Assembly (NCBI RefSeq): GCF_037914945.1
Contig: NZ_CP149787.1
Span: 2,170,001-2,234,000 of the forward strand
Source of the DNA: Haloterrigena sp. KLK7
GTDB taxonomy: Archaea; Halobacteriota; Halobacteria; Halobacteriales; Natrialbaceae
Reading direction: 5' to 3'
Length of the DNA stretch: 64,000 nt
Shown: positions 1 through 64,000 of the stretch, in pieces
Position numbering within the stretch: the first letter of the stretch is position 1
Layout: the number at the start of each line of letters is the position of its first letter
Notes under the pieces: model-generated
Told to the model about the DNA's origin: nothing
Seen by the model: the letters and a program-made list of their open reading frames with translations, nothing else
The model's database searches: none
Position numbers and translations under genes: made by a program

Positions 1-685
1 GTTTGGCCTCGCAGGCGGCCTCGTATCGCTCGGCGTCGATCCCCGCGAGGACCGATTGGATCCGCGCCGGCTCGAGGTCGCCGTCCTTTCCGGCGGTCAC
101 CCGCTCGGCCGTCGTCATGTCGTACTCGGGGTGGAACTGGACGCCGAAGACGCGGTCCCGCTGAAAGCCGTGGATGCCGTACTCGTTCCGGGCGAACACC
201 GTCGCGCCCGGCGGCGCCGCGGCCACCCGGTCGGAGTGGGTGGTGAAGACGGTGAAGTCCTCGTCGACGCCAGTCAGCAGCCGGTTCGCTCCGTCGTGCT
301 CGACGGATCGGTAGCCGATCTCGTACTCGCCCATGTCCTCGACGCGGCCGCCGAGCACGTCCGCGAGCAGTTGGTGGCCGTAACAGACGCCCAGAAACGG
401 CAGCCCGGCCGCGACGGCCTCGCCGACCCACTCCTTCAGCGCGCCGATCCACGGCTCGTCCCAGTAGACCGAGGCGCTCGAGCCGGTGACGACGCAGGCG
501 TCGAACGCGAACGTCTCGGGGAGTTCGCCCGACGGGCAGTGGAACTCGACCAGTTCCGCGTCGAGTTCCCGCTCGAAGTTCCGCCGCGTGCTCTCGCGTT
601 TGTGCGCCGCGTTCAACAGGGCGATTCGGAGCCGGTCGTCGTCCGCGCCCTCGCCGGACCGGTCGTCGGCTGACGGGTCGGTCAC
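1..685 (-). CDS. Type 1 glutamine amidotransferase (GMP-synthase-like), 3' end outside window
   Basis: The reading frame runs off the left edge, so the C-terminus is missing. Class I glutamine amidotransferases hydrolyse glutamine and pass ammonia to a synthase. The nucleophile elbow GVCYGHQ is visible, with Cys near residue 101 counted from the chosen start, and the partner histidine lies in QFHPEYD. I chose a GTG at 685 because the conserved core (RIALLNAAHKRE) begins about 18 codons later and the first ATG upstream (768) is in another frame that soon stops. No synthase domain is fused in the visible part, so this looks like the stand-alone GMP-synthase-like type. The substrate cannot be told. 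Confidence 0.85.
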   Translation of the reverse strand, partial: MTDPSADDRSGEGADDDRLRIALLNAAHKRESTRRNFERELDAELVEFHCPSGELPETFAFDACVVTGSSASVYWDEPWIGALKEWVGEAVAAGLPFLGVCYGHQLLADVLGGRVEDMGEYEIGYRSVEHDGANRLLTGVDEDFTVFTTHSDRVAAAPPGATVFARNEYGIHGFQRDRVFGVQFHPEYDMTTAERVTAGKDGDLEPARIQSVLAGIDAERYEAACEAK

Positions 686-1034
686 GAACCGATCCGCTCC
701 GTTCGATTCGCGGCGGCCGAGGACGTGAGCGTTCGCGACTCGAGCTGTGGTACGGTATCCCGAGGCATCGATATGTGAACGGAAGGACCGTCGGGTACAA
801 AATGCTTTGCACTGAGGAAGTAACTGAAAGGCCGATTTCAACGACGATCTCATGGGTATCCCGACTACCAGTGGACGATCGTCTCCCGAGACCGCTCGCT
901 AGGAAAATACTACGGAGAACGGGATCGGCCGGTAAGCCGCGGTTACTCGCATCGAGCGCCGTTCGCGGACGAGAGGGAGCGACGCGGCCGCCACAGACCA
1001 CGGCGTTTTTCGCGGTCGCCCGTCGACAGGGGGT
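686..1034. other. Intergenic region between divergent amidotransferase and trm1
   Basis: This 349-base gap separates two divergently transcribed genes and must hold both promoters. Open frames here are arginine-rich shadows without haloarchaeal character. I see no convincing RNA gene or repeat. Confidence 0.5.
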
Positions 1035-2156
1035 ATGCGCGTCACCGAGGGCGGGATCGACCTCGAGGTCCCCGGCGAACAGACCGAGGGCGTCGAGGAG
1101 GCGGTGTTCTACAACCCCAGACAGGAGTTGAACCGAGATCTGACGATCGCGACGCTGCGGGCCTTCCGCGAGCGCGAGGAGCGCGCCGAGACGTATCTGG
1201 ACGCGATGACCGCCAGCGGCGTCCGCGGGATCCGCGCGGCCGCCGACGGCTGGGACGTCACCTGCTGCGATCTCGAGGAAGACGCAGTCGACCTCGCGCG
1301 GGAGAACCTCGAGCGAAACGACCTCGCGGACGAGGCGCGCGTCGAACACCGCAACGTCAACGCGCTCATGCACGACGAGATGTTCGACGTGATCGATCTC
1401 GATCCCTACGGGACGCCGATGCCCTTCGCCGACGCGGCCTTCGCCCGCTGTCGGGACCTCCTCTGCGTGACGGCGACCGACACCGCGCCGCTGTGTGGCG
1501 CCCACTTCAACAGCGGCGTCCGTTCCTACAGTGCGGTGCCACAGAACACCGACTACCACCCCGAGATGGGCGTCCGAATCCTCATCTCCGCGCTCGCCCG
1601 CAGCGGCGCCCGCTTCGACGTCGGCGTCGAACCGATCCTCACCCACGCGACCAGTCACTACGTCCGGACCTACCTCGAGCTCGACCGGAAGGCGAGCGCG
1701 GCCGACGCCGCACTCGAGCACCTCGGCCACCTCTCCCACTGCGAGGACTGTCTCTACCGCGAGGCCGAGCACGGGCTGGTCGCCGACCCCCTCGAGAGCT
1801 GTCCCCACTGCGGTGGCGACCGACTGCTCACCGCCGGCCCGATCTGGCTCGGCCCGGTTCAGGACACCGCGTTCGTCGCCGAGGTCCGCGCGGCGATCCC
1901 CGACGCCTTTGGCACCGCAGAGAAGGGCCGAGAACTCTGCGAAACGCTCGAGGCCGAACTCGACGAACCCACCCACTACGATCAGCACAAGCTCTGCAAG
2001 AACTGGGGCGTGCCCGCGAACGCGATGGACGACTTCCTCGCGGACCTCCGGAACGCGGGCTACGCGGCCTCGCCGGCCCACTACGGCGGAACGACGTTCA
2101 AGACCGACGCGAGCGTCGGCGAGATCCGCGCGGCGACCGAAGCCAGCCTCGAGTGA
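1035..2156 (+). CDS. trm1: tRNA (guanine26-N2)-dimethyltransferase Trm1
   Basis: Trm1 uses S-adenosylmethionine to methylate N2 of G26 in tRNA. At 373 residues it matches the usual archaeal length. The N-terminal substrate motif ([13 protein letters not shown], residues 24-36) and the SAM-binding segment ([16 protein letters not shown], 54-69) are present, followed by the catalytic IDLDPYGTP motif at about 120-128. Four cysteines near 234-254 (CEDC and CPHC) form the expected zinc site. The ATG at 1035 starts directly on the conserved N-terminus. It is monocistronic, with a convergent zinc-ribbon gene downstream. Confidence 0.95.
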
Positions 2157-2222
2157 CCCTGATCGAGTCCCGTTGCCTCCCGAGCCGTCGACTCGAGTCC
2201 CAGACCCGTCGACTCGAGGGCG

Positions 2223-2423
2223 TCACTCCTCCTCGGCGTACAACCGAACGAGCTGACACTCGGGACAGCAGACGCCCTGCAGCTTCGCCCTGTTCTTGAA
2301 CCCGAGTTTGCCCAGCAGTCCCCCTCGCTCGCCGGTCGCGATCGAGAGCCCCATGCTCTCACCGTCGCGAACGGGAACGGGTTCCATCGTCACGCCACAG
2401 TCGGGACAACGTCGTTGTTCCAT
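2223..2423 (-). CDS. Small zinc-ribbon protein (66 aa)
   Basis: A 66-residue protein with two CxxC knuckles, RCPDCG at 6-10 and CCPEC at 52-56, enclosing a short glycine- and lysine-containing segment. This is the layout of a single zinc ribbon. The ATG at 2423 is preferred over longer in-frame starts because the upstream extension is arginine/serine-rich and lacks acidic character. Such proteins are common in haloarchaea and of unknown function; a nucleic-acid or protein-binding role is only a guess. It converges with trm1. Confidence 0.75.
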   Translation of the reverse strand: MEQRRCPDCGVTMEPVPVRDGESMGLSIATGERGGLLGKLGFKNRAKLQGVCCPECQLVRLYAEEE

Positions 2424-2603
2424 ACGTACGATCGATGTGACAGAGAGAAGAAATTTCGGGTCTCGACGGCGAGACGCACTGGGTCTCGACGGAGCGACGG
2501 GCGCTGACCGATCGATTTCGTCACGATCCGTGACGGTACCGTCGAGTGTGCAAGCCAGTGCCACACCGTCGCATATGGCGCTGGCCGTCGCCAATTTCGA
2601 CCC

Positions 2604-3920
2604 GTGATCGACCGCACGTTCGACTTCGAACTCGCGGGCGACGCCGTTCGGCTCGCTCGCAGCGAGCAGTTGACGCTGCTCGCGGCCGGCGTCGCCTTCT
2701 ACGGATTCATCTCGCTCGTGCCGCTGATGTTGCTCGCGCTGGGGATCGCGGCCTCGATCGGCGGCGAGGCGCTGGCCGAGCAGCTGACGGCCGCGGCCAC
2801 CGACGTCCTCACGGAGTCGGCCCGGGAACTGCTCGCCGAGACGGTCCTCGACGACACCGGCCGCCAGAGCGCGACCGTCATCGGCGCGCTCGGACTCTTG
2901 TGGGGCTCGAGTCGCGTACTTCGGGGTCTCGATCGGGCCTTCTCGCAGGTGTACGGCACCGCCGGATCGAAGTCGCTGTTTGACACCTTCTGGGACGCGA
3001 TGATCGTCTTCCTCGCGATCGCGGGCGGACTCGCGCTCGTCGGCGTCCTCGAGTTACTGATCCGGTACGTCCCGTTCGTGGGGGCGACCGTCCTCGGCCC
3101 GATCCTCGTCGTGCTCGGGTTGATCGTGACCTTCCTGCCGCTGTACGTCGTCTTCCCCGACGCTGACGTCGGTATCCGGGAGGCGCTTCCCGGGACGCTC
3201 GTCGCCGCCGTCGGCTGGTACGTCCTGAGCCGGACGTTCTCCCTCTACGCCGCGTTCGCCGGCGATTACGTCGTCTACGGCGCGCTCGGAGCCGTCTTTC
3301 TCGTGCTCGCCTGGCTGTACCTCGGCTCGATCATCCTCGTCTTCGGCGCCGTCCTCAACGCGGTCCTCGCCGACCGTGAAGTGGATCGGCAGCTACAAAG
3401 TCCCGGCCATCGACAGCTTTCGACAGAAGCGATGACCGACGACGCCACGGGTGCCGACGAGGGGGCGACGGACGATCGCGCAGGGACGGCCACGGAATCG
3501 ACGGAGGCGGGATCGAGCCGCCGTCGAAGCGCCCGCACGCGGGATCGATCGGAGGATCCCGAAGCGCTTCGCGAGGAGATCGAACGCCTGCGCGATCGAG
3601 TCGATTCGTTCGAGGACAACGTCGAACGCCGCACCGTCAGGAAGGAGTCCCTCGAGAGCGAACTCAAGCGCTACGTCCGCCGCAAGCAGCGGCGCGGCCA
3701 CGCCACCGACTGGGGGCCGTACCTCGTCTTGCTCTACGGGACGGCGATGTCCATCGGGGCGTTTTACTTCCTCGAGGGCGGCTGGGCGATTCTCGCGATG
3801 CTCGTCGTCTGGACGTCGACGCTCGGCGTCTACGTGCTGATGGTGCTGTTCGGCTTCGGCATCTCCGTTCTCGGTCTCCCCGGCCGCGTCCGCGACATGG
3901 TCGGCGAGCGCCGCTCCTGA
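2604..3920 (+). CDS. YihY/BrkB-family membrane protein with C-terminal coiled coil and membrane domain
   Basis: The first ~270 residues are a YihY/virulence-factor-BrkB (formerly ribonuclease BN) domain: the family signature AFYGFISLVPLMLL at about 31-44 and further hydrophobic helices up to about 255. A polar acidic linker (270-320) leads to a predicted coiled coil with heptad-like Leu/Arg/Glu pattern (about 322-355). Two more membrane helices follow near 375-420. Many YihY proteins end after the first domain, so the C-terminal part is an addition. The start is a GTG at 2604. Function of the family is not established; a transport or envelope role is assumed. Confidence 0.85.
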   Translation: MIDRTFDFELAGDAVRLARSEQLTLLAAGVAFYGFISLVPLMLLALGIAASIGGEALAEQLTAAATDVLTESARELLAETVLDDTGRQSATVIGALGLLWGSSRVLRGLDRAFSQVYGTAGSKSLFDTFWDAMIVFLAIAGGLALVGVLELLIRYVPFVGATVLGPILVVLGLIVTFLPLYVVFPDADVGIREALPGTLVAAVGWYVLSRTFSLYAAFAGDYVVYGALGAVFLVLAWLYLGSIILVFGAVLNAVLADREVDRQLQSPGHRQLSTEAMTDDATGADEGATDDRAGTATESTEAGSSRRRSARTRDRSEDPEALREEIERLRDRVDSFEDNVERRTVRKESLESELKRYVRRKQRRGHATDWGPYLVLLYGTAMSIGAFYFLEGGWAILAMLVVWTSTLGVYVLMVLFGFGISVLGLPGRVRDMVGERRS

Positions 3921-3992
3921 CCGGCTCCGATCCGATCCCGACTCGCTTTCGATCGACTCCCTCGTCCGTTCTCGGCACCGACGCCGTTCGAC

Positions 3993-4796
3993 TCAGCGCC
4001 GTGCGACTGCGCGCTGGCGCACGAAGTTCCGAACCCGGTCGGTGTACGTCTCCGGACGGTGGAGGTTACAGATGTGGCCGACGCCGGCGAGCACCTCGAC
4101 GCGACCGTCCTGGGCCGCCGCCGCGTGCTCCCGCTCGCCGCGGCGCATGAGTTTGTCGTTCTCCCCGTTGAGCACGAGCGTCGGCCCGGGGTAGGTCGAC
4201 AGCTTCCCCCGGAAGTCCTCGCCCGCGATGAACGGGCCCGCGTTGCCGAACTCCCGCGGGTAGATGCCCGAGTCGATGATCTCCCGTTCGATGTCCGCGG
4301 GGAGCTCGCGGTTGCGAACCCAGCGGTAGCCGAGCTTCTCGACGGCCCGACAGCCGATGTCGGGTTTCGTGGCGAGTCGATGGATGGCCCCGGTCGCCCG
4401 CGTGAGCGTCTCCATCCCGCCGACCGGGTTCACGCTCGAGCCCGACAGCACCAGCCCGTCGACCGTCTCTGGACGGCGAGCGGTGTACTCCGTTGCGACG
4501 TAACCGCCCAGCGAGAGCCCGACCACCACCGCGTTCCCGTCGGTGTACTCGTCGATCACGTGCTCGAGGCGATCGACCGCGGGCTCCATCCGGAACTGCT
4601 CGTCGCCGTCGGTGCCGTGACCGGGCAGATCGAACGTGACGACGCGATACTCGGACGATAGCTCCCGCTGCTGGGGGAGCCACATCTTCCGCGTGAACAT
4701 GGCGCCGTGGACGAACACGATCGACTGGTCGTTTCCCGCGCCGGCGACGTCGATACCCTCGTTGCTCCGTCCGCGTTCGCTGTCTCGACCGAACAT
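3993..4796 (-). CDS. Alpha/beta-fold hydrolase
   Basis: A 267-residue soluble hydrolase. It shows the oxyanion motif FVHGAMF (28-34), the nucleophile elbow GLSLGG with Ser95, and a late GVGHICNLHRPE segment carrying the catalytic histidine, in the order expected for the family. The acid is probably in LVLNGENDKLM. The closest general type is the esterase/3-oxoadipate enol-lactonase-like group, but substrate cannot be read from sequence. It stands alone between unrelated genes. Confidence 0.88.
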   Translation of the reverse strand: MFGRDSERGRSNEGIDVAGAGNDQSIVFVHGAMFTRKMWLPQQRELSSEYRVVTFDLPGHGTDGDEQFRMEPAVDRLEHVIDEYTDGNAVVVGLSLGGYVATEYTARRPETVDGLVLSGSSVNPVGGMETLTRATGAIHRLATKPDIGCRAVEKLGYRWVRNRELPADIEREIIDSGIYPREFGNAGPFIAGEDFRGKLSTYPGPTLVLNGENDKLMRRGEREHAAAAQDGRVEVLAGVGHICNLHRPETYTDRVRNFVRQRAVARR

Positions 4797-4906
4797 AGCC
4801 CTCCTATCAGCCGGCGGCCTATAGTGTCCGGGCCGGCGAGATACGGCGAAGCTGTGACGGGAGTTTCCGGTCCGAACCGAAGAATCGACGAGAGCGACCG
4901 CTCGAA

Positions 4907-5851
4907 TCAGTTTTCGCGCCGGCCCTCATCTCCGTCGGCGTCTTCGTCCCCATCGCTCAGTCGCTCCGTCTCGGGACCGTCCTCGAGGTCCGTCCGTCCC
5001 GCGTCCTCGGTCGTCGGCCCGTTGCGCTCCGACGTCGCGTCGCGGTCGGCGTCGGGCTCCGGATCGACGTCGGACCCACGGGGCCGCTCGCCGGGATCGA
5101 CCGCGGCGTCCGTCCGTCGCGGTTCGCCGATTCGATCGACTTCGGCGTCGGTCGACTCGAAATCGTCGTCCCGATCGACGTCGGCGTCGGTCGCGTTCAT
5201 CTCCGCGTTCGGGTCGACGGCGGCGTCGGTCGACTCGAACTCGTCGGTCGGCTCGACCGACGGGCCCGGCCGGGTGCCGCCCTCGCGCTCCTGTCGGGCC
5301 AGTTCCGTCGGATCGGCCTCGAGGCCGCGATCGCTCGGTCGGTCGCGGCCCGTCTCGGGTTCGTCGCTCGCGTTCGCCTCGTCCGCGCCGTTCGCGTTCC
5401 TCCCGCGCTCGTCGTCCGCGTTCGTCCCGTCCCCGTCGACGGCGTCCGTCTCCTCGAGGGGCTCCTCGTCGGTCTCGTCGCGGAGGGCCTCGGCGATGTC
5501 GGTCTCCTCGGTGCCGGCCGAGCCGCCGGCGGGCTCGGTCCGCTGGTCGTCCGCGTCGCCGCCGGTGTTCGAATCGACGGCCGCCTCGAGGTCCCGCTCG
5601 TCGACCGACGGCAGGTCGCCCTCGAGGCGGACGGCGTGGTCGGTGATCTCGCGGACGGCGTCGGCGTCGAGCGGTTGAACGGCGTCGGCGACGCCCTCCC
5701 AGCCGATCGAGGACTTCACCGAGTCGACCGCGTCCGTTTCGGGTCTGACGTGAGCGACGTCCCCTTCGACCGACGCGACGACGCCGACCTCCTCGCCGTT
5801 GTCGTTCACGACGGACTTCCCGACGTCGCCGTTCGAAAACGTTGCGCACAT
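4907..5851 (-). CDS. PRC-barrel-like protein with long acidic repeat tail
   Basis: Residues 1-80 (MCATFSNGDVGKSVVNDNGE onward) form a small beta-rich domain of PRC-barrel type, closely matching the neighbouring gene at 5930-6250 and the one at 58397-58636. Residues ~95-314 are a disordered, very acidic tail rich in Asp, Glu, Thr and Arg. Inside it a 13-residue unit starting TDAxVD repeats four times at residues 208, 221, 234 and 247. The start ATG at 5851 is set by alignment with the paralogue's MCATFS start. The two genes lie in tandem with 78 bases between them. PRC barrels often mediate protein or RNA contacts; no partner is evident here. Confidence 0.8.
   Translation of the reverse strand: MCATFSNGDVGKSVVNDNGEEVGVVASVEGDVAHVRPETDAVDSVKSSIGWEGVADAVQPLDADAVREITDHAVRLEGDLPSVDERDLEAAVDSNTGGDADDQRTEPAGGSAGTEETDIAEALRDETDEEPLEETDAVDGDGTNADDERGRNANGADEANASDEPETGRDRPSDRGLEADPTELARQEREGGTRPGPSVEPTDEFESTDAAVDPNAEMNATDADVDRDDDFESTDAEVDRIGEPRRTDAAVDPGERPRGSDVDPEPDADRDATSERNGPTTEDAGRTDLEDGPETERLSDGDEDADGDEGRREN
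5075..5230 (-). repeat. Four in-frame 39-bp (13-residue) tandem repeats
   Basis: Within the acidic tail of the PRC-barrel-like gene, four units of exactly 13 codons begin TDAAVD, TDADVD, TDAEVD and TDAAVD. Spacing is constant although the second half of each unit diverges. Confidence 0.8.
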
Positions 5852-5929
5852 GGGTGGCGCTACCACCACTCTCGGGAAGCCAGTGGTGCCTGCATTCGTC
5901 AGGGCCGCCAGTCCGGAACGCCCTCGCTT

Positions 5930-6250
5930 TCAGTGATCCGGACGGTTCTGTGGGCTATCCCTGCTTTCGGTCCGGTCTCCCGCGGCCTCCGTTCCCGACT
6001 CTTGTGGCGAAAATCCCTCTGTGAGGTGGATTCGCGTGTCCGAAACCGCGTCGACGGCGTCGGCCTCGAGGATGAAGGGTTCGTCGACGATATCGTCCCA
6101 GCCGAACCGGGCCATGATCGAGTCGAGCGCGTCGGGAGCGGGCTCGACCCGGGCCCGGTCCCCCTCGATCGCGTCGACGGTCCCGATCACCTTCCCGTCG
6201 GCTCGCTCGACGGGTTTCCCGACGTCGTCGTCGCTGAAGGTCGCACACAT
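5930..6250 (-). CDS. PRC-barrel-like small protein (106 aa)
   Basis: The protein begins MCATFSDDDVGKPVERADGK and keeps the same domain as the downstream gene at 4907-5851: VGKxV, a GxVxxxEGD turn, VxPxxDALDS and a FGWDDI segment. It then ends with a short acidic tail instead of a 200-residue one. The two probably arose by tandem duplication. Same strand and short spacing suggest possible co-transcription. Function unknown. Confidence 0.8.
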   Translation of the reverse strand: MCATFSDDDVGKPVERADGKVIGTVDAIEGDRARVEPAPDALDSIMARFGWDDIVDEPFILEADAVDAVSDTRIHLTEGFSPQESGTEAAGDRTESRDSPQNRPDH

Positions 6251-6331
6251 ACAGGACGCTCCCGGATCGCGAGTAAAGCGCGTAGTGCCTGCAACCGCCG
6301 GGATTTTAGAGAGACGAGAGAGCGATCGCGA

Positions 6332-6748
6332 TCATTCGGCGGGCTGTTCCGACAGCGACTGCACGATGGCAGTGAACTCGTCCGGATCGAGCGGCTTCTC
6401 CACCCGGGCGTCCACGGCGGCCGCGATGTCGTCGTCCTCGAACACCTGTTCCTGCTGCGTGCCCGAGAGGACGATGATGGGAACGTCCCTGACGTCCTCG
6501 TCCATCTCCTCGAGGACTTCCTCCCCGTCCATCCGCGGGAGATGCAGATCGAGGAGGATCGCGTCCGGCCGCGGGGCGTCGGCGTAATCGCCGCGCTGGT
6601 GGAGGAACTCCAGCGCGTCGGGCCCGTCGGAGACGACGTGGATGGTCGGCTCGAACCCGCCCTCTTTCAGCAACTCCTTCGTCAGTCGGACGTCACCGGG
6701 GTTATCTTCCACTAAAAGTATTTCCCCAAAGGAATTTGGCCCATCCAT
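6332..6748 (-). CDS. Stand-alone response regulator receiver protein
   Basis: A single CheY-like receiver domain of 138 residues. The acidic pocket is E14-D15 (LLVEDNPGD), the phosphoacceptor is D67 (ILLDLHLPRMDG), the switch Thr/Ser lies in VLSGT and the conserved Lys in VEKPLD. There is no output domain; such proteins in haloarchaea usually act by binding a histidine kinase or other partner. I chose ATG 6748 over the in-frame ATG at 6772: a TTAAAT box at about 6775-6780 sits 27-30 bases upstream of 6748 and would overlap the longer form. No kinase gene is adjacent. Confidence 0.9.
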   Translation of the reverse strand: MDGPNSFGEILLVEDNPGDVRLTKELLKEGGFEPTIHVVSDGPDALEFLHQRGDYADAPRPDAILLDLHLPRMDGEEVLEEMDEDVRDVPIIVLSGTQQEQVFEDDDIAAAVDARVEKPLDPDEFTAIVQSLSEQPAE

Positions 6749-6909
6749 TACCAATCCAATTGCGACTGCCACATTTAAGAATTCGGTCTGTCCGGGACCT
6801 AGTTCATCAACATCTACAACTCACATGCGATAATATGGGTGGATACGTTCTCGGACTGCGCCAGCTCCGTCCGTCTCGACGTCCGCGAGAGATTCGGCCC
6901 GCTATCCAC

Positions 6910-7986
6910 TCAGTCGATCGGGAACCGCAACAGCGCCCCGACCCCGTCGAACGCCTCGGCGAACCGGTTGCCGTCGGGGAAGTCGTCGGGGACGACGACG
7001 GTCTCACCGCCCTGTCGCTCGGTTCGATCGCCGAGCTCCTGAAGTCGCTCCCCGTCCAGTCCCGTCGAGAGCAGCAGCGTCTCGACCGCGTCGAACTCGA
7101 GGGCGTCGTCGACCTCCTCGCGGCCGTAGGCGACGGGATCGTCGCCGCCGACCCGATCGAAGAACTCGCCGAGCGCCTCGCGCGCGTCGTCCCGGTCGCG
7201 TTCGTCGATCGCCTCCTGGCCCTTCGCCGCGAGCTGCTCCAGTCCCTGTCGCGTGGCGTACTCGACGGCGAACTCGCCGACGATCCGGTCCTCGAGGCGG
7301 TGATCGAGGTCGGCCTCGTCCCGGAACGTCTCGACGGTGCCCGTCGTCCCACCCAGCAGGACGCCGTCGACGGGGTCGTCGCCGAGGAACGTCCGCTCGG
7401 CGCGGTCGGCGACCTCGTCGAAGAACTCCCGTTTCCGGCGTTCGCGGTCGCGTTCGAACCGCTCGGCGGACTGGCCGCCCGCGCTCGACTTCCCGGGGAC
7501 CTCGCTCTCGAAGCTCTCGAGGGGCTCGACGCCCTCGTCGTCGAGCACGCCGAGCGCGGCGCCGCCGCGTTCGACGACCAGTAGCCCGTGGGTCGACTCG
7601 GGCTCGGTGACTTCCTCGAGAGGCTCGAGGTCGAACTCGTTGGCGTGGCAGTAGATCGAGTCGTCGATGGGGACCGGCAGATCGTCGAAGACGACCGACA
7701 CGAGGTCGCCGTCGGGAACGCCGGCGTAGATCGCCAGCCCGTTCTCCGGGATCTCGTCGTACTCGTTCAGTTCGCTCCGGACGGTCTCCAGCGCGTCGGT
7801 GAGCGGCCTCGGAAACGATTGTTCGTCGAGCTGGCTCGCCTCCGCGTAGTCGGTCTCGACGGGCTGGCGGGCCTCGCCGATCGTCTCCTCCGGCGGGACG
7901 GCGAGACTGACGAGGATATCGCGGTCGGCCGAGGCCGAGGAGAGTCGGTCGAGTCGGTCGTGGAGTTCGTAGGATGCGAGGGCCAT
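6910..7986 (-). CDS. Vms1/Ankzf1-like (aRF1-related) peptidyl-tRNA hydrolase candidate
   Basis: A 358-residue relative of archaeal release factor 1. A GGQ tripeptide at 170-172 is followed by SAERFERDRERRKREFF, like the GGQSxxRFxR stretch of VLRF1/Vms1-type proteins that release nascent chains from stalled ribosomes by hydrolysing peptidyl-tRNA. Downstream parts resemble the eRF1 domain-2/3 fold. No stop-codon recognition motif (NIKS type) is seen, so it should not be the canonical release factor. The start ATG 7986 gives MALASYELHDRLDRL; the upstream extension is arginine-rich and unlikely to be coding. Function is inferred from family. Confidence 0.75.
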   Translation of the reverse strand: MALASYELHDRLDRLSSASADRDILVSLAVPPEETIGEARQPVETDYAEASQLDEQSFPRPLTDALETVRSELNEYDEIPENGLAIYAGVPDGDLVSVVFDDLPVPIDDSIYCHANEFDLEPLEEVTEPESTHGLLVVERGGAALGVLDDEGVEPLESFESEVPGKSSAGGQSAERFERDRERRKREFFDEVADRAERTFLGDDPVDGVLLGGTTGTVETFRDEADLDHRLEDRIVGEFAVEYATRQGLEQLAAKGQEAIDERDRDDAREALGEFFDRVGGDDPVAYGREEVDDALEFDAVETLLLSTGLDGERLQELGDRTERQGGETVVVPDDFPDGNRFAEAFDGVGALLRFPID

Positions 7987-8308
7987 GGATACGGTGTGGT
8001 GCCGGCGCCTCCGAGCGCGAGAAGGGGACTCAGAGGGGCGGCGAGTATCCACGCTACGAGAACCGCAGGGTTGAGCGGTCTGCCGGCGCTCTCATGCAGA
8101 ACGGGACTCGAGTCGGGGGATTCGATATCGCTCGAGGGGGACGAGTCGCCGGACGCGTCGTCAGATAACGCTCGTAGCGCCAGTTGTAACTACACGCCGA
8201 CAGGCCACCAGTAGTTACGTTTGGACCGCTAAATCTAACCAAGCCGCAAGAGACGAGCGAGCGTTTTCAATTAGCATCCGAGACTGAGAATAGCGCGCGT
8301 GCGGCCGC
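7987..8308. other. Intergenic gap without supported gene
   Basis: About 320 bases between two minus-strand genes. It must carry the promoter of the Vms1-like gene. A 62-codon minus frame at 8054-8242 has no recognisable features, and I do not call it. Confidence 0.5.
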
Positions 8309-9298
8309 TCAGTCGCTCCGGTAGCCCCGCGGTTCCTCGGTGACGCACGCGGCGTCTTCTGGGGTCGTCGCGCCGGCCGTCAGGCCGGGCAGCCGCGAGC
8401 GAACGTCGATCGAGTCGCTGCCGATGACGGCGAAGCCGACGAAGATCGTCAGGAAGCCGGCGATCGCCGACGGCGCGATGGTCTCGTCTAAGATCGCCCA
8501 GCCGCCAAGCGTCGAGACGACCGGTACGACGTAGAAGATCAGGTTCGCCGTGGTCGCCTCGGTCGCCTCGAGCAGCCCGAAGTAGGCGATGTACGCGAGG
8601 ACGCCGGCGATAACGCTGACGTAGCCCAGCGCGACGAGCGCCTCCGTGGTCCACGAGATCGCGGCCATCGACTCGCCGGTCGAGTAGGCGAAGCCGTGAC
8701 AGAGGGCCGCCGCGAGCGGGAGCCCCCACGCGATCCGGACCGTACTCGAGAGCGTGGCCGTCGACCCCGCCCGGCGGATGAGTACCGCGCCCAGCGCGGC
8801 GCTGATCGCACCGCCGAAGAGGATCGCGCGGCCGATCGCGTCGCCGCCCAGTAGGGCCGCGGGGTCGGGGCTGACCACGAGCGCGACGCCGAGCAGTCCG
8901 AGCCCCATCCCGACCGCGCCGCGACGCGAGAGTCGCTCGTCGGAGAGGAGGACGGCCGCGAACACCGGCGTCAGGATCGGGTTGAGACTGAAGACGATCG
9001 CGCCGACGGCGCTGGTCGCGTACTGCTGGCCGACGAACAGGAGCGCGTTCGCCAGCCCGATCACGAGGACGCCCGTCGCGAGGATCCCGACGACGTCGCC
9101 CCGCGTTTCGGGCAGGAGGTCGTCGCCCGAGACGGTGAGCGCGACGTAGCCCAGCATGACCAGTGCGGCGACGTCGAACCGGATCGCGACGAACAGCAGC
9201 GGCGGGAAGTACTCGAGGCCGGCCTTCGCCGCGACGAACGTTCCCCCGAAGAAGACGCTCGAGAGGACGAAGAACGCGAGCGTTCGACGGTCGATCAC
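8309..9298 (-). CDS. EamA/DMT-family transporter
   Basis: A 329-residue membrane protein with about ten hydrophobic helices in two repeated EamA halves (roughly 5-140 and 150-290). It shows typical DMT phrases such as FFGGTFVAAKAGLEYFPPLL and AIVFSLNPILTPVFAAVLL. Members export metabolites or amino acids; the substrate is unknown. The GTG start at 9298 forms a GTGA overlap with the stop of a 29-codon leader frame (9295-9384), which suggests translational coupling. Confidence 0.9.
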   Translation of the reverse strand: MIDRRTLAFFVLSSVFFGGTFVAAKAGLEYFPPLLFVAIRFDVAALVMLGYVALTVSGDDLLPETRGDVVGILATGVLVIGLANALLFVGQQYATSAVGAIVFSLNPILTPVFAAVLLSDERLSRRGAVGMGLGLLGVALVVSPDPAALLGGDAIGRAILFGGAISAALGAVLIRRAGSTATLSSTVRIAWGLPLAAALCHGFAYSTGESMAAISWTTEALVALGYVSVIAGVLAYIAYFGLLEATEATTANLIFYVVPVVSTLGGWAILDETIAPSAIAGFLTIFVGFAVIGSDSIDVRSRLPGLTAGATTPEDAACVTEEPRGYRSD

Positions 9299-9384
9299 TG
9301 GTCGATCACCACCGTAGCCGTGCGATCGGACAGAGAAGTCGCCGACGGATCGTCAGTCGGCAGAAATTCTTCGAGGATCATCAT
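9295..9384 (-). CDS. Possible 29-aa leader ORF coupled to EamA gene
   Basis: From an ATG at 9384 (second ATG at 9381) the frame encodes 29 residues beginning MMILEEFLPTDDPSATS and ends with TGA at 9297-9295, overlapping the transporter's GTG. A CTATATGG box at about 9407-9414 lies 25-26 bases upstream of the ATG, the spacing of a leaderless haloarchaeal transcript. Without this leader the transporter would have a 5' leader of about 85 bases. The frame also stays open further upstream, so chance is not excluded. Confidence 0.45.
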   Translation of the reverse strand: MMILEEFLPTDDPSATSLSDRTATVVIDQ

Positions 9385-9406
9385 ATAACTACGTAGGTGG
9401 TCAGGC

Positions 9407-9414
9407 CATATAGT
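9407..9414 (-). promoter_or_regulatory. TATA-like box for leader ORF/EamA
   Basis: On the minus strand this reads ACTATATG. It places the transcription start near 9384, at the ATG of the leader frame. Confidence 0.45.
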
Positions 9415-9513
9415 TTCGTTCAGAAAATATTTCACGACAAGAAAGGTCGCGGCCGGTGGGAGCGGACCGACGACGGGGGAAAGCCGTGCACCCTCGATGC
9501 ACTCGATCACGGT

Positions 9514-9528
9514 GTGAAATGATTTCAC
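9514..9528. promoter_or_regulatory. 15-bp perfect palindrome GTGAAATGATTTCAC (operator candidate)
   Basis: Seven-base arms GTGAAAT and ATTTCAC separated by one base. It is centred about 48 bases upstream of the winged-helix regulator start (9569). A lone half-site ATTTCAC occurs at 9429-9435, closer to the divergent transporter promoter. The position fits autoregulation and control of the divergent gene. Confidence 0.55.
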
Positions 9529-9568
9529 GGTGCGAAACGGCTTTCCCGCAGGGAGGCGAACGAAGCGT

Positions 9569-10366
9569 ATGGAATCGGCACTCGAGGAGATCGAGTTTCT
9601 CGCGCTCTCGGCCAACCGCGTCGAAGTGCTCGAGTCCCTCGCCGAGAGCGGCCAGACCCGTAACGAACTGGCCGCGGCGACCGGGGCCTCGCAGGCGACG
9701 CTGGGGCGGGTTCTCGGCGACTTTCGGGAGCGCTCGTGGATTCGCCGAGAGGGCAGCGAGTACGTCGCGACGGCGACGGGCCGACTCGTCGCGTCGGGCA
9801 TCACCGACCTCCAGCGGATCATCGAGACCGAACGGCGCCTCCGCGAGGTCGTCGACTACCTGCCGAGCGCGGACCTGACCTTCGACCTCCGGCGGCTGGC
9901 CGACGCGACGATCACCACGCCCAGCCAGACCCGCCCGAACGCGCCGCTGTCGCGGCTGCTCGAATTGCTCGAGGACGCCGACGACGTTCGGACGGTCTCG
10001 CACGCGTTCAACGAACAGACGCTGTCGGTCGTTCAGGACCGCGCGGGAACGGGGGAACAGACGTTCCGGGGCGTCTTCTCGCGAAGCGCGATCGAGGCCC
10101 TCGTCGACGACGCGGAGCTTCGGGACCGACTCGAGGTCCTGCTGGCGACCGACGGGACCGCGATCCGCGTTCGGGACGGGACGGTCCCGCTCGCCGTGAT
10201 GCTCCTCGACGACGTCGTCTACCTGCTCTTGCGCGACGAGCAGGGCGTCCTGCGGGCGTCGATCGACACCGACGATCCGGCGGTCCGATCGTGGGCCGAC
10301 GAAACGATCGAGGAGTACTGGACGGCCGCCGACTCGCTCGCGGACGCCGGGTTCTCGCTCGAGTGA
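9569..10366 (+). CDS. Winged-helix transcriptional regulator with FilR1-type effector domain
   Basis: A 265-residue regulator. Residues ~5-75 form an ArsR-like winged helix (EFLALSANRVEVLESLAESG, then TGASQATLGRVLGDF as recognition region). Residues ~110-260 match the middle/C-terminal domain named after methanogenesis regulator FilR1, a frequent haloarchaeal arrangement. ATG 9569 is used because MESALEEIEFLALS is the usual N-terminus and the upstream 13 codons lie next to the operator. Divergent from the EamA transporter with a 15-bp palindrome between, so it probably controls itself and perhaps the transporter. Ligand unknown. Confidence 0.88.
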   Translation: MESALEEIEFLALSANRVEVLESLAESGQTRNELAAATGASQATLGRVLGDFRERSWIRREGSEYVATATGRLVASGITDLQRIIETERRLREVVDYLPSADLTFDLRRLADATITTPSQTRPNAPLSRLLELLEDADDVRTVSHAFNEQTLSVVQDRAGTGEQTFRGVFSRSAIEALVDDAELRDRLEVLLATDGTAIRVRDGTVPLAVMLLDDVVYLLLRDEQGVLRASIDTDDPAVRSWADETIEEYWTAADSLADAGFSLE

Positions 10367-10507
10367 AAACGCTCTCCGACGGACTCGGCCGCGATACCCG
10401 TACCGCGAGTGAATCCCGTCGGCGTCGCATCGACTCATTGTCGTTGCGGACGCTCGAGACCGGAGGCGCTGGGAAAATCGAGGGCCGGATCCGATCTGCC
10501 TGCGATT

Positions 10508-10514
10508 CTTATAA
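10508..10514 (+). promoter_or_regulatory. TATA-like box of trkH
   Basis: TTATAA-type sequence about 35 bases upstream of the trkH ATG at 10547. The spacing implies a leader of only a few bases. Confidence 0.5.
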
Positions 10515-10546
10515 CTGGGCACGCGAAATATCGCGCATCGAAAGCG

Positions 10547-12079
10547 ATGGATCTCCACGTCGATTACCGCGTTTCGGTGAGTCTCGTCGGAACTGTACTC
10601 AAGTATACGACCGTTCCGCTGTTCCTGCCGCTGGCGATCGCAGTCATCTACGGGGAGTCCGTCCTCCCGTTCGTCGTTACGATCCTCGTCGCGCTCGCCG
10701 CCGGCGCCGGCCTCGAGCGGCTCCACCCGGAACCGGAGCTGGGCCGCCGCGAGGGGTTCCTGTTCGTCGCGCTGACGTGGCTCGCCGTCCCGCTGGTCGG
10801 CATGCTTCCTTATCTGGTCGCCGGTCAGGGAACGATCGCCTCACCCACGAACGCGCTGTTCGAGTCGATGTCCGGCTTCACGACGACGGGGTCGACCGTC
10901 CTCGGTGAGATCTCCTTCGAGCGACACTCCCGATCGATTCTCATGTGGCGCCAACTGACCCAGTGGCTCGGCGGGATGGGGATCATCGTTCTGATGGTCG
11001 CGATCCTCCCGCAGCTGTCCGTCGGCGGCGCGCAACTGATGGAGGAGGAAGCGCCCGGCTTCAGCCTCGAGCGCCTCTCGCCGGGAATCAGGGAGACCGC
11101 GCGTGCGCTGTGGCGGATCTACATCGGCTTTACCGTGCTCGCCTTCGGCCTCTACTACGCGCTCCATCTGGTCGGGCTCGCGCCGAACATGGACCTCTAC
11201 AACGCCGTCGCGCACGCCCTCACGACGATGCCGACGGGGGGCTTCTCGCCGGAAGCGCGCAGCGTCGAGGCGTTCAGTCCGTTCATCCAGTGGGCGGTGA
11301 TGCCGTTCATGCTGATCGCCGGCACCAACTTCGCGCTCTTCTGGCACGCGTTCAACGGGCGCTCGGAGCGACTGTTCGGGAACGCCGAGTTCCGCTCGTA
11401 CGTCGGACTGGTCGGGCTCGTCGGCGCCGTCCTGCTCGCGTTCCTCGTCACCGGACTCGGGCTGGCAGTGACCCCCGAGAACGTCGGCGTCATTCCCGGC
11501 AACCTCGAGGCGTCGGCCCGGCACGCGCTGTTCCAGTCGCTAGCGTTTATCACCACGACCGGCTACGCCAGCATGGACTTCAACACGTGGAGCGAGTCGA
11601 CCCAGACCGTTCTCCTGTTCGCGATGTTCCTCGGCGGCTCCGTCGGCTCCGCCGCGGGCTCGATCAAGATCGTCCGCTGGTACGTCATCCAGCGGGTCAT
11701 CCGCCGCGAGTTGCTCACCGACGTCCACCCTAACGCGGTGCTCCCGATCCGCGTCTCCGGCGAGGTCCTCGACGAGGAGACGATCCACGGACTGCTCTCC
11801 TTTACGCTGCTCTTTCTCGTCCTCTTCGCCGTCTCGACGATCCTCCTCTACTTCGACACGCATCGGATCGAGGAAAATCTGACCGCGCTCGAGGTGATGA
11901 GCGCGACCATCGCGACGCTGGGGAACATCGGCCCCGGCTTCGGCATCGTCGGGCCGATGAACAGCTTCCTCCCGTTCTCGAACGCCGCGAAGCTCTACAT
12001 GGTGTTTCTGATGTGGATCGGCCGCCTCGAGATCCTCACCGTGCTGGTCGTCCTGACGCCGTCGTACTGGTGGGACTGA
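10547..12079 (+). CDS. trkH: TrkH-family potassium uptake protein
   Basis: A 510-residue membrane protein of the Trk/Ktr potassium translocation family. Four pore-loop repeats can be followed: SMSGFTTTGSTVL (early), ALTTMPTGGFSPE, FITTTGYASMDF and TIATLGNIGPGFG, each with the filter glycine. Potassium accumulation is essential for salt-in haloarchaea. No trkA/RCK gene is adjacent, so the gating subunit must be encoded elsewhere. The start ATG 10547 (MDLHVDYRVSVSLVG) is supported by a TATA-like box at 10508-10514. Confidence 0.95.
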   Translation: MDLHVDYRVSVSLVGTVLKYTTVPLFLPLAIAVIYGESVLPFVVTILVALAAGAGLERLHPEPELGRREGFLFVALTWLAVPLVGMLPYLVAGQGTIASPTNALFESMSGFTTTGSTVLGEISFERHSRSILMWRQLTQWLGGMGIIVLMVAILPQLSVGGAQLMEEEAPGFSLERLSPGIRETARALWRIYIGFTVLAFGLYYALHLVGLAPNMDLYNAVAHALTTMPTGGFSPEARSVEAFSPFIQWAVMPFMLIAGTNFALFWHAFNGRSERLFGNAEFRSYVGLVGLVGAVLLAFLVTGLGLAVTPENVGVIPGNLEASARHALFQSLAFITTTGYASMDFNTWSESTQTVLLFAMFLGGSVGSAAGSIKIVRWYVIQRVIRRELLTDVHPNAVLPIRVSGEVLDEETIHGLLSFTLLFLVLFAVSTILLYFDTHRIEENLTALEVMSATIATLGNIGPGFGIVGPMNSFLPFSNAAKLYMVFLMWIGRLEILTVLVVLTPSYWWD

Positions 12080-12237
12080 CGGGCGGTCGCACACGGTTCG
12101 CTCGACTCGCGACTCGAGGCCGCGGTCACGACGCCTCGAACGACCGAGCCAGCGAACGGTGATCGAAGCGTTGGGTTCGAAGCTGCGGACTGAACGCCGG
12201 CGAGAGGAGAACAGACGCCGTCGATAGTCGCAGTCGA

Positions 12238-13578
12238 CTAGTTCGCGCGCGGGAAGTTGCCGATCGTGTCCGCGCGGAACGCCTCCTCGTCGAACTCGTA
12301 GTCGCCGTCGAGGAACTCCAGGACCTTCTGGGTGTCGTTCATGGCATTTTTCAGACACGTCGACGCGCCCGGCGACGGCGTGATGTTGAAGATGATGTCG
12401 TCGCCGACGATCTTCGCCTCGCCCATGTCCAGGGACTTGTTCTTCGTGTCGACGATCTGCGGTCGGACGCCGCCGTACCCCTTCGCGCGCTCGATGTCCT
12501 CGAGTTCGACGTTCGGAACGACCTTCTGGACGTGCGGGAGGAACTGTCGCGGTCCGACTTCGGGGACGTCGTACACGAGGTTCCGGAGGGCGTACGGCAG
12601 GAGGATCCGGTCGGAAAGGATGTTCGCGTAACTGAGGAACGCCGCCGCGTTCAGTCCGAACACGTCGAGGAAGTCCTTGACGGTCGAGATGCGACCGCGC
12701 TCGAGCGTCGGGACGAGTTTCGCGGTCGGCCCGAACCGCGTGATGGAGTCGTCGTGGACGTCCGCGTCGCCGTGGACCGCGGCGAAGGGGAGCTTCTTCA
12801 TCTGGAGGGTGTAGACCTTCCCGTTGAGCAGGTCGTCCGCGAGGAAGAAACTCCCCGCGATGGGGAGCAACACCTTGCCCTCGCCGTAGCCGAGTTCCTT
12901 CGCGATCTGGAGGCTGTGCGACCCGGCCGCGACGACGGTGGCCTCACAGTCGAACCGGCCGTCGGTCGTCTCGATCGTGTACCCGTCGAGCGTCGGCGTG
13001 ATGTCCTCGACTTTCGTCCCGGTGAAGACGTCCACGTTGGGCTCGTCCTCGGCCTGTCGGACCAACGACTGGGTCACCGCGCCGTAGTCGACGACGTAGC
13101 CGTCCGGCGTCTGTAACGCGCGCATCTCCTTGCTGGGGTCGCGGCCCTCGACGACCTTCGGTTCGTAGTCGGCGATCTCCTCGCGCTCGATCATCTGGAG
13201 CTTCGGGAAGAGATCGCCGAAGCCCTCGCCCTCGTAGCGGTGCTCGAGTTCGGCGACTTCCTCCTTGCCGACGCCCAGCACCATCTTGCTGCGCTTGTCG
13301 TGCATCTCGCGGTCGTCGTCGTGGTTCTCGAGATAGCCCGCGAGGAGCTCCGCCCCCTCTTTGACTTCTTCGGCCTTCTCGAGGGTGTAGTTGGTCTCGA
13401 TATCGCCGAAGTGGAGCGTCTGGGAGTTGTTCGTGTGGTTCGTGTTGATCGCCGCGATTTCCCGTTCCTTCTCGATCAGTGCGATGGAGTCGACGTCGGA
13501 GAACTTCGCGGTGGTGTACAGGAGCGATGCACCGCTGATCCCACCCCCGACGATAACGAGGTCATATTTGCCAGACAT
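12238..13578 (-). CDS. mqo: Malate:quinone oxidoreductase, class 2 type
   Basis: A 446-residue FAD enzyme that would oxidise malate to oxaloacetate and reduce quinone at the membrane. The Rossmann motif VIVGGGISGASLL is at 9-21. Segments characteristic of Mqo follow: NNSQTLHFGDIETNYT (about 49-64), LPIAGSFF, KVYTLQMKKLPFAAVHGD, TRFGPTAKLVPTLER, YGGVRPQ and a C-terminal ITPSPGASTCL. From memory these resemble the Helicobacter pylori-like class 2 Mqo more than the classical enteric enzyme. L-2-hydroxyglutarate oxidase is the nearest alternative, but GDIETNYT and the HGD segment argue for Mqo. Confidence 0.85.
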   Translation of the reverse strand: MSGKYDLVIVGGGISGASLLYTTAKFSDVDSIALIEKEREIAAINTNHTNNSQTLHFGDIETNYTLEKAEEVKEGAELLAGYLENHDDDREMHDKRSKMVLGVGKEEVAELEHRYEGEGFGDLFPKLQMIEREEIADYEPKVVEGRDPSKEMRALQTPDGYVVDYGAVTQSLVRQAEDEPNVDVFTGTKVEDITPTLDGYTIETTDGRFDCEATVVAAGSHSLQIAKELGYGEGKVLLPIAGSFFLADDLLNGKVYTLQMKKLPFAAVHGDADVHDDSITRFGPTAKLVPTLERGRISTVKDFLDVFGLNAAAFLSYANILSDRILLPYALRNLVYDVPEVGPRQFLPHVQKVVPNVELEDIERAKGYGGVRPQIVDTKNKSLDMGEAKIVGDDIIFNITPSPGASTCLKNAMNDTQKVLEFLDGDYEFDEEAFRADTIGNFPRAN

Positions 13579-14147
13579 GGTTGATTTCGGTAGGTACCCG
13601 TTTCGACCGGTGAACTCCGAACGGATAACTCATATTCTTTCGATTGGACTTTCGTCGATCGACGAACCCTCTCTCGACGACTCGAGAATCGAACAGGAAG
13701 GCGCGTTTCGACGGACCAGCTCGACGTATACGTCGTCTCTACGATCGTTCTGAGCTGTTCGGGCAGGTCAACGCGTCTCAGTCGGTCGTCGATTATCTGT
13801 CATCCCGGTTGTAGTTCGGCAGCTGTCGACAGGCGATGGGGACGGTGTGCTCGCAGGTTTTTATAGGGGGTTTCACATCGCGCGGGTCGAAATCTCACTG
13901 CGCGCGCGATCGCGCTCGATCGGACGATACGGCGGTCGCCGACTGCGACCGGGACGATCGGATCGGTCTACGTCTCGCTATCGAGTCGCCGCTGAGTCGC
14001 CGTTCGATCGTCCGGCGGTTCTCCGCCGGGAACGCCTCGACAAACGCGTCGGCCTCGACGAACCGGTCGACGTTCACCGAAACGCGTCTGTTCAGTCGCG
14101 GTGAACTGTGGCTATATTGCGCTTCTCGAGCGATATTCGAGTGGGCC
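13579..14147. other. 569-base gap between mqo and zinc-ribbon gene
   Basis: Divergent promoters must lie here. A TTTTTATA stretch at 13858-13865 looks like a TATA element reading rightward, but the frames behind it (to about 14104) are arginine/serine-rich and I do not accept them as genes. A CTATATT box at 14112-14118 fits the gene starting at 14148. A minus frame at 13895-14164 is also unconvincing. Confidence 0.45.
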
Positions 14148-14576
14148 ATGAGTACTGATACCACTGCGCTCGGGGAACGGACGACGTGCGAGGAGTGTGG
14201 GCTCCCGTATTACGTCGACAACGGTGCCTGTCCGTACTGCGGATCCGCGTCCGGAGACGAATCGCCCCGCTCGAACGCCCGATCGGCGTCGCGATCGCGA
14301 GCGACGTGCGACGAGTGCGGGTTACCGTACTACGCCGACGAGAACGACGACTGTCCCTACTGCGAGACCGCAGCGACCGACGATCGGTCGCGGTCCGTCG
14401 AGCCGGCGTCCGAGCCCGAATCCGAACCTGCAGCGTCCGAGTCCGAACCTGAGCCCGAACCGAGATCCCGCGAGGAGCCACCGGCGACGGCCGAGGTGAG
14501 CGAGTCGACCGACGACGAACCGCCGCTGCTGGCACGGATCTCGAACACGGTCCGGGCCGTGCTGACGGGCCGATGA
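14148..14576 (+). CDS. Double zinc-ribbon protein with acidic linker and hydrophobic C-terminus
   Basis: A 142-residue protein with two near-identical ribbons: TTCEECGLPYYVDNGACPYC (about 12-31) and ATCDECGLPYY...CPYC (about 48-69). Each has two CxxC knuckles. A Glu/Pro/Ser-rich stretch (SEPESEPAASESEPEPEP) follows, then a short amphipathic end ARISNTVRAVLTGR. ATG 14148 lies 30-36 bases after a CTATATT box and is the last start before the first ribbon. No enzymatic motif is present. A regulatory or scaffolding role is possible but not shown. Confidence 0.75.
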   Translation: MSTDTTALGERTTCEECGLPYYVDNGACPYCGSASGDESPRSNARSASRSRATCDECGLPYYADENDDCPYCETAATDDRSRSVEPASEPESEPAASESEPEPEPRSREEPPATAEVSESTDDEPPLLARISNTVRAVLTGR

Positions 14577-14683
14577 CGGCGGCCGGGCCGGAATTCGGTC
14601 GACCGATGGCTCGGCAGGAACGGGACGGGTCGATCGCGTCAGTGTCGGCGGAGCGCCATCGCTCGAGACGCGACGACCATCGG

Positions 14684-15247
14684 TCAGCCGGTGCGGGCCC
14701 CGTCGCGGTCCGCCGGTTCGTCGATCGATCGCAGCCCGCGGTCGGCCACCACCGCGCCGGCGATCAGTGCCGGCAGCCAGAGGATTCCCGGTCCGAGATG
14801 GGCCAGCGCGTCGAACGTGAACCCGGCGGTCTGGTGCACCGGGAGGCTGTGCACGAGGAATACGGCGGGAAGGGCGACTGCAGTCGCCCACGCCCACCGC
14901 TGGCCGCGCCGAACCCCGAACCATGCGAGCGCGATCACGGCGATCCCGACGGCCGCCATGAGGCCGGCGACGTTGACGTGGAGGTGGTCGATGTAGTGGA
15001 CCACCTCGTGGTGGGTAGTCGCGAGTTCGCCCCGCGTGACGCCGCCCAGCGTCTCGACGCCCGACTCGAAACCGGGTTCGAAGACGACCCGGTACAGCAT
15101 CGCCGCTCCGTTCGCGATGAGCCCGACCCCCGACAGGGCGAGCAGGTACGCGCCCCAGCGCAGGCTCCGATTGGTCGTCGGACGGGTCGCGTTTTCGATC
15201 GCCGATTCGGTGCGCCGTTCGCCATCGAGTGTGGTCGGTTCTGCCAT
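14684..15247 (-). CDS. Four-helix integral membrane protein of unknown function
   Basis: 187 residues with a charged N-terminus (about 1-30) and four hydrophobic segments: YLLALSGVGLIANGAAML, NVAGLMAAVGIAVIALAWFG, WAWATAVALPAVFLVHSL and ILWLPALIAGAVVA. A histidine-rich loop THHEVVHYIDHLHVN sits between helices 1 and 2 and could bind a metal or haem. I recognise no family. It converges with the zinc-ribbon gene. Confidence 0.7.
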   Translation of the reverse strand: MAEPTTLDGERRTESAIENATRPTTNRSLRWGAYLLALSGVGLIANGAAMLYRVVFEPGFESGVETLGGVTRGELATTHHEVVHYIDHLHVNVAGLMAAVGIAVIALAWFGVRRGQRWAWATAVALPAVFLVHSLPVHQTAGFTFDALAHLGPGILWLPALIAGAVVADRGLRSIDEPADRDGARTG

Positions 15248-15429
15248 ACACGAACGGCTATCGCGCCGCGATCACATCCCGATTCCTGCGGGCCTGCTAG
15301 GCGGGTTTATGTCGGTCCCGGACGCCGGTCGCTCGAGGCCGTACCAGTCGCCGATCTGCCGTGGCGTCGCCGTTGGGCCTCGAGCGCGAACGCGACCGAC
15401 GCAGCGATTCGAACCGTTCGTTCCGGTCG

Positions 15430-16068
15430 CTACGTCGGGAGTTGCGTCGTGAGCAGGTTCCGCTCGGCCCGCTGGAGGTGTTCGGAGACCGTCGCGTCCT
15501 CGAGCCCGAGTTCGCCGGCGATCTCCGCCGTCGACGCCCGCCGGGGGACCTCGTAGAACCCCATCTCGTAGGCCGTCTCGATGACCTCCCGCTGGCGGTC
15601 CGTCAGCGACTCCAGCGGGTTCGCCTCGCCGTCGTACTCGGCGAGCTTACAGAGGTCGGGGACGGCGCCGGCGGCCTCGTAGTTCCGGAGCATCTCCCGA
15701 ATGGCCGCCTGCGAGCCGACCAGCGAGATCAGGACACCGCGATCCGTCACCGAGGTCTCGCAGTTACCGAGCAGCGCGTCGTGGTCTTCGGTCGCGTCCG
15801 CGGGCAGTTCCGCGGCGGAGAGTTCCAGCAGGTACCGATAGCCGGTCCCCGTCTCGGCGAGCAGTTCCCAGTCGTCGACGCACTCGAGGGCCTCGAGGCC
15901 CTCCGGATCGAGCCGGTTCGCGACGTCGATCTGCGGAACGCAGGTGGTCCCGTGGTCCTCGAGCATCTCAATGTCGCGGATCCCCGCCTCTCGGAGGAGC
16001 GCGACGAGCCCCTCGAAGCCCATCGCCTCGAGCGCCGCGTCGCTGAGGGTCACGATGGCTTCGCGCAT
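15430..16068 (-). CDS. Bat-type HTH (HTH_10) transcriptional regulator
   Basis: 212 residues. The C-terminal third is the bacterio-opsin-activator HTH_10 domain: LTDRQREVIETAYEMGFYEVPRR (about 155-177), then ASTAEIAGELGLEDATVSEHLQRAERNLL (178-206). The N-terminal region is the usual BAT-associated sensor-like segment without PAS or GAF domains. Such regulators are abundant in haloarchaea and targets are generally unknown. A second one is at 49780-50433. Confidence 0.88.
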   Translation of the reverse strand: MREAIVTLSDAALEAMGFEGLVALLREAGIRDIEMLEDHGTTCVPQIDVANRLDPEGLEALECVDDWELLAETGTGYRYLLELSAAELPADATEDHDALLGNCETSVTDRGVLISLVGSQAAIREMLRNYEAAGAVPDLCKLAEYDGEANPLESLTDRQREVIETAYEMGFYEVPRRASTAEIAGELGLEDATVSEHLQRAERNLLTTQLPT

Positions 16069-16293
16069 GGTACGACGGACGACGATCGCGCGTATAATTT
16101 TTTCAGTCGGTGCGTCCGGGAAGGGGGTTGATCCGCCCTCGAGGCACGTCCGCCGTTCGGCGTCCGTGGCGCGACATACCGAACGTGTTCTGCCTCCGGC
16201 AGTCTTCTGTCGGTAAAGAACTTTAATCGTCTGCTCCTATCCCTCTCATGTGAAAAGCGAGTTCGATTCGACTGCGGTGGTGATGCCGTCGTG

Positions 16294-16860
16294 ATGCCGT
16301 GGGGCCACGCCGCCTTCGGCTACCTCCTGTACTCGTTCGGTCACCGACTCGTGACGCGCGAGTCACCGACGGGTCCGATCGTCGTTCTGGCGCTCCTGTT
16401 CGGCACGCAGCTTCCGGATTTCGTGGACAAAACGCTCTCGTGGGGGCTCCACCTCTTTCCCCAGGGGTATTCGGTCGCACACTCCGTCTTCATCGCCGTC
16501 CCGGTCGGGGTACTCGTCCTCGGGGCGACGGCGTCCGGACGCCGCGATATCGGTATCGCGTTCACTGTCGGCTACTGGTCGCACCTCCTCGGCGATGCGA
16601 TTCTGGCGGTTCCAAAGCTCGGCGTGTCGCCGAGCGACCGGCTCCTCTGGCCCGTCGTTACGCTGCCGCCGTACGAGACCGAGGTGTCCCTGATCGGACG
16701 CGTCACCGCGATCTTCGGCGAACTCTCCGGTGAGCTGCTGACCGCGGAGCACCTCGTCTTCCTCGCCATCTACTCGATACCGTACCTGCTGGTCTTCTCG
16801 CTCTGGGTCGTCGACGGAGCGCCCGGCGTCGCGCAGTTTCTGCGCACGGACAACCGCTAG
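16294..16860 (+). CDS. YdjM-like membrane-bound metal-dependent hydrolase
   Basis: About 188 residues with several membrane helices. The signatures are an early GHAAFGYLLYS, a QLPDFVDK segment, VAHSVFIAVPVG and a SHLLGDAIL segment. These supply the His/Asp residues typical of the LexA-regulated YdjM-type inner-membrane hydrolase family (DUF457). The start is ATG 16294; an in-frame GTG directly before it at 16291 is equally possible. Substrate unknown. Confidence 0.8.
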   Translation: MPWGHAAFGYLLYSFGHRLVTRESPTGPIVVLALLFGTQLPDFVDKTLSWGLHLFPQGYSVAHSVFIAVPVGVLVLGATASGRRDIGIAFTVGYWSHLLGDAILAVPKLGVSPSDRLLWPVVTLPPYETEVSLIGRVTAIFGELSGELLTAEHLVFLAIYSIPYLLVFSLWVVDGAPGVAQFLRTDNR

Positions 16861-17016
16861 CGCCCTCCGCCCGGAGCACACCTCGTGCCCGCGTAGCGAG
16901 TCCTCGGGACTCACGACTCGCCAGAGCGATCGAACCGGTCTTCGACGGAGTCGACTCCGATGACCGCGCTCGGGCGGACGCAACGTTTTGAGTCGCGACG
17001 TCCTACGTACCGGTAG

Positions 17017-17412
17017 ATGGACGCCGAACGCTGGTGGCCACCGTTCGTCGAGGTCGCGGCGCTCCTGTGGATCGTGCTGTTCGTCGCCGACGTCGCGATC
17101 AGCGTCGACGTGCTCGTCGTCTCCGAGTCGCTCGCGGCGACGGTTCGCGGCGTCCTCCAGTGGCTCCTCGTCGTCTTCCTCCTCGACGTCGCGGTCCTCT
17201 ACCGATGGTCTGATCGGGGCCCGAGGGGGTTCGTGCGTTCGAACTGGTTTCTCATTCTCACCGTCGTTCCCTGGTTCCGACCGTTTCGGCTGCTCCGCGT
17301 CGGTCGGTCGATCCGCGCGCTTCGACTCCTCTCCGGGTCACGCCGGATCGGCTCGTTCCTCAACAAGGTTCGACGGAAGTGTCACAGCCTGTGGCATCGA
17401 CTGCGCGGATGA
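17017..17412 (+). CDS. Stand-alone voltage-sensor-like membrane protein
   Basis: 131 residues that resemble the S1-S4 part of a voltage-gated cation channel and then stop. S1 is about 10-33, S2 about 44-64 (with Asp57 and Arg63), and S3 about 76-86. S4 carries Arg at 88, 91, 94, 97, 100 and 103, exactly every third residue, within WFRPFRLLRVGRSIRALRLL. The conserved S3 aspartate of channels appears replaced (NWFLIL). No pore helices or selectivity filter follow; a basic tail ends the protein. The last 75 bases overlap the 3' end of the convergent gene at 17338-18771. Confidence 0.7.
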   Translation: MDAERWWPPFVEVAALLWIVLFVADVAISVDVLVVSESLAATVRGVLQWLLVVFLLDVAVLYRWSDRGPRGFVRSNWFLILTVVPWFRPFRLLRVGRSIRALRLLSGSRRIGSFLNKVRRKCHSLWHRLRG

Positions 17413-18771
17413 GGGACCCGTCGAGAGCGGCAGCCACTCGTCGATCGGCCACCACGCGCTTCGCCCGTCGTCGTCGCCGACCGCCGCCGCGCGCTGGTAG
17501 TCCACGAACCGAACGTCGACGTTGACGGACCGACTCGTCTGGGCATCGATCTCGGTCTGCAGATCCTCGGCCAGTCCCTCGTGTTCGAGGCCGCTCGAGC
17601 GCCCCACGGTCACCGTCACCGAGACCTCGTCGCTGAACACGCTCCCGTCGTTGTACTCGGTCTCGACGCCGGCGAGTTCCAGCGTCGCGTACTCGGGGTC
17701 GTCGAGCACGGCCTGGACCTCGTCGTTCGCCTGCTGTTCGAAGACGAGGTGCTGGTACGTTCCGAAGGCCGTCAGCGCGACGACGACGAGGAACAACAGG
17801 ACGATGACGGCGTACGCGCCCGTGCGGAGCGAGACCTCGGCGTTCTCGCGGATGTTGCGGATCACCGACGAGCGGTAGCCGAGCGCGATGAGCGTGAGGT
17901 AGGCGGTGAGGTTGATGAACACGATGTTCATCAGGAGCAGGACGATGCCGCCCGCGACGATGAGCGGCTCTCCCCAGGCCGTCCCGATGCCGGCCGCGGC
18001 GGCGGCGGGGACGATGGCCGCCGCGACGGCGACGCCGGCGAGGGAGACGGGGAGGTCGGTCGCGAGCGCGAGCGCGCCAGCGAACCCGGCCGCGATGGCG
18101 ATGACGAGCGTCAGGAGGTTCGGCGTGGCGAACCCGCTCACCTGCCCGACGCGACCGACGTCCAGTGTCGACGGGACGAACCCGGTCTGTTGGAGGAACA
18201 CGCTCATCACGATCGCGCCGACGTACGCGATGACGAGCCCCGTCACCTGTGACGTGGCGCTGTCGACGACCATCTCGCGGTCGCTGATGACGGCGCCGGC
18301 GCTCGCGGAGAGCGTCGACCCCGCGAACGGCGCGATCACCATCGCGCCGACGATGACGATGGCGGAGTCCAGCAGGAGGCCGGCCACCGCGACGATCGCG
18401 CTCGCGATGGCGAACGCGAGGTACGTCGCCGTATCCGGCGTCAGGTCCTCCGCGCGCTCGCGAATCTCGGAGTGCGAGGCGCCGCGATCGCCTTTCGGTC
18501 CCTCGACGTAGCGGTCCGTCAGCTCCTCGGCGTTCGGCACGGTCGCTCGGTCGACCTCCGTGACGACGGTGTACGTGTCGTCGTCGAGTCCGGCGTCGTA
18601 CAGGCGCTCGAGGACCGTGTCGACGGCGCCCGCCGGGACCGGGACGTTCGCCAGGCTCCCGTCGCGGTGATCGTCCGCGTCGCTGAAAACGAACTCCACC
18701 TCCATCTCGGAGAGCGTCTCTCGCACCGCATCGTGGTCCTCGCTGGGAACGAAGACCTGAACGAGTCGCAT
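17338..18771 (-). CDS. TIGR00341/DUF389 family membrane protein
   Basis: 477 residues. An N-terminal soluble ACT-like region (MRLVQVFVPSEDHDAVRETL, about 1-100) precedes about eight membrane helices. The family signature DSAIVIVGAMVIAPFAGSTL falls near 135-155. A C-terminal soluble domain (about 360-477) follows. A GTTAGTAAAT-type box at about 18792-18802 supports ATG 18771. Function of the family is unknown. Its 3' end overlaps the convergent voltage-sensor-like gene by 75 bases. Confidence 0.9.
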   Translation of the reverse strand: MRLVQVFVPSEDHDAVRETLSEMEVEFVFSDADDHRDGSLANVPVPAGAVDTVLERLYDAGLDDDTYTVVTEVDRATVPNAEELTDRYVEGPKGDRGASHSEIRERAEDLTPDTATYLAFAIASAIVAVAGLLLDSAIVIVGAMVIAPFAGSTLSASAGAVISDREMVVDSATSQVTGLVIAYVGAIVMSVFLQQTGFVPSTLDVGRVGQVSGFATPNLLTLVIAIAAGFAGALALATDLPVSLAGVAVAAAIVPAAAAAGIGTAWGEPLIVAGGIVLLLMNIVFINLTAYLTLIALGYRSSVIRNIRENAEVSLRTGAYAVIVLLFLVVVALTAFGTYQHLVFEQQANDEVQAVLDDPEYATLELAGVETEYNDGSVFSDEVSVTVTVGRSSGLEHEGLAEDLQTEIDAQTSRSVNVDVRFVDYQRAAAVGDDDGRSAWWPIDEWLPLSTGPSSAQSMPQAVTLPSNLVEERADPA

Positions 18772-19235
18772 ACCGACCGGTCGAAGGACAGGCCATTTAC
18801 TAACAGCCTACTACTGACTGTAACGCGAGCATATGGGGTTCTCGAGGCCAGCTCGTGCCATCTCGGTGTCAAGAATCCACGCGTGACGTCCGGACCGATA
18901 TCGTTCGACGGACGCGGACGGGGGGACGAACGGTCGGCACCCGTCTTCCTCGACGGTCAGTCCCCCTCTCGACCGAATGCGGATAGAAGACCGGCGCCGG
19001 GTATCCGAACCGGACACGTCGCGCAGGTCGTCGAAACCAGTCGGATCACGTCGCAGGCGTTCGGATCGATCGTCGCGAGTCGCTGGTCGACGATCGTCGC
19101 CGGTATACAATCGTGTCCGAACGCCCTCGCCGCTCCGACGTCGTGGAAATACTGACTTCCAACGGAAACGCCGATTAGCGCTAAGGGCCTCTCCGGTGTA
19201 CAGTCCCGTACGAATCTCTCCGTGGATCGAACCGT
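18772..19235. other. 464-base gap before arylsulfotransferase-family gene
   Basis: This divergent intergenic region holds the promoter of the DUF389 gene. Several arginine-rich frames cross it (for example 18811-19110 minus), but none has a recognisable domain. I see no structured RNA. Confidence 0.4.
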
Positions 19236-20540
19236 ATGAATCAGCGAACCCGCGTCACCGTCGCCACCGTCGTCATCGCCCTTCTGATCGCATCGCTCGG
19301 GGTCCAGGCAGCGGTTATCGAACGCGAGAACAGGGTCGTCAACGACGACGGGCGGTATCCCGGGAACACGCTCGTCGGCGTCCATTCGTACGACGAGACC
19401 GGTCGGATCGTCGAACTGACGCCCGACGGCGAGGTCGCCTGGGAGTGGTCGGTGCCCGAATCGCGGGTGTTCGGCGTCGAACAGCTCGACGAGGAGACGG
19501 TGCTGGCGGCCGTCGCCGTCAAGCGACTCGCCGAAGACTGCGACGAGGAATACCTCGAGTACGACGAGAAGGACGGCCACTGCGTCCGCAATCGCGTCGT
19601 CGAGATCGACAAGGAGTCGGGCGAGGTCGTCTGGGAGTACGACTGGTACGACGAGTTCATCGCCTGGCACGAGGTCCACGACGTCGAGCGACTCGAGAAC
19701 GGCGAGACGGCGATCGTCGATATGGGGAACGATCGCGCGTTGACCGTCGACCGCGACGGCGAGATCACCTGGGAGTGGCACGCCGAAGACCACCTGACGC
19801 CCGGCACGCCGTTCTACGAGGAGTACGGCGGCCCCGAAAAAGCGGGGGAGCACGACGACTGGACCCACATGAACGACATCGACCACCTGGAGAACGGCAA
19901 CTTCCAGCTGAGCATCCGCAACTTCGACGTGATCATCGAGGTCGATCCGGAGACCGACGAGGTGGTCGACGTCGTCGGCGAACCGGGGAATCACAGCGTG
20001 CTGGACAAACAGCACAACCCCCACCGCATCGAAGACCAGGGGACGATGGTCGTCGCCGACAGCGAGAACGGCCGCGTCGTCGAACTCGACGTCGAATCCG
20101 AAGAACGCATCTGGCGCTACACCGGTCCCGCGACCGACTCCCTCCAGTGGCCTCGAGACGCGGACCGACTGCCCAACGGCAACACGCTCATCACCGACTC
20201 CCGGAACAACCGCGTGCTCGAGGTCGATCCCGACGGCGAGATCGTCTGGCAGTTCGGCGATCCCGACGGGACGGTCATTCCGCTGGCGTACGAAGCCGAT
20301 CGCATCGGCGCCGGCGAACGGTCGGACGTCCCGCCGGGGAGCGAACTGACCGCGGTCGAGGACGAACCCGGCGCCATCACGGCGACGATTCGCGAGTGGG
20401 AGGCCATGGCCCAGTACGTCTTCCCGACGTGGATGCACCTCCCGCAGATACTGCACGTCGTCGGCATCGCCCTCGGGGTCCTGTGGCTCTGTGCGGAGGG
20501 GGTCGTCTTCGGCTGGCGTCGAATCAGTGCCGGTCGATGA
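19236..20540 (+). CDS. Arylsulfotransferase (ASST)-family beta-propeller protein
   Basis: 434 residues: an N-terminal membrane anchor (about 7-27), a beta-propeller of repeated blades such as TPDGEVAWEWSVPE, VDRDGEITWEWH and VDPDGEIVWQFG, and a C-terminal helix (LHVVGIALGVLWLCAEGVVF). The blades carry the His-containing segments HEVHDVERLENGET, WTHMNDIDHLENGNF and NPHRIEDQGT, typical of ASST. The propeller is expected outside the cell, anchored at both ends. Whether it transfers sulfate or is a sensor or binding protein is not evident. Confidence 0.82.
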   Translation: MNQRTRVTVATVVIALLIASLGVQAAVIERENRVVNDDGRYPGNTLVGVHSYDETGRIVELTPDGEVAWEWSVPESRVFGVEQLDEETVLAAVAVKRLAEDCDEEYLEYDEKDGHCVRNRVVEIDKESGEVVWEYDWYDEFIAWHEVHDVERLENGETAIVDMGNDRALTVDRDGEITWEWHAEDHLTPGTPFYEEYGGPEKAGEHDDWTHMNDIDHLENGNFQLSIRNFDVIIEVDPETDEVVDVVGEPGNHSVLDKQHNPHRIEDQGTMVVADSENGRVVELDVESEERIWRYTGPATDSLQWPRDADRLPNGNTLITDSRNNRVLEVDPDGEIVWQFGDPDGTVIPLAYEADRIGAGERSDVPPGSELTAVEDEPGAITATIREWEAMAQYVFPTWMHLPQILHVVGIALGVLWLCAEGVVFGWRRISAGR

Positions 20541-20731
20541 TCGGATCCGGGGGTACCGGCGTTGCGACTTCCCCGACCCCGGTATCGATCCCGGGGCGTT
20601 CACGTCGGTCGATGGGCGACAAGCCTGCAGGCTCGGCGTCGCACCCTCGCGTACGGCATCGTTTCAATTCGGCTTACTCTCCGTTCCGTGCGAAATACCT
20701 TTACGACCGTCTGCGGCGTTACATACTCTGT

Positions 20732-20905
20732 ATGCCCGGACTCGTACAGCAGACTGCGGAAGCGATCGACGGACTGTCGCGATCGGTCTGGGACGACTCG
20801 AGTCAGTTCCAGAAGGCGATCGTCGCCGTCGTTCTCATCGTCACGGGGTTAGCGATCCCGGTCGTTCCGATCGTCCTGGTCGCCCGATACGTCGCCAGCA
20901 GGTAG
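20732..20905 (+). CDS. Small single-helix membrane protein (57 aa)
   Basis: A 57-residue protein starting MPGLVQQTAEAIDGLSRSVW with one membrane helix (about 29-53, VAVVLIVTGLAIPVVPIVLV) and a basic end. A CCTTTACG element at about 20698-20705 lies 27-30 bases upstream, matching a leaderless promoter. Function unknown. Confidence 0.65.
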   Translation: MPGLVQQTAEAIDGLSRSVWDDSSQFQKAIVAVVLIVTGLAIPVVPIVLVARYVASR

Positions 20906-21121
20906 TACAGCGCTGCGTGCGGTCTGGATCCCAGAAGTCGGCCTCGGGCACTCGTACAGCTCGGAATTCCTCGTATCTGATACCGCTCTCTCGAGGACAC
21001 GGACCGTGTTGAGTGCGAACCCGGCTGGGACTGGAGACTGACGGATAGCAACACCGAATCGATGAGAGTGATACCGTTAGAACCGGCCATCCGCGAACGC
21101 AGTTAAATAACAGAGCCGCGA

Positions 21122-21436
21122 TTAGGCGTCGACCGTTGTCCGGACCTCAACCACGCCAGTTCCGCGCACAACGACATCGTACCCCGCGTACTCGAACGAA
21201 ACTTCGCCAACAGCAGGCTCAGATCGGGAGGTAAACAACTCGTTCAACGCGTCCGGATTGATCGCCTCATAGAGTGGCGGCAATTCGAGCATGTCCAGAC
21301 CAGACGCTTCTGCAACCGCCGAAACAACCGCATAGACGGGCGTCTTCTCGGTGCCTCGCTTCCATTCAGCAGTGGTAGACAGAGTCAGTCCAGCTTGAGA
21401 TTCATCAGCGGTAACCTGTGTGTTCATCTTTCTCAT
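21122..21436 (-). CDS. HalOD1 output domain protein
   Basis: About 104 residues. The C-terminal part (TPVYAVVSAVAEASGLDMLELPPLYEAINPDALNELF, then VSFEYAGYDVVVRGTGVVEV) is the HalOD1 domain, a haloarchaeal module named as a predicted output domain of two-component systems. ATG 21436 is chosen because a CTTTTATGG-like box lies about 25-30 bases upstream; ATG 21427 is possible. It stands alone, next to PadR-type sequences. GC content drops around here compared with the flanks. Confidence 0.78.
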   Translation of the reverse strand: MRKMNTQVTADESQAGLTLSTTAEWKRGTEKTPVYAVVSAVAEASGLDMLELPPLYEAINPDALNELFTSRSEPAVGEVSFEYAGYDVVVRGTGVVEVRTTVDA

Positions 21437-21551
21437 GGACCCTGAAGTGCAACAGTCCTCCATAAAAGGATTTACAAACTCTGTTGAATGAGACACGGTC
21501 TTTCATGTTTGACGGAGCATTGTCAGCTCTATTCTTCTGTTGTTGACCATC

Positions 21552-21705
21552 ATGCGGTCTGATGTGTACGATTTGACCGGTTTCCAACGAGATCTTCTGT
21601 ACGCGACTGCAGGCTTAGACGAACGGATATTCGGTTACGCGACGTGGAGTGCGTGAGATCGAAGTCCGCCGCGACTGGGAAAACCAGTCTATCTCTGAAT
21701 TCTTC
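21552..21705 (+). pseudogene. Decayed PadR-type regulator fragment
   Basis: From ATG 21552 the frame reads MRSDVYDLTGFQRDLLYATA, then stops at TGA 21654-21656. This matches the start of the intact PadR gene at 21930 (MYDLTGFQRDLLYVIAGAD). Shortly after the stop, in the +1 frame, VRRDWENQ resembles the end of the intact protein (ERREWENQ). The central winged-helix part is missing, so this is a copy with an internal deletion and frameshift. Confidence 0.7.
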
Positions 21706-21929
21706 GAGAACTGTGCGTCACGTCGGCAAGAGTCGAACGGCAGAAGCCCGAGACGAAGACAGTGATGACCGAGAGAGGTGTGTTATTCCTGTTCTTTCGC
21801 TGGAGGATGAGACGCAACTCGTTCAATTACCGTGCAAAAATATCACTATGAGGCACGTTCACATCATAGTCACACCCAATATATTGTGGGAAAGGTATCA
21901 AATACAGATTCGTTGAATTCTCTCGTGAG

Positions 21930-22205
21930 ATGTACGACCTCACTGGATTCCAGCGTGACTTGTTATACGTGATCGCAGGTGCCGACCAGCCGTCCGGCCA
22001 AACCGTCAAAGAAGAGGTTGAGGGCTACTACGAGAATGAGATCAATCACGGCCGGCTGTATCCGAATCTCGATACACTGGTCAACAAGGAATTCGTCGAG
22101 AAGGGACAGCTCGACAGACGAACGAATTATTACGCAATCACTACTGAAGGACGAGAGAAGATTCAAGAACGGCGGGAATGGGAAAACCAGTACGTTAATT
22201 TCTGA
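21930..22205 (+). CDS. PadR-family transcriptional regulator
   Basis: 91 residues forming one PadR winged helix: GFQRDLLYVIAGAD (6-19), PSGQTVKEEVEGYYENEINH, then GRLYPNLDTLVNKEFVEKG with the canonical LYPNLDTLVxKxFV wing entry, and RRTNYYAITTEGREKIQER. PadR proteins normally repress a neighbouring gene in response to stress or phenolics. A TCAAATAC element about 28 bases upstream would give a leaderless mRNA. Its relic at 21552 suggests a past duplication. No obvious target besides the small gene downstream. Confidence 0.88.
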   Translation: MYDLTGFQRDLLYVIAGADQPSGQTVKEEVEGYYENEINHGRLYPNLDTLVNKEFVEKGQLDRRTNYYAITTEGREKIQERREWENQYVNF

Positions 22206-22296
22206 GATTAATTGATTTGGTTTGACGGCACGTTCTCCTCCTTCTAGCTTTTTGCCGACAAGAAGGCTTATACTGGCAGAATTGAGTCGTCAACGT

Positions 22297-22608
22297 ATGA
22301 CCGCAAAACATGAGGACACGCTGCCAAATCTCGTAACGATCGTCGGTCGAGGTGTTCCATCGAACTACGAGATCACCGTCAACGGCGAGATCGAATTAGT
22401 CGGTTCCGATCCACTCGAGGAAGCGACGGTCGTCACAGACCACGCCGCAGAAGGGGCGATCGAGACCGGTGTGATGCGGTTCCGGTTCTCCGGCGAAATG
22501 GCGAACGTGCACGTCGTCGACTGGAACGGTACGCCTGCATCGGAATCACCGAACACGCCGGAAGTCCACATCGACTACGGCGTGCCCGCTCGAAGTGACG
22601 GCAAATAA
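22297..22608 (+). CDS. Conserved-looking small beta-rich protein, unknown function
   Basis: 103 residues beginning MTAKHEDTLPNLVTIVGRGV, with alternating hydrophobic strands and acidic turns and no membrane helix. ATG 22297 is 23-30 bases after a CTTATACT element at 22267-22274, arguing for a leaderless start rather than the longer arginine-containing frame from 22222. I do not recognise the family. It follows the PadR gene on the same strand by about 90 bases but has its own promoter. Confidence 0.65.
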   Translation: MTAKHEDTLPNLVTIVGRGVPSNYEITVNGEIELVGSDPLEEATVVTDHAAEGAIETGVMRFRFSGEMANVHVVDWNGTPASESPNTPEVHIDYGVPARSDGK

Positions 22609-22940
22609 CTACCTGAGAATTTTGAACAGGTCTTACGGGAGATCTCTTTATCGCGTTTGTCCGTCGGGAGGTCCAGTGACCGCCTGCCACTGCGATAGCT
22701 GCTGAGAGAACTCCAACGATGATTTGCGTGGGAGAGACAGTCAATTGCGGTAGATTCCTTACATCGGACACGTCTCCCATCCGATCGTCGCGCTCGTTTC
22801 CGAACTCGAGAGACTGACGCCCGCCCAGCCAGGACGTATCAGTTCGGACCGAACGCAACTTATGTTCCTGATCGAAGTAGGGCAGAATTATGTTCTGGCC
22901 TATGGCGCACAACGGGCGAGAGACCGGAGGGAGACCGTAG
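22609..22940. other. 332-base gap upstream of amide hydrolase gene
   Basis: The gap is relatively AT-rich in its first part. It should contain the promoter of the downstream hydrolase. I see no gene, repeat or clear palindrome. Confidence 0.4.
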
Positions 22941-23936
22941 ATGTGTACGCGATTAGTGTATCTCGGACCCGAGAATATCGTGCTCACCGGCCGGTCGATG
23001 GACTGGCACGGCGAGATCGGGACCAACATTTGGGTCTTCCCACGGGGAATGGAACGAACGGGCGAAGTCGGGCCGGCCTCGATGGCGTGGACCGCCGAGT
23101 ACGGCAGTGTCGTCGCATCCGCGTACGACATCGCGACGACCGACGGGATGAACGAGGCGGGTCTGGTCGCGAACGTCCTGTGGCTCACCGAATCCGACTA
23201 TCCCGAGTGGGACGGCGACAGACCTGGACTGTCGATCTCGCTGTGGGCGCAGTACGTCCTCGACAACTTCGCGACGGTGGCCGAGGCGGTCGAGAACCAC
23301 CGGAACGAAGAATTCGTGGTCGTTTCCGACGAAATCCCGGACGAAGGCCGGTTGGCCACCCTCCACCTGTCCATCTCGGACGCCACGGGTGACAGTGCCG
23401 TCCTCGAGTACGTCGACGGCGAGTTGACGATCCACCACGGTCGGAAGTATCAGGTGATGACGAATTCCCCGACGTTCGACCGACAACTCGCACTCGACGA
23501 GTATTGGTCGGAGATCGGCGGAACGGTCATGTTACCGGGGACGAATCGCCCGGCTGACCGATTCGCCCGCGCGAGTTTCTACGTGGACGCGATCCCGCAG
23601 ACCCGGAACCGTCGGGCCGCAACGGCGAGCGTCTTCGGCGCGATCCGCAACGTCTCCGTGCCGTACGGGATCAGTACGCCGGACGCACCGCATATCTCCT
23701 CGACGCGGTGGCGCACGGTCGCCGATCACCGTGACCGACGCTACTACTTCGAGTCGGCGCTCTCACCGAACGTTTTCTGGCTGGACCTCGACGGGATCGA
23801 CTTCGAAGCCGATGCCGGCGTTCGATCGCTGTCGCTCGGTGAGAACCAGGCGAACGTCTTCACCGGCGATGTCGCCGACGAACTCGTCGAGACTGAGTCG
23901 TTCGAGTTTCTCGGTGTCCCGGCTCGATCGGGCTGA
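22941..23936 (+). CDS. Linear amide C-N hydrolase (choloylglycine hydrolase/penicillin V acylase family)
   Basis: 331 residues of the Ntn-hydrolase fold. Cys2 becomes the N-terminal nucleophile after removal of Met1. Arg18 and Asp21 (TGRSMDW) and Asn175 (MTNSPTFD) sit at the classical positions of penicillin V acylase and bile salt hydrolase. A later Arg in PADRFARASF completes the site. There is no signal peptide, so the protein would be cytoplasmic unless exported otherwise. In archaea the substrate could be an N-acyl amino acid or acyl-homoserine-lactone-like amide; this is speculation. It stands alone. Confidence 0.92.
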   Translation: MCTRLVYLGPENIVLTGRSMDWHGEIGTNIWVFPRGMERTGEVGPASMAWTAEYGSVVASAYDIATTDGMNEAGLVANVLWLTESDYPEWDGDRPGLSISLWAQYVLDNFATVAEAVENHRNEEFVVVSDEIPDEGRLATLHLSISDATGDSAVLEYVDGELTIHHGRKYQVMTNSPTFDRQLALDEYWSEIGGTVMLPGTNRPADRFARASFYVDAIPQTRNRRAATASVFGAIRNVSVPYGISTPDAPHISSTRWRTVADHRDRRYYFESALSPNVFWLDLDGIDFEADAGVRSLSLGENQANVFTGDVADELVETESFEFLGVPARSG

Positions 23937-23968
23937 TCTCGGCCGCGTCCGACGCACTCTTACGGAAA

Positions 23969-24002
23969 GTCAAGGAGAAAGCCCCGCCCTTTAGGGTGGG
24001 CT
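23969..24002 (+). mobile_element. Possible solo right end of an IS200/IS605 (IS1341-type) element
   Basis: The sequence CAAGGAGAAAGCCCCGCCC followed by TTTAGGGTGGG forms a 7-bp stem (CCCGCCC/GGGTGGG, one G-T pair) with a TTTA loop. From memory, haloarchaeal TnpB-type insertion sequences end with such a string. No tnpA or tnpB is nearby, so it would be a remnant or a non-autonomous palindromic element. Confidence 0.45.
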
Positions 24003-24232
24003 ACGATATTCCAACGACGGTCGGGAATCCTCGTCCTCGAAAACGCGAAGGGTTTTCAGGTGTGATTTGAGATCGCCTCGCGATCCCATCACCACGAGAG
24101 ACGATGTCTCTCGAGTGAAATCGAACGCGATGGCACTGCGCTATCGGTACGCTTCGAATTCGGTAGGGTTGGTCTGTCTGTCGCACGGTACTCACACGGA
24201 GCTGTCGCCACCAGCCGTTAAGAACGTCCACG

Positions 24233-25498
24233 ATGAACCGTCGGACGATGTGTCGTTCTCGATCGGGCGACCGCGACGATCCGACGCTAGTGGCGGCCGA
24301 GCGCGAGGGATCAACCGGGCTACAGATCGACGTGGGGGTGCTGGTCGCGCACGCGCCGGGTACCGACCCGGGCCGGCTCCGATCGTTCGCGACGCAAGCT
24401 GCCGAAGATACGGTCGACGAGCTCGCGTCCGTCACGGACGTCACCTGGCGGTTCTACCTCGAGGACGCGGTACCGCTCGCGGACAACGACCGGCGACGGC
24501 CCTCGGAGTTCCTCGACCGGGCCACGCACCAGATGGTCGAGGGGCCGTACGACTTCGTCTTCGTCGTGACGGACGTTCCGCTCGTCTCGAGCACGGAGCG
24601 GTTCGTCCCCGGACTGGCGTCGCCGCTCTCTCGCGTCGCGATCGTCTCGACGGACCACCTCCGCAGTGCGCCCCGGAACGAACCGCGCCGCTCGCTCGAG
24701 GACGACGCCGTCCGCTGGAATACGGCGACGCTCGTGGTCCACCTCGTCGGGCACATGCTTGGCGCCCGCCATCGCGACGCCGACGGGGGCGTCATGGAGC
24801 CGTTCCGGTTCGACCCGGAACGACGGACCGTGCCGCCGATCGACGCGGACGTCGAGCGGGATCTCCATCGGATCGCCGGGGAGCTCTCCGCGGCCGAGGC
24901 CCGCCCGCGCGGCCCGATAGAGCGCCTCGCCTTCCACGCGGCCAGTGCCGTCCGAAACCCCGGACGGATCCTGCAGGCGCTCGGGAACAGCCGGGCACCG
25001 TTGTTGCCGCTCTCGTTACCGAAGCTGTCGACGGCCGCGCTGGCACCGACGCTCGTCATCGTCTTCAGCGCCGAATCCTGGGACGTCGGCTTCCACATGA
25101 CCAACGTGACGGCGGCGCTGTTCGCGGCCGTCAGTATCGTCACTGCGACGCTCTACCTCCTGTTCGTCCAGAACCTCTCGTTCCCGCGGAAGCGTCATCA
25201 GATCGTCACCGAACACACGGCCTTGGTCAACGTCACGGTCTTTTTCGTCCTCCTGCTGGCGATGGTCGGCCTCTTCGCGCTCGTGTGGGCGATCATCCTC
25301 GTCATCGAACTGGTCGTCTTCCCGCCGAATCTGATGTCCAACTGGCCGAGCCTCGAGGAGCCGACCGTGGGCTTCGTCGATCTCGTTCGGACCGGTGCGT
25401 TCATCAGCACCATCGGGGTCCTCTCGGGCGCGTTGGCGGGTGGACTCGAGAGTCGGATCATCATCAGCCACCTCGCACTGTTCCCCGACCGACCGTAG
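24233..25498 (+). CDS. Metzincin-like membrane protein lacking the catalytic Glu
   Basis: 421 residues. The soluble N-terminal part carries a zinc-ligand pattern HLVGHMLGARH at 170-180: His170, His174, Gly177 and His180 match HExxHxxGxxH, but the general-base Glu is Leu171. A GGVMEP segment (Met188) sits where metzincins have the Met-turn. Residues ~290-420 hold about four membrane helices. The arrangement suggests an archaemetzincin-related fold turned into an inactive or non-proteolytic membrane protein. The start is uncertain (ATG 24233 or 24248), as the first ~25 residues look poorly conserved. Confidence 0.65.
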   Translation: MNRRTMCRSRSGDRDDPTLVAAEREGSTGLQIDVGVLVAHAPGTDPGRLRSFATQAAEDTVDELASVTDVTWRFYLEDAVPLADNDRRRPSEFLDRATHQMVEGPYDFVFVVTDVPLVSSTERFVPGLASPLSRVAIVSTDHLRSAPRNEPRRSLEDDAVRWNTATLVVHLVGHMLGARHRDADGGVMEPFRFDPERRTVPPIDADVERDLHRIAGELSAAEARPRGPIERLAFHAASAVRNPGRILQALGNSRAPLLPLSLPKLSTAALAPTLVIVFSAESWDVGFHMTNVTAALFAAVSIVTATLYLLFVQNLSFPRKRHQIVTEHTALVNVTVFFVLLLAMVGLFALVWAIILVIELVVFPPNLMSNWPSLEEPTVGFVDLVRTGAFISTIGVLSGALAGGLESRIIISHLALFPDRP

Positions 25499-25701
25499 CC
25501 TCCTCACTCGAGTTCGAGTGCGACGGCTCCGATTTTCCGGGAGAATGAGACGTGGGATACGCAAATCGCTGGCCTCGGCACTCATAGGGCTCGTCACCAC
25601 CGGGTGCCGAGTCCGGCTCGGAGCGAGTGAATCGTCATCGGCCACTCGAGCCTACGAGAGTCGCTCCAAAGACGGTTTGGATTCCGCGAAAACGTGGGCG
25701 G

Positions 25702-25932
25702 CTACGAACCGGACGCCGAATCGCCCGTAGACGCCGCGAAGGCGGTGTTGAACTCGTCCATCAGGTTCTGGAGCTGCGCCGTGTTCCGGCGGGAGAACGT
25801 CTGTGGAGAGCGCTCGACGGCCGTCCGGGCGTCCGTCCGCTCGGTCGGCGTCGGTCGCGTGCGCGTCCGGGTGTCGGTGTGGTTCGGCTGCGGTTCCGTC
25901 TCGGGTCGGGTCTGTGGGCGTCGTGTGCTCAT
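25702..25932 (-). CDS. Possible small Thr/Arg/Pro-rich protein (76 aa)
   Basis: An ATG-started frame of 76 residues with a low-complexity N-terminal half (Arg, Thr, Pro, Gln) and a helical end NTAQLQNLMDEFNTAFAAS. The end looks protein-like, while the start could be composition-driven. No family recognised and no clear TATA element at the right distance. It lies on the same strand as gvpA but 1 kb away, separated by a plus-strand gene. Confidence 0.4.
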   Translation of the reverse strand: MSTRRPQTRPETEPQPNHTDTRTRTRPTPTERTDARTAVERSPQTFSRRNTAQLQNLMDEFNTAFAASTGDSASGS

Positions 25933-26193
25933 GTCGGTCGGATCGGTGTGGGGTCGTCGAACGGTACGAGGACTCGTCGGAGGAGAGGCGAGTTTACGCT
26001 ACTACGTGTACGACCGACATCTGTACTCACCCGTAGCGGCTCCGGGGTAATAAAAGTTCATGATAGATAATGGGTTTGGTAGTGAGTATCTAGCCCAAAT
26101 ACCGGCTCGTCTCGAGTCCTGTCCCACGCTCTCGGTGCAGTCGAGCGCCGAGACGTTATACCGGTCGGTGAGAGAGCCTCGAGTAGGATCTCG

Positions 26194-26901
26194 ATGGACG
26201 AGGGTGACACGACCCGGGTGCAACGCGGCGACGGAACCGACGGTCGACCGGACGTGAGCTTCGTGCTCCCGGCGCGAAACGAGGCCGACTATCTCCGCGG
26301 CGCGCTCGCGAGCATCGCCGGGCTGGACACGGACTATCGAACGGAGGTGATCGTCGTCGACGGCGACTCGAGCGACGAGACCGTCGCGATCGCTCGCGAA
26401 TACGGCGCCACCGTCCTCGAAGAGGGGGGCAGGAGCATCGCGGCGGCCCGCAACCTCGGCGCGGCCCGCGCCGACGGCGAGTGGCTGGCGTTCGTCGACG
26501 CCGACACGGAGCTGCGGGCCGACTACCTCACCGAACTGCTGGGCTACCTCGAGGCGAACGGGCTGGCGGCCGGCAGTTCCTACTGCCGGATCACCGGCCC
26601 GCGCCGAGCGAAGCTGATGGAAGCGACGATCAACTGCGTCTTCTCGCGGCTCGAACGTCCCATCATGCCGGGGTTCAACTGCGTCGTCCATCGGCGGGCG
26701 TTCGCGGCCGTCGGCGGCTTCCCGGAGGTCCCCAACGAGGACACGGCGTTCAGTCGGTTACTGGGCCGCCGGTATCCGACGGGGTACTGCCCGACCGTGC
26801 TGGTCGAGAGTTCGGGTCGCCGGATCGCCGACTCCGGGCTGACGGGGACGCTCTGGCACTACGCCCGACTCGACGTCGGGCGACTCCGTGCCGGCTACTG
26901 A
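26194..26901 (+). CDS. Family 2 glycosyltransferase
   Basis: 235 residues of GT-A fold. Visible are the nucleotide-sugar N-terminus VSFVLPARNEADYLRGAL (about 22-39), VDGDSSDET, and the metal-binding FVDADTELRADYL (about 100-112). NEDTAFSRLLGRR is a plausible catalytic-region match. No membrane helices, so a cytoplasmic transferase for glycolipid or S-layer glycan is likely. It converges with gvpA; no sugar-biosynthesis genes surround it. Confidence 0.88.
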   Translation: MDEGDTTRVQRGDGTDGRPDVSFVLPARNEADYLRGALASIAGLDTDYRTEVIVVDGDSSDETVAIAREYGATVLEEGGRSIAAARNLGAARADGEWLAFVDADTELRADYLTELLGYLEANGLAAGSSYCRITGPRRAKLMEATINCVFSRLERPIMPGFNCVVHRRAFAAVGGFPEVPNEDTAFSRLLGRRYPTGYCPTVLVESSGRRIADSGLTGTLWHYARLDVGRLRAGY

Positions 26902-26974
26902 GCCTCGGCTGGTGGACGGTACGGGACGTCGCGAATCGTCCGCTCTCGAGACGGCGGTCGGGCGGTACGGAGCG

Positions 26975-27262
26975 CTACTGGGCCGCCGATTCGGGCGACG
27001 ACTCCGCCCGCGGCTCGACCTCGAGTTCCTCGAGGTCCTCCATATTGCCCTCGGCCGTCGCCTGCTCGATTTTGGCGATCTCCTCCGCGTAGTGGAGGAA
27101 GGTGTCGACCGAGGCGACGACGACGCGGGCCTCGATCGTCAGGAGTTCGATCCCGACGACGGACACGCGCGCCCAGACGTCGATGACGACGCCCTTGTCG
27201 AGGATGCGATCGAGCACTTCGGAGAGGCTCGAACCGTCCGGTCGCCGCTGTGGTGATGCCAT
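26975..27262 (-). CDS. gvpA: Gas vesicle structural protein GvpA, isolated gene
   Basis: 95 residues. The core [55 protein letters not shown] (about 13-67) follows the almost invariant GvpA sequence that assembles the gas-vesicle wall. The tail after about 68 is longer and more acidic than usual (typical GvpA is about 75 residues). None of the gvpC, N, O or F-M genes occur in the window, and the genes on both sides are unrelated and on the opposite strand. It is therefore an orphan here. GvpJ/M are alternatives, but [13 protein letters not shown] favours GvpA. Confidence 0.9.
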
Positions 27263-27419
27263 TGTGACTCTGTCCCAGACTCGAGCGGGCGCTCAGTTCA
27301 CTACTCGGGCTGCGTCAGCAAGCCGACGGCCGGACCCGCGTCGCGACGCGCCACTCGCGGTTCTTCGCCGATCGTCGCCTCGGCTGGCACCCGCATGGCG
27401 TCCGCTTTTGCCGAACCCC

Positions 27420-27827
27420 GTGGTCGAGACGGCCGTGTCGACCGTTCCGCCCGAAGCCGAGCGCTTGCTCGAGAGCGAGCCGGTAATGGCCCATCTGGGC
27501 ACCTGCGTCGAGGGCCGACCGCACGTCGCCCCGGTGTGGTACCGGTACGTCGCCGACGAGGAGGTCGTCGAGATCGTCACGACGGGTCGAAAGCTGGCGA
27601 ACATCCGGGAAAACCCGCGGATCTCGCTTTCCATTCAGAAAGACGAGGCGGGCCAGACGCGCTGGATGGTGTCGCTGCTCGGCACCGCGACGGTCGTCGA
27701 CGACCCCGACGAGACGGCTGCGGCGCGCCGGCGGATCAACGAGAAGTACGACGCGGAGCCCGCGGCCTACGCCGAAAACACGCTCGTCCGGATCGCGGTC
27801 GGCTCGGCGAGCTATCGGACGTACTGA
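27420..27827 (+). CDS. Pyridoxamine 5'-phosphate oxidase-like flavin protein
   Basis: About 135 residues of the split-barrel FMN-binding fold: VMAHLGTCVEGRPHVAPVWYRY (about 23-44), VEIVTTGRKLANIRENPRISLS and a MVSLLGTATVVDD strand. Members reduce or bind flavin or F420 or act on small molecules; the true PNPOx substrate residues are not evident. A GTG start at 27420 is inferred; the frame stays open upstream but the sequence there is arginine/proline-rich. A dispersed repeat begins 13 bases after the stop. Confidence 0.82.
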   Translation: MVETAVSTVPPEAERLLESEPVMAHLGTCVEGRPHVAPVWYRYVADEEVVEIVTTGRKLANIRENPRISLSIQKDEAGQTRWMVSLLGTATVVDDPDETAAARRRINEKYDAEPAAYAENTLVRIAVGSASYRTY

Positions 27828-27840
27828 GATCGAGACCTGG

Positions 27841-28098
27841 CGTGCGGTGGCGCGCGCTGTCTGCGAGGCGCGACCGAAGGGAGCGCCTCGAAACGCGAAT
27901 AGCGCGGGACCGACGGTCCCGCGAACCATACGAACGGGCGCGGAGCGCCCGTGAGTAGACGGGGAACGAAGTGACCCGTGAGCGAGGTCGGCCGAACGAC
28001 AGTGAGGGCGACCGATTACTATCGCGCGAGGGATGAGCGACCGAAGGGAGCGAATCGGTTGGGGAGGGAGTGGCACTCCCCTGTTGCCACGATAGCAG
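27841..28098 (+). repeat. Dispersed intergenic repeat element, copy A
   Basis: About 258 bases starting CGTGCGGTGGCGCGCGCTG and ending near GTTGCCACGATAGCAG. Bases 27841-28007 are identical, in inverted orientation, to 30790-30956. The core contains short perfect hairpins such as GCGGGACCGACGGTCCCGC and GGGCGCGGAGCGCCC. No convincing protein is encoded. Confidence 0.85.
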
Positions 28099-28165
28099 AG
28101 ACACTACGTTGCTCTCAGTTGCTCCTAATTCCACCATTCTGTGATAGAAGCACCAACGAAGAACG

Positions 28166-28372
28166 TCTGACTCAGGCTGGCGGCGGGGAATCGCCTCGCC
28201 CTCCCCAGCCGATTCGCTCAGTCACTCCGTTCCTTCGCTCATCCCTCGCGCAGTTTCGAACCACAGTTCGCTGGGCTTCATGGGTCGCTTCGCTCCCCAT
28301 TCGCCTCTCGAGGCGCTCACTCCGTTCGCGCCTCGCGTTCGCTCACTGTGGTTCAGCGCGCGCCACCGCATG
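28166..28372 (-). repeat. Dispersed intergenic repeat element, copy C
   Basis: Same ends as copy A but opposite orientation: a left end resembling GCATGCGGTGGCGCGCGCTG (reading from 28372) and a right end GAGGGATGAGCGAAGGAACG through GGCTGGGGAGGG. The core differs and closes on itself through GAACCACAG / CTGTGGTTC arms. It lies 68 bases from copy A, head to head at the right ends. Confidence 0.75.
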
Positions 28373-28444
28373 CCGGGTGTTCGAACCGGTGTGAGACAGC
28401 GAATCGCTATCCGCCCGCTCATCGAACTCGGTCGCCGACACCCC

Positions 28445-29338
28445 CTAGCTGCGACGGTCCGACGACGCTTCGAACTCGAACGTCTCGCCGTGCTCGAGGT
28501 ATTCGACCCGGTCCTCGAGACCCGCTTTCCGGATCGCCTGCTTGAAGTTCGACAGCGGCGACCGGAACACCTCGTAGTCGTTGTAGTGGATCGGGATCGC
28601 CGTGTCGGCGTCGATCAGGTCGACCGCCTCGACGCCCTGCGCGGCGTCCATCGTGAGCAGCACGCCGAGGATCCGCGTCCCGCCCAGATGCAGCAGTGCG
28701 AGGTCGATGTCGGGGTAGCGCTCGGGAATCTCCTCTAAAGCGTCGTAGACGAGCGTATCGCCCGAGACGTAGAGCCGCATCAGGGGCGGCTCGTCCGGAC
28801 TCGCCGCCTCGTCGTCGGGCCGGAACTCGAGCATGCTCCCCATCACCGGCGGCAGTCCCTTCGAGACGACCGGCGGGCCGTGGCGACCCGGCATCGCGGT
28901 GATCGTCAGTTCGGCGTCGCCCTTGCGGATCCGACACTCGTCCCACGTCTCGAGCGGATAGGTCTCGAGAAAGCCCTTCTCAGCGAGTTCGACGGCCGCG
29001 TGCGGAGTCGTGACGATCGGCAGGTCCGAATCGAGTTTCGCCTCGGCGACGCGGTCGAAGTGGTCGCCGTGGTAGTGGGAAAGCAAGACGAAGTCGATCG
29101 GCGGGAGGTCCTCGATCTCGAGTGCGGGATCGGTTCGGCGCCGCGATTTGATCCCGTAGCCCAGATGAACGTGATCGCCGCTGTGGAGGAAGTTCGGATC
29201 CGTGAGGATCGTGAAGCCGGCGTACTCGATGATGACGGTCGCGGTCCCGACGAAGAAGATCGACCCGTGCTCGAGGTCGGCGGGTTCGTCCGCTTCGCCG
29301 GTCGGTATCTCGAGGTCGACGGCGTGTTCGAGACTCAT
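28445..29338 (-). CDS. MBL-fold metallo-hydrolase (UlaG/lactonase-like)
   Basis: 297 residues of the metallo-beta-lactamase fold. Motifs in order: GTATVIIEYAGFTILTDPNF (about 31-50), the metal site LLSHYHGDHFD (HxHxDH), a late SGDT and a final IPIHYNDYEVF. The layout resembles the UlaG/RomA-like or outer-membrane-lactonase branch. Start ATG 29338 follows a hydrophilic N-terminus typical of haloarchaea; the longer frame upstream lacks it. Divergent from the thioredoxin-reductase-like gene with about 150 bases between; both sit inside the inverted-repeat pair. Confidence 0.88.
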   Translation of the reverse strand: MSLEHAVDLEIPTGEADEPADLEHGSIFFVGTATVIIEYAGFTILTDPNFLHSGDHVHLGYGIKSRRRTDPALEIEDLPPIDFVLLSHYHGDHFDRVAEAKLDSDLPIVTTPHAAVELAEKGFLETYPLETWDECRIRKGDAELTITAMPGRHGPPVVSKGLPPVMGSMLEFRPDDEAASPDEPPLMRLYVSGDTLVYDALEEIPERYPDIDLALLHLGGTRILGVLLTMDAAQGVEAVDLIDADTAIPIHYNDYEVFRSPLSNFKQAIRKAGLEDRVEYLEHGETFEFEASSDRRS

Positions 29339-29486
29339 GGACGGCTCTCCACCGCCGACTCGTTTCAACCCCATTCGGAACTCGCGGGACTGACACGGGA
29401 GCTGATACGGTCGCGGTGGCAGCCCCAGTACTCCCGGCCGCATATTCACGGCTCAGCCTCAACCCGCTGGGCGACCTCCGACGCGT

Positions 29487-30590
29487 ATGACCGATCCCCT
29501 CGAGTACGAAGTCGTCGTGATCGGCGGCGGTCCAGCCGGCCTGACGACGGCGATCTACGCCACGCGACTGGGCCACCGCACGGCCGTCTTCGAGAAGGAG
29601 GGCGGCCGCCACGCGAAGGTCGCCCACGTCCACAACCTGCTGGGCGTCTCCGAGAACGTCTCCGGCGAGCAGCTGGCGACCCACGCCGTCGACCAGCTCG
29701 AGCACTACGGCGGCGACTTCTTCCCGGACGCGGTCGAGTCCGTGACGCGGCCGGAGGAAGGCGACGGCGATGGGCCCCGATTCCGCCTCGAGTCCGCCCA
29801 CGCCACGGTCGACGCCCGGCGGGTCGTCTTCGCGACCGGCTTTCGCGATCGGAGTCCGGACGTCCCGGAACTCGAGCGCTTCACGGGCCGCGGGCTGCAC
29901 TACTGTCTACACTGCGACGCCTACACGCTCGGCGACGGCCCCGTGTTCGTCCTCGGCCACACGGAGCACGCGGCCCACGTCGCGATGACGATGCTCAACT
30001 TCACCGCCGACGTGGACCTCCTGCTCGACGACCGCGAGCCCGAGTGGGGCGAGGAGACCGACGCGCAACTCGAGGCCCACCCGGTCGACGTGATCGACAC
30101 GGCCGTCGTCTCGGCCTACGGGGACGAAACGATTTCCGGCGACGAGTCGCCGCGGCTCGGCGGCCTCGAGCTGGCCGATGGAACCGAACGGGACTATCTG
30201 GGCGGCTTCGCGATGTACGGTTCCACGTACAACGCCGGTCTGGCCGCCGACCTCGGCTGTGACCTGCGCGAGGACGGCGCCATCGCCGTCGACGAGAACC
30301 GCGAGACCAGCGTCGACGGCGTCTACGCCGTCGGCGACGTCACCCACGGCCAGAACCAGACCACCATCGCCATCGGCGACGGGGCCCACGCGGGACTGGC
30401 GATTCACAAGGACCTCCGGCCGTTTCCGAAGTCCGTCGAGGAACTCGAGGATGAGGGCGACGGGGAGGAGACCGGCGCTCTCGAGGACGGGGTGCCGGGA
30501 GCCGCGGCGGATCTGCGCGCCCAGATGCGACGGGTTCGCGACCTCGAGACGCACCCGGGGCTTCGCGGGCCGTCGCCGGGTCGCGAGTGA
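29487..30590 (+). CDS. Thioredoxin-reductase-like FAD protein with CxxC and degenerate pyridine-nucleotide motif
   Basis: 367 residues. The FAD motif IGGGPAGLTTAIYATRLGH starts at 12 and the redox cysteines are C140 and C143 (YCLHCDAY). The second Rossmann motif, normally GGGDSAxEEA, reads VLGHTEHAAHVAM and has lost its glycines. The HRR(D) motif that contacts NADPH phosphate is also absent. A standard FAD end (VYAVGDVTHGQNQTTIAIGDG) is present. The enzyme may take electrons from ferredoxin or another donor, as in flavin-type ferredoxin-dependent thioredoxin reductases; no thioredoxin gene is adjacent. Confidence 0.85.
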   Translation: MTDPLEYEVVVIGGGPAGLTTAIYATRLGHRTAVFEKEGGRHAKVAHVHNLLGVSENVSGEQLATHAVDQLEHYGGDFFPDAVESVTRPEEGDGDGPRFRLESAHATVDARRVVFATGFRDRSPDVPELERFTGRGLHYCLHCDAYTLGDGPVFVLGHTEHAAHVAMTMLNFTADVDLLLDDREPEWGEETDAQLEAHPVDVIDTAVVSAYGDETISGDESPRLGGLELADGTERDYLGGFAMYGSTYNAGLAADLGCDLREDGAIAVDENRETSVDGVYAVGDVTHGQNQTTIAIGDGAHAGLAIHKDLRPFPKSVEELEDEGDGEETGALEDGVPGAAADLRAQMRRVRDLETHPGLRGPSPGRE

Positions 30591-30699
30591 TCGCTAGGTT
30601 CGGGGCTCGCTGGTCCTTCTATAATCGATATACCGCGGTCTGTTCACGGTCGCGTAGATAGCGACGCCCGCGAGCGGAACCGGATACGAACGAAGCGTT

Positions 30700-30956
30700 C
30701 TGCTCACGCTGGCGGCTGTGAGTGCCACACCCTCCCCAACCGATTCGCTCACTCCGTTCGCTCATCCCTCGCACATCGTCGTCGGTCGTCCTCACTGTCG
30801 TTCGGCCGACCTCGCTCACGGGTCACTTCGTTCCCCGTCTACTCACGGGCGCTCCGCGCCCGTTCGTATGGTTCGCGGGACCGTCGGTCCCGCGCTATTC
30901 GCGTTTCGAGGCGCTCCCTTCGGTCGCGCCTCGCAGACAGCGCGCGCCACCGCACG
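30700..30956 (-). repeat. Dispersed intergenic repeat element, copy B
   Basis: Inverted partner of copy A: 30790-30956 is the exact reverse complement of 27841-28007. The remainder toward 30700 keeps the conserved right-end string (GAGGGATGAGCGAACGGAG, then CGGTTGGGGAGGG) with scattered differences. Confidence 0.85.
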
Positions 30957-30995
30957 TGGAACGATCGGTATCCAAATTCCTTCGAGCGTCGCCGC

Positions 30996-32069
30996 CTAGT
31001 TCTCTAGTCGCTCGAGGGCCGCCGCAACCACCAGGGGGAAGGTGATCGTCGCGTCGGCGTAGACGGAGACGTTGTCGGCGTCTTTCTCGAGTTTACCCCA
31101 CGAGCGGGCCTCGTCTAAGGTGGCCCCGGAGAGGCCGCCGGTCTGTTTGGGGTCCATGGTCAACTGGACGGCGTAGTCGTAGGCGTCGGGGGAGACGAGC
31201 ATCGTCTGGAGGGTGAAGTTCTTGGGGACGCCGCCGCCGACGACGAAGGCGCCGGCCTCGTCGGCGTGGTAGGCGATGTCGGTCAGCGGCGTCATGTCGG
31301 CCAGCGCGTCCAGCGTGAACGCGCCCGTCTGGGAGTACATCCAGGCCTGGAGCCCGAGCACGGAGTCCTGTACGGCGGGACAGTAGATCGGGACGTCGTT
31401 CTCGTAGGCCGCGGCGGCGATGCCGGGCCCCTCGTCGACGTCGTCGCGCTCGTTGACGTCGGCGTTCGCCCGTCCCAATTCCTCGGTGAGCCGCTGGATC
31501 GAGACCGCGCCCTCCTCCTCGCACTCGGCCTCGAGCACCGGGAAGACCTCCTCGCGGAGGTGGCTCTCGAAGTCGGCGAAGAACTCCTGGGGGAGGTAGA
31601 CGTTGTAGATGCGGTCGACCCCCTCGTCGCGCAGCGTCTCGTCGTGTTCGCGCTCGGTCTTCCCCTCGGCGGTCACCTCGCCGTGGTGGTGTTTCCCGCC
31701 GATGGCCTCGATGCTGTCGTGGGTGAGGTTCGCGCCGGTCGTCACGAGGACGTCGATGTGGCCCTCGCGAATCAGGTCGGCGACGATGCGCCGCATCCCC
31801 GTGGGGACCATCGCGCCCGCGAGGCCGAAGAAGACGGTCACGTCGTCGTCGAACATCGACTCGGTGACGCCGACGGCCTCGTGGAGGTTCGCCGCGCCGA
31901 CGCCCGCGTTCCCGTACTCGTCGGCGAGTTCGCCGACGGTCATCCCCGCTCGGACCTCGGCGTGACCGACCGGGTCGTGGGAGAACGCTTCCCGCTCGGG
32001 TTCGCGGTGGCCCTCCCCGTCCGCCTCGCTGTCACCGTCGTCGCTCCCGTGCTCGTGCTCGTCGCTCAT
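30996..32069 (-). CDS. dys: Deoxyhypusine synthase
   Basis: 357 residues. Deoxyhypusine synthase transfers a 4-aminobutyl group to one lysine of eIF5A using NAD. Recognisable blocks are FFGLAGAMVPTGMRRIV, TTGANLTHDSIEA, IYCPAVQDSVLGLQ, GGGVPKNFTLQ and SGATLDEARSWGKL with the catalytic lysine in SWGK, followed by VYADATITFPLVVAAALE. The first ~30 residues are an acidic His/Asp/Glu extension. Its substrate protein eIF5A is encoded about 5 kb away (37128-37502) together with an agmatinase. Confidence 0.96.
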   Translation of the reverse strand: MSDEHEHGSDDGDSEADGEGHREPEREAFSHDPVGHAEVRAGMTVGELADEYGNAGVGAANLHEAVGVTESMFDDDVTVFFGLAGAMVPTGMRRIVADLIREGHIDVLVTTGANLTHDSIEAIGGKHHHGEVTAEGKTEREHDETLRDEGVDRIYNVYLPQEFFADFESHLREEVFPVLEAECEEEGAVSIQRLTEELGRANADVNERDDVDEGPGIAAAAYENDVPIYCPAVQDSVLGLQAWMYSQTGAFTLDALADMTPLTDIAYHADEAGAFVVGGGVPKNFTLQTMLVSPDAYDYAVQLTMDPKQTGGLSGATLDEARSWGKLEKDADNVSVYADATITFPLVVAAALERLEN

Positions 32070-32129
32070 GTCCTCGCATCCGCGAGCCAGCGGTTTGAAC
32101 GCCGCGGTTCGATCCGTCGTCTCGGCGCA

Positions 32130-32414
32130 TCACGCTACCAGCGAACGGAGTGCCGCTACGATCACCGCTACGAGCATCGCGATCGCTGTTACTCGCAATG
32201 CGATCGCGGCTCGCCGTCGGTTCTTCGGCAGCAGTTCCGCGATACCGGACAGGCCCGTTGCGACTCCGATAACCAGCATCGCGACTCCGCCGCTATCGTA
32301 TAGGAGTTCGGAGTAGGCGTACAGACTGAAGAACGCGAGCGAACTGCCGACGGATATTCGCGCAGCGTCCCTCCCACTTGGTTCGGAGAAGAGCTCCGTT
32401 AGATGAAGCTCCAT
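32130..32414 (-). CDS. Small membrane protein (94 aa)
   Basis: Three hydrophobic segments: VGSSLAFFSLYAYSELL, GVAMLVIGVATGLSGIAEL and AIALRVTAIAMLVAVIVAAL. The second and third are separated by the basic loop PKNRRRA. It precedes deoxyhypusine synthase on the same strand with 60 bases between. No family is recognised. Confidence 0.65.
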   Translation of the reverse strand: MELHLTELFSEPSGRDAARISVGSSLAFFSLYAYSELLYDSGGVAMLVIGVATGLSGIAELLPKNRRRAAIALRVTAIAMLVAVIVAALRSLVA

Positions 32415-32594
32415 ATTCGCGAATACTGGGCGAGAGATGTAAAACGTAAGGCCCCTCTGTCCGCGTCCCTGCCGGCGCGATGCACGTCAGCTATCGGAAT
32501 CTGGTGCCCACTGACGTTCAGCGGTACCGACAGCGAGTCGCGTATCGACGGTCCCGCGATAGTGAGCGGAACGCTCACCCGCCGCGACTGGCCG

Positions 32595-33362
32595 TCAGAG
32601 CCCCGTCGGCACCTCGAGATACGTCGTCTCGAGACCCCACTCCTCGACCAATTCCTGCAACGCCCCCACCCCGAACGTCTCCGTCGCGTAGTGGCCCGCG
32701 AGGAAGACGTGAATCCCCGCCTCCCGGGCCTCGTGGTAGGCCTTCTGCTTCCCCTCGCCCGTCACCAGCGCGTCCGCACCCGTCTCGACGGCCTCGTCGA
32801 GCCAGTCAACGCCGCTGCCGGTGACGATCGCCACGTCCTCGATCTCGTCGGGGCCGAACGCGAGGTGCCGGACGGACCGACCGTCGGTCTCGAGTTCGCC
32901 CTCGAGGCGCTCGCGCAACTCGTCGGGCGCGTAGGAGTCCGTTGCCGTCCCGCGCTGGCCGATGCACTCGGGACCGAGCTCGCCGAAGGGAGCGCGGTCC
33001 TCGAGCTCGAGCACGTCCGCGACGCCGGCGGCGTTACCGCGTTCCTGGTGGCCGTCCAGCGGGAGGTGGGAGACGTACAGCGCGAGGTCGTTCTCGATCA
33101 GGGGAGCGATCCGGTCGTAGGTTCGTCCCGTTACGCGGTCGAAGCCGCCCCACGAGAGGCCGTGGTGGACGACCAGCAGGTCCGCGTCGGCCTCGATCGC
33201 GCGGTCGAACGTCTCGCGGACGCCGTCGACGGCGAACGCGACGCGCTCGATCTCGGCGTCCTCCGGTCCGACCTGCAGCCCGTTCGCGCTGGCGTCTACG
33301 TCGGCGTAGTCGGCGGTTCGCAGTTCCTCGTCGAGTCGATCGACGACCGTCGAGAGGTTCAT
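32595..33362 (-). CDS. NIF3-like dinuclear metal-centre hexameric protein
   Basis: 255 residues of the NIF3/YqfO/YbgI family. Motifs are VDASANGLQVGP near residue 22, LLVVHHGLSWGG with the metal-binding HH (about 64-65), YVSHLPLDGHQERGN, and a C-terminal VFLAGHYATETFGVGALQELVEE. Together these bind two metal ions. The biochemical role of NIF3 proteins remains unsettled; GTP cyclohydrolase type 1 activity has been reported for some. The start ATG is at 33362. Confidence 0.92.
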   Translation of the reverse strand: MNLSTVVDRLDEELRTADYADVDASANGLQVGPEDAEIERVAFAVDGVRETFDRAIEADADLLVVHHGLSWGGFDRVTGRTYDRIAPLIENDLALYVSHLPLDGHQERGNAAGVADVLELEDRAPFGELGPECIGQRGTATDSYAPDELRERLEGELETDGRSVRHLAFGPDEIEDVAIVTGSGVDWLDEAVETGADALVTGEGKQKAYHEAREAGIHVFLAGHYATETFGVGALQELVEEWGLETTYLEVPTGL

Positions 33363-33472
33363 GGTCGGCCGTTCGGCGGCGGTCTCCTTGTATCCGGCTG
33401 GTTCCGCCGACCCGACCGATTGCGGTCGGCAGCGAGCGCGGGCGAAACGGGAACCCGGTAGCGCGTGGGGCG

Positions 33473-35932
33473 CTACATCAGGTAGAACAGCGGGAAGAGG
33501 ATCACCCAGACGATGTCGACGAAGTGCCAGTAGAGGCCGAAGAACTCCACCGGTCGATGGTCCGTCAGGTAGGCGTCGACGCTGACGATCCGGTAGATCA
33601 TGAACCCGGCGAGCAACATCCCGAGGATGACGTGCAGCGCGTGGAGCCCCGTTGTCACGAAGTACGTCGAGTAGTGGAGGTCGGTGAACCAGTAGACGCC
33701 GTGGCTGAACTCGTAGGCCCACTCCCAGCCCTTGATTCCGAGGAACGTCAGCCCGAGCACCAGCGTCGCGCCCATCGTGCCGAGCAGCCCCCGCTTGTTC
33801 CCGCGCTCGGCGAAGACGAGCGCGAGGATGACCGTGAAACTCGAGGTCAACAGCACGTACGTGTTGACGAGGCCGAGCGTCGACGACGGCGGAACGGTGC
33901 CCCAGGACCCCCAGCCGGCGTGGAGCCGCGCGAAGACGTAGCTCCCGATGGCGGCGCCGAAGACGACGACGTCCGAGGCCAGGAAGAACCAGACGCCGAG
34001 TTTCGTGGTGCCGATCCCTTCGAACGGCCAGCGGCTGGCGATCGCCATCTCCGGCGCGTTGAACTCCTCGCGGCCGTACTCGAAGAGCGTGTAGCCGAGG
34101 ATCCCGACGCCGAGGAGCGTCAGGATCGGGTAGATAATCGTCTGTTCGGCGCTCGTTCCGACGATCTCCTGGCTGACCTCGCCGGTCCCCCGTGCGAACT
34201 CGACCGTGTACGGCGTCAGGCCGGTCAGCCCGAGGAAGAACACGAAGGTCCCGAAGCCGATCCCCACCGGCCAGATGCTGGCGTGATCGGCGTGTTCCGC
34301 CTGACTCTCCACCGCGGTCGTCACGCCGCCGTCGGTCGTCGCCGCCGTGTCGTCGACGAACTCGAGGCGGCCGCTGGCGTAACTCGGACGGCCGTCCCAG
34401 TTGTCCAGCGGTGGCGGCGAGGTGGTCGCCCACTCGGCGGTGCGGGAGTACTCCCAGGGATTATCGGGCGCGTCGGGCCCCGAGAGCAGGCTCTTCACGA
34501 GCGTGTAGAACGTGATCAGGAACGACGCGCCGAAGACGAACGCGCCGACGGTCGCCGCCTGATGATAGATCTGAATCGCCTCGCCGTAGTGGAAGACGCG
34601 ACGGGGCGTCTCCCAGGCGAGGAACATCGGGAAGTACAGCAGGTTGAAGCCGACGAAGTAGACTGCGAAGTTGAGCTTCCCCAGCGTCTCGGAGTACATC
34701 TTCCCGGTGATCTTCGGCCACCAGTAGTAGAGGCCGCCGATCAGGGCGGTCACCCCCGAGACCATCACGTAGTGGAAGTGGGCGACGACCCAGTAGGTAC
34801 CGCGGAACTCGTAGTCCAGCACGACGGCGCCGAGGAAGACTCCGGTGATGCCGCCGAGGATGAACAGGACGAGCGCACCGAGACTGAACAGGAACGGCGT
34901 GGTGAATCGCACGCGCCCCTTGACCATCGTGTAGATCAGCGAGAAGATCATCAGGTCGAAGGGCAGCGAAATCCCGATCGTCGTCGCCATGAACAGCGTC
35001 TTGATCTCTAAGTTGATCGTCGTCAGGAACATGTGATGGGCCCAGACGAGGAACGACTGGACCGCGACGAGGACCATCGCGATGATGACCCACTTGCGGC
35101 CGACCAGCCGTCGTCCCGTGAAGGACTGGAACGTCTCGAACATGATTCCCAACGCCGGGAAGAAGACGATGTACACCTCCGGATGCCCGAAGAACCAGAA
35201 CAGGTGCGCCCACAGCAGACTCGAGCCCTCGTCGGTCGCGAAGTACTGGGTCAGGAGGAGCCGGTCGCTCGCCAGCAACAGGAGCGCGGCGAGCAGCGCC
35301 GCGAACGCGAACAGCATCATCCAGATCGTCAGCAGCCACGACCAGGTGAACAGCGGCATGTTCCACAGCCCCAGCCCCTCCGCGCGCGAGCGGTGAATCG
35401 TCGTGAGGAAGTTCACTGACCCGAGCGTGATCGAGAGGACGAACAGAATCAGCCCGAGGATCGTCCCGTTTCCGCCGGTCGTCGCCTGCATCGCGGGGTG
35501 GTACATCGGCACGTTCAGCGGCGCGTACATGTACCAGCCGCCGGCGAACGCCCGTCCCTGGAAGAACGAGACCGCGAGGAGAATTCCCGAGAACAGGTAG
35601 AACCAGTAACTCAGGGCGTTCAGACGGGGGAAAGCGAGGTCCTTCGCGCCGATCTGCAGCGGGACGAAGTAGTTCGCGAAGCCGGCCGCGAAGGGCGAGA
35701 GAAACAGGAACACCATTATCAGTCCGTGGTTGGTGACCGCCTGGTTGAACTCCATGTTCTCGAGCAGCCCCGTCCCGCCGGGGACCCACATATGTGCGCG
35801 AAACAGCAGTGCGAGCACCCCGCCGAGCAGGAGGAAAAACAGCGCCGTCGCCAGATAGAGAATGCCGATGTCCTTGTGGTTGGTCGTGACCAGCCACCGC
35901 TTGACGGTCGTCCGCGGGGGCAGATCGCTCAT
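33473..35932 (-). CDS. Haem-copper oxidase subunit I-III fusion (CoxAC)
   Basis: 819 residues: subunit I (about 1-560) fused to subunit III (about 580-819). Haem/copper ligands are visible: His69 (TNHGL), CuB His250 with cross-link Tyr254 in GHPEVY, His299-His300, and AHFHYV. D-pathway residues Asp98 (AKDLAFPRLN), Asn105 and Glu252 are kept. The K-pathway lysine position (PTGIK in A-type enzymes) is Met328 in LPFDLMIF. Subunit II and assembly genes are not adjacent. It reduces O2 to water at the membrane and pumps protons. Confidence 0.95.
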   Translation of the reverse strand: MSDLPPRTTVKRWLVTTNHKDIGILYLATALFFLLLGGVLALLFRAHMWVPGGTGLLENMEFNQAVTNHGLIMVFLFLSPFAAGFANYFVPLQIGAKDLAFPRLNALSYWFYLFSGILLAVSFFQGRAFAGGWYMYAPLNVPMYHPAMQATTGGNGTILGLILFVLSITLGSVNFLTTIHRSRAEGLGLWNMPLFTWSWLLTIWMMLFAFAALLAALLLLASDRLLLTQYFATDEGSSLLWAHLFWFFGHPEVYIVFFPALGIMFETFQSFTGRRLVGRKWVIIAMVLVAVQSFLVWAHHMFLTTINLEIKTLFMATTIGISLPFDLMIFSLIYTMVKGRVRFTTPFLFSLGALVLFILGGITGVFLGAVVLDYEFRGTYWVVAHFHYVMVSGVTALIGGLYYWWPKITGKMYSETLGKLNFAVYFVGFNLLYFPMFLAWETPRRVFHYGEAIQIYHQAATVGAFVFGASFLITFYTLVKSLLSGPDAPDNPWEYSRTAEWATTSPPPLDNWDGRPSYASGRLEFVDDTAATTDGGVTTAVESQAEHADHASIWPVGIGFGTFVFFLGLTGLTPYTVEFARGTGEVSQEIVGTSAEQTIIYPILTLLGVGILGYTLFEYGREEFNAPEMAIASRWPFEGIGTTKLGVWFFLASDVVVFGAAIGSYVFARLHAGWGSWGTVPPSSTLGLVNTYVLLTSSFTVILALVFAERGNKRGLLGTMGATLVLGLTFLGIKGWEWAYEFSHGVYWFTDLHYSTYFVTTGLHALHVILGMLLAGFMIYRIVSVDAYLTDHRPVEFFGLYWHFVDIVWVILFPLFYLM

Positions 35933-36279
35933 CGATCACCCTCCGTGTGGCAGTCTGCGCGGTGCCGTTCGTCCCGTCGTCTCGAGGTCCGTCGATCGGA
36001 TACCGTCGGCAGACTGGCTGTGGCAACCATTAGCAATAGCTCTCCTCGATGTCGCGTATCAAGGTGTCCGCCGCATGTGCAAGCCGTCGACCCTGTGCCG
36101 AACGGACGGTCGCCCGTGCCGAGCGGGGACGTCTCGCACGAAGAACGATCGCTCACCGGGACGGCGCAATCGACGCGTACACCACCAATCTCGAGTCAAC
36201 GTCGGGGGATCTCACCGCCGCGATGGAACCGATCGCGCTCGAGGGACCGGTCCCGGTGCTGTCCGCCGCGTACGCGACG
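35933..36279. other. 347-base gap between coxAC and agmatinase genes
   Basis: Both flanking genes are on the minus strand, so this holds the coxAC promoter and the end of the eIF5A-agmatinase transcript. I see no obvious TATA box and no gene. Confidence 0.4.
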
Positions 36280-37128
36280 CTACCGATCGTCGGTGTGAGA
36301 AAAGACGAACTCTCGGACCAGTTTGCCGGCGAGCGCCGCGGTCTGTCCCTCGTCGCGGTCGTTGACCTCGACGACGTCGAACCCGTCCGCGTGCGGTGCG
36401 ACCGCGCGGACGACGTCGCGCAGCTCGCGGGACTCGAGGCCGAACGGCTCCCTCGTACCGGTTCCCGGCGCGTAGGCTGGGTCGGCGGCGTCGATGTCGA
36501 CGCTCAGGTAGACGTCGCGACCGTCCAGTCGGTCCGCGAGCGGCCAGTCGGCGACGTCTTCGGGCGGGACGACCGTCACGTCCGGCGCCCGGGACCGCTC
36601 CCACTCCGCCTCGCTGCCGGTGCGGGCCCCGAGGACGAACACGTCCTCGACCGCGGGCTCCTCGAGGATCCGTCGAGTCACGGAGGCGTGGGAGAGCGCG
36701 TTGCCGTCGTAGGCCTCGTAGAGGTCGAGGTGGGCGTCGAGCACGACGACCGCCTCGGGTTCGACGGCGCGGACGCCCGCCAGCGAGACGCTGTGCTCCC
36801 CGCCCAGCGTCAGCGGGACGGCGTCGTCCCAGACGACACCGCGCAGCGTCCCCTCGAGGTACTCGAGGTACTCCTTGGCGTCGTCCCACGCGCGGACGTC
36901 GCCGTGGTCCTCGACGCCGAGTTCGGAGAAGTACTGACCCGTCCGGTGGTCGTAGTCGTCGAACGGCTCCGCAAAAGTCCGAATGCGCTGGGGACCGAAT
37001 CGGGTCCCCGGCTGAAAGGTCGTCGATACGTCCAGGGGCGCACCGACGACCACGAAGTTCGCGCCGCCACGGTCAGAGTCACCCGCCGTGTGGCTCCCCT
37101 CGCCGTCGTCGGTCGCCCCGGGAAACAT
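36280..37128 (-). CDS. speB: Agmatinase-type ureohydrolase
   Basis: 282 residues of the arginase/agmatinase fold. All metal motifs are present: LGGEHSVSLAG, VLDAHLDLYEAY (DAHxD) and SVDIDAADPAYAPGTGTREP (DxDxxDP). The ATG overlaps the eIF5A stop by one base (TGATG), so the two are translated from one mRNA. In the hypusination route proposed for Haloferax volcanii, an agmatinase removes urea from an agmatine-derived intermediate on eIF5A; the linkage here supports that use over general polyamine synthesis, by inference. Confidence 0.92.
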   Translation of the reverse strand: MFPGATDDGEGSHTAGDSDRGGANFVVVGAPLDVSTTFQPGTRFGPQRIRTFAEPFDDYDHRTGQYFSELGVEDHGDVRAWDDAKEYLEYLEGTLRGVVWDDAVPLTLGGEHSVSLAGVRAVEPEAVVVLDAHLDLYEAYDGNALSHASVTRRILEEPAVEDVFVLGARTGSEAEWERSRAPDVTVVPPEDVADWPLADRLDGRDVYLSVDIDAADPAYAPGTGTREPFGLESRELRDVVRAVAPHADGFDVVEVNDRDEGQTAALAGKLVREFVFSHTDDR

Positions 37129-37502
37129 CAGACGATCTTTCGCTGTTCTTCCATCTCGAGGTATTCGATGTTCTCGTCGGGTGAGACGTCGGCGTCGTCG
37201 GGGACGCGCATCGTGATCGTCTCGTAGGTCTCGAGGTCCATGACCTGCATGTCGTCGCCGTCGACGGAGACGACCTGGCCCTGTTTGCGCTCGATGATCG
37301 GGACCCAGATCTTCGCGTCGACCGGCTGGGAGAGCGATCGCTTCTTGCCGTCGAAGACGCCCTCGGCCTCGACGCGCGCCTTGGCGCTGCCGTGTTTGCC
37401 CGGCTTCGCCGTCGAGTAGGAGTTGATCTTACACGGCGCGTCGTCGATCATCACGTAGCTTCCTTCCTGGAGGTCGCGAACTTCGGTCTGCTGTTTCGCC
37501 AT
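37128..37502 (-). CDS. eif5a: Translation factor IF-5A (eIF5A/aIF5A)
   Basis: 124 residues: an N-terminal SH3-like barrel with the hypusine loop [11 protein letters not shown] (Lys36 modified) and a C-terminal OB fold ([34 protein letters not shown]-like end). eIF5A helps ribosomes past difficult peptide bonds such as polyproline. It is the first gene of a two-gene unit with the agmatinase. Confidence 0.97.
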
Positions 37503-37658
37503 GTCCCGGCGTAATCAATCGACGTGCATAAACCGTTTGGAATGGCCGCTGGCACCGAGTCAGTCCGTAACACGCCGGAGCCGCGGGCGCGACCGACGGC
37601 GATGGAGATCGCGTCTCGAACGCGACGACCCGCGATCGAATCCGTCCCGAGACGGCTC

Positions 37659-38741
37659 TCACCGTTCGTCCCGGCGGAACCCGCGAGGATCGGCCGGCGG
37701 CTCGAGCGGACTCGCCGGAAGCCCGTCCCCGACGGTCGGATCGTTGTACGCCCGCGGCGCGACGTCGTTCGGCCCGTCGGGGTAGTACAGCGCGGCGAGC
37801 GTCTGGATCTGCCCGCGGCCGACCCCGAGTTCGAACTGTCCCCCGCCGTACAGCCGAATCCCGCGTTCCTCGCAGTAGGCGAGCGTCTCCAGTAGCGACT
37901 CGAGCGAGCCGAACCGGGAGGGCTTAACGTTGAGCCAGTCGGGTTCCCACGGCAGATCCGCGACGTCCTCGACGCCGTGGATCGGGGCGTCCCACGACAC
38001 CCGGCCGCGGACGTCATCGTCGTCGAACAGCGGCCGCGTCCGCGCCGTCAGCGCGGGGTCCTCGACGACGGCCTCGGGGAACCCCTCGAGGACCCGTTCG
38101 TACAGTTCGCGATCGGCCGGGACGTCGACCTCGGTCCCCTCGTACTGGCCCTTGAGGTCGAGAATTCGGACGGCGTCCGTTCCGACGGTCTCGCCGATCG
38201 CCGCCACGAGGTCGTCGTCCCACGCCGGAATCGGATCGAGCTTGAACTCGAGGCCGGGGACTCGCTCCCGCAGGGCCTCGAGGCGATCGGTCGTCGGGGG
38301 CTCGCCCAGCCGCGTGCTGGCGACGAAGCGGACGGGGTCGAGCGACCGGCCGAGCGCGCTCGCGACGTCCGTTCCGGCCTGCCGCAAGGCGAGGTCCAGC
38401 GCTGCCGCTTCGAGCCCCCAGCGCCGGTAGTTGCGGAAGACCTCGCGTTCGGGCGGCCCCGCGGGGAAGAGATCGACCGACTCGAGGTGGGCGGAAAACG
38501 AGTCGATCGTGTATTCGCCAGTCAGGTCCGGCAGCCCCGACTCGGCCAGCGCGTCGTGATCGGCGGTCTCGTAGGTGACGTCCTCGCCGCGGCCGACGGC
38601 CGACTCGCCGTCCGGCCCCGGCCCCGACAGCGCGAACTCGGTCGTGACGCGCGTGAACTCGCTCGAGGTCTCGCGCTCGAGGCGCTCGGTCGCGGCGTCG
38701 TCGATCGTCAGCGACAGGTCGGCGATCCGGTCGTAGTCCAT
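37659..38741 (-). CDS. Enolase-superfamily protein (MLE/OSBS-like)
   Basis: 360 residues. A C-terminal TIM-barrel of the enolase superfamily is indicated by the Lys in EFKLDP, metal ligands Asp in ILDLKGQYEG, Glu in VVEDPAL and Asp in VSWDAPIHG, then Lys in LNVKPSRFGS. A GGQFELGVGRGQIQTLAAL end matches the muconate-lactonizing group. The N-terminal capping domain is short and divergent. It may act as an o-succinylbenzoate synthase-like or racemase-type enzyme, but no menaquinone genes are adjacent, so I leave the substrate open. Confidence 0.75.
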   Translation of the reverse strand: MDYDRIADLSLTIDDAATERLERETSSEFTRVTTEFALSGPGPDGESAVGRGEDVTYETADHDALAESGLPDLTGEYTIDSFSAHLESVDLFPAGPPEREVFRNYRRWGLEAAALDLALRQAGTDVASALGRSLDPVRFVASTRLGEPPTTDRLEALRERVPGLEFKLDPIPAWDDDLVAAIGETVGTDAVRILDLKGQYEGTEVDVPADRELYERVLEGFPEAVVEDPALTARTRPLFDDDDVRGRVSWDAPIHGVEDVADLPWEPDWLNVKPSRFGSLESLLETLAYCEERGIRLYGGGQFELGVGRGQIQTLAALYYPDGPNDVAPRAYNDPTVGDGLPASPLEPPADPRGFRRDER

Positions 38742-38812
38742 ACCGGGCTATCGACCGGCCGACGGAAAATCGCTTGGTGCGGGTTCTGAACTGCGCTCAC
38801 TGTCTCCTCGAA

Positions 38813-39040
38813 CTACGACCGGTCTCGAAGGCGCTCGCTGAATCGACTTTCGGCGAATCGTCGCGCGGTTTCCTTGAGGGCGACGAACCCGAAAACGAGC
38901 AGGGCGACGAAAAAGAGCGGGACCAGTCCCTCGACCATCTCCGCGAGGATCGAGATCTGCACGACGAACAGCATCAACAGGATGTCCTTTTCCCGGTCGT
39001 TTTCTTCGAACACATCATCGGATTGTAAGCAAGAGCGCAT
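38813..39040 (-). CDS. Small membrane protein (75 aa)
   Basis: A polar N-terminus (MRSCLQSDDVFEENDREKD) followed by two hydrophobic stretches, ILLMLFVVQISILAEM and LVPLFFVALLVFGFVAL, and a basic C-terminus. The plus-strand frame over the same bases is Glu/Gln/His-rich shadow. A TTGATATGAG stretch 17-25 bases upstream could be a promoter element. No family recognised. Confidence 0.55.
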   Translation of the reverse strand: MRSCLQSDDVFEENDREKDILLMLFVVQISILAEMVEGLVPLFFVALLVFGFVALKETARRFAESRFSERLRDRS

Positions 39041-39123
39041 ATATGATTCCCTTCTCTCATATCAAGGGCGTATTCGAGGCGGCCCGGTGAGGGTACTGCA
39101 ACCGGTCTCGTCCGGGACCACCC

Positions 39124-40821
39124 TCACTCCTCGCCGCGGCGCTGGCGCATGTTCTGTCGCGTGAACTGCGGCTGGGTGCCGATCCCCTCCCGCTCGCGGA
39201 ACGATCGATAGAGCAGGACCGTCACGACCAGCGAGAAGACGGCCGCGACGATCGACGCTCGAGGCGCCTCGAGCGCGTAGAGGACGCCCGTCGAGAACAG
39301 CGACATCGTGAGCAACATGCCGTATATCAGCCGCTTCGCGAAGGTGTCGAAGACGTTCTCCTCCTCCTCGAGGCCGATGCGGATGTAGAGATCGTCCCGA
39401 TCCAGCCGATCGAGGGCGCGCTCGGCCTTCGGCGCGATCCGGGTCAGCGACTCGCCGGTCTCGCGGAGCTGCCGGCCCGTCTCCGCGGCGTATCGGCGAA
39501 CTGACTCCTCGCGGTACCCCTCCTCCGTGAGGTAGTCGGTCGCGACCGAGATGAAGTCGAAGTCTGGGTCGAGAGTGACGCAGACCCCCTCGACGACGGT
39601 CGCGACCCGCAGGACCAAGGCGAGGTTCTTGGGCAACCGGAAGGGGAAGACGTAGATCGAGTCCTCGATCTGGCCGACGATCTGGTTGACCCGGTACTGT
39701 TCGACGTCCTCGCCGCGGGCGTCCTGGATGGCGATCTCCATCACCTCGGCCATCACGCCCCGGTCGGCGTCGGGGCTCAAGGTGCCGATCTCGATCAGGG
39801 CGTCCAGAATGCCGTCGATGTCCTGGTTGGCGACGGCGACGTAGAACTCGATGATCTTCTCCTGTGTGAACGAGTCGACCCGTCCCGACATGCCGAAGTC
39901 GTAGAAGACGATCCGGCCGTCGTCGGTCACCGCGAGGTTCCCCGGGTGGGGATCGGCGTGGAAGACGCCGTCGTTCATGATCATCTGCAGGTACGCCCGC
40001 TCTAAGTTCTCCGCGAGCAGCGTGCGGTCGATCCCCTTGCGCTCGAGTTCCTCGAGGTCGTTGATCTTCGTCCCCTCGACGTACTCCATCGTGAGCACGC
40101 GCGGCCCGGAGTGGCTCTCGATCACGTCGGGGATGACGAAGCGGTCGTCGCCGGCGAAGTTCGCCCGGATCTCCCGGAGCATCTCGGCCTCGCGCTCGTA
40201 GTCCATCTCCTCGCGGATCGTCTTCGCGAACTCGTCGGCGAGGTTCCGCAGGGAGAACGCCCGGGATTCGTCGACGAAGTACAGCAGGATCGGCAGCGAC
40301 CACTTGATCACCCGCAGGTCCGCCGCGACGAGTTCCTCGATGTCCGGCCGCCGGATCTTCACCGCGACCTCGCGGCCGGCGACCCCGCGTCCGGAAGCGC
40401 CGCCGTCCGCTCGAGCGTCCCCCGATTCGGCCCCCGTTTCCGCCGTCTCGGCGGCGCCGACGGCCTCGGGAGCGACGCGGGCGCGGTACACCTGTCCGAG
40501 GCTCGCGCCGCTGATCGCCTCGGTCTCGAACTCGGCGAACCGCTCGTCGACCGGACCGAGCTCTTCCTCGAGGACCCGCTTCGCGTCCGCCCAGTCGGCC
40601 GGGGGCACCTCGTCCTGCAGCGCCGCGAGGACGTCGAGGTACGCCGGCGGGAGCACGTCGGGCCGGGTCGAGAGCAGCTGGCCGAGTTTGATGAACGTCG
40701 GTCCGAGCGTCAGCAGCGACTCCAGCAGGACCTCCGCGCGGTGGCGGTGGGTCTCGGCGTCGACCGTTCGCGGTCGTCCGAACAGCAGGAACCGGTGGCG
40801 GTCACGGGCGTAGGCGAGCAA
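39124..40821 (-). CDS. ABC1 (AarF/UbiB) kinase-like protein
   Basis: At least 565 residues. ABC1 signatures: LGPTFIKLGQLLSTRPDVLPP (KxGQ motif), SGASLGQVYRA (Ala-rich nucleotide loop), VAVKIRRP, a GVFHADPHPGNL catalytic loop and VFYDFGMSGR. Two membrane helices lie near the end. UbiB-like proteins act as ATPases in quinone/lipid metabolism. The first ATG/GTG/TTG-type start is TTG 40821, but conserved-looking residues (SLRAYKRFVLVAWQFLPLL) continue in frame up to a CTG at 40881, just 17 bases after the hsp20 stop. The true start is unclear. Confidence 0.9.
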   Translation of the reverse strand: MLAYARDRHRFLLFGRPRTVDAETHRHRAEVLLESLLTLGPTFIKLGQLLSTRPDVLPPAYLDVLAALQDEVPPADWADAKRVLEEELGPVDERFAEFETEAISGASLGQVYRARVAPEAVGAAETAETGAESGDARADGGASGRGVAGREVAVKIRRPDIEELVAADLRVIKWSLPILLYFVDESRAFSLRNLADEFAKTIREEMDYEREAEMLREIRANFAGDDRFVIPDVIESHSGPRVLTMEYVEGTKINDLEELERKGIDRTLLAENLERAYLQMIMNDGVFHADPHPGNLAVTDDGRIVFYDFGMSGRVDSFTQEKIIEFYVAVANQDIDGILDALIEIGTLSPDADRGVMAEVMEIAIQDARGEDVEQYRVNQIVGQIEDSIYVFPFRLPKNLALVLRVATVVEGVCVTLDPDFDFISVATDYLTEEGYREESVRRYAAETGRQLRETGESLTRIAPKAERALDRLDRDDLYIRIGLEEEENVFDTFAKRLIYGMLLTMSLFSTGVLYALEAPRASIVAAVFSLVVTVLLYRSFREREGIGTQPQFTRQNMRQRRGEE

Positions 40822-40897
40822 CAGCGGGAGGAACTGCCAGGCGACGAGGACGAACCGCTTGTAGGCGCGGAGGGAAACCAGTCTGGGTCACCTCGGG

Positions 40898-41260
40898 TTA
40901 GGCGTCTTCCTCGACGACGTCGATCGTCGTCTCGCTCGTCGCCGCCGTTTTGGGGAGGGTCAACTCGAGGACGCCGCGTTCGACGACCGCTTCCGTCTCC
41001 GTGCCGACCGCGTCGGCGGGCAGGGGGAGTTCGATATCGAGAAAGAGCGAGCGGTTCTCCTCGAGGTACTGATAGTCGCCAGCGGGGTCCTTCTCGCGGT
41101 GGGCCTCGATGGAGAGCCGGCCGTCGTCGACCGCCACCTCGAGCGAGTCGGCGGAGACGCCCGGAACGTCGAGGACGAGCAGGTAGGCGTCCTCGCTCTC
41201 GAGCAGATCGAAGAAGACGTCTTCTGAGAGATCCTGCAGTGCGGCGCGGAGCGCTGACAT
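40898..41260 (-). CDS. hsp20: Hsp20/alpha-crystallin small heat-shock protein
   Basis: 120 residues with a complete alpha-crystallin domain: AYLLVLDVPGVSADSLEVAVDDG, the long loop with EKDPAGDYQYLEENRS, and LPADAVGTETEAVVERGVLEL. The GVLxLxLPK strand closes it. The short C-tail ends TTIDVVEEDA with only a weak IxI-like motif (IDV). These chaperones hold unfolding proteins. It precedes the ABC1 kinase gene with almost no gap and is likely co-transcribed. Confidence 0.93.
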   Translation of the reverse strand: MSALRAALQDLSEDVFFDLLESEDAYLLVLDVPGVSADSLEVAVDDGRLSIEAHREKDPAGDYQYLEENRSLFLDIELPLPADAVGTETEAVVERGVLELTLPKTAATSETTIDVVEEDA

Positions 41261-41426
41261 GGCTACAGGTTCGAACGCCGATACGAAAAAGGCCGCGGTA
41301 GCGGTCGATTCGGCGGTCGGACGGCGGGCCCGTCCGACGCAGGCCACGCCACGCGCTGGGACCGTCGATCGGCAGCGATCCGGGCGGTCCCCCACGTTTT
41401 AGGCGCCCGGCGACCCGAGTGAGGGT

Positions 41427-42788
41427 ATGGACGGAGCCGACAGCGAGCGCAAACGGGCCGGGTTCAAGGAACGGACGCCGGTCGACGAGGCGCGACGAAT
41501 ACTCAGAGAGGCCGTCGTGGGGGACGGCGACGCCGGCGACGAATCCGGTGTGGACGGCGACGCGGCCGGCGTGACCGCCGACGACGGCGATGCGATCTCG
41601 CCTCCGACGGGGTCCGAACGGATCGACGTCGAACGCGCGGACGGCCGGGTGCTGGCCGCCCCCGTCACCTCGGCTCGGAGCGTCCCCCACTACGAGCGGG
41701 CCGCGATGGACGGCTACGCCGTCCGCGCGGCGGACACGTTCGGCGCCAGCGACCGCTCCCCCGAAGTCCTCCGGGTCGCCGAGGGCGTCGGCGCCGACGC
41801 CGAGGTCGGACCCGACACCGCTGCCCGCGTCCACACCGGCAGCGCGCTCCCCGAGGGCGCCGACGCCGTCGTCATGATCGAGCGCGTGACCGAACTCGAG
41901 TCGGCCGGCGAACTCGAGGTCGAGGACGCGGTCGCGGAGGGCGAGAACGTCGCACCGGTCGGCGAGGACGTCGAGGAGGGCCAGCCGCTCTACGACGCGG
42001 GCCACCGGCTGCGGCCGTCGGATCTGGGCCTGCTTCGGTCGGCGGGCTACGCCCGCGTCGCGGTCGCGAAGCCCCCGACGGTCGGCGTGATCCCGACGGG
42101 CGAGGAACTCGTCGAGGGCGATCCGGGTCCGGGCGAAGTGGTCGAAACCAACGGCCTCACCGTCTCTCGGCTCGCGGAACGCTGGGGCGGCCGCGCGACC
42201 TATCGGGACGTCGTCACCGACGATTTCCAGTCCCTGCGCGTGGCGATCCAGCGGGACCTGCCGAAGGACGTGATCGTCACCACCGGCGGCTCGAGCGTCG
42301 GCGAACGCGACCTCCTGCCGGAGGTGATCGACGAACTGGGCGAGGTGCTCGTCCACGGCGTCGGCCTCAAACCCGGTCATCCCGTCTGCCTCGGTATCGT
42401 CGAGGAGACGCCCGTCCTCGCGCTGCCGGGCTATCCCGTCGCCTGTATCGTCAACGCCGTCCAGTTCCTCCGACCCGTGATGCGCTGGCTCGAGGGCACC
42501 GAGCCCGACCCGCATCCGACCACGTACGCGCGCCTCGAGCGCAAGATCCCGAGCGAACCCGGTACGCGGACCTTCGCGCGGGTCCGACTCGAGGAGCGCG
42601 AGCCGGACGACGGCGACGACTTCGGGGCCGGTGAGCCGCGGTTCGCGGCGGCACCGACTCGGGCGAGCGGCTCCGGCGTGCTCTCGAGCGTCGCGCTGGC
42701 CGACGGCTGGGTGGTCGTCGACGACGACCGCGAGGGGATCCCCGCGGGCGAGACCGTCGCCGTGGAGGACTGGGAGCCGAACACGTAA
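41427..42788 (+). CDS. moeA: Molybdopterin molybdenumtransferase MoeA
   Basis: 453 residues. MoeA inserts molybdate into adenylylated molybdopterin. Visible: ERAAMDGYAVRAADTF, VHTGSALPEGADAVVMIE, PSDLGLLRSAGYARVAV, PTGEELVEGDPGPGEVVETNG, the MoCF-fold signature TTGGSSVGERD, LKPGHPVCLG and ALPGYPVACIV. A C-terminal domain IV ends the protein. An acidic insert (about 30-60) near the N-terminus is unusual in length but common in haloarchaea. No other Mo-cofactor gene is adjacent. Confidence 0.95.
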   Translation: MDGADSERKRAGFKERTPVDEARRILREAVVGDGDAGDESGVDGDAAGVTADDGDAISPPTGSERIDVERADGRVLAAPVTSARSVPHYERAAMDGYAVRAADTFGASDRSPEVLRVAEGVGADAEVGPDTAARVHTGSALPEGADAVVMIERVTELESAGELEVEDAVAEGENVAPVGEDVEEGQPLYDAGHRLRPSDLGLLRSAGYARVAVAKPPTVGVIPTGEELVEGDPGPGEVVETNGLTVSRLAERWGGRATYRDVVTDDFQSLRVAIQRDLPKDVIVTTGGSSVGERDLLPEVIDELGEVLVHGVGLKPGHPVCLGIVEETPVLALPGYPVACIVNAVQFLRPVMRWLEGTEPDPHPTTYARLERKIPSEPGTRTFARVRLEEREPDDGDDFGAGEPRFAAAPTRASGSGVLSSVALADGWVVVDDDREGIPAGETVAVEDWEPNT

Positions 42789-42842
42789 CCCGCAGCGGTT
42801 CATCTCGACACTGTTTTTACCGTGACGGATGTACGCACAGTC

Positions 42843-42986
42843 ATGGAACTGAACGAATTCCTCGAGGGGGAGACGCTGGACGGGCGACAGGCCGCGATCG
42901 TGTTCTTCACCTTCCTGGTGCTCATCGTCGTCGCGGCGCTGATCCTGATCATGTTCAGCGACGTCTTCTACAACCTGGTCAACTAG
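42843..42986 (+). CDS. Small membrane protein (47 aa)
   Basis: The ATG-started frame encodes MELNEFLEGETLDGRQAAIV followed by one strongly hydrophobic helix (FFTFLVLIVVAALILIMF) and a short DVFYNLVN end. A GTTTTTACC element 22-30 bases upstream (42813-42821) supports a leaderless mRNA. It starts 55 bases after moeA on the same strand and ends 17 bases before the convergent serine hydrolase. Confidence 0.65.
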   Translation: MELNEFLEGETLDGRQAAIVFFTFLVLIVVAALILIMFSDVFYNLVN

Positions 42987-43002
42987 GTCGTGGTCGCCGG
43001 GC

Positions 43003-44136
43003 TCAGTCCGACAGCACCGCGAGTCGAACCGCGTCCGCGAGCGCGTTCACGCGAGCGACGTGCTCGTAGGACCCGTCCCGAACCCCGTTCGTGACGTACG
43101 AGAAGGCGATATTCTCCTCGGGATCGGCCCAGCCGACGCTGCTTCCCAGTCCGGCGTGGCCGAACGCTCGCTCCGGCGAGAGCGTTCCGTACGGCGCGAC
43201 CGTCGTCCCGCCCTTCCAGAAGCCCAGCGCGAACCGTCCCTCCCGTCCGAGCGTGCCGTCGGCGTCCGTCTCGGCCTCGAGGGCCGTCAGTCGCTCGACG
43301 GTCTCCGCAGAGAGGAGCCGGGTACCCTCGAGTTCGCCGCCGTTGGCGAGGCAGGCGTAGAACCGCGCCATGTCGCCGGCGGTTCCGATCCCGCTGGCCG
43401 CCGGGATCACGGCGCGGTGGATCTCCTCGGCGTTGAACGGCGCCGCGACCTCGGCGTTGTCTCCGAGCCCCTCGCCCGGATCCCGACAGCGGTCGAACGC
43501 ATCGAAGCCGACCAGCGTCGCCACGTCGTCGTCCTCGTCCTCTCGGAGGCCGATCCCGGTGTCGTCCATTCCCAGTGGTTCGAACACGCGCTCGGCGGCG
43601 GCCTCCTCGATCGGCGTCCCCGACACGCGGCGGACGAGTTCGCCGACCAGCCAGCCGAACGTGAGCGCGTGGTAGGCGGGCGTCTCCCCCGGCGGGAAGT
43701 TCGGCTCCATCGCCTCGATCTGCGCGACCGCGGCCTCCCAGTCGCCCCAGAGGTCGGGCCGGTCGTCGATCTCTCCCTGATTGAGTCCCGCGGTGTGGCT
43801 GAGGACCTGTCGGACGGTGATCTCGGCCTTCTCGGTCCCCTCGTCGGCGAACTCCGGCCAGTGGTCGACGACGCGGTCGTCGTAATCGAGTTCCCCCTCG
43901 TCGACCAGCGTGTGCAGCGTCACGGCGGCGTAGGGCTTCGTACACGAGAACAGGACGTGGCGCGTCTCGGGCGTCTCCCGGTCGCCGTCGGGCCCCTCGA
44001 GGCCGCCCGCGAGGTCGAGCACCCGCTCGCCGTCGACGTAGACGGCCAGTTGCGCGCCGTGGTGAAGCCCGACCTCGAGGTGGCGGTCGAAGAGGGCGGC
44101 GATCCGCTCGCGGTCCGAATCGTCAAGCCGTACCAT
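43003..44136 (-). CDS. Serine hydrolase (class C beta-lactamase/esterase fold)
   Basis: 377 residues of the penicillin-binding-like serine hydrolase family (EstB type). The SxxK motif is SCTK (about residues 60-63), a conserved LSHTAG block follows, then PAYHALTFGWLVGELV with the catalytic Tyr, and late FGHAGLGSSVGW in place of KTG. The start is ATG 44136 with a GGAGGA Shine-Dalgarno-like stretch about ten bases upstream. Likely an esterase or lactonase rather than an antibiotic-resistance enzyme, since haloarchaea lack murein. Strong hairpins lie upstream. Confidence 0.9.
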   Translation of the reverse strand: MVRLDDSDRERIAALFDRHLEVGLHHGAQLAVYVDGERVLDLAGGLEGPDGDRETPETRHVLFSCTKPYAAVTLHTLVDEGELDYDDRVVDHWPEFADEGTEKAEITVRQVLSHTAGLNQGEIDDRPDLWGDWEAAVAQIEAMEPNFPPGETPAYHALTFGWLVGELVRRVSGTPIEEAAAERVFEPLGMDDTGIGLREDEDDDVATLVGFDAFDRCRDPGEGLGDNAEVAAPFNAEEIHRAVIPAASGIGTAGDMARFYACLANGGELEGTRLLSAETVERLTALEAETDADGTLGREGRFALGFWKGGTTVAPYGTLSPERAFGHAGLGSSVGWADPEENIAFSYVTNGVRDGSYEHVARVNALADAVRLAVLSD

Positions 44137-44179
44137 ACCGCACTCCTCCAGCGGGAGGATTGTAACGGTTGCCCACCAA

Positions 44180-44310
44180 CCTTTTTTAACGGGGGCATCG
44201 GCTGGCGTCGAAGACGCCAGCCTCAACCCCCGCCAAAAAACGTTGATGAAAAAAGGCCGCCTCCGCGGACTTCGCCCGCTCCGACGGAGAACCGCTCGCG
44301 AAGCGAGCGG
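44180..44310 (-). terminator. Nested hairpins and T-runs between PUA and serine hydrolase genes
   Basis: A perfect 10-bp stem GGCTGGCGTC with GAA loop (44200-44222) sits inside GGGGG/CCCCC arms and flanking A/T runs. A second perfect stem CCGCTCGC-GAA-GCGAGCGG is at 44292-44310. On the minus strand, T6 runs follow GC-rich segments, as in archaeal U-tract termination after the PUA gene. It may also shape the 5' leader of the next gene. Confidence 0.6.
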
Positions 44311-44330
44311 ATGCTAGCGTCGTTAGATCG

Positions 44331-44810
44331 TTAGCCGGAGAACTCGTAGAGATCGTCGCCGACGTGGTGCAGCGAGTCGACCACCTTTCCCTCGTCGCCG
44401 GCCATCTCGTCGCCGTTGACGCGGGCGCGGCCGACCGCCAGCACCTTTCCGTGGGACTCCTCGGCGATGACGACCAGATCGTCGGGCGAGATGTCGTCGG
44501 TGGCCTCCGTGATCCCCGGTCGCATCACGTCCGCGCCGTCGCTGACGAACGAGATCGCGCCGGCGTCGACCGTGACCAGTCGCTTCTCGGGTTCGTAGGC
44601 GTTGGCGCCTCTGACGGTCAGGAACGGTTCCTCGTCGAAGTACGCGACCTGTGGCTCCCCGTCGATGAGGACGACCTCCCAGTCGGTGTCCTCGAACTCG
44701 ACGCGCTCGTAGGCATCCCCCTCGGGCGAGACGCCGAGTTGCTCCTCGAGGGCCGTCTCGACGTCCGAGACGGCGTCGCTTCGGAGATGGTGTCGGGACT
44801 TGACCTGCAT
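44331..44810 (-). CDS. PUA-domain RNA-binding protein
   Basis: 159 residues. The C-terminal 80 residues are a PUA domain (RLVTVDAGAISFVSDGADVMRPGITEA, then ISPDDLVVIAEESHGKVLAVGRA). The N-terminal half (MQVKSRHHLRSDAVSDVETA) is the small pre-PUA domain of the archaeal family related to MCT-1/Tma20, associated with translation initiation or recycling. The sequence supports RNA binding; a precise function is inferred from family. Confidence 0.87.
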   Translation of the reverse strand: MQVKSRHHLRSDAVSDVETALEEQLGVSPEGDAYERVEFEDTDWEVVLIDGEPQVAYFDEEPFLTVRGANAYEPEKRLVTVDAGAISFVSDGADVMRPGITEATDDISPDDLVVIAEESHGKVLAVGRARVNGDEMAGDEGKVVDSLHHVGDDLYEFSG

Positions 44811-44932
44811 ACCCGGTCCAACGACCGAGCGGGAGATAAAAGGCCCGTTCGGCGACCGATCGGACGCGCTGAGAGTCGCCCCCGATTACGAGTGTGATAA
44901 TCGCTAAGTACTAGCACGGTGTCGGGCTAGCC

Positions 44933-45226
44933 ATGTGGCCCTCCCGGACGCGTACTGAGACGGTCACGTGTCTCGCCTGCGGCGACCAGGTCACCCGGTC
45001 GATGGCGCGCGAGTACGACAAACACGGCGACCGCTGGGATCGCGAGGACAAGGAGTTCGAACACCTGTGTAAATCCTGCCACGACGATCTCTGTCACTAC
45101 CCGCGGGACGAACTCGAGGCCCTGCTCGTCGAGAGCGAGGCCGGCGAAACGGACCGGGCCACTTTTCTCGCCGACTATCTCGAGACCGTCGAGGAGCGAT
45201 ACGGGACGCTCGAGGAGGAGTCCTGA
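44933..45226 (+). CDS. Haloarchaeal zinc-binding protein (97 aa)
   Basis: Cysteine pairs CLACG (13-17) and CKSCH (46-50) form a zinc knuckle pair around a charged MAREYDKHGDRWDREDKE helix; DLCHYPRDELEALL and a C-terminal helix follow. The family looks haloarchaea-specific. It precedes the RNase gene on the same strand (72 bases), so they may be co-transcribed. Function unknown. Confidence 0.75.
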   Translation: MWPSRTRTETVTCLACGDQVTRSMAREYDKHGDRWDREDKEFEHLCKSCHDDLCHYPRDELEALLVESEAGETDRATFLADYLETVEERYGTLEEES

Positions 45227-45298
45227 CGGCGGCGAACGATTCGTCTCCCGTCCGTCCATCCCGACACGACTTTCACCTTCACGTCCGTAGGCCCCGGT

Positions 45299-46597
45299 AT
45301 GAGTAACGACGCACAGGCCGAGGCCGGGACGGCCGACGCCCAGGGCCCGGTCGAGGTCTCGGAGGACCTCGCGCGCCACCTCGAGAACAAACGCGAGGAA
45401 CTCTTCGAGAAGTTCGAGCTCCGCGACGAGTTCCCCGCCGAGGTCCTCGAGGAGGCGGAAGCCCGAACGGAGGGCGTGACGGACGAGATCAGCGACGAGA
45501 TCGACGAGCGGAAGGATCTGCGCGACCTGACGACGTGGACGACGGACCCGATCGACGCCCAGGACTTCGACGACGCGCTCTCGATCGAAGAGCGCGAGGA
45601 CGAGTACGTCCTCTGGGTCCACATCGCCGACGTCACCCACTACGTTAATCCCGACACGGCGATGTGGGACGAAGCCGTCGAACGCGGGAACACGGTCTAT
45701 CTGCCCGGCTACACGGTCCACATGCTGCCGCCGGTGCTCGCCGAGACGGTCTGTTCGCTGGTCGCCAACGAGGACCGACTCGCTCACACCGTCGAGATGC
45801 ACCTCGACAAGGAGAACCTCTCCTACGAGAACATCGAGATCTACAAGTCGGTCATCCAGTCCGACGAGCGCCTGACCTATTCGCAGGCCGAAAATCGACT
45901 CGAGGACCCCGAGGCCGACCTCCACGAGGAGAACAAACTGGTCTACGAGGTCGCCAACCGCATGCACGAACAGCGCAAGGAGGACGGCTCGCTCGTCCTG
46001 AACCCGAGCCGCGACCGGGCCCACACCATCATCGAGGAGTGCATGCTGAAGGCCAACAAGGCCGTCACGCACGAGCTCATGTGGAATCGCGGCGTCGAGG
46101 CGATGTACCGGGTCCACCCCCAGCCCAGCCCCGACGAGTGGTCCGAGGCCCTCCGCGAGATTCAGGACTTAGACGGCGTCTCGATCCCCGGCGACACGTG
46201 GGACGACCCGCGAAAGGCGGTCAACGCGACGCTCGAGGAAGCTCCCGGTCGCCAACTCGACAAGATCCAGTGGGCCGTGATGAAGGTGATGCCCCGCGCG
46301 AAGTACATGAACGACCCGTTCGGCGGTCACCACGCGCTGAACTTCGAGATCTACGGCCACTTCACCAGCCCGATCCGCCGACTCTCGGACCTGATCAACC
46401 ACTGGATCGTCTACCAGAACGACGTCCCCGAGAACCTGATCGAACTCTGCGACCGCGCCAGCGACAAGCAGAAGGACGCCGAGCAGTGCGAACGCGAGTA
46501 CAAGAACTTCCTCCAGGAGGTCGGCCTCGACCCGATGGCGGTCAACAACCGCGGGATCGAGGTCGTGGACGAGAGCGAGGCCGAAAAGACGTTATAG
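45299..46597 (+). CDS. RNB-domain ribonuclease (short RNase R-like)
   Basis: 432 residues. RNB exonucleases degrade RNA 3' to 5'. The catalytic acidic cluster is in DPIDAQDFDDALSI (about 82-95), and LPPVLAETVCSLVANEDRLA, LEECMLKANKAV-like (IIEECMLKANKAV) and GHFTSPIRRLSDLINHW follow. There is no cold-shock or S1 domain, so it is shorter than bacterial RNase R, as in other haloarchaea. An acidic N-terminus precedes the domain. Confidence 0.92.
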   Translation: MSNDAQAEAGTADAQGPVEVSEDLARHLENKREELFEKFELRDEFPAEVLEEAEARTEGVTDEISDEIDERKDLRDLTTWTTDPIDAQDFDDALSIEEREDEYVLWVHIADVTHYVNPDTAMWDEAVERGNTVYLPGYTVHMLPPVLAETVCSLVANEDRLAHTVEMHLDKENLSYENIEIYKSVIQSDERLTYSQAENRLEDPEADLHEENKLVYEVANRMHEQRKEDGSLVLNPSRDRAHTIIEECMLKANKAVTHELMWNRGVEAMYRVHPQPSPDEWSEALREIQDLDGVSIPGDTWDDPRKAVNATLEEAPGRQLDKIQWAVMKVMPRAKYMNDPFGGHHALNFEIYGHFTSPIRRLSDLINHWIVYQNDVPENLIELCDRASDKQKDAEQCEREYKNFLQEVGLDPMAVNNRGIEVVDESEAEKTL

Positions 46598-46639
46598 CGG
46601 CCGATAGTCGTCCTATTTTCCCGTTGCTCGATCGAACCG

Positions 46640-46779
46640 CGTGCGGTGGCGCACGCTGGATCACGGTTCCCTCCACGGTCACCGTGATCCGAAGCCGTGC
46701 GAGGGATGAGCGAGGGAGCGAAGTGACCGAGCGAATCGGCTGGGGAGGGTGTGGCGATTCCCCGTTGCCGCGAGAGCAG
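46640..46779 (+). repeat. Dispersed intergenic repeat element, copy D
   Basis: About 140 bases with the family ends: left CGTGCGGTGGCGCACGCTG, right GCGAGGGATGAGCGAGGGAG through CGGCTGGGGAGGG and CCCGTTGCCGCGAGAGCAG. The core is short and closes by GATCACGG / CCGTGATC arms. It occupies most of the 444-base gap after the RNase gene; nothing else is supported there. Confidence 0.75.
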
Positions 46780-47041
46780 CGCACTCGAGTTATCAATAAC
46801 TGCCCCCGAGACATCAGTTACCACTGCAAAAACGAGGTCGGGACAGCCGCTAGTGAGTGAACGAGCGAAAACTCGGTCGAACTCCGATTCTTTCCGCTCG
46901 AGGACTCGAGCGCCGCGTCCGTGAATCGCTCGTCAGGCGACGGTCCTGTCCCGAGGTAGATCGTGAGATCGGCGCGGCGAAGGCCCGGAACCGCTCGCCG
47001 AGGGGATCAGAAACGCCGTCCGGATCGGCGACCACCTCGGG

Positions 47042-47650
47042 CTATCGCATCTCGGTCGCGATCGGCCGCTCGTAGACGTACTCCTCGAGCCCCGCGGCCA
47101 GATCGTTCTCACGGGTCGCGACGCGTTCGAACCCCGCGGACTCGTAAAACGAGATCCCGACGTCGTTGGCCGCGAGGACGGCCAGCCGCAGGCGATCGAA
47201 CGCGTGCTCGAGGTCGGCCTCGAGCCGCGTCAACAACCTCGACCCGATGCCCTCGCCCCAGCTGTCGGGAGTGACGTACAGGCGTGCGAGGTAGCCGACC
47301 GCGGGATCCTCCGGCCACGGAACGGCGTGGGCGAACCCGGCACACTCGCGGTCGAACTCGCCGGTGCGGTCAGCGCGGTCGTCCGTCGAGCGCGCTCGAG
47401 GCGCGTCGTCGGTCGGCTCGGCGACGAGGAAGGCCACGTCCGCCCGCCCGCTCGCGCCGCCGATCGCCGACTCGAGATCGCCGATCGCGTACCAGTCGTC
47501 GACGACTTCGTCGACCCGATCGGACCCGAGGATTCCGTCGTAGGCGGCGTGCCAGCTCTCGCGGGCCGTCTCGTGGATCGCCCAGGCGTCGTCGCGCGTC
47601 GCCGGCCGAACGGCTCGAGTCACAACGGACGGTAATAACTCCGCGTCCAA
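47042..47650 (-). CDS. GNAT-family N-acetyltransferase
   Basis: 202 residues. The acetyl-CoA pyrophosphate loop is SWGEGIGSRLLTRLE (about 130-144), preceded by the strand GYLARLYVTPD and followed by LAVLAANDVGISFYESAGFERV. An acidic loop (about 78-100) is inserted before the core. A GTG in VVTRAVRP about nine codons in could be the start. Substrate unknown. Confidence 0.85.
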   Translation of the reverse strand: MDAELLPSVVTRAVRPATRDDAWAIHETARESWHAAYDGILGSDRVDEVVDDWYAIGDLESAIGGASGRADVAFLVAEPTDDAPRARSTDDRADRTGEFDRECAGFAHAVPWPEDPAVGYLARLYVTPDSWGEGIGSRLLTRLEADLEHAFDRLRLAVLAANDVGISFYESAGFERVATRENDLAAGLEEYVYERPIATEMR

Positions 47651-47769
47651 AAGCCCGTGGCTGGCCGATGATTGGTTGCACAGGTCCTGATACGTCCATA
47701 TACGACTTTCTCGATATCGTCGGTATGCGCGCGGATCGTTCCGCCTGCGTTCGACCTCCCGTCACCGAT

Positions 47770-48189
47770 TCAGTCGACGACGAACGTCTCCGACTCGATC
47801 ACGCTGCCGCCGACCCAGCACTCGCGGGCGAACCACGCGAAGTAGCCGACGAGCCCGGCCGTGAGTAGGCCCTCGAGCGGGCCGAGTCCGGTGACGCCGT
47901 CGCCCCGGAGGAGGCTCGCGGCGCTGATCGCGGCCCAGCCGACGGCCAGCAGCGCGATCGCGACGGCGGCGACGCGGGGCCACTCGAGGGTCGTCGACCC
48001 GAGCGAGACCCGTTCCCGGCGGCCGACGGCGAGCATCCCGCAGCCGACGGCGACCAGCCAGACGACGATGCCGACCATCGACGGCGTCGTCGGAATCCCC
48101 AGTGCGGCGACGAAGCAGACGGCCAGCAGGAGCGTCGCGACGCCGCCGCCCGCGAGCCCGCGTCGGAGGACGGCCTTCCGAGCGTTCAT
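47770..48189 (-). CDS. Four-helix membrane protein of unknown function
   Basis: 139 residues with hydrophobic segments GGVATLLLAVCFVAALGI, MVGIVVWLVAVGCGMLAV, VAAVAIALLAVGWAAISAASLL and LLTAGLVGYFAWFARE. The basic N-terminus MNARKAVLRRG suggests N-inside. No family or operon partner seen. Confidence 0.7.
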   Translation of the reverse strand: MNARKAVLRRGLAGGGVATLLLAVCFVAALGIPTTPSMVGIVVWLVAVGCGMLAVGRRERVSLGSTTLEWPRVAAVAIALLAVGWAAISAASLLRGDGVTGLGPLEGLLTAGLVGYFAWFARECWVGGSVIESETFVVD

Positions 48190-48327
48190 CGGACGCCGAT
48201 TCGGCGGCGGCCGTCAATACCCGTTCGGATCGCCGCCGAGGCTCGGGCCGACGGCCGGTCTTCCGACGCTCGTTCCCGTTCTCCCTCTCGAGCCACCGCT
48301 CGAGCGTACGGAACCCGGACTCGCGGC

Positions 48328-49689
48328 TCAGCGCGTTCGCTCTCGGACGACGGCTTCGACCGGTTCGGTCGGTCTGAGCGTGATCGCCGGGCGAACCGAG
48401 AGCGTTTCGTCGGTCGGTTCGAGCCGCCACCGCGAGGCGATCGTCGCGAGGACGATTCGTGCCTCGACGAGCGCGAACCGGTGGCCGATGCAGTGACGCG
48501 GCCCGCCGCCGAACGGGAAGTACGCGTACTCCGGGCGATCCGAGTCGTCGAGCCATCGTTCAGGATGATACGTCTCCGGGTCGTCCCACCACCGCTCGTC
48601 GCGGTGGACGACCCACTGCGGGAGGAACACGGTCGCTCCCTTCGGGAGCCGATAGCCGTCGACGGTGACGTCCTCGACCGGCTCTCGAGCGGTCGCGTGC
48701 GTCGGCGGATAGTACCGGAGCGCCTCCGAGACGGCCGCCTCGGTGTACGGGAGCCGGTCGAGGTCGGCCATCGTCGGCGCCTCGCCGTCGAGTACCGACT
48801 CGAGTTCGGCGGCTAACCGCTCCGCGGCGCTCGGACGGGTGCCGAGCAGGTGGACCGCGTACGTCAGCGCGAGCGCTGTCGTGTCGTGTCCGGCGGCGAG
48901 CAGCGTCACGACTTCGTCCCGAATCGCCCGGTCGGACATCCGCTCGCCGCAGTCGTCTTCGGCGGTCAGCAGCGCGGACAGCAGATCGTCGCGGCTCGCG
49001 GCGTCGTCCCGTCGCCGATCGATCAACTCGTAGACGATCTCGTCGAGTCGCTGACGGCCGCGTTCGAACCGTCTGTTCGCCGGCGTCGGTAGCCACCCGG
49101 GAAGCCACGTGTTCGCCCCCTCGAACCGATCCGTCGTCGTCCGGAACGCCTCGAGGATCTCGTCCTCGCGGTCGTCGAGATCGGTCCCGAACAGCGACCG
49201 GACGAGGATTCGGAGCGAGAGCCGGCGGAATTCGTCGTCGAGCCGTATCGTCTCGCCCGGCGACCAGCGGTCCGTCACCCGGATCGCCTCCGCTCGCATG
49301 ATCTCGGCGTAGGCGGCGATCCGATCGGGACGAAACGCCGGCTGCATTCGGATTCGCTGTCGCCGCCAGTGCTCCCCTTCGCTGACGACCAGCCCGTTTC
49401 CGAACAGCGGCTCCAGTCGACCCTGTCCCAACTCGGCGTTGCGGAACCGATCGCTCTCGCTGACGAGAATCCGCTCGATGTGCGACGGGTGGGAGACCAT
49501 GTACGACTCCATCGGACCGACGTTCGTGTAGACGACATCGCCGTACTCGCGAGCGCAGCGCTCGATGAACGATAGCGGATCGCGGACGTACCGGTGGAGG
49601 TTCCCGATCACGGGGAGCCCGTTCGGTCCCGGGGGCTCCCGAGCGTCTGTGCTCGAGGGCGCCGTTCGCGCGTCGGTGCTCGCGGTCAT
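48328..49689 (-). CDS. Cytochrome P450
   Basis: About 453 residues. P450 motifs in order: EHWRRQRIRMQPAF (C helix), GHDTTALALTYAVHLL (I helix, oxygen-binding AGHDTT), EALRYYPP (ExxR), and the haem loop FPFGGGPRHCIGHRFA with the Cys ligand. P450s hydroxylate lipids, carotenoids or other small molecules; substrate unknown. ATG 49689 is preferred to 49734 because the TATA-like box at 49743-49750 would sit only about 13 bases from the latter. Divergent from a bat-type regulator. Confidence 0.93.
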   Translation of the reverse strand: MTASTDARTAPSSTDAREPPGPNGLPVIGNLHRYVRDPLSFIERCAREYGDVVYTNVGPMESYMVSHPSHIERILVSESDRFRNAELGQGRLEPLFGNGLVVSEGEHWRRQRIRMQPAFRPDRIAAYAEIMRAEAIRVTDRWSPGETIRLDDEFRRLSLRILVRSLFGTDLDDREDEILEAFRTTTDRFEGANTWLPGWLPTPANRRFERGRQRLDEIVYELIDRRRDDAASRDDLLSALLTAEDDCGERMSDRAIRDEVVTLLAAGHDTTALALTYAVHLLGTRPSAAERLAAELESVLDGEAPTMADLDRLPYTEAAVSEALRYYPPTHATAREPVEDVTVDGYRLPKGATVFLPQWVVHRDERWWDDPETYHPERWLDDSDRPEYAYFPFGGGPRHCIGHRFALVEARIVLATIASRWRLEPTDETLSVRPAITLRPTEPVEAVVRERTR

Positions 49690-49742
49690 GGGCGATGCTA
49701 CGGACCGGACCGACGCGAACGTCGCGGTTCTCATGCTGAGTC

Positions 49743-49750
49743 TTTTATAA
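49743..49750 (+). promoter_or_regulatory. TATA box TTTTATAA in P450/bat divergent promoter
   Basis: Lies 30-37 bases upstream of the regulator ATG at 49780 and gives it a leader of only a few bases. Its near-symmetry means it could also serve the divergent P450 gene. Confidence 0.55.
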
Positions 49751-49779
49751 CTCGCCGCGGTAGCTTCGGTGAAAGGGAG

Positions 49780-50433
49780 ATGCGCTACGTCACGCTGACG
49801 GTCAACTCCGACGAGGGCGGTTTCCACCCGGTCGGTCGACGACTCGCCGCGGACCCCGATGTCTCCCCGGTGGCGATCCACCACGTCGAGCTGCTCGCCG
49901 ACGAGACGCTCGCGATGCTCGGCGAAGTCCGCGGCGACGCCGAGCGGTACCGGGAGATCCTCGAGTCCGCGGACTCGGTGCTGAACTGCGTCGTCTCCGC
50001 GGACGCGGACGACGACCGGGCGATCGGCTTCTCGCACATCCGGCCGAACGAGCGCACGCTCGAGTTGTTCGAGCGACAACGGGCCTCACCGTTCGTGGTC
50101 GAGATGCCGATCGAAGTGACGGCCGACGGCGGCCACCGGCACACGCTCGTCGGCGACGCCGATGCCTTCGACGGCAGCAGCCTCGACCTTCCGGAGGGGC
50201 TCGAGGGCGAGATCGAAGCCGTCGGCGACTATCGGCCCGACACCGGGACGCTGTTCGGATCGCTGACGGCGCGCGAACGCGAAGTGCTCTCCGTCGCGGT
50301 CGACTGCGGCTACTACGAGTCGCCGCGAGAGGCGACTCACGACGACCTCGCCGCCGAACTCGGGATTTCAGCGAGCGCGGTCGGCAGACACCTCCAGCGG
50401 ATCGAGTCGAAGGTGTTCTCGAGGGTAGCGTGA
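49780..50433 (+). CDS. Bat-type HTH (HTH_10) transcriptional regulator
   Basis: 217 residues. The C-terminal HTH_10 domain is LTAREREVLSVAVDCGYYESPRE (about 163-185) and THDDLAAELGISASAVGRHLQRIESKVFS (186-214). The N-terminal ~150 residues (MRYVTLTVNSDEGGFHPVGR) are the bat-associated sensing region without PAS or GAF. Divergent arrangement over a 90-base promoter suggests it controls the P450 gene. Confidence 0.88.
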   Translation: MRYVTLTVNSDEGGFHPVGRRLAADPDVSPVAIHHVELLADETLAMLGEVRGDAERYREILESADSVLNCVVSADADDDRAIGFSHIRPNERTLELFERQRASPFVVEMPIEVTADGGHRHTLVGDADAFDGSSLDLPEGLEGEIEAVGDYRPDTGTLFGSLTAREREVLSVAVDCGYYESPREATHDDLAAELGISASAVGRHLQRIESKVFSRVA

Positions 50434-50505
50434 CGCTACCGAATCCGATCGAAGCGGCCGCGGTATCGCCTCGTTCGCGGGGAGAAGTAGCAGCGCGAAA
50501 CCGAA

Positions 50506-53469
50506 TCAGTCGTCGTCCATCGGCGCCGTCACGGGTTCGACGCGCTCGCCGCGGGGCCCCTCGAGGTCCACCTTCGGGAGCAGGTCGCGCAGGTAGCGAC
50601 CCGTGTGGGAGTCCTCGAGTCGGGCGATCTCCTCGGGCGTCCCGGTCGCGACGATCTCGCCGCCGTTCTCGCCGCCCTCGGGGCCGAGGTCGATCACGTG
50701 GTCGGCGTTCTTCACGAGGTCGAGCTCGTGCTCGATGACGACGACGGTGTTCCCGTTGTCGGTCAGCCGGTGGAGGACGTCGATGAGTTTGCGCTCGTCC
50801 TCGCTGTGGAGGCCGGTCGTGGGCTCGTCGAGCAGGTAGAGCGTCTCGCCGGTGTCCTTCTTGCCGAGTTCCTCCGCCAGCTTGATGCGCTGGGCCTCCC
50901 CGCCCGAGAGCGTCGTGGAGGGCTGGCCGAGTTTCATGTAGTCGAGGCCGACGTCCTTCAGCAGCTTCAGACGCCGTCGGATCTGGCTCGAGGACTCGAA
51001 GAACTCGTAGGCCTCCTCGACTTCCATCTCGAGGACGTCGGCGATGGTCTTGCCCTTGTAGGTGACGTCCAGGGTGGCGTCGTTGTAGCGAGCGCCGTCG
51101 CACTCCTCGCAGGGGACGTACACGTCCGAGAGGAAGTTCATCTCGATCTTGACGGTTCCCTGACCGCCACACTCCTCGCAGCGGCCGCCCTTGACGTTGA
51201 AGGAGAACCGTCCCTTCTCGTAGCCTCGCTGTTTCGCCAGCTTCGTCTGGGCGAACAGCTCGCGGATGTAGTCGAAGACGTTGGTGTACGTCGCCGGGTT
51301 CGAGCGGGGCGTGCGGCCGATCGGCGACTGGTCGATCAGTCGCACGGTCTCGATGTCCTCGAGCCCCTCGAGGGCGTCGTGATCGCCCGGAATGACCGAC
51401 GTGTTGTCGTTCATCTCGCGGGCCAGCCCCTTGTAGAGCACCTCGTGCATCAGCGTCGACTTGCCGGACCCGGAGACGCCCGTGATCGCCGTGAAGTTGC
51501 CCAGCGGGATGTCGACGTCGAGGTCGTCCAAGTTGTGCTGGCGGGCGCCGCGGATCGTCAGCGCGCCGTCGGGATCGCGGCGTTCGTCGGGCACTGGGAT
51601 CTGCCGGCGGCCGGAGAGGTAATCGCCGGTGATCGATCCCTCGGTCGACTTGACCTCCTCGACGGGGCCGTTGGCGACGACCTCGCCGCCGCGCTTGCCG
51701 GGGCCGGGACCCATGTCGATGACCTGGTCCGCTCGCCGCATCGTCTCCTCGTCGTGTTCGACGACGATGAGGGTGTTCCCGAGGTCGCGAAGTTCCTCCA
51801 AGGTGTCCAGCAGCCGGTCGTTGTCCCGCTGGTGGAGCCCGATCGAGGGCTCGTCTAACACGTAGAGGACGCCGACCAGCCCGGAACCGATCTGCGTGGC
51901 GAGGCGGATGCGCTGGCTCTCCCCGCCCGACAGCGTCGCGGCCTCCCGGTCGAGCGTGAGGTAGTCCAGCCCGACCTCGCACATGAAGCCGAGTCGCGCG
52001 CGGATCTCCTTCAAGATCTCCTCGGCGATGACCTTCTCGCGCTCGGTGAGGTCGGCCTCCATCGATTCGAAGTGCTCTAAGGCGTCGCCGATGCTCATCG
52101 CGTTGATCTCGGTGATCGCCGTCCCGTCGACGAGCACGGCCCGACTCGCGGCCTTCAGCCGGGTACCGTCACAGGCCGGACACTCCGTCGCCGACATGTA
52201 GTCCTCGATGTGCTCTCTGGTCGAGTCGGAGTCGGTCTCGACGTACCGGCGCTCTAAGTTCGGAATAACGCCCTCGAAGCGCTTGCGCTTCCGGCGAGTG
52301 CCGTTCTTCGTGCTCCGCTTGAAAACGACCTCGCCGTCGGTGCCGTAGAGGAACGCCCGCTGGACGTCCTCGTCTAACTCCTCGAACGGCGTCGACAGCG
52401 AGACGCCGAAGTGCTCGGCGACGGCGTCGAGGCGGGTCCGGTAGTACGATCGGTTGTAGCTCCAGGCCTCGAAGACGTGCTTGAGCGGCTTGGACTCGTC
52501 CTGGATGACGAGGTCCTCGTCGACCTCCTTGGTCTCGCCCAACCCCTCGCACTCGGGACAGGCGCCGTGGGGCGAGTTGAAGGAGAACGAACGGGTCTCG
52601 ATCTCGGGGACGTCGATCCCGCAGTGCGTGCAGGCGAGGTCCTTCGAGAACTCGACGACGAAGCGGTCGTCCTCCTCGGTCTCGTCGCCCAGCGCGCCCG
52701 TCCGCCGGGCCGCATCGCCCAGGTCGCTCGCGACGTCCTTCGGTGCGTCCGGCAGGATCACCTTCAGGACGCCCTCGGCCTCGTCGAGCGCCGTCTCGAC
52801 GCTGTCGATGATGCGCGGGCGGTCCTCGGCGGAGACCTTCACGCGGTCGACGATGACGTCGACGGTGTGGTCGAAGTTCTCGTCCAGCTCGGGATCGTCC
52901 AGCGTGAGGTCGTGTTCCTCGCCGTCGATCTCGACGCGGGCGTACCCCTCCGAGACGAGTTCCTCGAAGAGGTCCTCGAAGGCCCCCTTCTGGTCGCGGA
53001 CGACCGGCGCCGCCAGCTTGACCTTCGTTCCCTCGGGGAGCTCGAGGATGCGCTCGACCATGTTCTGGGCCGACTGCTCGCCGACTTCGCGGCCGCATTC
53101 GGGGCAGTGGGGGGTACCGACGCGGGCGTAGAGGAGACGGAGATAGTCGTGGAGTTCGGTAACGGTCCCCACCGTCGATCGGGGGTTGTTCGCGGCGTTC
53201 TTCTGATCGATCGAGATCGCCGGGGAGAGTCCTTCGACGGTCTCGACCTGCGGCTTGTCCATCTGGCCCAAGAAGTTCCGGGCGTACGCCGAGAGGCTCT
53301 CGATGTACCGGCGCTGGCCCTCGGCGTAGATCGTCTCGAACGCCAGCGAGGACTTGCCCGAACCCGAGAGTCCGGTGACGACGGTGAACTCCTCGCGGGG
53401 GATGGTGACGTCGAGGTCCTTGAGGTTGTGTTCCTCCGCACCCCGTACCTCGATGTAGTCCTTGCTCAT
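50506..53469 (-). CDS. uvrA: Excinuclease ABC subunit A
   Basis: 987 residues, normal UvrA length. It finds DNA lesions for the UvrABC repair system. Two ABC halves are complete: Walker [14 protein letters not shown] near residue 34 and [13 protein letters not shown] near 667, signatures [14 protein letters not shown] and [14 protein letters not shown], and zinc fingers [10 protein letters not shown]...CPEC and CEECGGQG...CEEC. An acidic stretch is inserted in the first half. A GAAATTATCC box about 27 bases upstream fits a leaderless start. An imperfect inverted repeat lies further upstream (53508-53538). Confidence 0.98.
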
Positions 53470-53687
53470 GCGTTTGTATCGATTTGTGACCGGATAATTT
53501 CGCGACTCACTGCTCGATTCACTGTGATTGAGTCAGTGGCCGAAAGGACTTAACGGGTCTGAAAGCGTAATAGAGTGGCATTTGCTAGCAGCTAGCGACG
53601 CTCGAGAACGGCCGAATCGTTGCGGTCCCGTGGTGATCTGACCACCGAGTCCAAAGTGACTTCGGTCGGACGCCCGAACGAGGTGCC

Positions 53688-54200
53688 ATGAGCGACGACA
53701 CCGACCCCGGGCTGGCGGTCGACGACTTCGTCGACTACTGCCACACGCAGGCGGGCCTGCTCTCCGGGCGCGTCGAGACCATGCGCGACGAGGCCGACGA
53801 GCTGCTCGCCGAGATCGACGAGGACATGGCCGAGCTCCGCGGGCAACTCGAGGATCACGCGACGGCGACCAAGGGGACCGACGCACCGTCGACGCCGGAC
53901 GGACCCGGCGACGAGCTGGACCTCGACGCCTTCGAGGAACTCGAGAGCGACGTCAAGGAGAAGCAACTGCTCCTCGAGGCCAAACAGACTCGAATGGAGG
54001 CCTTCCAGACGCTGGCCGGCGCGTACACGGACCTCGCCGAGGAGTTGGCCGACGACGTCGACGACGGCGAGGACGCCCTCTCCCGCGTGCTCGAGTTCGA
54101 GGCCGACCGCGACGCCCCGGCGTACTTCGATGATCGGGAAACGATGCTCGAGGCCGCAGCGCAGTCGAGCGACGACACCGACACCGATACCGATTCCTGA
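53688..54200 (+). CDS. Acidic coiled-coil protein, haloarchaeal, unknown function
   Basis: 170 residues, nearly all helical. Two helical coiled-coil-like segments (about 20-60 and 82-125, with LLEAKQTRMEAFQTLAGAYTD-type heptads) are split by an acidic linker; the tail is a DTDTDTDS run. No catalytic motif and no membrane helix. It could be a cytoskeletal or scaffold protein; this is only inferred from the coils. Confidence 0.72.
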   Translation: MSDDTDPGLAVDDFVDYCHTQAGLLSGRVETMRDEADELLAEIDEDMAELRGQLEDHATATKGTDAPSTPDGPGDELDLDAFEELESDVKEKQLLLEAKQTRMEAFQTLAGAYTDLAEELADDVDDGEDALSRVLEFEADRDAPAYFDDRETMLEAAAQSSDDTDTDTDS

Positions 54201-54268
54201 GCGACCGGACGAGCGTCGAGCGAGAGCGTTTTTCCACTGTTTCTACACCGTCGGTCTCGAGACCGTCC

Positions 54269-54823
54269 TCACCGGCGGGCGACGACCGCGAACGTCTCCG
54301 GACGCTCCCTGACGATCTCCGTAGTGAAGCCGGCCCGCTCCAGTTGCTCGACGGCGGTCGCGGCGTCGAACCGCTCGTCGAGCGGCGGTCCGTCCGTCCC
54401 GGATCCGTCGGCGGACCAGTCGACCGTCACGACGCGGGCGCCGGGTCGACACACCCGCGCGAGTTCGGCGAACGCCGCGTCGTCGGCGTACTCGTGGTGC
54501 GTCATCACCGAGAACGCGCCGTCGAGTTCCGCGTCGGCGAACGGGAGCGCCGCGACGTCCGCCGTCACCGGTTCCACGGCCGCCGGAACGCCCTTCTCGC
54601 GGTGCAGTTCGTGCATCTCCCGCTGGACGTCGACCGCGTACAGTCGGTCGACGAACGGGGCGACGTCGGCCGCGTAGAAGCCCGTCCCCGAGCCCAGGTC
54701 CGCGACGACGGTCGCCGAATCCGGATCGAGCAGCTCGAGCAGTTCCTCACGGGAGCAGAACCGATACCGCGACGGATCGTCGAGCGCGGCGGCGCGCTCG
54801 ATCGGATAGGTGTGAAAGCCCAT
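54269..54823 (-). CDS. Class I SAM-dependent methyltransferase
   Basis: 184 residues with motif I VVADLGSGTGFYAADVA (about 37-53), an acidic strand-2 end (YAVDVQREM), VTADVAALPFADAELDGAF and a GARVVTVDWS strand. This is the UbiE/Methyltransf_11 type. Substrate unknown. It is followed on the same strand by no related gene. Confidence 0.88.
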   Translation of the reverse strand: MGFHTYPIERAAALDDPSRYRFCSREELLELLDPDSATVVADLGSGTGFYAADVAPFVDRLYAVDVQREMHELHREKGVPAAVEPVTADVAALPFADAELDGAFSVMTHHEYADDAAFAELARVCRPGARVVTVDWSADGSGTDGPPLDERFDAATAVEQLERAGFTTEIVRERPETFAVVARR

Positions 54824-54904
54824 GGTGGCAGTTCGCGGGAGAACCGGATCAATCCGGAGGCTCGCGCGGGACTCGCCGCGCCGATCGACCGTCGCGGGGT
54901 CACG

Positions 54905-56017
54905 TCACAGCGCCTCGAGCAGCCGATCGACGTCCTCGCGGGTGTTGAACGCGTGGACCGACGCCCGGATCGCGTCGGGGTCGGGCAGCGATCGAACGAC
55001 GATTCCCTCCGCCGAGAGCCGCTCGACGGTCGCTTCGGGGTCGTCGACGTCGATCGCGATCAGCCCGGACTCGAAGCCGCGCGGACTCAGCAGTCGCTCG
55101 TCCGAGACGCCGCCCTTGAGCCGATCCGTGAGCGTCTCGATCCGCTCTTCGATCGCGTCGAGACCGATCTCCTCGAGCGCTCGGATCGCTTCGGTCAGCC
55201 CGGCGTGGGGCGCGGGGCTGGCCGTCGCGACCTCGAACCGCCGTGCGCCCCGCTCGTACTCGTACGCGGTGGCGTTCTCGTCGACGACGCTCCGGTAGCC
55301 GATCGCGGCGGGGACGAGGTCGTGCTCGCGCTCGAGACCCTCGCGAGCGTACAGGAAGCCGGAGCCGAAGGGGCCGACGAGCCACTTGTGGCCCGCGGCG
55401 GCGACGAAGTCGGCGCCCCACTCGCGGACGTCGATCGGTCGCTGGCCGGGCGCCTGCACGGCGTCGACGAGGACCAGCGCGCCGGCGTCGTGGGCGATAT
55501 CGACGATTTCGGACACCGGCAGTCGGGTACCGTGGGTCCAGGTGAGCGAACTCACGCAGAACAGCGTCGCGTCCTCGGCCGCCGATTTCACGGCCTCGAG
55601 ATCGACTCGGCCGCTCTCGGTCTCGAGCACCCGCACGTCGACTCCCCGCTCGCGCTCGAGGCGCTGCCACGGGAGGATCCCCGCGGAGTGCTCGAGGTCG
55701 GTCCGGACGACGACGTCGTCCGCGTCCCAGTCGAGCGCGCCGGCGACGCGGTTGATCCCGTCGGTCGTGCTCTCCGTGAGCGCGATCTCGTCGGGGGCCG
55801 CGCCGAGCAGACCGGCGATCGCGGCCCGCGCCTCGTCGTAGGCGTCGAACGCCGCGGGGTACTGGCCCTCGCCCGTCGGGGCCGCGTACTCGTGGTGCTC
55901 GAGGCTCGATTCCGCCGCCTCGACGACGCGGCGGGGGCTCGGCCCGCCGGCCCCCCAGTTCAGATACGCGCTGGACTCGAGGGCCGGCATCCGCTCGCGC
56001 AGGTCAGTGGGATCCAT
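54905..56017 (-). CDS. Class V aminotransferase (cysteine desulfurase-like fold)
   Basis: 370 residues of fold-type I PLP enzymes. The PLP lysine is in AAGHKWLVGPFGSGFLY (about 205-221), with LVLVDAVQAPGQRP supplying the aspartate and the SxTxGI-like TESTTDGINRVAG early. The N-terminus YLNWGAGGPSPRRVVEAAE resembles isopenicillin-epimerase/kynureninase-like members. No catalytic Cys loop is obvious, so cysteine desulfurase activity is uncertain. ATG 56017 gives the natural N-terminus. Divergent from nirK. Confidence 0.88.
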   Translation of the reverse strand: MDPTDLRERMPALESSAYLNWGAGGPSPRRVVEAAESSLEHHEYAAPTGEGQYPAAFDAYDEARAAIAGLLGAAPDEIALTESTTDGINRVAGALDWDADDVVVRTDLEHSAGILPWQRLERERGVDVRVLETESGRVDLEAVKSAAEDATLFCVSSLTWTHGTRLPVSEIVDIAHDAGALVLVDAVQAPGQRPIDVREWGADFVAAAGHKWLVGPFGSGFLYAREGLEREHDLVPAAIGYRSVVDENATAYEYERGARRFEVATASPAPHAGLTEAIRALEEIGLDAIEERIETLTDRLKGGVSDERLLSPRGFESGLIAIDVDDPEATVERLSAEGIVVRSLPDPDAIRASVHAFNTREDVDRLLEAL

Positions 56018-56130
56018 ATCCGACTCGTCGGCCGGCGTCGTGTTCGTTCTGACGGTCGACGTGAACTGTCGTCTCGGTCTCGAGCCCCGATGCGGAGCCG
56101 GAACGGGCCCGAGAGAGCCGATCATTGTTC

Positions 56131-56147
56131 GGTGGTATTTAACCACC
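56131..56147. promoter_or_regulatory. Palindrome GGTGGTATTTAACCACC in aminotransferase/nirK divergent promoter
   Basis: Perfect 6-base arms around an A/T centre that includes TATTTAA. It lies 114 bases from the aminotransferase ATG and about 100 from nirK. A second TATA-like CCTATAC near 56222 is at leaderless distance from nirK. The palindrome could be a regulator site. Confidence 0.5.
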
Positions 56148-56247
56148 CTCGATATCGGGGGAGTTGTCGATCGGATTACTGGCGGCCGAGAACCGTCGAG
56201 GGGGTTGACCGTACGTCTACCCCTATACACAGATGAGGAGAAGGCCA

Positions 56248-57348
56248 ATGACAACGACAGCAGCAAACCGACGGCAGTTCATGGCGGCACTGGGCGCGGC
56301 CGGCACCATCGCGGTGGCCGGCTGTCTCGGTGGCGACCAGCCCCAGGGGAACAGCGCGACGACCACCCCCGCCCCCGCGACCGACGATGAGGAGGGGCTG
56401 CCGGCGGCGAAAGCTGTCGACGTCGACCGGATCGCCCGGGACCCGACGGACGTGCCCCCGCCGGTCGACTGGACCCAGCCCCGCGAACACGACGTGACCG
56501 TCCGCACCGAGCGGCTGGTCGCCGAGATCGAGCCCGGGGTCACCTTCGAGTACATGACCTTCGAAGGGCAGGTTCCGGGGCCGATGATTCGGGTCCGGGA
56601 GGGCGACCGGGTCACCCTCACGTTCGACGTGCCCGAGGAGCTGAACAAGGTCTCGCACAACATGGACTTCCACGCGGTCTACGGGCCGGGCGGGGGCGCC
56701 GAAGCGACGACGATCGGCCCCGACGACGACACCGCCGAGATCAGCTTCACGGCCGACTACCCCGGGGTGTTCATCTACCACTGCGCGATCCCGAACATGG
56801 CCGCCCACATCAGCGCCGGCATGTTCGGTGCGATCCTCGTCGAACCCGCCGAGGGCCTCCCCGAGGTCGACCGCGAGTTCTACCTCGGCCAACACGAGCT
56901 CTACACCACCGGCGAGGTCGGCGAGGAGGGCCACCACGCCCTCGACTACGACGCGATGCTGGCCGAAGAGCCCACCTACGTCGTCTTCAACGGCCAGCCC
57001 TACGGCTTCACCGAGGACGGCGTCGGGCCCATGCAGGCCGAGACCGGTGAGACCGCCCGCGTGTACTTCGCCAACGGCGGCCCCAACCTCACCAGCGCCG
57101 TCCACCCCATCGGCAACGTCTGGAGCCGCTACTACCGCGACGGCGACCTCCTGACCGACCCCGACCGTAACATCGAGACCGCTCCCGTCGCGCCCGGCAC
57201 CACCACCGCCGGCGAGATGGAGTTCCCCGTCCCCGGTCCCGTCAAGCTCGTCGACCACGCGCTGACCCGCGCCACCCAGAAGGGCACCCTCGCCGCGATC
57301 AACGTCACCGGCGAGCCCACCCGCGACCTCTACGACGAGGAACCGTGA
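56248..57348 (+). CDS. nirK: Copper-containing nitrite reductase NirK (class II), Tat lipoprotein
   Basis: 366 residues. NirK reduces nitrite to NO at the cell surface in denitrification. Tat motif NRRQFMAAL (7-15) and lipobox VAGC with Cys26 predict export and lipid anchoring. Two cupredoxin domains follow with all copper ligands: SHNMDFH (type 2 His, catalytic Asp, second His), YHCAIPNMAAHISAGM (type 1 His, Cys, His, Met), AVHPIGN (catalytic His) and LVDHALTRATQKG (last type 2 His). Start ATG 56248 fits a TATA-like element about 25 bases upstream. Other denitrification genes are absent here. Confidence 0.95.
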   Translation: MTTTAANRRQFMAALGAAGTIAVAGCLGGDQPQGNSATTTPAPATDDEEGLPAAKAVDVDRIARDPTDVPPPVDWTQPREHDVTVRTERLVAEIEPGVTFEYMTFEGQVPGPMIRVREGDRVTLTFDVPEELNKVSHNMDFHAVYGPGGGAEATTIGPDDDTAEISFTADYPGVFIYHCAIPNMAAHISAGMFGAILVEPAEGLPEVDREFYLGQHELYTTGEVGEEGHHALDYDAMLAEEPTYVVFNGQPYGFTEDGVGPMQAETGETARVYFANGGPNLTSAVHPIGNVWSRYYRDGDLLTDPDRNIETAPVAPGTTTAGEMEFPVPGPVKLVDHALTRATQKGTLAAINVTGEPTRDLYDEEP

Positions 57349-57382
57349 CCGGGACCGGGACCGGGACCGGAACCGGAACCGC
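57347..57382 (+). repeat. Hexanucleotide tandem repeat after nirK
   Basis: Six units of GACCGG (four exact) then AACCGG-type, starting on the nirK stop codon region. It is non-coding apart from the stop. Confidence 0.7.
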
Positions 57383-57586
57383 GACTCGGCCCGGACTCGA
57401 GCGACCACCTCATTCTTCCTCGCACCGCGATACCGCGCCCGTCCATCGTCCCGTTTCGACGTAACCCGCTTCACTAGGTACCGGCGACTCGAGCGACCAG
57501 CCGCTCGTCTCGATCGGCCCGTCTCGTTCCCGACCGGCGGTAACTGAGGGTGGACCTTTACGCGGTCACTGGATAGTACTCATCCA

Positions 57587-58366
57587 ATGATGTTCGTCTC
57601 GGCACCGCTACTCACGTTCGACGCCAGCGATCCGGAAGCGACGGTCGCCATCGGTCAGCTGTTCGCCTCCCTCGCGGTCGGCGTCGCCGCGCTCGTCCTG
57701 TTGTACTACGCGTCCGTCTTCGTCCGCGACGTCCTCGTCGCCGACGTCCGCGAGGCGCAGTGGTACCTCTTCGCCGGGATCGGCGCCGCGATCGTCTACG
57801 CCGTCGCCGATATCGGGACGGTGGTCCTCGAGGCCGACCGGCTCTCCCTGTTCGCCGAGGGCGCAGTGCTGTTCTTCATCCTCTTTCTCGCGCTGGCGAT
57901 CCGCGCGATGTATCACGCCGAACGGCCCGGCGAGGGGCGGTCGCGGCTGGTCCCCGCGTGGGCCGACTACGCCGTCGTCGCGGTCTTCGTCGGCGCGTGG
58001 TGGGGGACCTTCCTCCTCGAGAGCGACTGGACTCGGCCGGTGATCGCCGTCGGCTGGATCGTCACTTCCGCGTGGGCCGTCCGCTACGCCGTCCAGACCG
58101 TTCGCGTCCACGAGGGGACGACGCTCGCGGCGCTGACGCGCCACCTGCTGCCGGCGATCCTCTGCGTCGTCGCCGTCGTCTCCGTCGACCTCGTGACCGG
58201 CTACCTGTCGGGCTACGCGGCGCTGACCGACGCCGTCTGGATCGTCGGCACGACGCTGGTCGCTGCCTTCCTGTTCGACACCGCAGTCGCTATCCGCCAG
58301 CAGGGCGGCGAACTCGAGCGGCTCTACGACTGGACGACCTGGCGCGAACAGTCCCTCGAGCAGTAG
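57587..58366 (+). CDS. Seven-helix membrane protein of unknown function
   Basis: 259 residues with seven predicted helices (about 24-44, 58-80, 84-106, 121-140, 147-168, 182-203, 212-233) and a short cytoplasmic tail ending GGELERLYDWTTWREQSLEQ. No lysine in helix 7, so it is not a rhodopsin. Layout resembles the N-terminal membrane sensor of haloarchaeal histidine kinases, but no kinase is present. A CCTTTACG element lies about 30 bases upstream of the paired ATGATG start. Confidence 0.7.
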   Translation: MMFVSAPLLTFDASDPEATVAIGQLFASLAVGVAALVLLYYASVFVRDVLVADVREAQWYLFAGIGAAIVYAVADIGTVVLEADRLSLFAEGAVLFFILFLALAIRAMYHAERPGEGRSRLVPAWADYAVVAVFVGAWWGTFLLESDWTRPVIAVGWIVTSAWAVRYAVQTVRVHEGTTLAALTRHLLPAILCVVAVVSVDLVTGYLSGYAALTDAVWIVGTTLVAAFLFDTAVAIRQQGGELERLYDWTTWREQSLEQ

Positions 58367-58396
58367 CCGCGGACGGCGTTCCGGGCGGTCGTCGCC

Positions 58397-58636
58397 TCAG
58401 AGGTTGCCCCGCAGGACGATCTCATCGCCGACCGACTCGAGCATGTCCTCCGTGACCACGTAGTCCTCCTCGTCTTCCCCCTCGACGCCTATCGAGGCGA
58501 GGAGGTGCTCCGCGACCGACGGGTTCGGATCGACGGAAGCGCGACCGTTCTCGACTTTCGCGACGATTCCGAGCTCCTTGCCTTCGGCGTCGACGACCGT
58601 CTTGCCGACCTCGTCGTCTGTCAGTGTCGCTGTCAT
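58397..58636 (-). CDS. PRC-barrel-like small protein (third paralogue)
   Basis: 79 residues: MTATLTDDEVGKTVVDAEGK, LGIVAKVENGRASVDPN and a SIGVEGEDEEDYVVTEDML end. It matches the PRC-barrel core at 5930-6250 and 4907-5851 (MCATFSxxDVGK). Start ATG 58636 is chosen by this alignment; the five codons upstream are not conserved. It has no acidic tail. Function unknown. Confidence 0.78.
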   Translation of the reverse strand: MTATLTDDEVGKTVVDAEGKELGIVAKVENGRASVDPNPSVAEHLLASIGVEGEDEEDYVVTEDMLESVGDEIVLRGNL

Positions 58637-58783
58637 ACCCGTCGCTATCACGACGACCGGGTTAACTCCGGGGCCGTCCCGTGCCAGCCTCGCACCGATC
58701 GACGGTCGCGCTGCAAACGCGTCCCCGAGCTATTTGACTGCGGCCGACGACGGTACTGTCGAAGCGTCCGCTTCGTGCCAGCT

Positions 58784-58933
58784 ATGACTCACACCATCGA
58801 ACTCAGCGACGACATGAAAGAACGGCTCGACAGCCACTGCGAGGAGGGCGAGTCCTACGAGGAGTTCCTCGACGAACTCCTCTCGATCTACGAGACCGAG
58901 GGCGCGTTCCTGCAGGAAGGCTACTCCGAGTAA
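58784..58933 (+). CDS. DUF7557-like small protein (49 aa)
   Basis: 49 residues beginning MTHTIELSDDMKERLDSHC and ending GAFLQEGYSE. It resembles short haloarchaeal proteins of the DUF7557 type, which look like ribbon-helix-helix antitoxin-like domains (beta strand then two helices with LDELLSIY). No partner toxin lies next to it. The function is unknown. Confidence 0.72.
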   Translation: MTHTIELSDDMKERLDSHCEEGESYEEFLDELLSIYETEGAFLQEGYSE

Positions 58934-59090
58934 CGATCGGCGATGGGACTCGATACCCGTCGTCCCGTTCAATTTTGCAGCGACGCGAGAGACGGCTAGC
59001 GAGGCGCGACTCCGATCCATCGCCGACGCCGGGACGGCGTCGCTCGAGTCGGTGACTGCGGCCGAAAATCGGACAGTGACGAGCGAGCCG

Positions 59091-60437
59091 TCAGTCGTCG
59101 TGAATCACCGGCTCCTCCTGGGGCGCCTGTTTCTCCTGAAGGTGTTCGATCGCGTGGAGTTCGACGACCGGGAACAGTTTGGCCACCGTGAGGAAAAACA
59201 GGGTCACCATCCCGACCGTGCCGACGAGCGACGCGATCTCGATGAGACTCGGGAAGTACTCGCCGGGCACCGCGCCGTAGATGTCCAGGGTCGGGTGCAG
59301 GAACCCCTCGACGACGAACAGGATCTTCTCGATCAGCGTACCGGTGAGTACCATGAGCCCGGTGGCGACGGCCCGCTTCTTGGTGAACAGCGTCGGCCGG
59401 ATCGTCTGCGCGAAGATGAACGCGAGCGCCGTGGCGACGAGACCCATCGCGAGGGCGTAGAGCGGTTGGTGAATCCGTCCCTCGGCCGCGTGGGTCACGT
59501 CCACGGGCGCCGTGAACAGGCCGGTGACGAGTTGCTGGAGCTGCAGCCAGAGGAAGAGCAGACAGAAGAAGCCCAGCCAGAGGAGCAGTCCGCGGAAGAT
59601 GTCGTCCGTGATGATGTGGTCCCAGTCGTAGGCCCAGCGGAAGGCAAAGGACAGCAGGATGACGCCGCTGATCGCCGAGGTGAGGGCGATGGTGAGGAAC
59701 TGCGGGCCCTGAACGGCGCCGAACCAGCCGGGCATCGTCGGAATCACCGCGAACAGCCATGGGATGACGCCGCCGTGGAGCAACAGCGGGGCCATGATGA
59801 TGATCGCGAGCGCGAGCCACCAGACCATCCGGTCGATGACCTCGTCCTCGCGTTCGGTGTAGCCGATCGTCATGAACCGGTAGATCGGACCGAACCGATC
59901 CGGAAGCTGGTCGCGCAGCCGGCTGACGTCGTACCGCAGCGTCAGCGAGAGGTAGGTCGCCGTCAACACGAGGTACGCGGTGATGACGGTCACGTCCCAC
60001 ACCAGCGGCGAGTTGTGGATCGTGATGTGGTAGTGGCCGAGCACGCTCGTGACCATCCGGTCCGGACGGCCCATGTGGACCAGGATGTAGAAGCCGGCGG
60101 CCGAGAGCCCGGCGATCGTCAGGAGTTCGGCCAGGCGAGCGACCGGCATGTAGCGTTCCATCCCGAGCAGCCGGACGGCCGCCGAGAGGATGATTCCCCC
60201 GTGCGCGATCCCGACCCACCAGATGAACGCACCGATGTAGACGCCCCACGTCACGCCGCCGCCCGAGCCCCAGTCCGCGAGGCCGGTGACGGCCATCCCC
60301 TCGTAGAGCTGATATAACCACCCGAGGACGAACAGGGCGAACGCCAGTCCCGCGACGGCGGCCAGCGCGAAGTACTTCGTCGACGTGTTCTGTATCGGAC
60401 GCAGGATGTCGGCCTTTCGCGGCGTTTTCGTACTCAT
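59091..60437 (-). CDS. NrfD/PsrC-type quinone-interacting membrane subunit
   Basis: 448 residues with about ten membrane helices. The family (NrfD/PsrC/DmsC-like) carries electrons between quinone and a periplasmic Fe-S or molybdopterin subunit. Typical stretches are GVYIGAFIWWVGIAHGGIILSAAVRL, HMGRPDRMVTSVLGHYH, PLVWDVTVITAYLVL and ILFVVEGFLHP. No Fe-S or molybdenum partner gene is adjacent, so the complex must be completed from elsewhere, or this is a variant of the alternative-complex-III ActC type. A TATA-like GCAATAACG is about 30 bases upstream. Confidence 0.9.
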   Translation of the reverse strand: MSTKTPRKADILRPIQNTSTKYFALAAVAGLAFALFVLGWLYQLYEGMAVTGLADWGSGGGVTWGVYIGAFIWWVGIAHGGIILSAAVRLLGMERYMPVARLAELLTIAGLSAAGFYILVHMGRPDRMVTSVLGHYHITIHNSPLVWDVTVITAYLVLTATYLSLTLRYDVSRLRDQLPDRFGPIYRFMTIGYTEREDEVIDRMVWWLALAIIIMAPLLLHGGVIPWLFAVIPTMPGWFGAVQGPQFLTIALTSAISGVILLSFAFRWAYDWDHIITDDIFRGLLLWLGFFCLLFLWLQLQQLVTGLFTAPVDVTHAAEGRIHQPLYALAMGLVATALAFIFAQTIRPTLFTKKRAVATGLMVLTGTLIEKILFVVEGFLHPTLDIYGAVPGEYFPSLIEIASLVGTVGMVTLFFLTVAKLFPVVELHAIEHLQEKQAPQEEPVIHDD

Positions 60438-60928
60438 TGGGAGAGCTTCGCAAGCCTACGTATGCCACACCCGTTATTGCACCCGTTGGCTTTGCAAGCA
60501 CCGCGGAACGGACCGAAATGCGGCCGCTCGTCCCCGTCAGCCGTTCCAGCGAGGCTGGGCGCCGAGCCGGGCCGCGGTGTGTCACGAGCCGGACCGCGGC
60601 CGAGTTCTCGCGACCGCCTGCCACGTCCCCGCTTCGCGACTGCTCTGAACGCGAGTCCCGTCGAGTACGTTCGAAATCCCTCGAGTAACGACTGATTACG
60701 ACCCGTATCCGACAGTTTCCGCTGGTCCGACCGGCCTTTCGAATAGCGCCGGAACCGACCGATAGTACGACGTCCGCCCAGTAGGTGCGCGTCGAGCCCG
60801 ATTCGTCGCGGTCGGTCGGCGCGGTTGCCATCGGAACGTCGGCGCGGTTCCAGCGGGTTCCGGCGCGCCGATACGGACGCTGTGAACGGTGTGGCACATC
60901 CAAGTATGTGCGGGCCGAACCGTCTCGT
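60438..60928. other. 491-base gap between nrfD-like and uspA genes
   Basis: This divergent promoter region includes a TATA-like element for the NrfD gene near 60467-60478. Frames crossing it are arginine/proline-rich shadows. I see no gene or RNA. Confidence 0.45.
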
Positions 60929-61345
60929 ATGACAGTCCTGGTCGCCCTCGACGAGTCTGATCCCGGCCGGGCGGCCCTCGAGTACGCGCTCGAGAACCAC
61001 GACGAGGACGATATCGTCGCCGTCCACGTCGTCGATCCGAACGAGAGCGGCTACGGCGAGGCCGCCCACCTCGGCGCCGACGGGATCCGAGAGCAGCGCC
61101 GAGAGCGAGCGAACGAACTGTTCGAGACGGCCCGAGAGGCCGCGAACGAGCGGAACTGCGAGGTCGAGACGGTGCTCCTGACCGGCCAACCCGCGGCCGC
61201 CGTCCTCGAGTACGCGACCGACCGCGCGGTCGATCGAATCGTCGTCGGCAGCCACGGTCGATCGGGTATCTCGCGGGTCTTGCTCGGGAGCGTCGCGGAA
61301 CGGATCGCCCGACGCTCACCCGTTCCGGTGACGATCGTTCGCTGA
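60929..61345 (+). CDS. UspA-family universal stress protein
   Basis: 138 residues. Starts MTVLVALDESDPGRAALEYAL, with the ATP-binding GSHGRSGISRVLLGSVAERI (G-2x-G-9x-G-S type) and a closing SPVPVTIVR. UspA proteins bind ATP and accompany stress survival. ATG 60929 gives the natural N-terminus; the frame extends further upstream without conservation. Confidence 0.93.
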   Translation: MTVLVALDESDPGRAALEYALENHDEDDIVAVHVVDPNESGYGEAAHLGADGIREQRRERANELFETAREAANERNCEVETVLLTGQPAAAVLEYATDRAVDRIVVGSHGRSGISRVLLGSVAERIARRSPVPVTIVR

Positions 61346-61491
61346 CACGTGTCCGCCGTGCGAGCGAGCGCATCGTCCCGGCTGAACCGACGCTGTGGAC
61401 CTCGTACCTCGCCTGCGGAATTCGTTGTTTGCGGACGGACACTCCACCGCAACTGAATAAACTAATGTGGCTTCGAAATAGTTTCGGCGGT

Positions 61492-62733
61492 ATGAACAAC
61501 CGCTACGATGTGGTCATCGCCGGTGCCGGTCCGGCCGGGGGACAGTGCGCACGCGACCTCGTTGCCAGGGGCTACGACGTCGTAGTCCTCGAGACCGAGT
61601 CGGAAGAGGAGTTCCCGCGCCAGAGCAACAAGTCGACCGCGGGGACGTTCCCGTCGATGATGGCCTCCTTCGGCATCCCGGACGACGTCGTCATGCAGTA
61701 CACCGACAGCGTCGTCCTCGAGTCGCCTCACGACCACTACACGCAGGAACAGCCCGGCGCCGTCCTCGAGTTCGCCGACTTCAAGCGCTATCTCGTCGAG
61801 GACAGCCGCGAGAAGGGCGCCGAGTACCTGTTCGACGCTCGCGTCACCGCCCCGATCACGGAGAACGGCGAGATCGTCGGCGTTCGGTACAACGGCGACC
61901 AGGAGGTCTACGGCGACGTCGTGATCGACGCGACGGGGCCCGCTGCGCCGCTGGCGAAGAAACTCGACGTCGTCGACCTGAAACGCGAGAACCACGCGAT
62001 CGGCATCGAGTACGAGTTCGAGGGGATCGACATCGACCGCCCCGGCTTCGCCGACCTCCGCGACGCGATGATGCTCCGACTGGACCACGAGATCGCGCCC
62101 GGCGGCTACTCGTGGATCTTCCACACCGGCGAGGACACCGCCAAGGTCGGACTCTGTTACCTCCAGAACGAGCACCACAGTCGGTACGCCAAGGACGGAC
62201 ACACGGTCGACGACTACCTCGAGCACTGGCTCGAGACGGACCCCCGCTTCGCGAACGCGACGCGACTCGAGGGGAAACAACACCGAGGCTCGGCCCACCT
62301 CCAGCTGCCGGAACGGATGCACACCGACCGGTTCCTGGCCATCGGCGACACCGTCCCGACGGTCGACCCGCTGTGGGGCGAGGGGATCAACAAGTGCATG
62401 CAGTCCGGTCGCGTCGCGGCCGTCGCCGTCGATAGCTGTCTCAAACACGGCCTCGAGCCGACCGCCGAGAACCTCGAGGTGTACGATACCCTCTGGCACC
62501 GCGACGTCGCGCCGAACCAGCGCAAGCGACTGCTGATGACCCAACTGCTCTATCTCGCGCCGAACGAGCGCTACGACCAGTTCATGAACGACCTCCACCG
62601 GCTCGACGAGGAGACGCTCGCGGCGGCGAACAACGGAAACGTTCTCGCCATCGCGAAACTGTTCGATATCGACGACGCGCCGCTGCTCGCTCGCTTCGCG
62701 AAACAGCAACTCGGGCTCGATCGGTTCCTGTAG
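61492..62733 (+). CDS. Digeranylgeranylglycerophospholipid reductase-type FAD enzyme
   Basis: 413 residues. The geranylgeranyl reductase family saturates the isoprenoid chains of archaeal lipids. FAD motif IAGAGPAGGQCARDLVARGY (about 9-28), a VIDATGPAAPLAKKL stretch, and the late DTVPTVDPLWGEGINKCMQSGR FAD site are present. A GAATAAAC-type box near 61455 supports ATG 61492. An insert-free C-terminus is longer than minimal GGR. It could instead act on menaquinone or carotenoid; lipid is the first choice. Confidence 0.86.
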   Translation: MNNRYDVVIAGAGPAGGQCARDLVARGYDVVVLETESEEEFPRQSNKSTAGTFPSMMASFGIPDDVVMQYTDSVVLESPHDHYTQEQPGAVLEFADFKRYLVEDSREKGAEYLFDARVTAPITENGEIVGVRYNGDQEVYGDVVIDATGPAAPLAKKLDVVDLKRENHAIGIEYEFEGIDIDRPGFADLRDAMMLRLDHEIAPGGYSWIFHTGEDTAKVGLCYLQNEHHSRYAKDGHTVDDYLEHWLETDPRFANATRLEGKQHRGSAHLQLPERMHTDRFLAIGDTVPTVDPLWGEGINKCMQSGRVAAVAVDSCLKHGLEPTAENLEVYDTLWHRDVAPNQRKRLLMTQLLYLAPNERYDQFMNDLHRLDEETLAAANNGNVLAIAKLFDIDDAPLLARFAKQQLGLDRFL

Positions 62734-62871
62734 CGCCCGCTGTTCTCGTTACAAAAGGCGAACTCGTATCGTTATCGCCACGCTCGAGGTCGGCGTCTCG
62801 GCGGTGGGGACCCGCTGTCCCGGCTGCGATCGCCGCTGCCTCTTTCCGGTCGCTCGCCGATCTACCGGTAG

Positions 62872-63669
62872 ATGGCACTCATCGAGAACCTCGCGCTGGT
62901 CTTCGTCGCCGGCCTCGTGACGGCGCTGGCGACCGGCCTCGGCGCCGTCCCCTTCCTCCTCTTCGACTCGATCAGCGACCGGCGGAACGTCGTCCTCTGG
63001 GGGCTCGCCTCGGGAATCATGCTCTCGGCGTCGACCTTCGGCCTCGTCGAGGAGGGGCTGGCCGAGGGGACGCCGTTCGAGATCGCGATCGGGATGGCCG
63101 CCGGCGTCGCGCTCGTGATCGTCGCCCACGACGTGTTGCTGGACGCCGATATCGACCCCCGCGACTACGAAGAGGCCGATTTCAAGAAACTCGTGCTCAT
63201 CCTCGGCGTGCTGACCGTCCACAGCTTCCCCGAAGGCGTCGCTATCGGCGTCTCGTTCGCCGATCTCGGCCTCGAGGGTGGCACCCAGTTTCTCGGGTTC
63301 ACGGTCCCGCTGCTGGCGATCTTCATGACCGTCGCGATCTCGATCCACAACGTCCCCGAGGGGACGGCGATCTCGATCCCGCTGTCGGCGATGGGCGTCG
63401 CCGACTGGAAGCTCGTCTGGTGGGCCGTCTTCTCGAGTCTCCCCCAGCCGATCGGGGCGGTGCTGGCGTTCGGCTTCGTCCGCTACGCCCGGGAGTTCCT
63501 CCCCTACGGCTTCGGCTTCGCGGCCGGCGCGATGATCTACCTCGTGCTCACGGAGTTCGTCCCCGAGGCGCTCGACGTCGGTCGGAACCTCCCGCGGGGC
63601 GGCAAGCCGGAACTGGCCGCCGGACTCGTCGTCGGCGTGCTCGTCATGGTGCCGCTCACGTTCGTCTGA
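62872..63669 (+). CDS. ZIP-family metal transporter
   Basis: 265 residues with about eight helices. Metal-site motifs VHSFPEGVAIG (helix 4) and IHNVPEGTAIS (helix 5), each HxxPEG, are typical of ZIP proteins importing Zn or Fe. The region between helices 3 and 4 is short and acidic, not His-rich. Confidence 0.92.
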   Translation: MALIENLALVFVAGLVTALATGLGAVPFLLFDSISDRRNVVLWGLASGIMLSASTFGLVEEGLAEGTPFEIAIGMAAGVALVIVAHDVLLDADIDPRDYEEADFKKLVLILGVLTVHSFPEGVAIGVSFADLGLEGGTQFLGFTVPLLAIFMTVAISIHNVPEGTAISIPLSAMGVADWKLVWWAVFSSLPQPIGAVLAFGFVRYAREFLPYGFGFAAGAMIYLVLTEFVPEALDVGRNLPRGGKPELAAGLVVGVLVMVPLTFV

Positions 63670-63711
63670 CGGCCGTTCGATCCGAATCGGGACCTGATCT
63701 GCAACTGGCGC

Positions 63712-64000
63712 TCACTCGAGGATGGCCCCGTGTTCGTCGATTTCGCCGTTTACGATCCGCGTCGAGGAGATCCGCTCGCCGTCCGCGGCGAGGACGTAGG
63801 GGGCGACGATCCCCGAGATGGGCTCGAGGTCGCGGTCGCGTCGGCGCTCGTTGATCGCCTCGAGTTCGGGCGCCGTTTCCGGGGAGACGACCAGCGCGTC
63901 GATCGAGGGGTCGTCCTCGGCGATGTCGTACTCGCTCGTCAGTTCCCGGATCTCGACCTCGCGGTCCCAGCGATCGATCTCGGCGACGGCGTCGGTCACC
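63712..64000 (-). CDS. coaD: Phosphopantetheine adenylyltransferase, archaeal type, N-terminus outside window
   Basis: The last ~95 residues of the archaeal PPAT are visible: ALVVSPETAPELEAINERR, then VLAADGERISSTRIVNGEID with the ISSTRI nucleotidyltransferase motif. The enzyme transfers adenylate to 4'-phosphopantetheine in coenzyme A synthesis. The gene continues past base 64000, so its N-terminal HxGH-type motif is not seen. Confidence 0.9.
   Translation of the reverse strand, partial: VTDAVAEIDRWDREVEIRELTSEYDIAEDDPSIDALVVSPETAPELEAINERRRDRDLEPISGIVAPYVLAADGERISSTRIVNGEIDEHGAILE

Follow-up and report, generated by a model that had tools for sequence, protein, structure and literature searches.

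The two identical inverted arms found in the window, the whole stretch of 64,000 nucleotides of the Haloterrigena sp. KLK7 genome analysed here, belong to a hairpin repeat that is dispersed in intergenic regions, as its copies A and B. It is very probable that the block of genes between these two members was inverted through ectopic recombination and that the interior of one was copied into the other by conversion. We regard this as an ordinary inversion mediated by repeats, which themselves are of the modular structured intergenic kind.

Direct comparison bears out the claim of an earlier note that positions 27841-28007 are the exact reverse complement of 30790-30956, the two arms being identical over 167/167 bases. 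The weaker similarity that it followed to 28098 and 30700 is also found, first as an extension with few mismatches (182 nt, 27841-28022 against 30775-30956, 98%) and then as a second matching block beyond the arms (53 nt, 28026-28078 against 30720-30772, 92%). A chance origin of the arms is excluded, since the inverted repeats not belonging to the family in the surrounding 12 kb reach at most 44 nt and are mostly 70-79% complementary, and a further copy of the arms, 98% identical, lies 1.27 Mb away (C1:925624). Element A occupies positions 27841-28100 of the plus strand, with its head at 27841-27859, an interior rich in modules and a tail starting at 28053; its 3' part (27966-28100) was matched by cmsearch. 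Element B occupies 30699-30956 of the minus strand (cmsearch match 30699-30831). Another repeat copy had been claimed between the arms, and this is element D, at about 28167-28378 of the minus strand, arranged tail-to-tail with A (cmsearch E 2.3e-27). The window has one more member of the family, a lone minimal element at 46641-46781 (plus strand, E 1.6e-33).

The two genes reported between the arms are likewise present. One encodes an MBL-fold metal-dependent hydrolase (MBL; 28445-29338, minus strand; PF12706 Lactamase_B_2) and the other a thioredoxin-reductase-like flavoprotein (TrxR; 29487-30590, plus strand; PF07992, with TIGR01292 below cut-off). The outer neighbour of A is a PPOX-class F420-dependent oxidoreductase-like gene (PPOX; 27420-27827, plus strand, start uncertain, TIGR03618 below cut-off), and that of B is the deoxyhypusine synthase gene (DHS; 30996-32069, minus strand; NF002630, 536 bits); A lies 3' of the former, B 3' of the latter and D 3' of the MBL gene. 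Further from the arms, the window contains a C/D box guide RNA, sR-tMet (25571-25643, minus strand; RF02163, 71.7 bits), a small gas-vesicle GvpA-family protein (26975-27262, minus strand; PF00741) adjoining a glycosyltransferase, and a possible acquired segment at 20001-24000, where GC is about 58% against about 67% elsewhere in the window.

Read in the orientation of DHS, the order DHS> <MBL TrxR> <PPOX is found in five congeners, Natrinema versiforme, Natrinema zhouii and Halopiger goleimassiliensis, and the window genome alone, against these eight relatives, has DHS> <TrxR MBL> <PPOX. The order in the eight relatives is ancestral and that of the window genome is derived, the segment 28101-30698, which carries D, MBL and TrxR, being inverted with respect to all congeners. 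The opposite order, for which a comparison with relatives had been suggested, thus exists, and together with the structure of the arms themselves it supports the earlier claim that recombination between the arms would invert the block. In congener G005 (locus L219), a tail-to-tail pair of elements, E1/E2, is placed between DHS and MBL, and a third element, E3, bearing a long interior, between TrxR and PPOX. Element A adjoins PPOX as E3 does, yet its tail and the inter-tail spacer are those of E1; conversely, B adjoins DHS as E1 does, yet its tail is that of E3. Repeats are therefore found at both breakpoints as reciprocal hybrids of the two elements of the congener, and because A and B carry swapped head flanks and tails the crossover is placed inside the repeats. 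It has to be noted that in this comparison the gene neighbours discriminate, while head-flank identities alone do so poorly, and that the intergenic flanks are too diverged to give the exact crossover point. The 167-nt interior shared by both hybrid arms is 97% identical to that of E3 and missing from E1, in agreement with the gene conversion that had been claimed for the arms; between the window genome and G005, the genes inside the block show 88% identity.

These data show that, ancestrally, one member of the family was situated between DHS and MBL and another, inverted, between TrxR and PPOX, and the following steps can be proposed. Homologous (ectopic) recombination between these two inverted copies would have flipped the block, and the interior of the PPOX-side copy, of E3 type, would have been converted into the other copy during or before the crossover, which would account for the identity of the arms over 167 bases. 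These two timings are inseparable, the DHS-side copy of the congener lacking the long interior. The inversion shares with other repeat-mediated inversions by homologous recombination the inverted copies, the reciprocal hybrid repeats and the opposite order in relatives; nothing fundamental differs, apart from the repeats, which are unusually short here, at about 260 nt, and come from a structured family.

The inversion is known from one assembly, a contig of 3.84 Mb, compared with those of the relatives. Short-read assembly can go wrong at inverted repeats of about 260 bp, where an assembler could have flipped the block; but the genome is assembled in 5 contigs, of which this is the main one, and the arms differ outside the 167 nt as reciprocal exchange predicts, so that an artefact of this kind is very unlikely. 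Among the other species, the DHS-MBL spacer of the salina group (L220, L221, L222) contains, instead of the element pair, a different sequence of about 0.74 kb, which may include a small gene, and the TrxR-PPOX spacer is without an element in G001.

It had also been claimed that recombination between the arms would swap the promoters' surroundings, and this part finds no support. Both breakpoints fall in convergent 3'-3' spacers, on the 3' side of each of the four genes, and the divergent promoter region common to MBL and TrxR (29339-29486, from gene coordinates) is internal to the inverted block; no promoter thus acquires new surroundings, the effect of the flip being limited to a new pairing of facing 3' ends. 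The perfect inverted arms and the proven inversion event might suggest an invertible regulatory switch, in which the arms are kept as recombination sites, the block flips in the population and expression changes. Nevertheless, neither a promoter nor a reading frame is altered by the flip, which leaves a regulatory switch unsupported; no recombinase gene was seen near the arms, these are ordinary members of a family of about 100 copies, and the genomes of the genus are divided into one derived and five ancestral (n=6), the pattern that a single fixed event would leave. Such a switch is highly improbable, and we infer that the inversion better fits a tolerated, near-neutral crossover.

The anatomy of the family was established with 78 complete elements read from fetched stretches of the genome. 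All have a conserved head (GCGGTGGCGCGCGCTG) and a conserved tail (AATCGGYTGGGGAGGG), which enclose a strongly covarying hairpin and, optionally, further hairpin modules. In order, a sharp head is followed by hairpin P1, the motif GYGCGAGGGATGAGCGA, hairpin P2, which closes with GAGCGAATC, and the tail CGGYTGGGGAGGGNGTGGC..CC..GCCAC. The head-to-tail distance varies between 62 and 269 nt in a stepwise manner, because hairpin modules are inserted in P1 or within P2, as exemplified by GGAAGACG..CGTCTTCC, GCGGGACC..GGTCCCGC and GAGGYGC..GCRCCTC. Conservation stops abruptly at the head, and the tail-side ends of the elements are fuzzy.

A search with the arm finds 28 places in the genome. The head pattern GCGGTGGCGCGCGCTG has 41 exact matches and 74 with up to one mismatch, and the tail pattern GAATCGGYTGGGGAGG, allowing one mismatch, has 90, against 0 for a reversed-pattern control. 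All 90 tail matches fall on contig C1 (3.84 Mb), the remaining 0.80 Mb having none, a placement with a chance of about 4e-8 if copies were spread evenly over the genome. A covariance model of the minimal element gives 67-148 matches per genome in six congeneric genomes, with 114 in the window genome; in G005, 106/106 are on the main chromosome. This restriction is not universal, eight matches being found on a 987 kb plasmid record of Natrinema thermotolerans. At E values of at most 0.001, the model matches 224/391 genomes of Halobacteria, in 54/86 genera. A phylum draw of 247 genomes has 18 with a match, which all belong to the same order. The family spans Halobacteriales, with no match in any other class among the genomes sampled. 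Copy number differs by genus, with one only in some and 31 or 66 in others belonging to different families. In single-copy genomes (L238, L240 and L243; L242 and L245), the element is at the same site across species of a genus, and at other sites in other genera. An origin as an ancestral single-copy gene was considered and rejected, as the single copies are conserved within genera but their contexts differ between genera. No matching family was found in Rfam 15 with curated or relaxed thresholds, nor any description of the motif sequences or of such haloarchaeal intergenic repeats in the open literature, subscription journals being outside the scope of this search.

All 78 elements are intergenic according to gene calls made by a codon-usage script: 43 are flanked by 3' ends on both sides and 6 by 5' ends on both sides; the rest have a single 5' end, next to the head in 18 and next to the tail in 11. 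A 3' end is thereby faced by 54/78 heads and 61/78 tails. Convergent spacers are enriched, making up 37/69 of the spacers with an element against 27/218 of those without (odds ratio 8.2, p 1.6e-11), where the control spacers were taken from the neighbourhoods of elements. At least nine opposite-strand tail-to-tail pairs within 0.6 kb exist in the window genome, and no head-to-head or tandem pairs of complete elements were found in it within this distance. The three copies A, B and D, in each of which the head is just 3' of a stop codon, had suggested a 3'-UTR element of fixed orientation; this was rejected, the family as a whole having no such rule.

The exchange of interiors proposed for the two arms seems to be general in the family. 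The flanks of 43/78 elements are syntenic with fetched G005 stretches, and 23/78 copies have no counterpart in the fetched congener loci. In 37 orthologous pairs between the window genome and G005, the element has the same position and strand; about 13 of their interiors are recognisably inherited and about 24, or about two thirds, are replaced, as judged by eye on alignments. A replaced interior is a different, but again well-paired, hairpin or module set, between flanks that are 79-96% identical. At one further orthologous site (C1:1562866 against L323) the element has the opposite orientation, through an in-place flip or a replacement.

Moreover, the near-identical interiors dispersed over each genome differ between species. 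In the window genome (G000) they are those of A/B and C1:925627, of the pair 2167868/3539191 (98% over 110) and of 850426/2759660 (95% over 147), and in G005 those of L268/L310 (94% over 315) and E3/L294 (93% over 171). Copy C (C1:925624-925790, L003), the third bearer of the arm interior (98%), is long, and its G005 counterpart is minimal. The window genome also contains an inverted pair 4.6 kb apart, C1:3414818 (minus strand) and 3419440 (plus strand; L112), 99.1% identical over 111 nt, which is a second candidate for inversion or recent conversion.

From the alignments, the best explanation of this family-wide pattern would be ectopic gene conversion with the invariant head and tail as anchors: the process proposed for A and B would take place without crossover, and interiors would be exchanged between loci. 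Loss followed by reinsertion could in principle also replace interiors, but is disfavoured because the strand is kept at orthologous sites. Efficient gene conversion is known from haloarchaea, which are polyploid.

Since the elements are dispersed, short, non-coding, structured and intergenic, it could be thought that they are non-autonomous transposons (MITE-, SMR- or PATE-like) and that the arms are recent independent insertions of one source copy. Such elements exist in haloarchaea (PMC3119063), and the occupation of sites varies by species, as illustrated by the empty DHS-MBL site of the salina group, the empty TrxR-PPOX site of G001 and the copies without a congener counterpart. Against this, the congener already has an element at both sites, oriented in the same way towards the outer neighbours, and the independent insertion of the two arms is refuted because their hybrid flanks require recombination. 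Single elements have no terminal inverted repeats, inverted ends occurring only in tail-to-tail pairs, and k-mers shared at their borders, as target site duplication would leave, remain at the shuffled level, a weak test given the fuzzy 3' end. No ends of IS200-IS605/PATE type shared with the elements were found at the 10 tnpB loci scanned in the same genome, nor end-like sequence at its tnpA/tnpB genes. A transposon nature of the family, with arms of this origin, is therefore unlikely.

Related candidates fared no better. An omega-RNA or PATE origin was rejected, as the ten tnpB loci have no complete head-tail element at their ends. The sole intact Y1 transposase gene found, beside tnpB (L232), forms an ordinary IS605 pair with it, at a locus without head or tail. 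The element pair C1:1526257/1526681 is missing in a congener (L264), where the spacer is too diverged for the junction to be read.

The fold offers another perspective on what is being conserved. The consensus structure, derived from 35 minimal elements, has 32 pairs; 95.6% of cells are paired against 84.2% in shuffled alignments, and cells changed on both sides number 117 against 37.7, a value reached by 0/500 shuffles. When the structure is slid, only 27-51% pair. Compensatory changes, including all four Watson-Crick types, are present in 7/8 P1 pairs, and P1 stems picked by Watson-Crick pairs only contain 346 standard, 11 G.T and 4 A.C pairs. GNNA-type loops and tandem G.A pairs are confined to the head-to-tail strand. 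A fold conserved in this way, with P0, P1, P2 and the tail and with G.A in tandem and G.U pairs on that strand, indicates that the head-to-tail strand is selected as a single strand, and selection is shown to be strand-specific. We think that this fold favours RNA while being compatible with single-stranded DNA, a transcribed RNA probably being the likelier of the two.

These features raise the possibility that the elements are structured RNAs transcribed head-to-tail, either RNA genes or 3'-UTR elements under selection, with the repeats as a by-product of their multicopy nature. The compensatory changes, the excess of G.T over A.C in P1, the strand-bound loops and G.A pairs, and the single, genus-stable copies of some genera point to this, whereas the lack of a conserved promoter-like signal in the 100 nt upstream of the head and of an orientation rule with respect to neighbouring genes points away from it; on balance, it is a serious possibility that falls somewhat short of an even chance. 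It would be complementary to the recombination of dispersed repeats preferred here, because RNA alone would not explain the inversion. Joining both, a more tentative and rather doubtful proposal is that of an undescribed functional structured-RNA family of Halobacteriales, with a single copy in some genera and about 100 in others, where these loci would form one recombining pool where head and tail anchor cassette swaps and occasional crossovers cause inversions.

Among known repeats, the closest plan is that of the BOX elements of Streptococcus pneumoniae, boxA-boxB(n)-boxC (PMC3049150), with two conserved end modules, a variable number of hairpin modules between them, a strong predicted fold, enrichment between convergent genes and rare new insertion. 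Conserved ends with variable internal modules and enrichment in convergent spacers are both found in the elements described here. The likeness considered here is architectural, and the present elements differ in being archaeal, in having modules of many types where BOX has tandem boxB, in the absence of terminal inverted repeats from single elements, in a very strong interlocus exchange of interiors and in a tandem G.A core. With the REP/BIME/REPIN sequences (PMC3116915, PMC2817692, PMC3733652) they share a copy number of about 100 per chromosome, hairpins specific to one strand, pairs in opposite orientation and an intergenic location mostly not 5' of genes. Nevertheless, they are multi-hairpin elements of 142-350 nt instead of units of 20-40 nt, their pairs are tail-to-tail and no GTAG or CGTC tag was seen; no RAYT-like transposase gene was found beside an element, the only intact Y1 protein, that beside tnpB, not being element-flanked. 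Haloarchaeal MITEs, SMRs and PATEs (PMC3119063) are also short, non-coding, dispersed elements with palindromes; in contrast, the elements of this genome lack terminal inverted repeats, a target duplication signal and ends shared with tnpA/tnpB, their positions are long-lived, and their interiors are exchanged, copies not being near-identical throughout.

In sum, a strongly structured repeat is present in over half of the sampled haloarchaeal genomes without an Rfam entry or a description in the open papers searched, and a polarised inversion is documented for which both parental repeats are visible in a relative. The element loci would make it possible to measure directly how often conversion occurs between dispersed sites, how long its tracts are and what fraction involves a crossover. 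Should the elements be RNAs, few structured RNA families of archaea would be as highly repeated.
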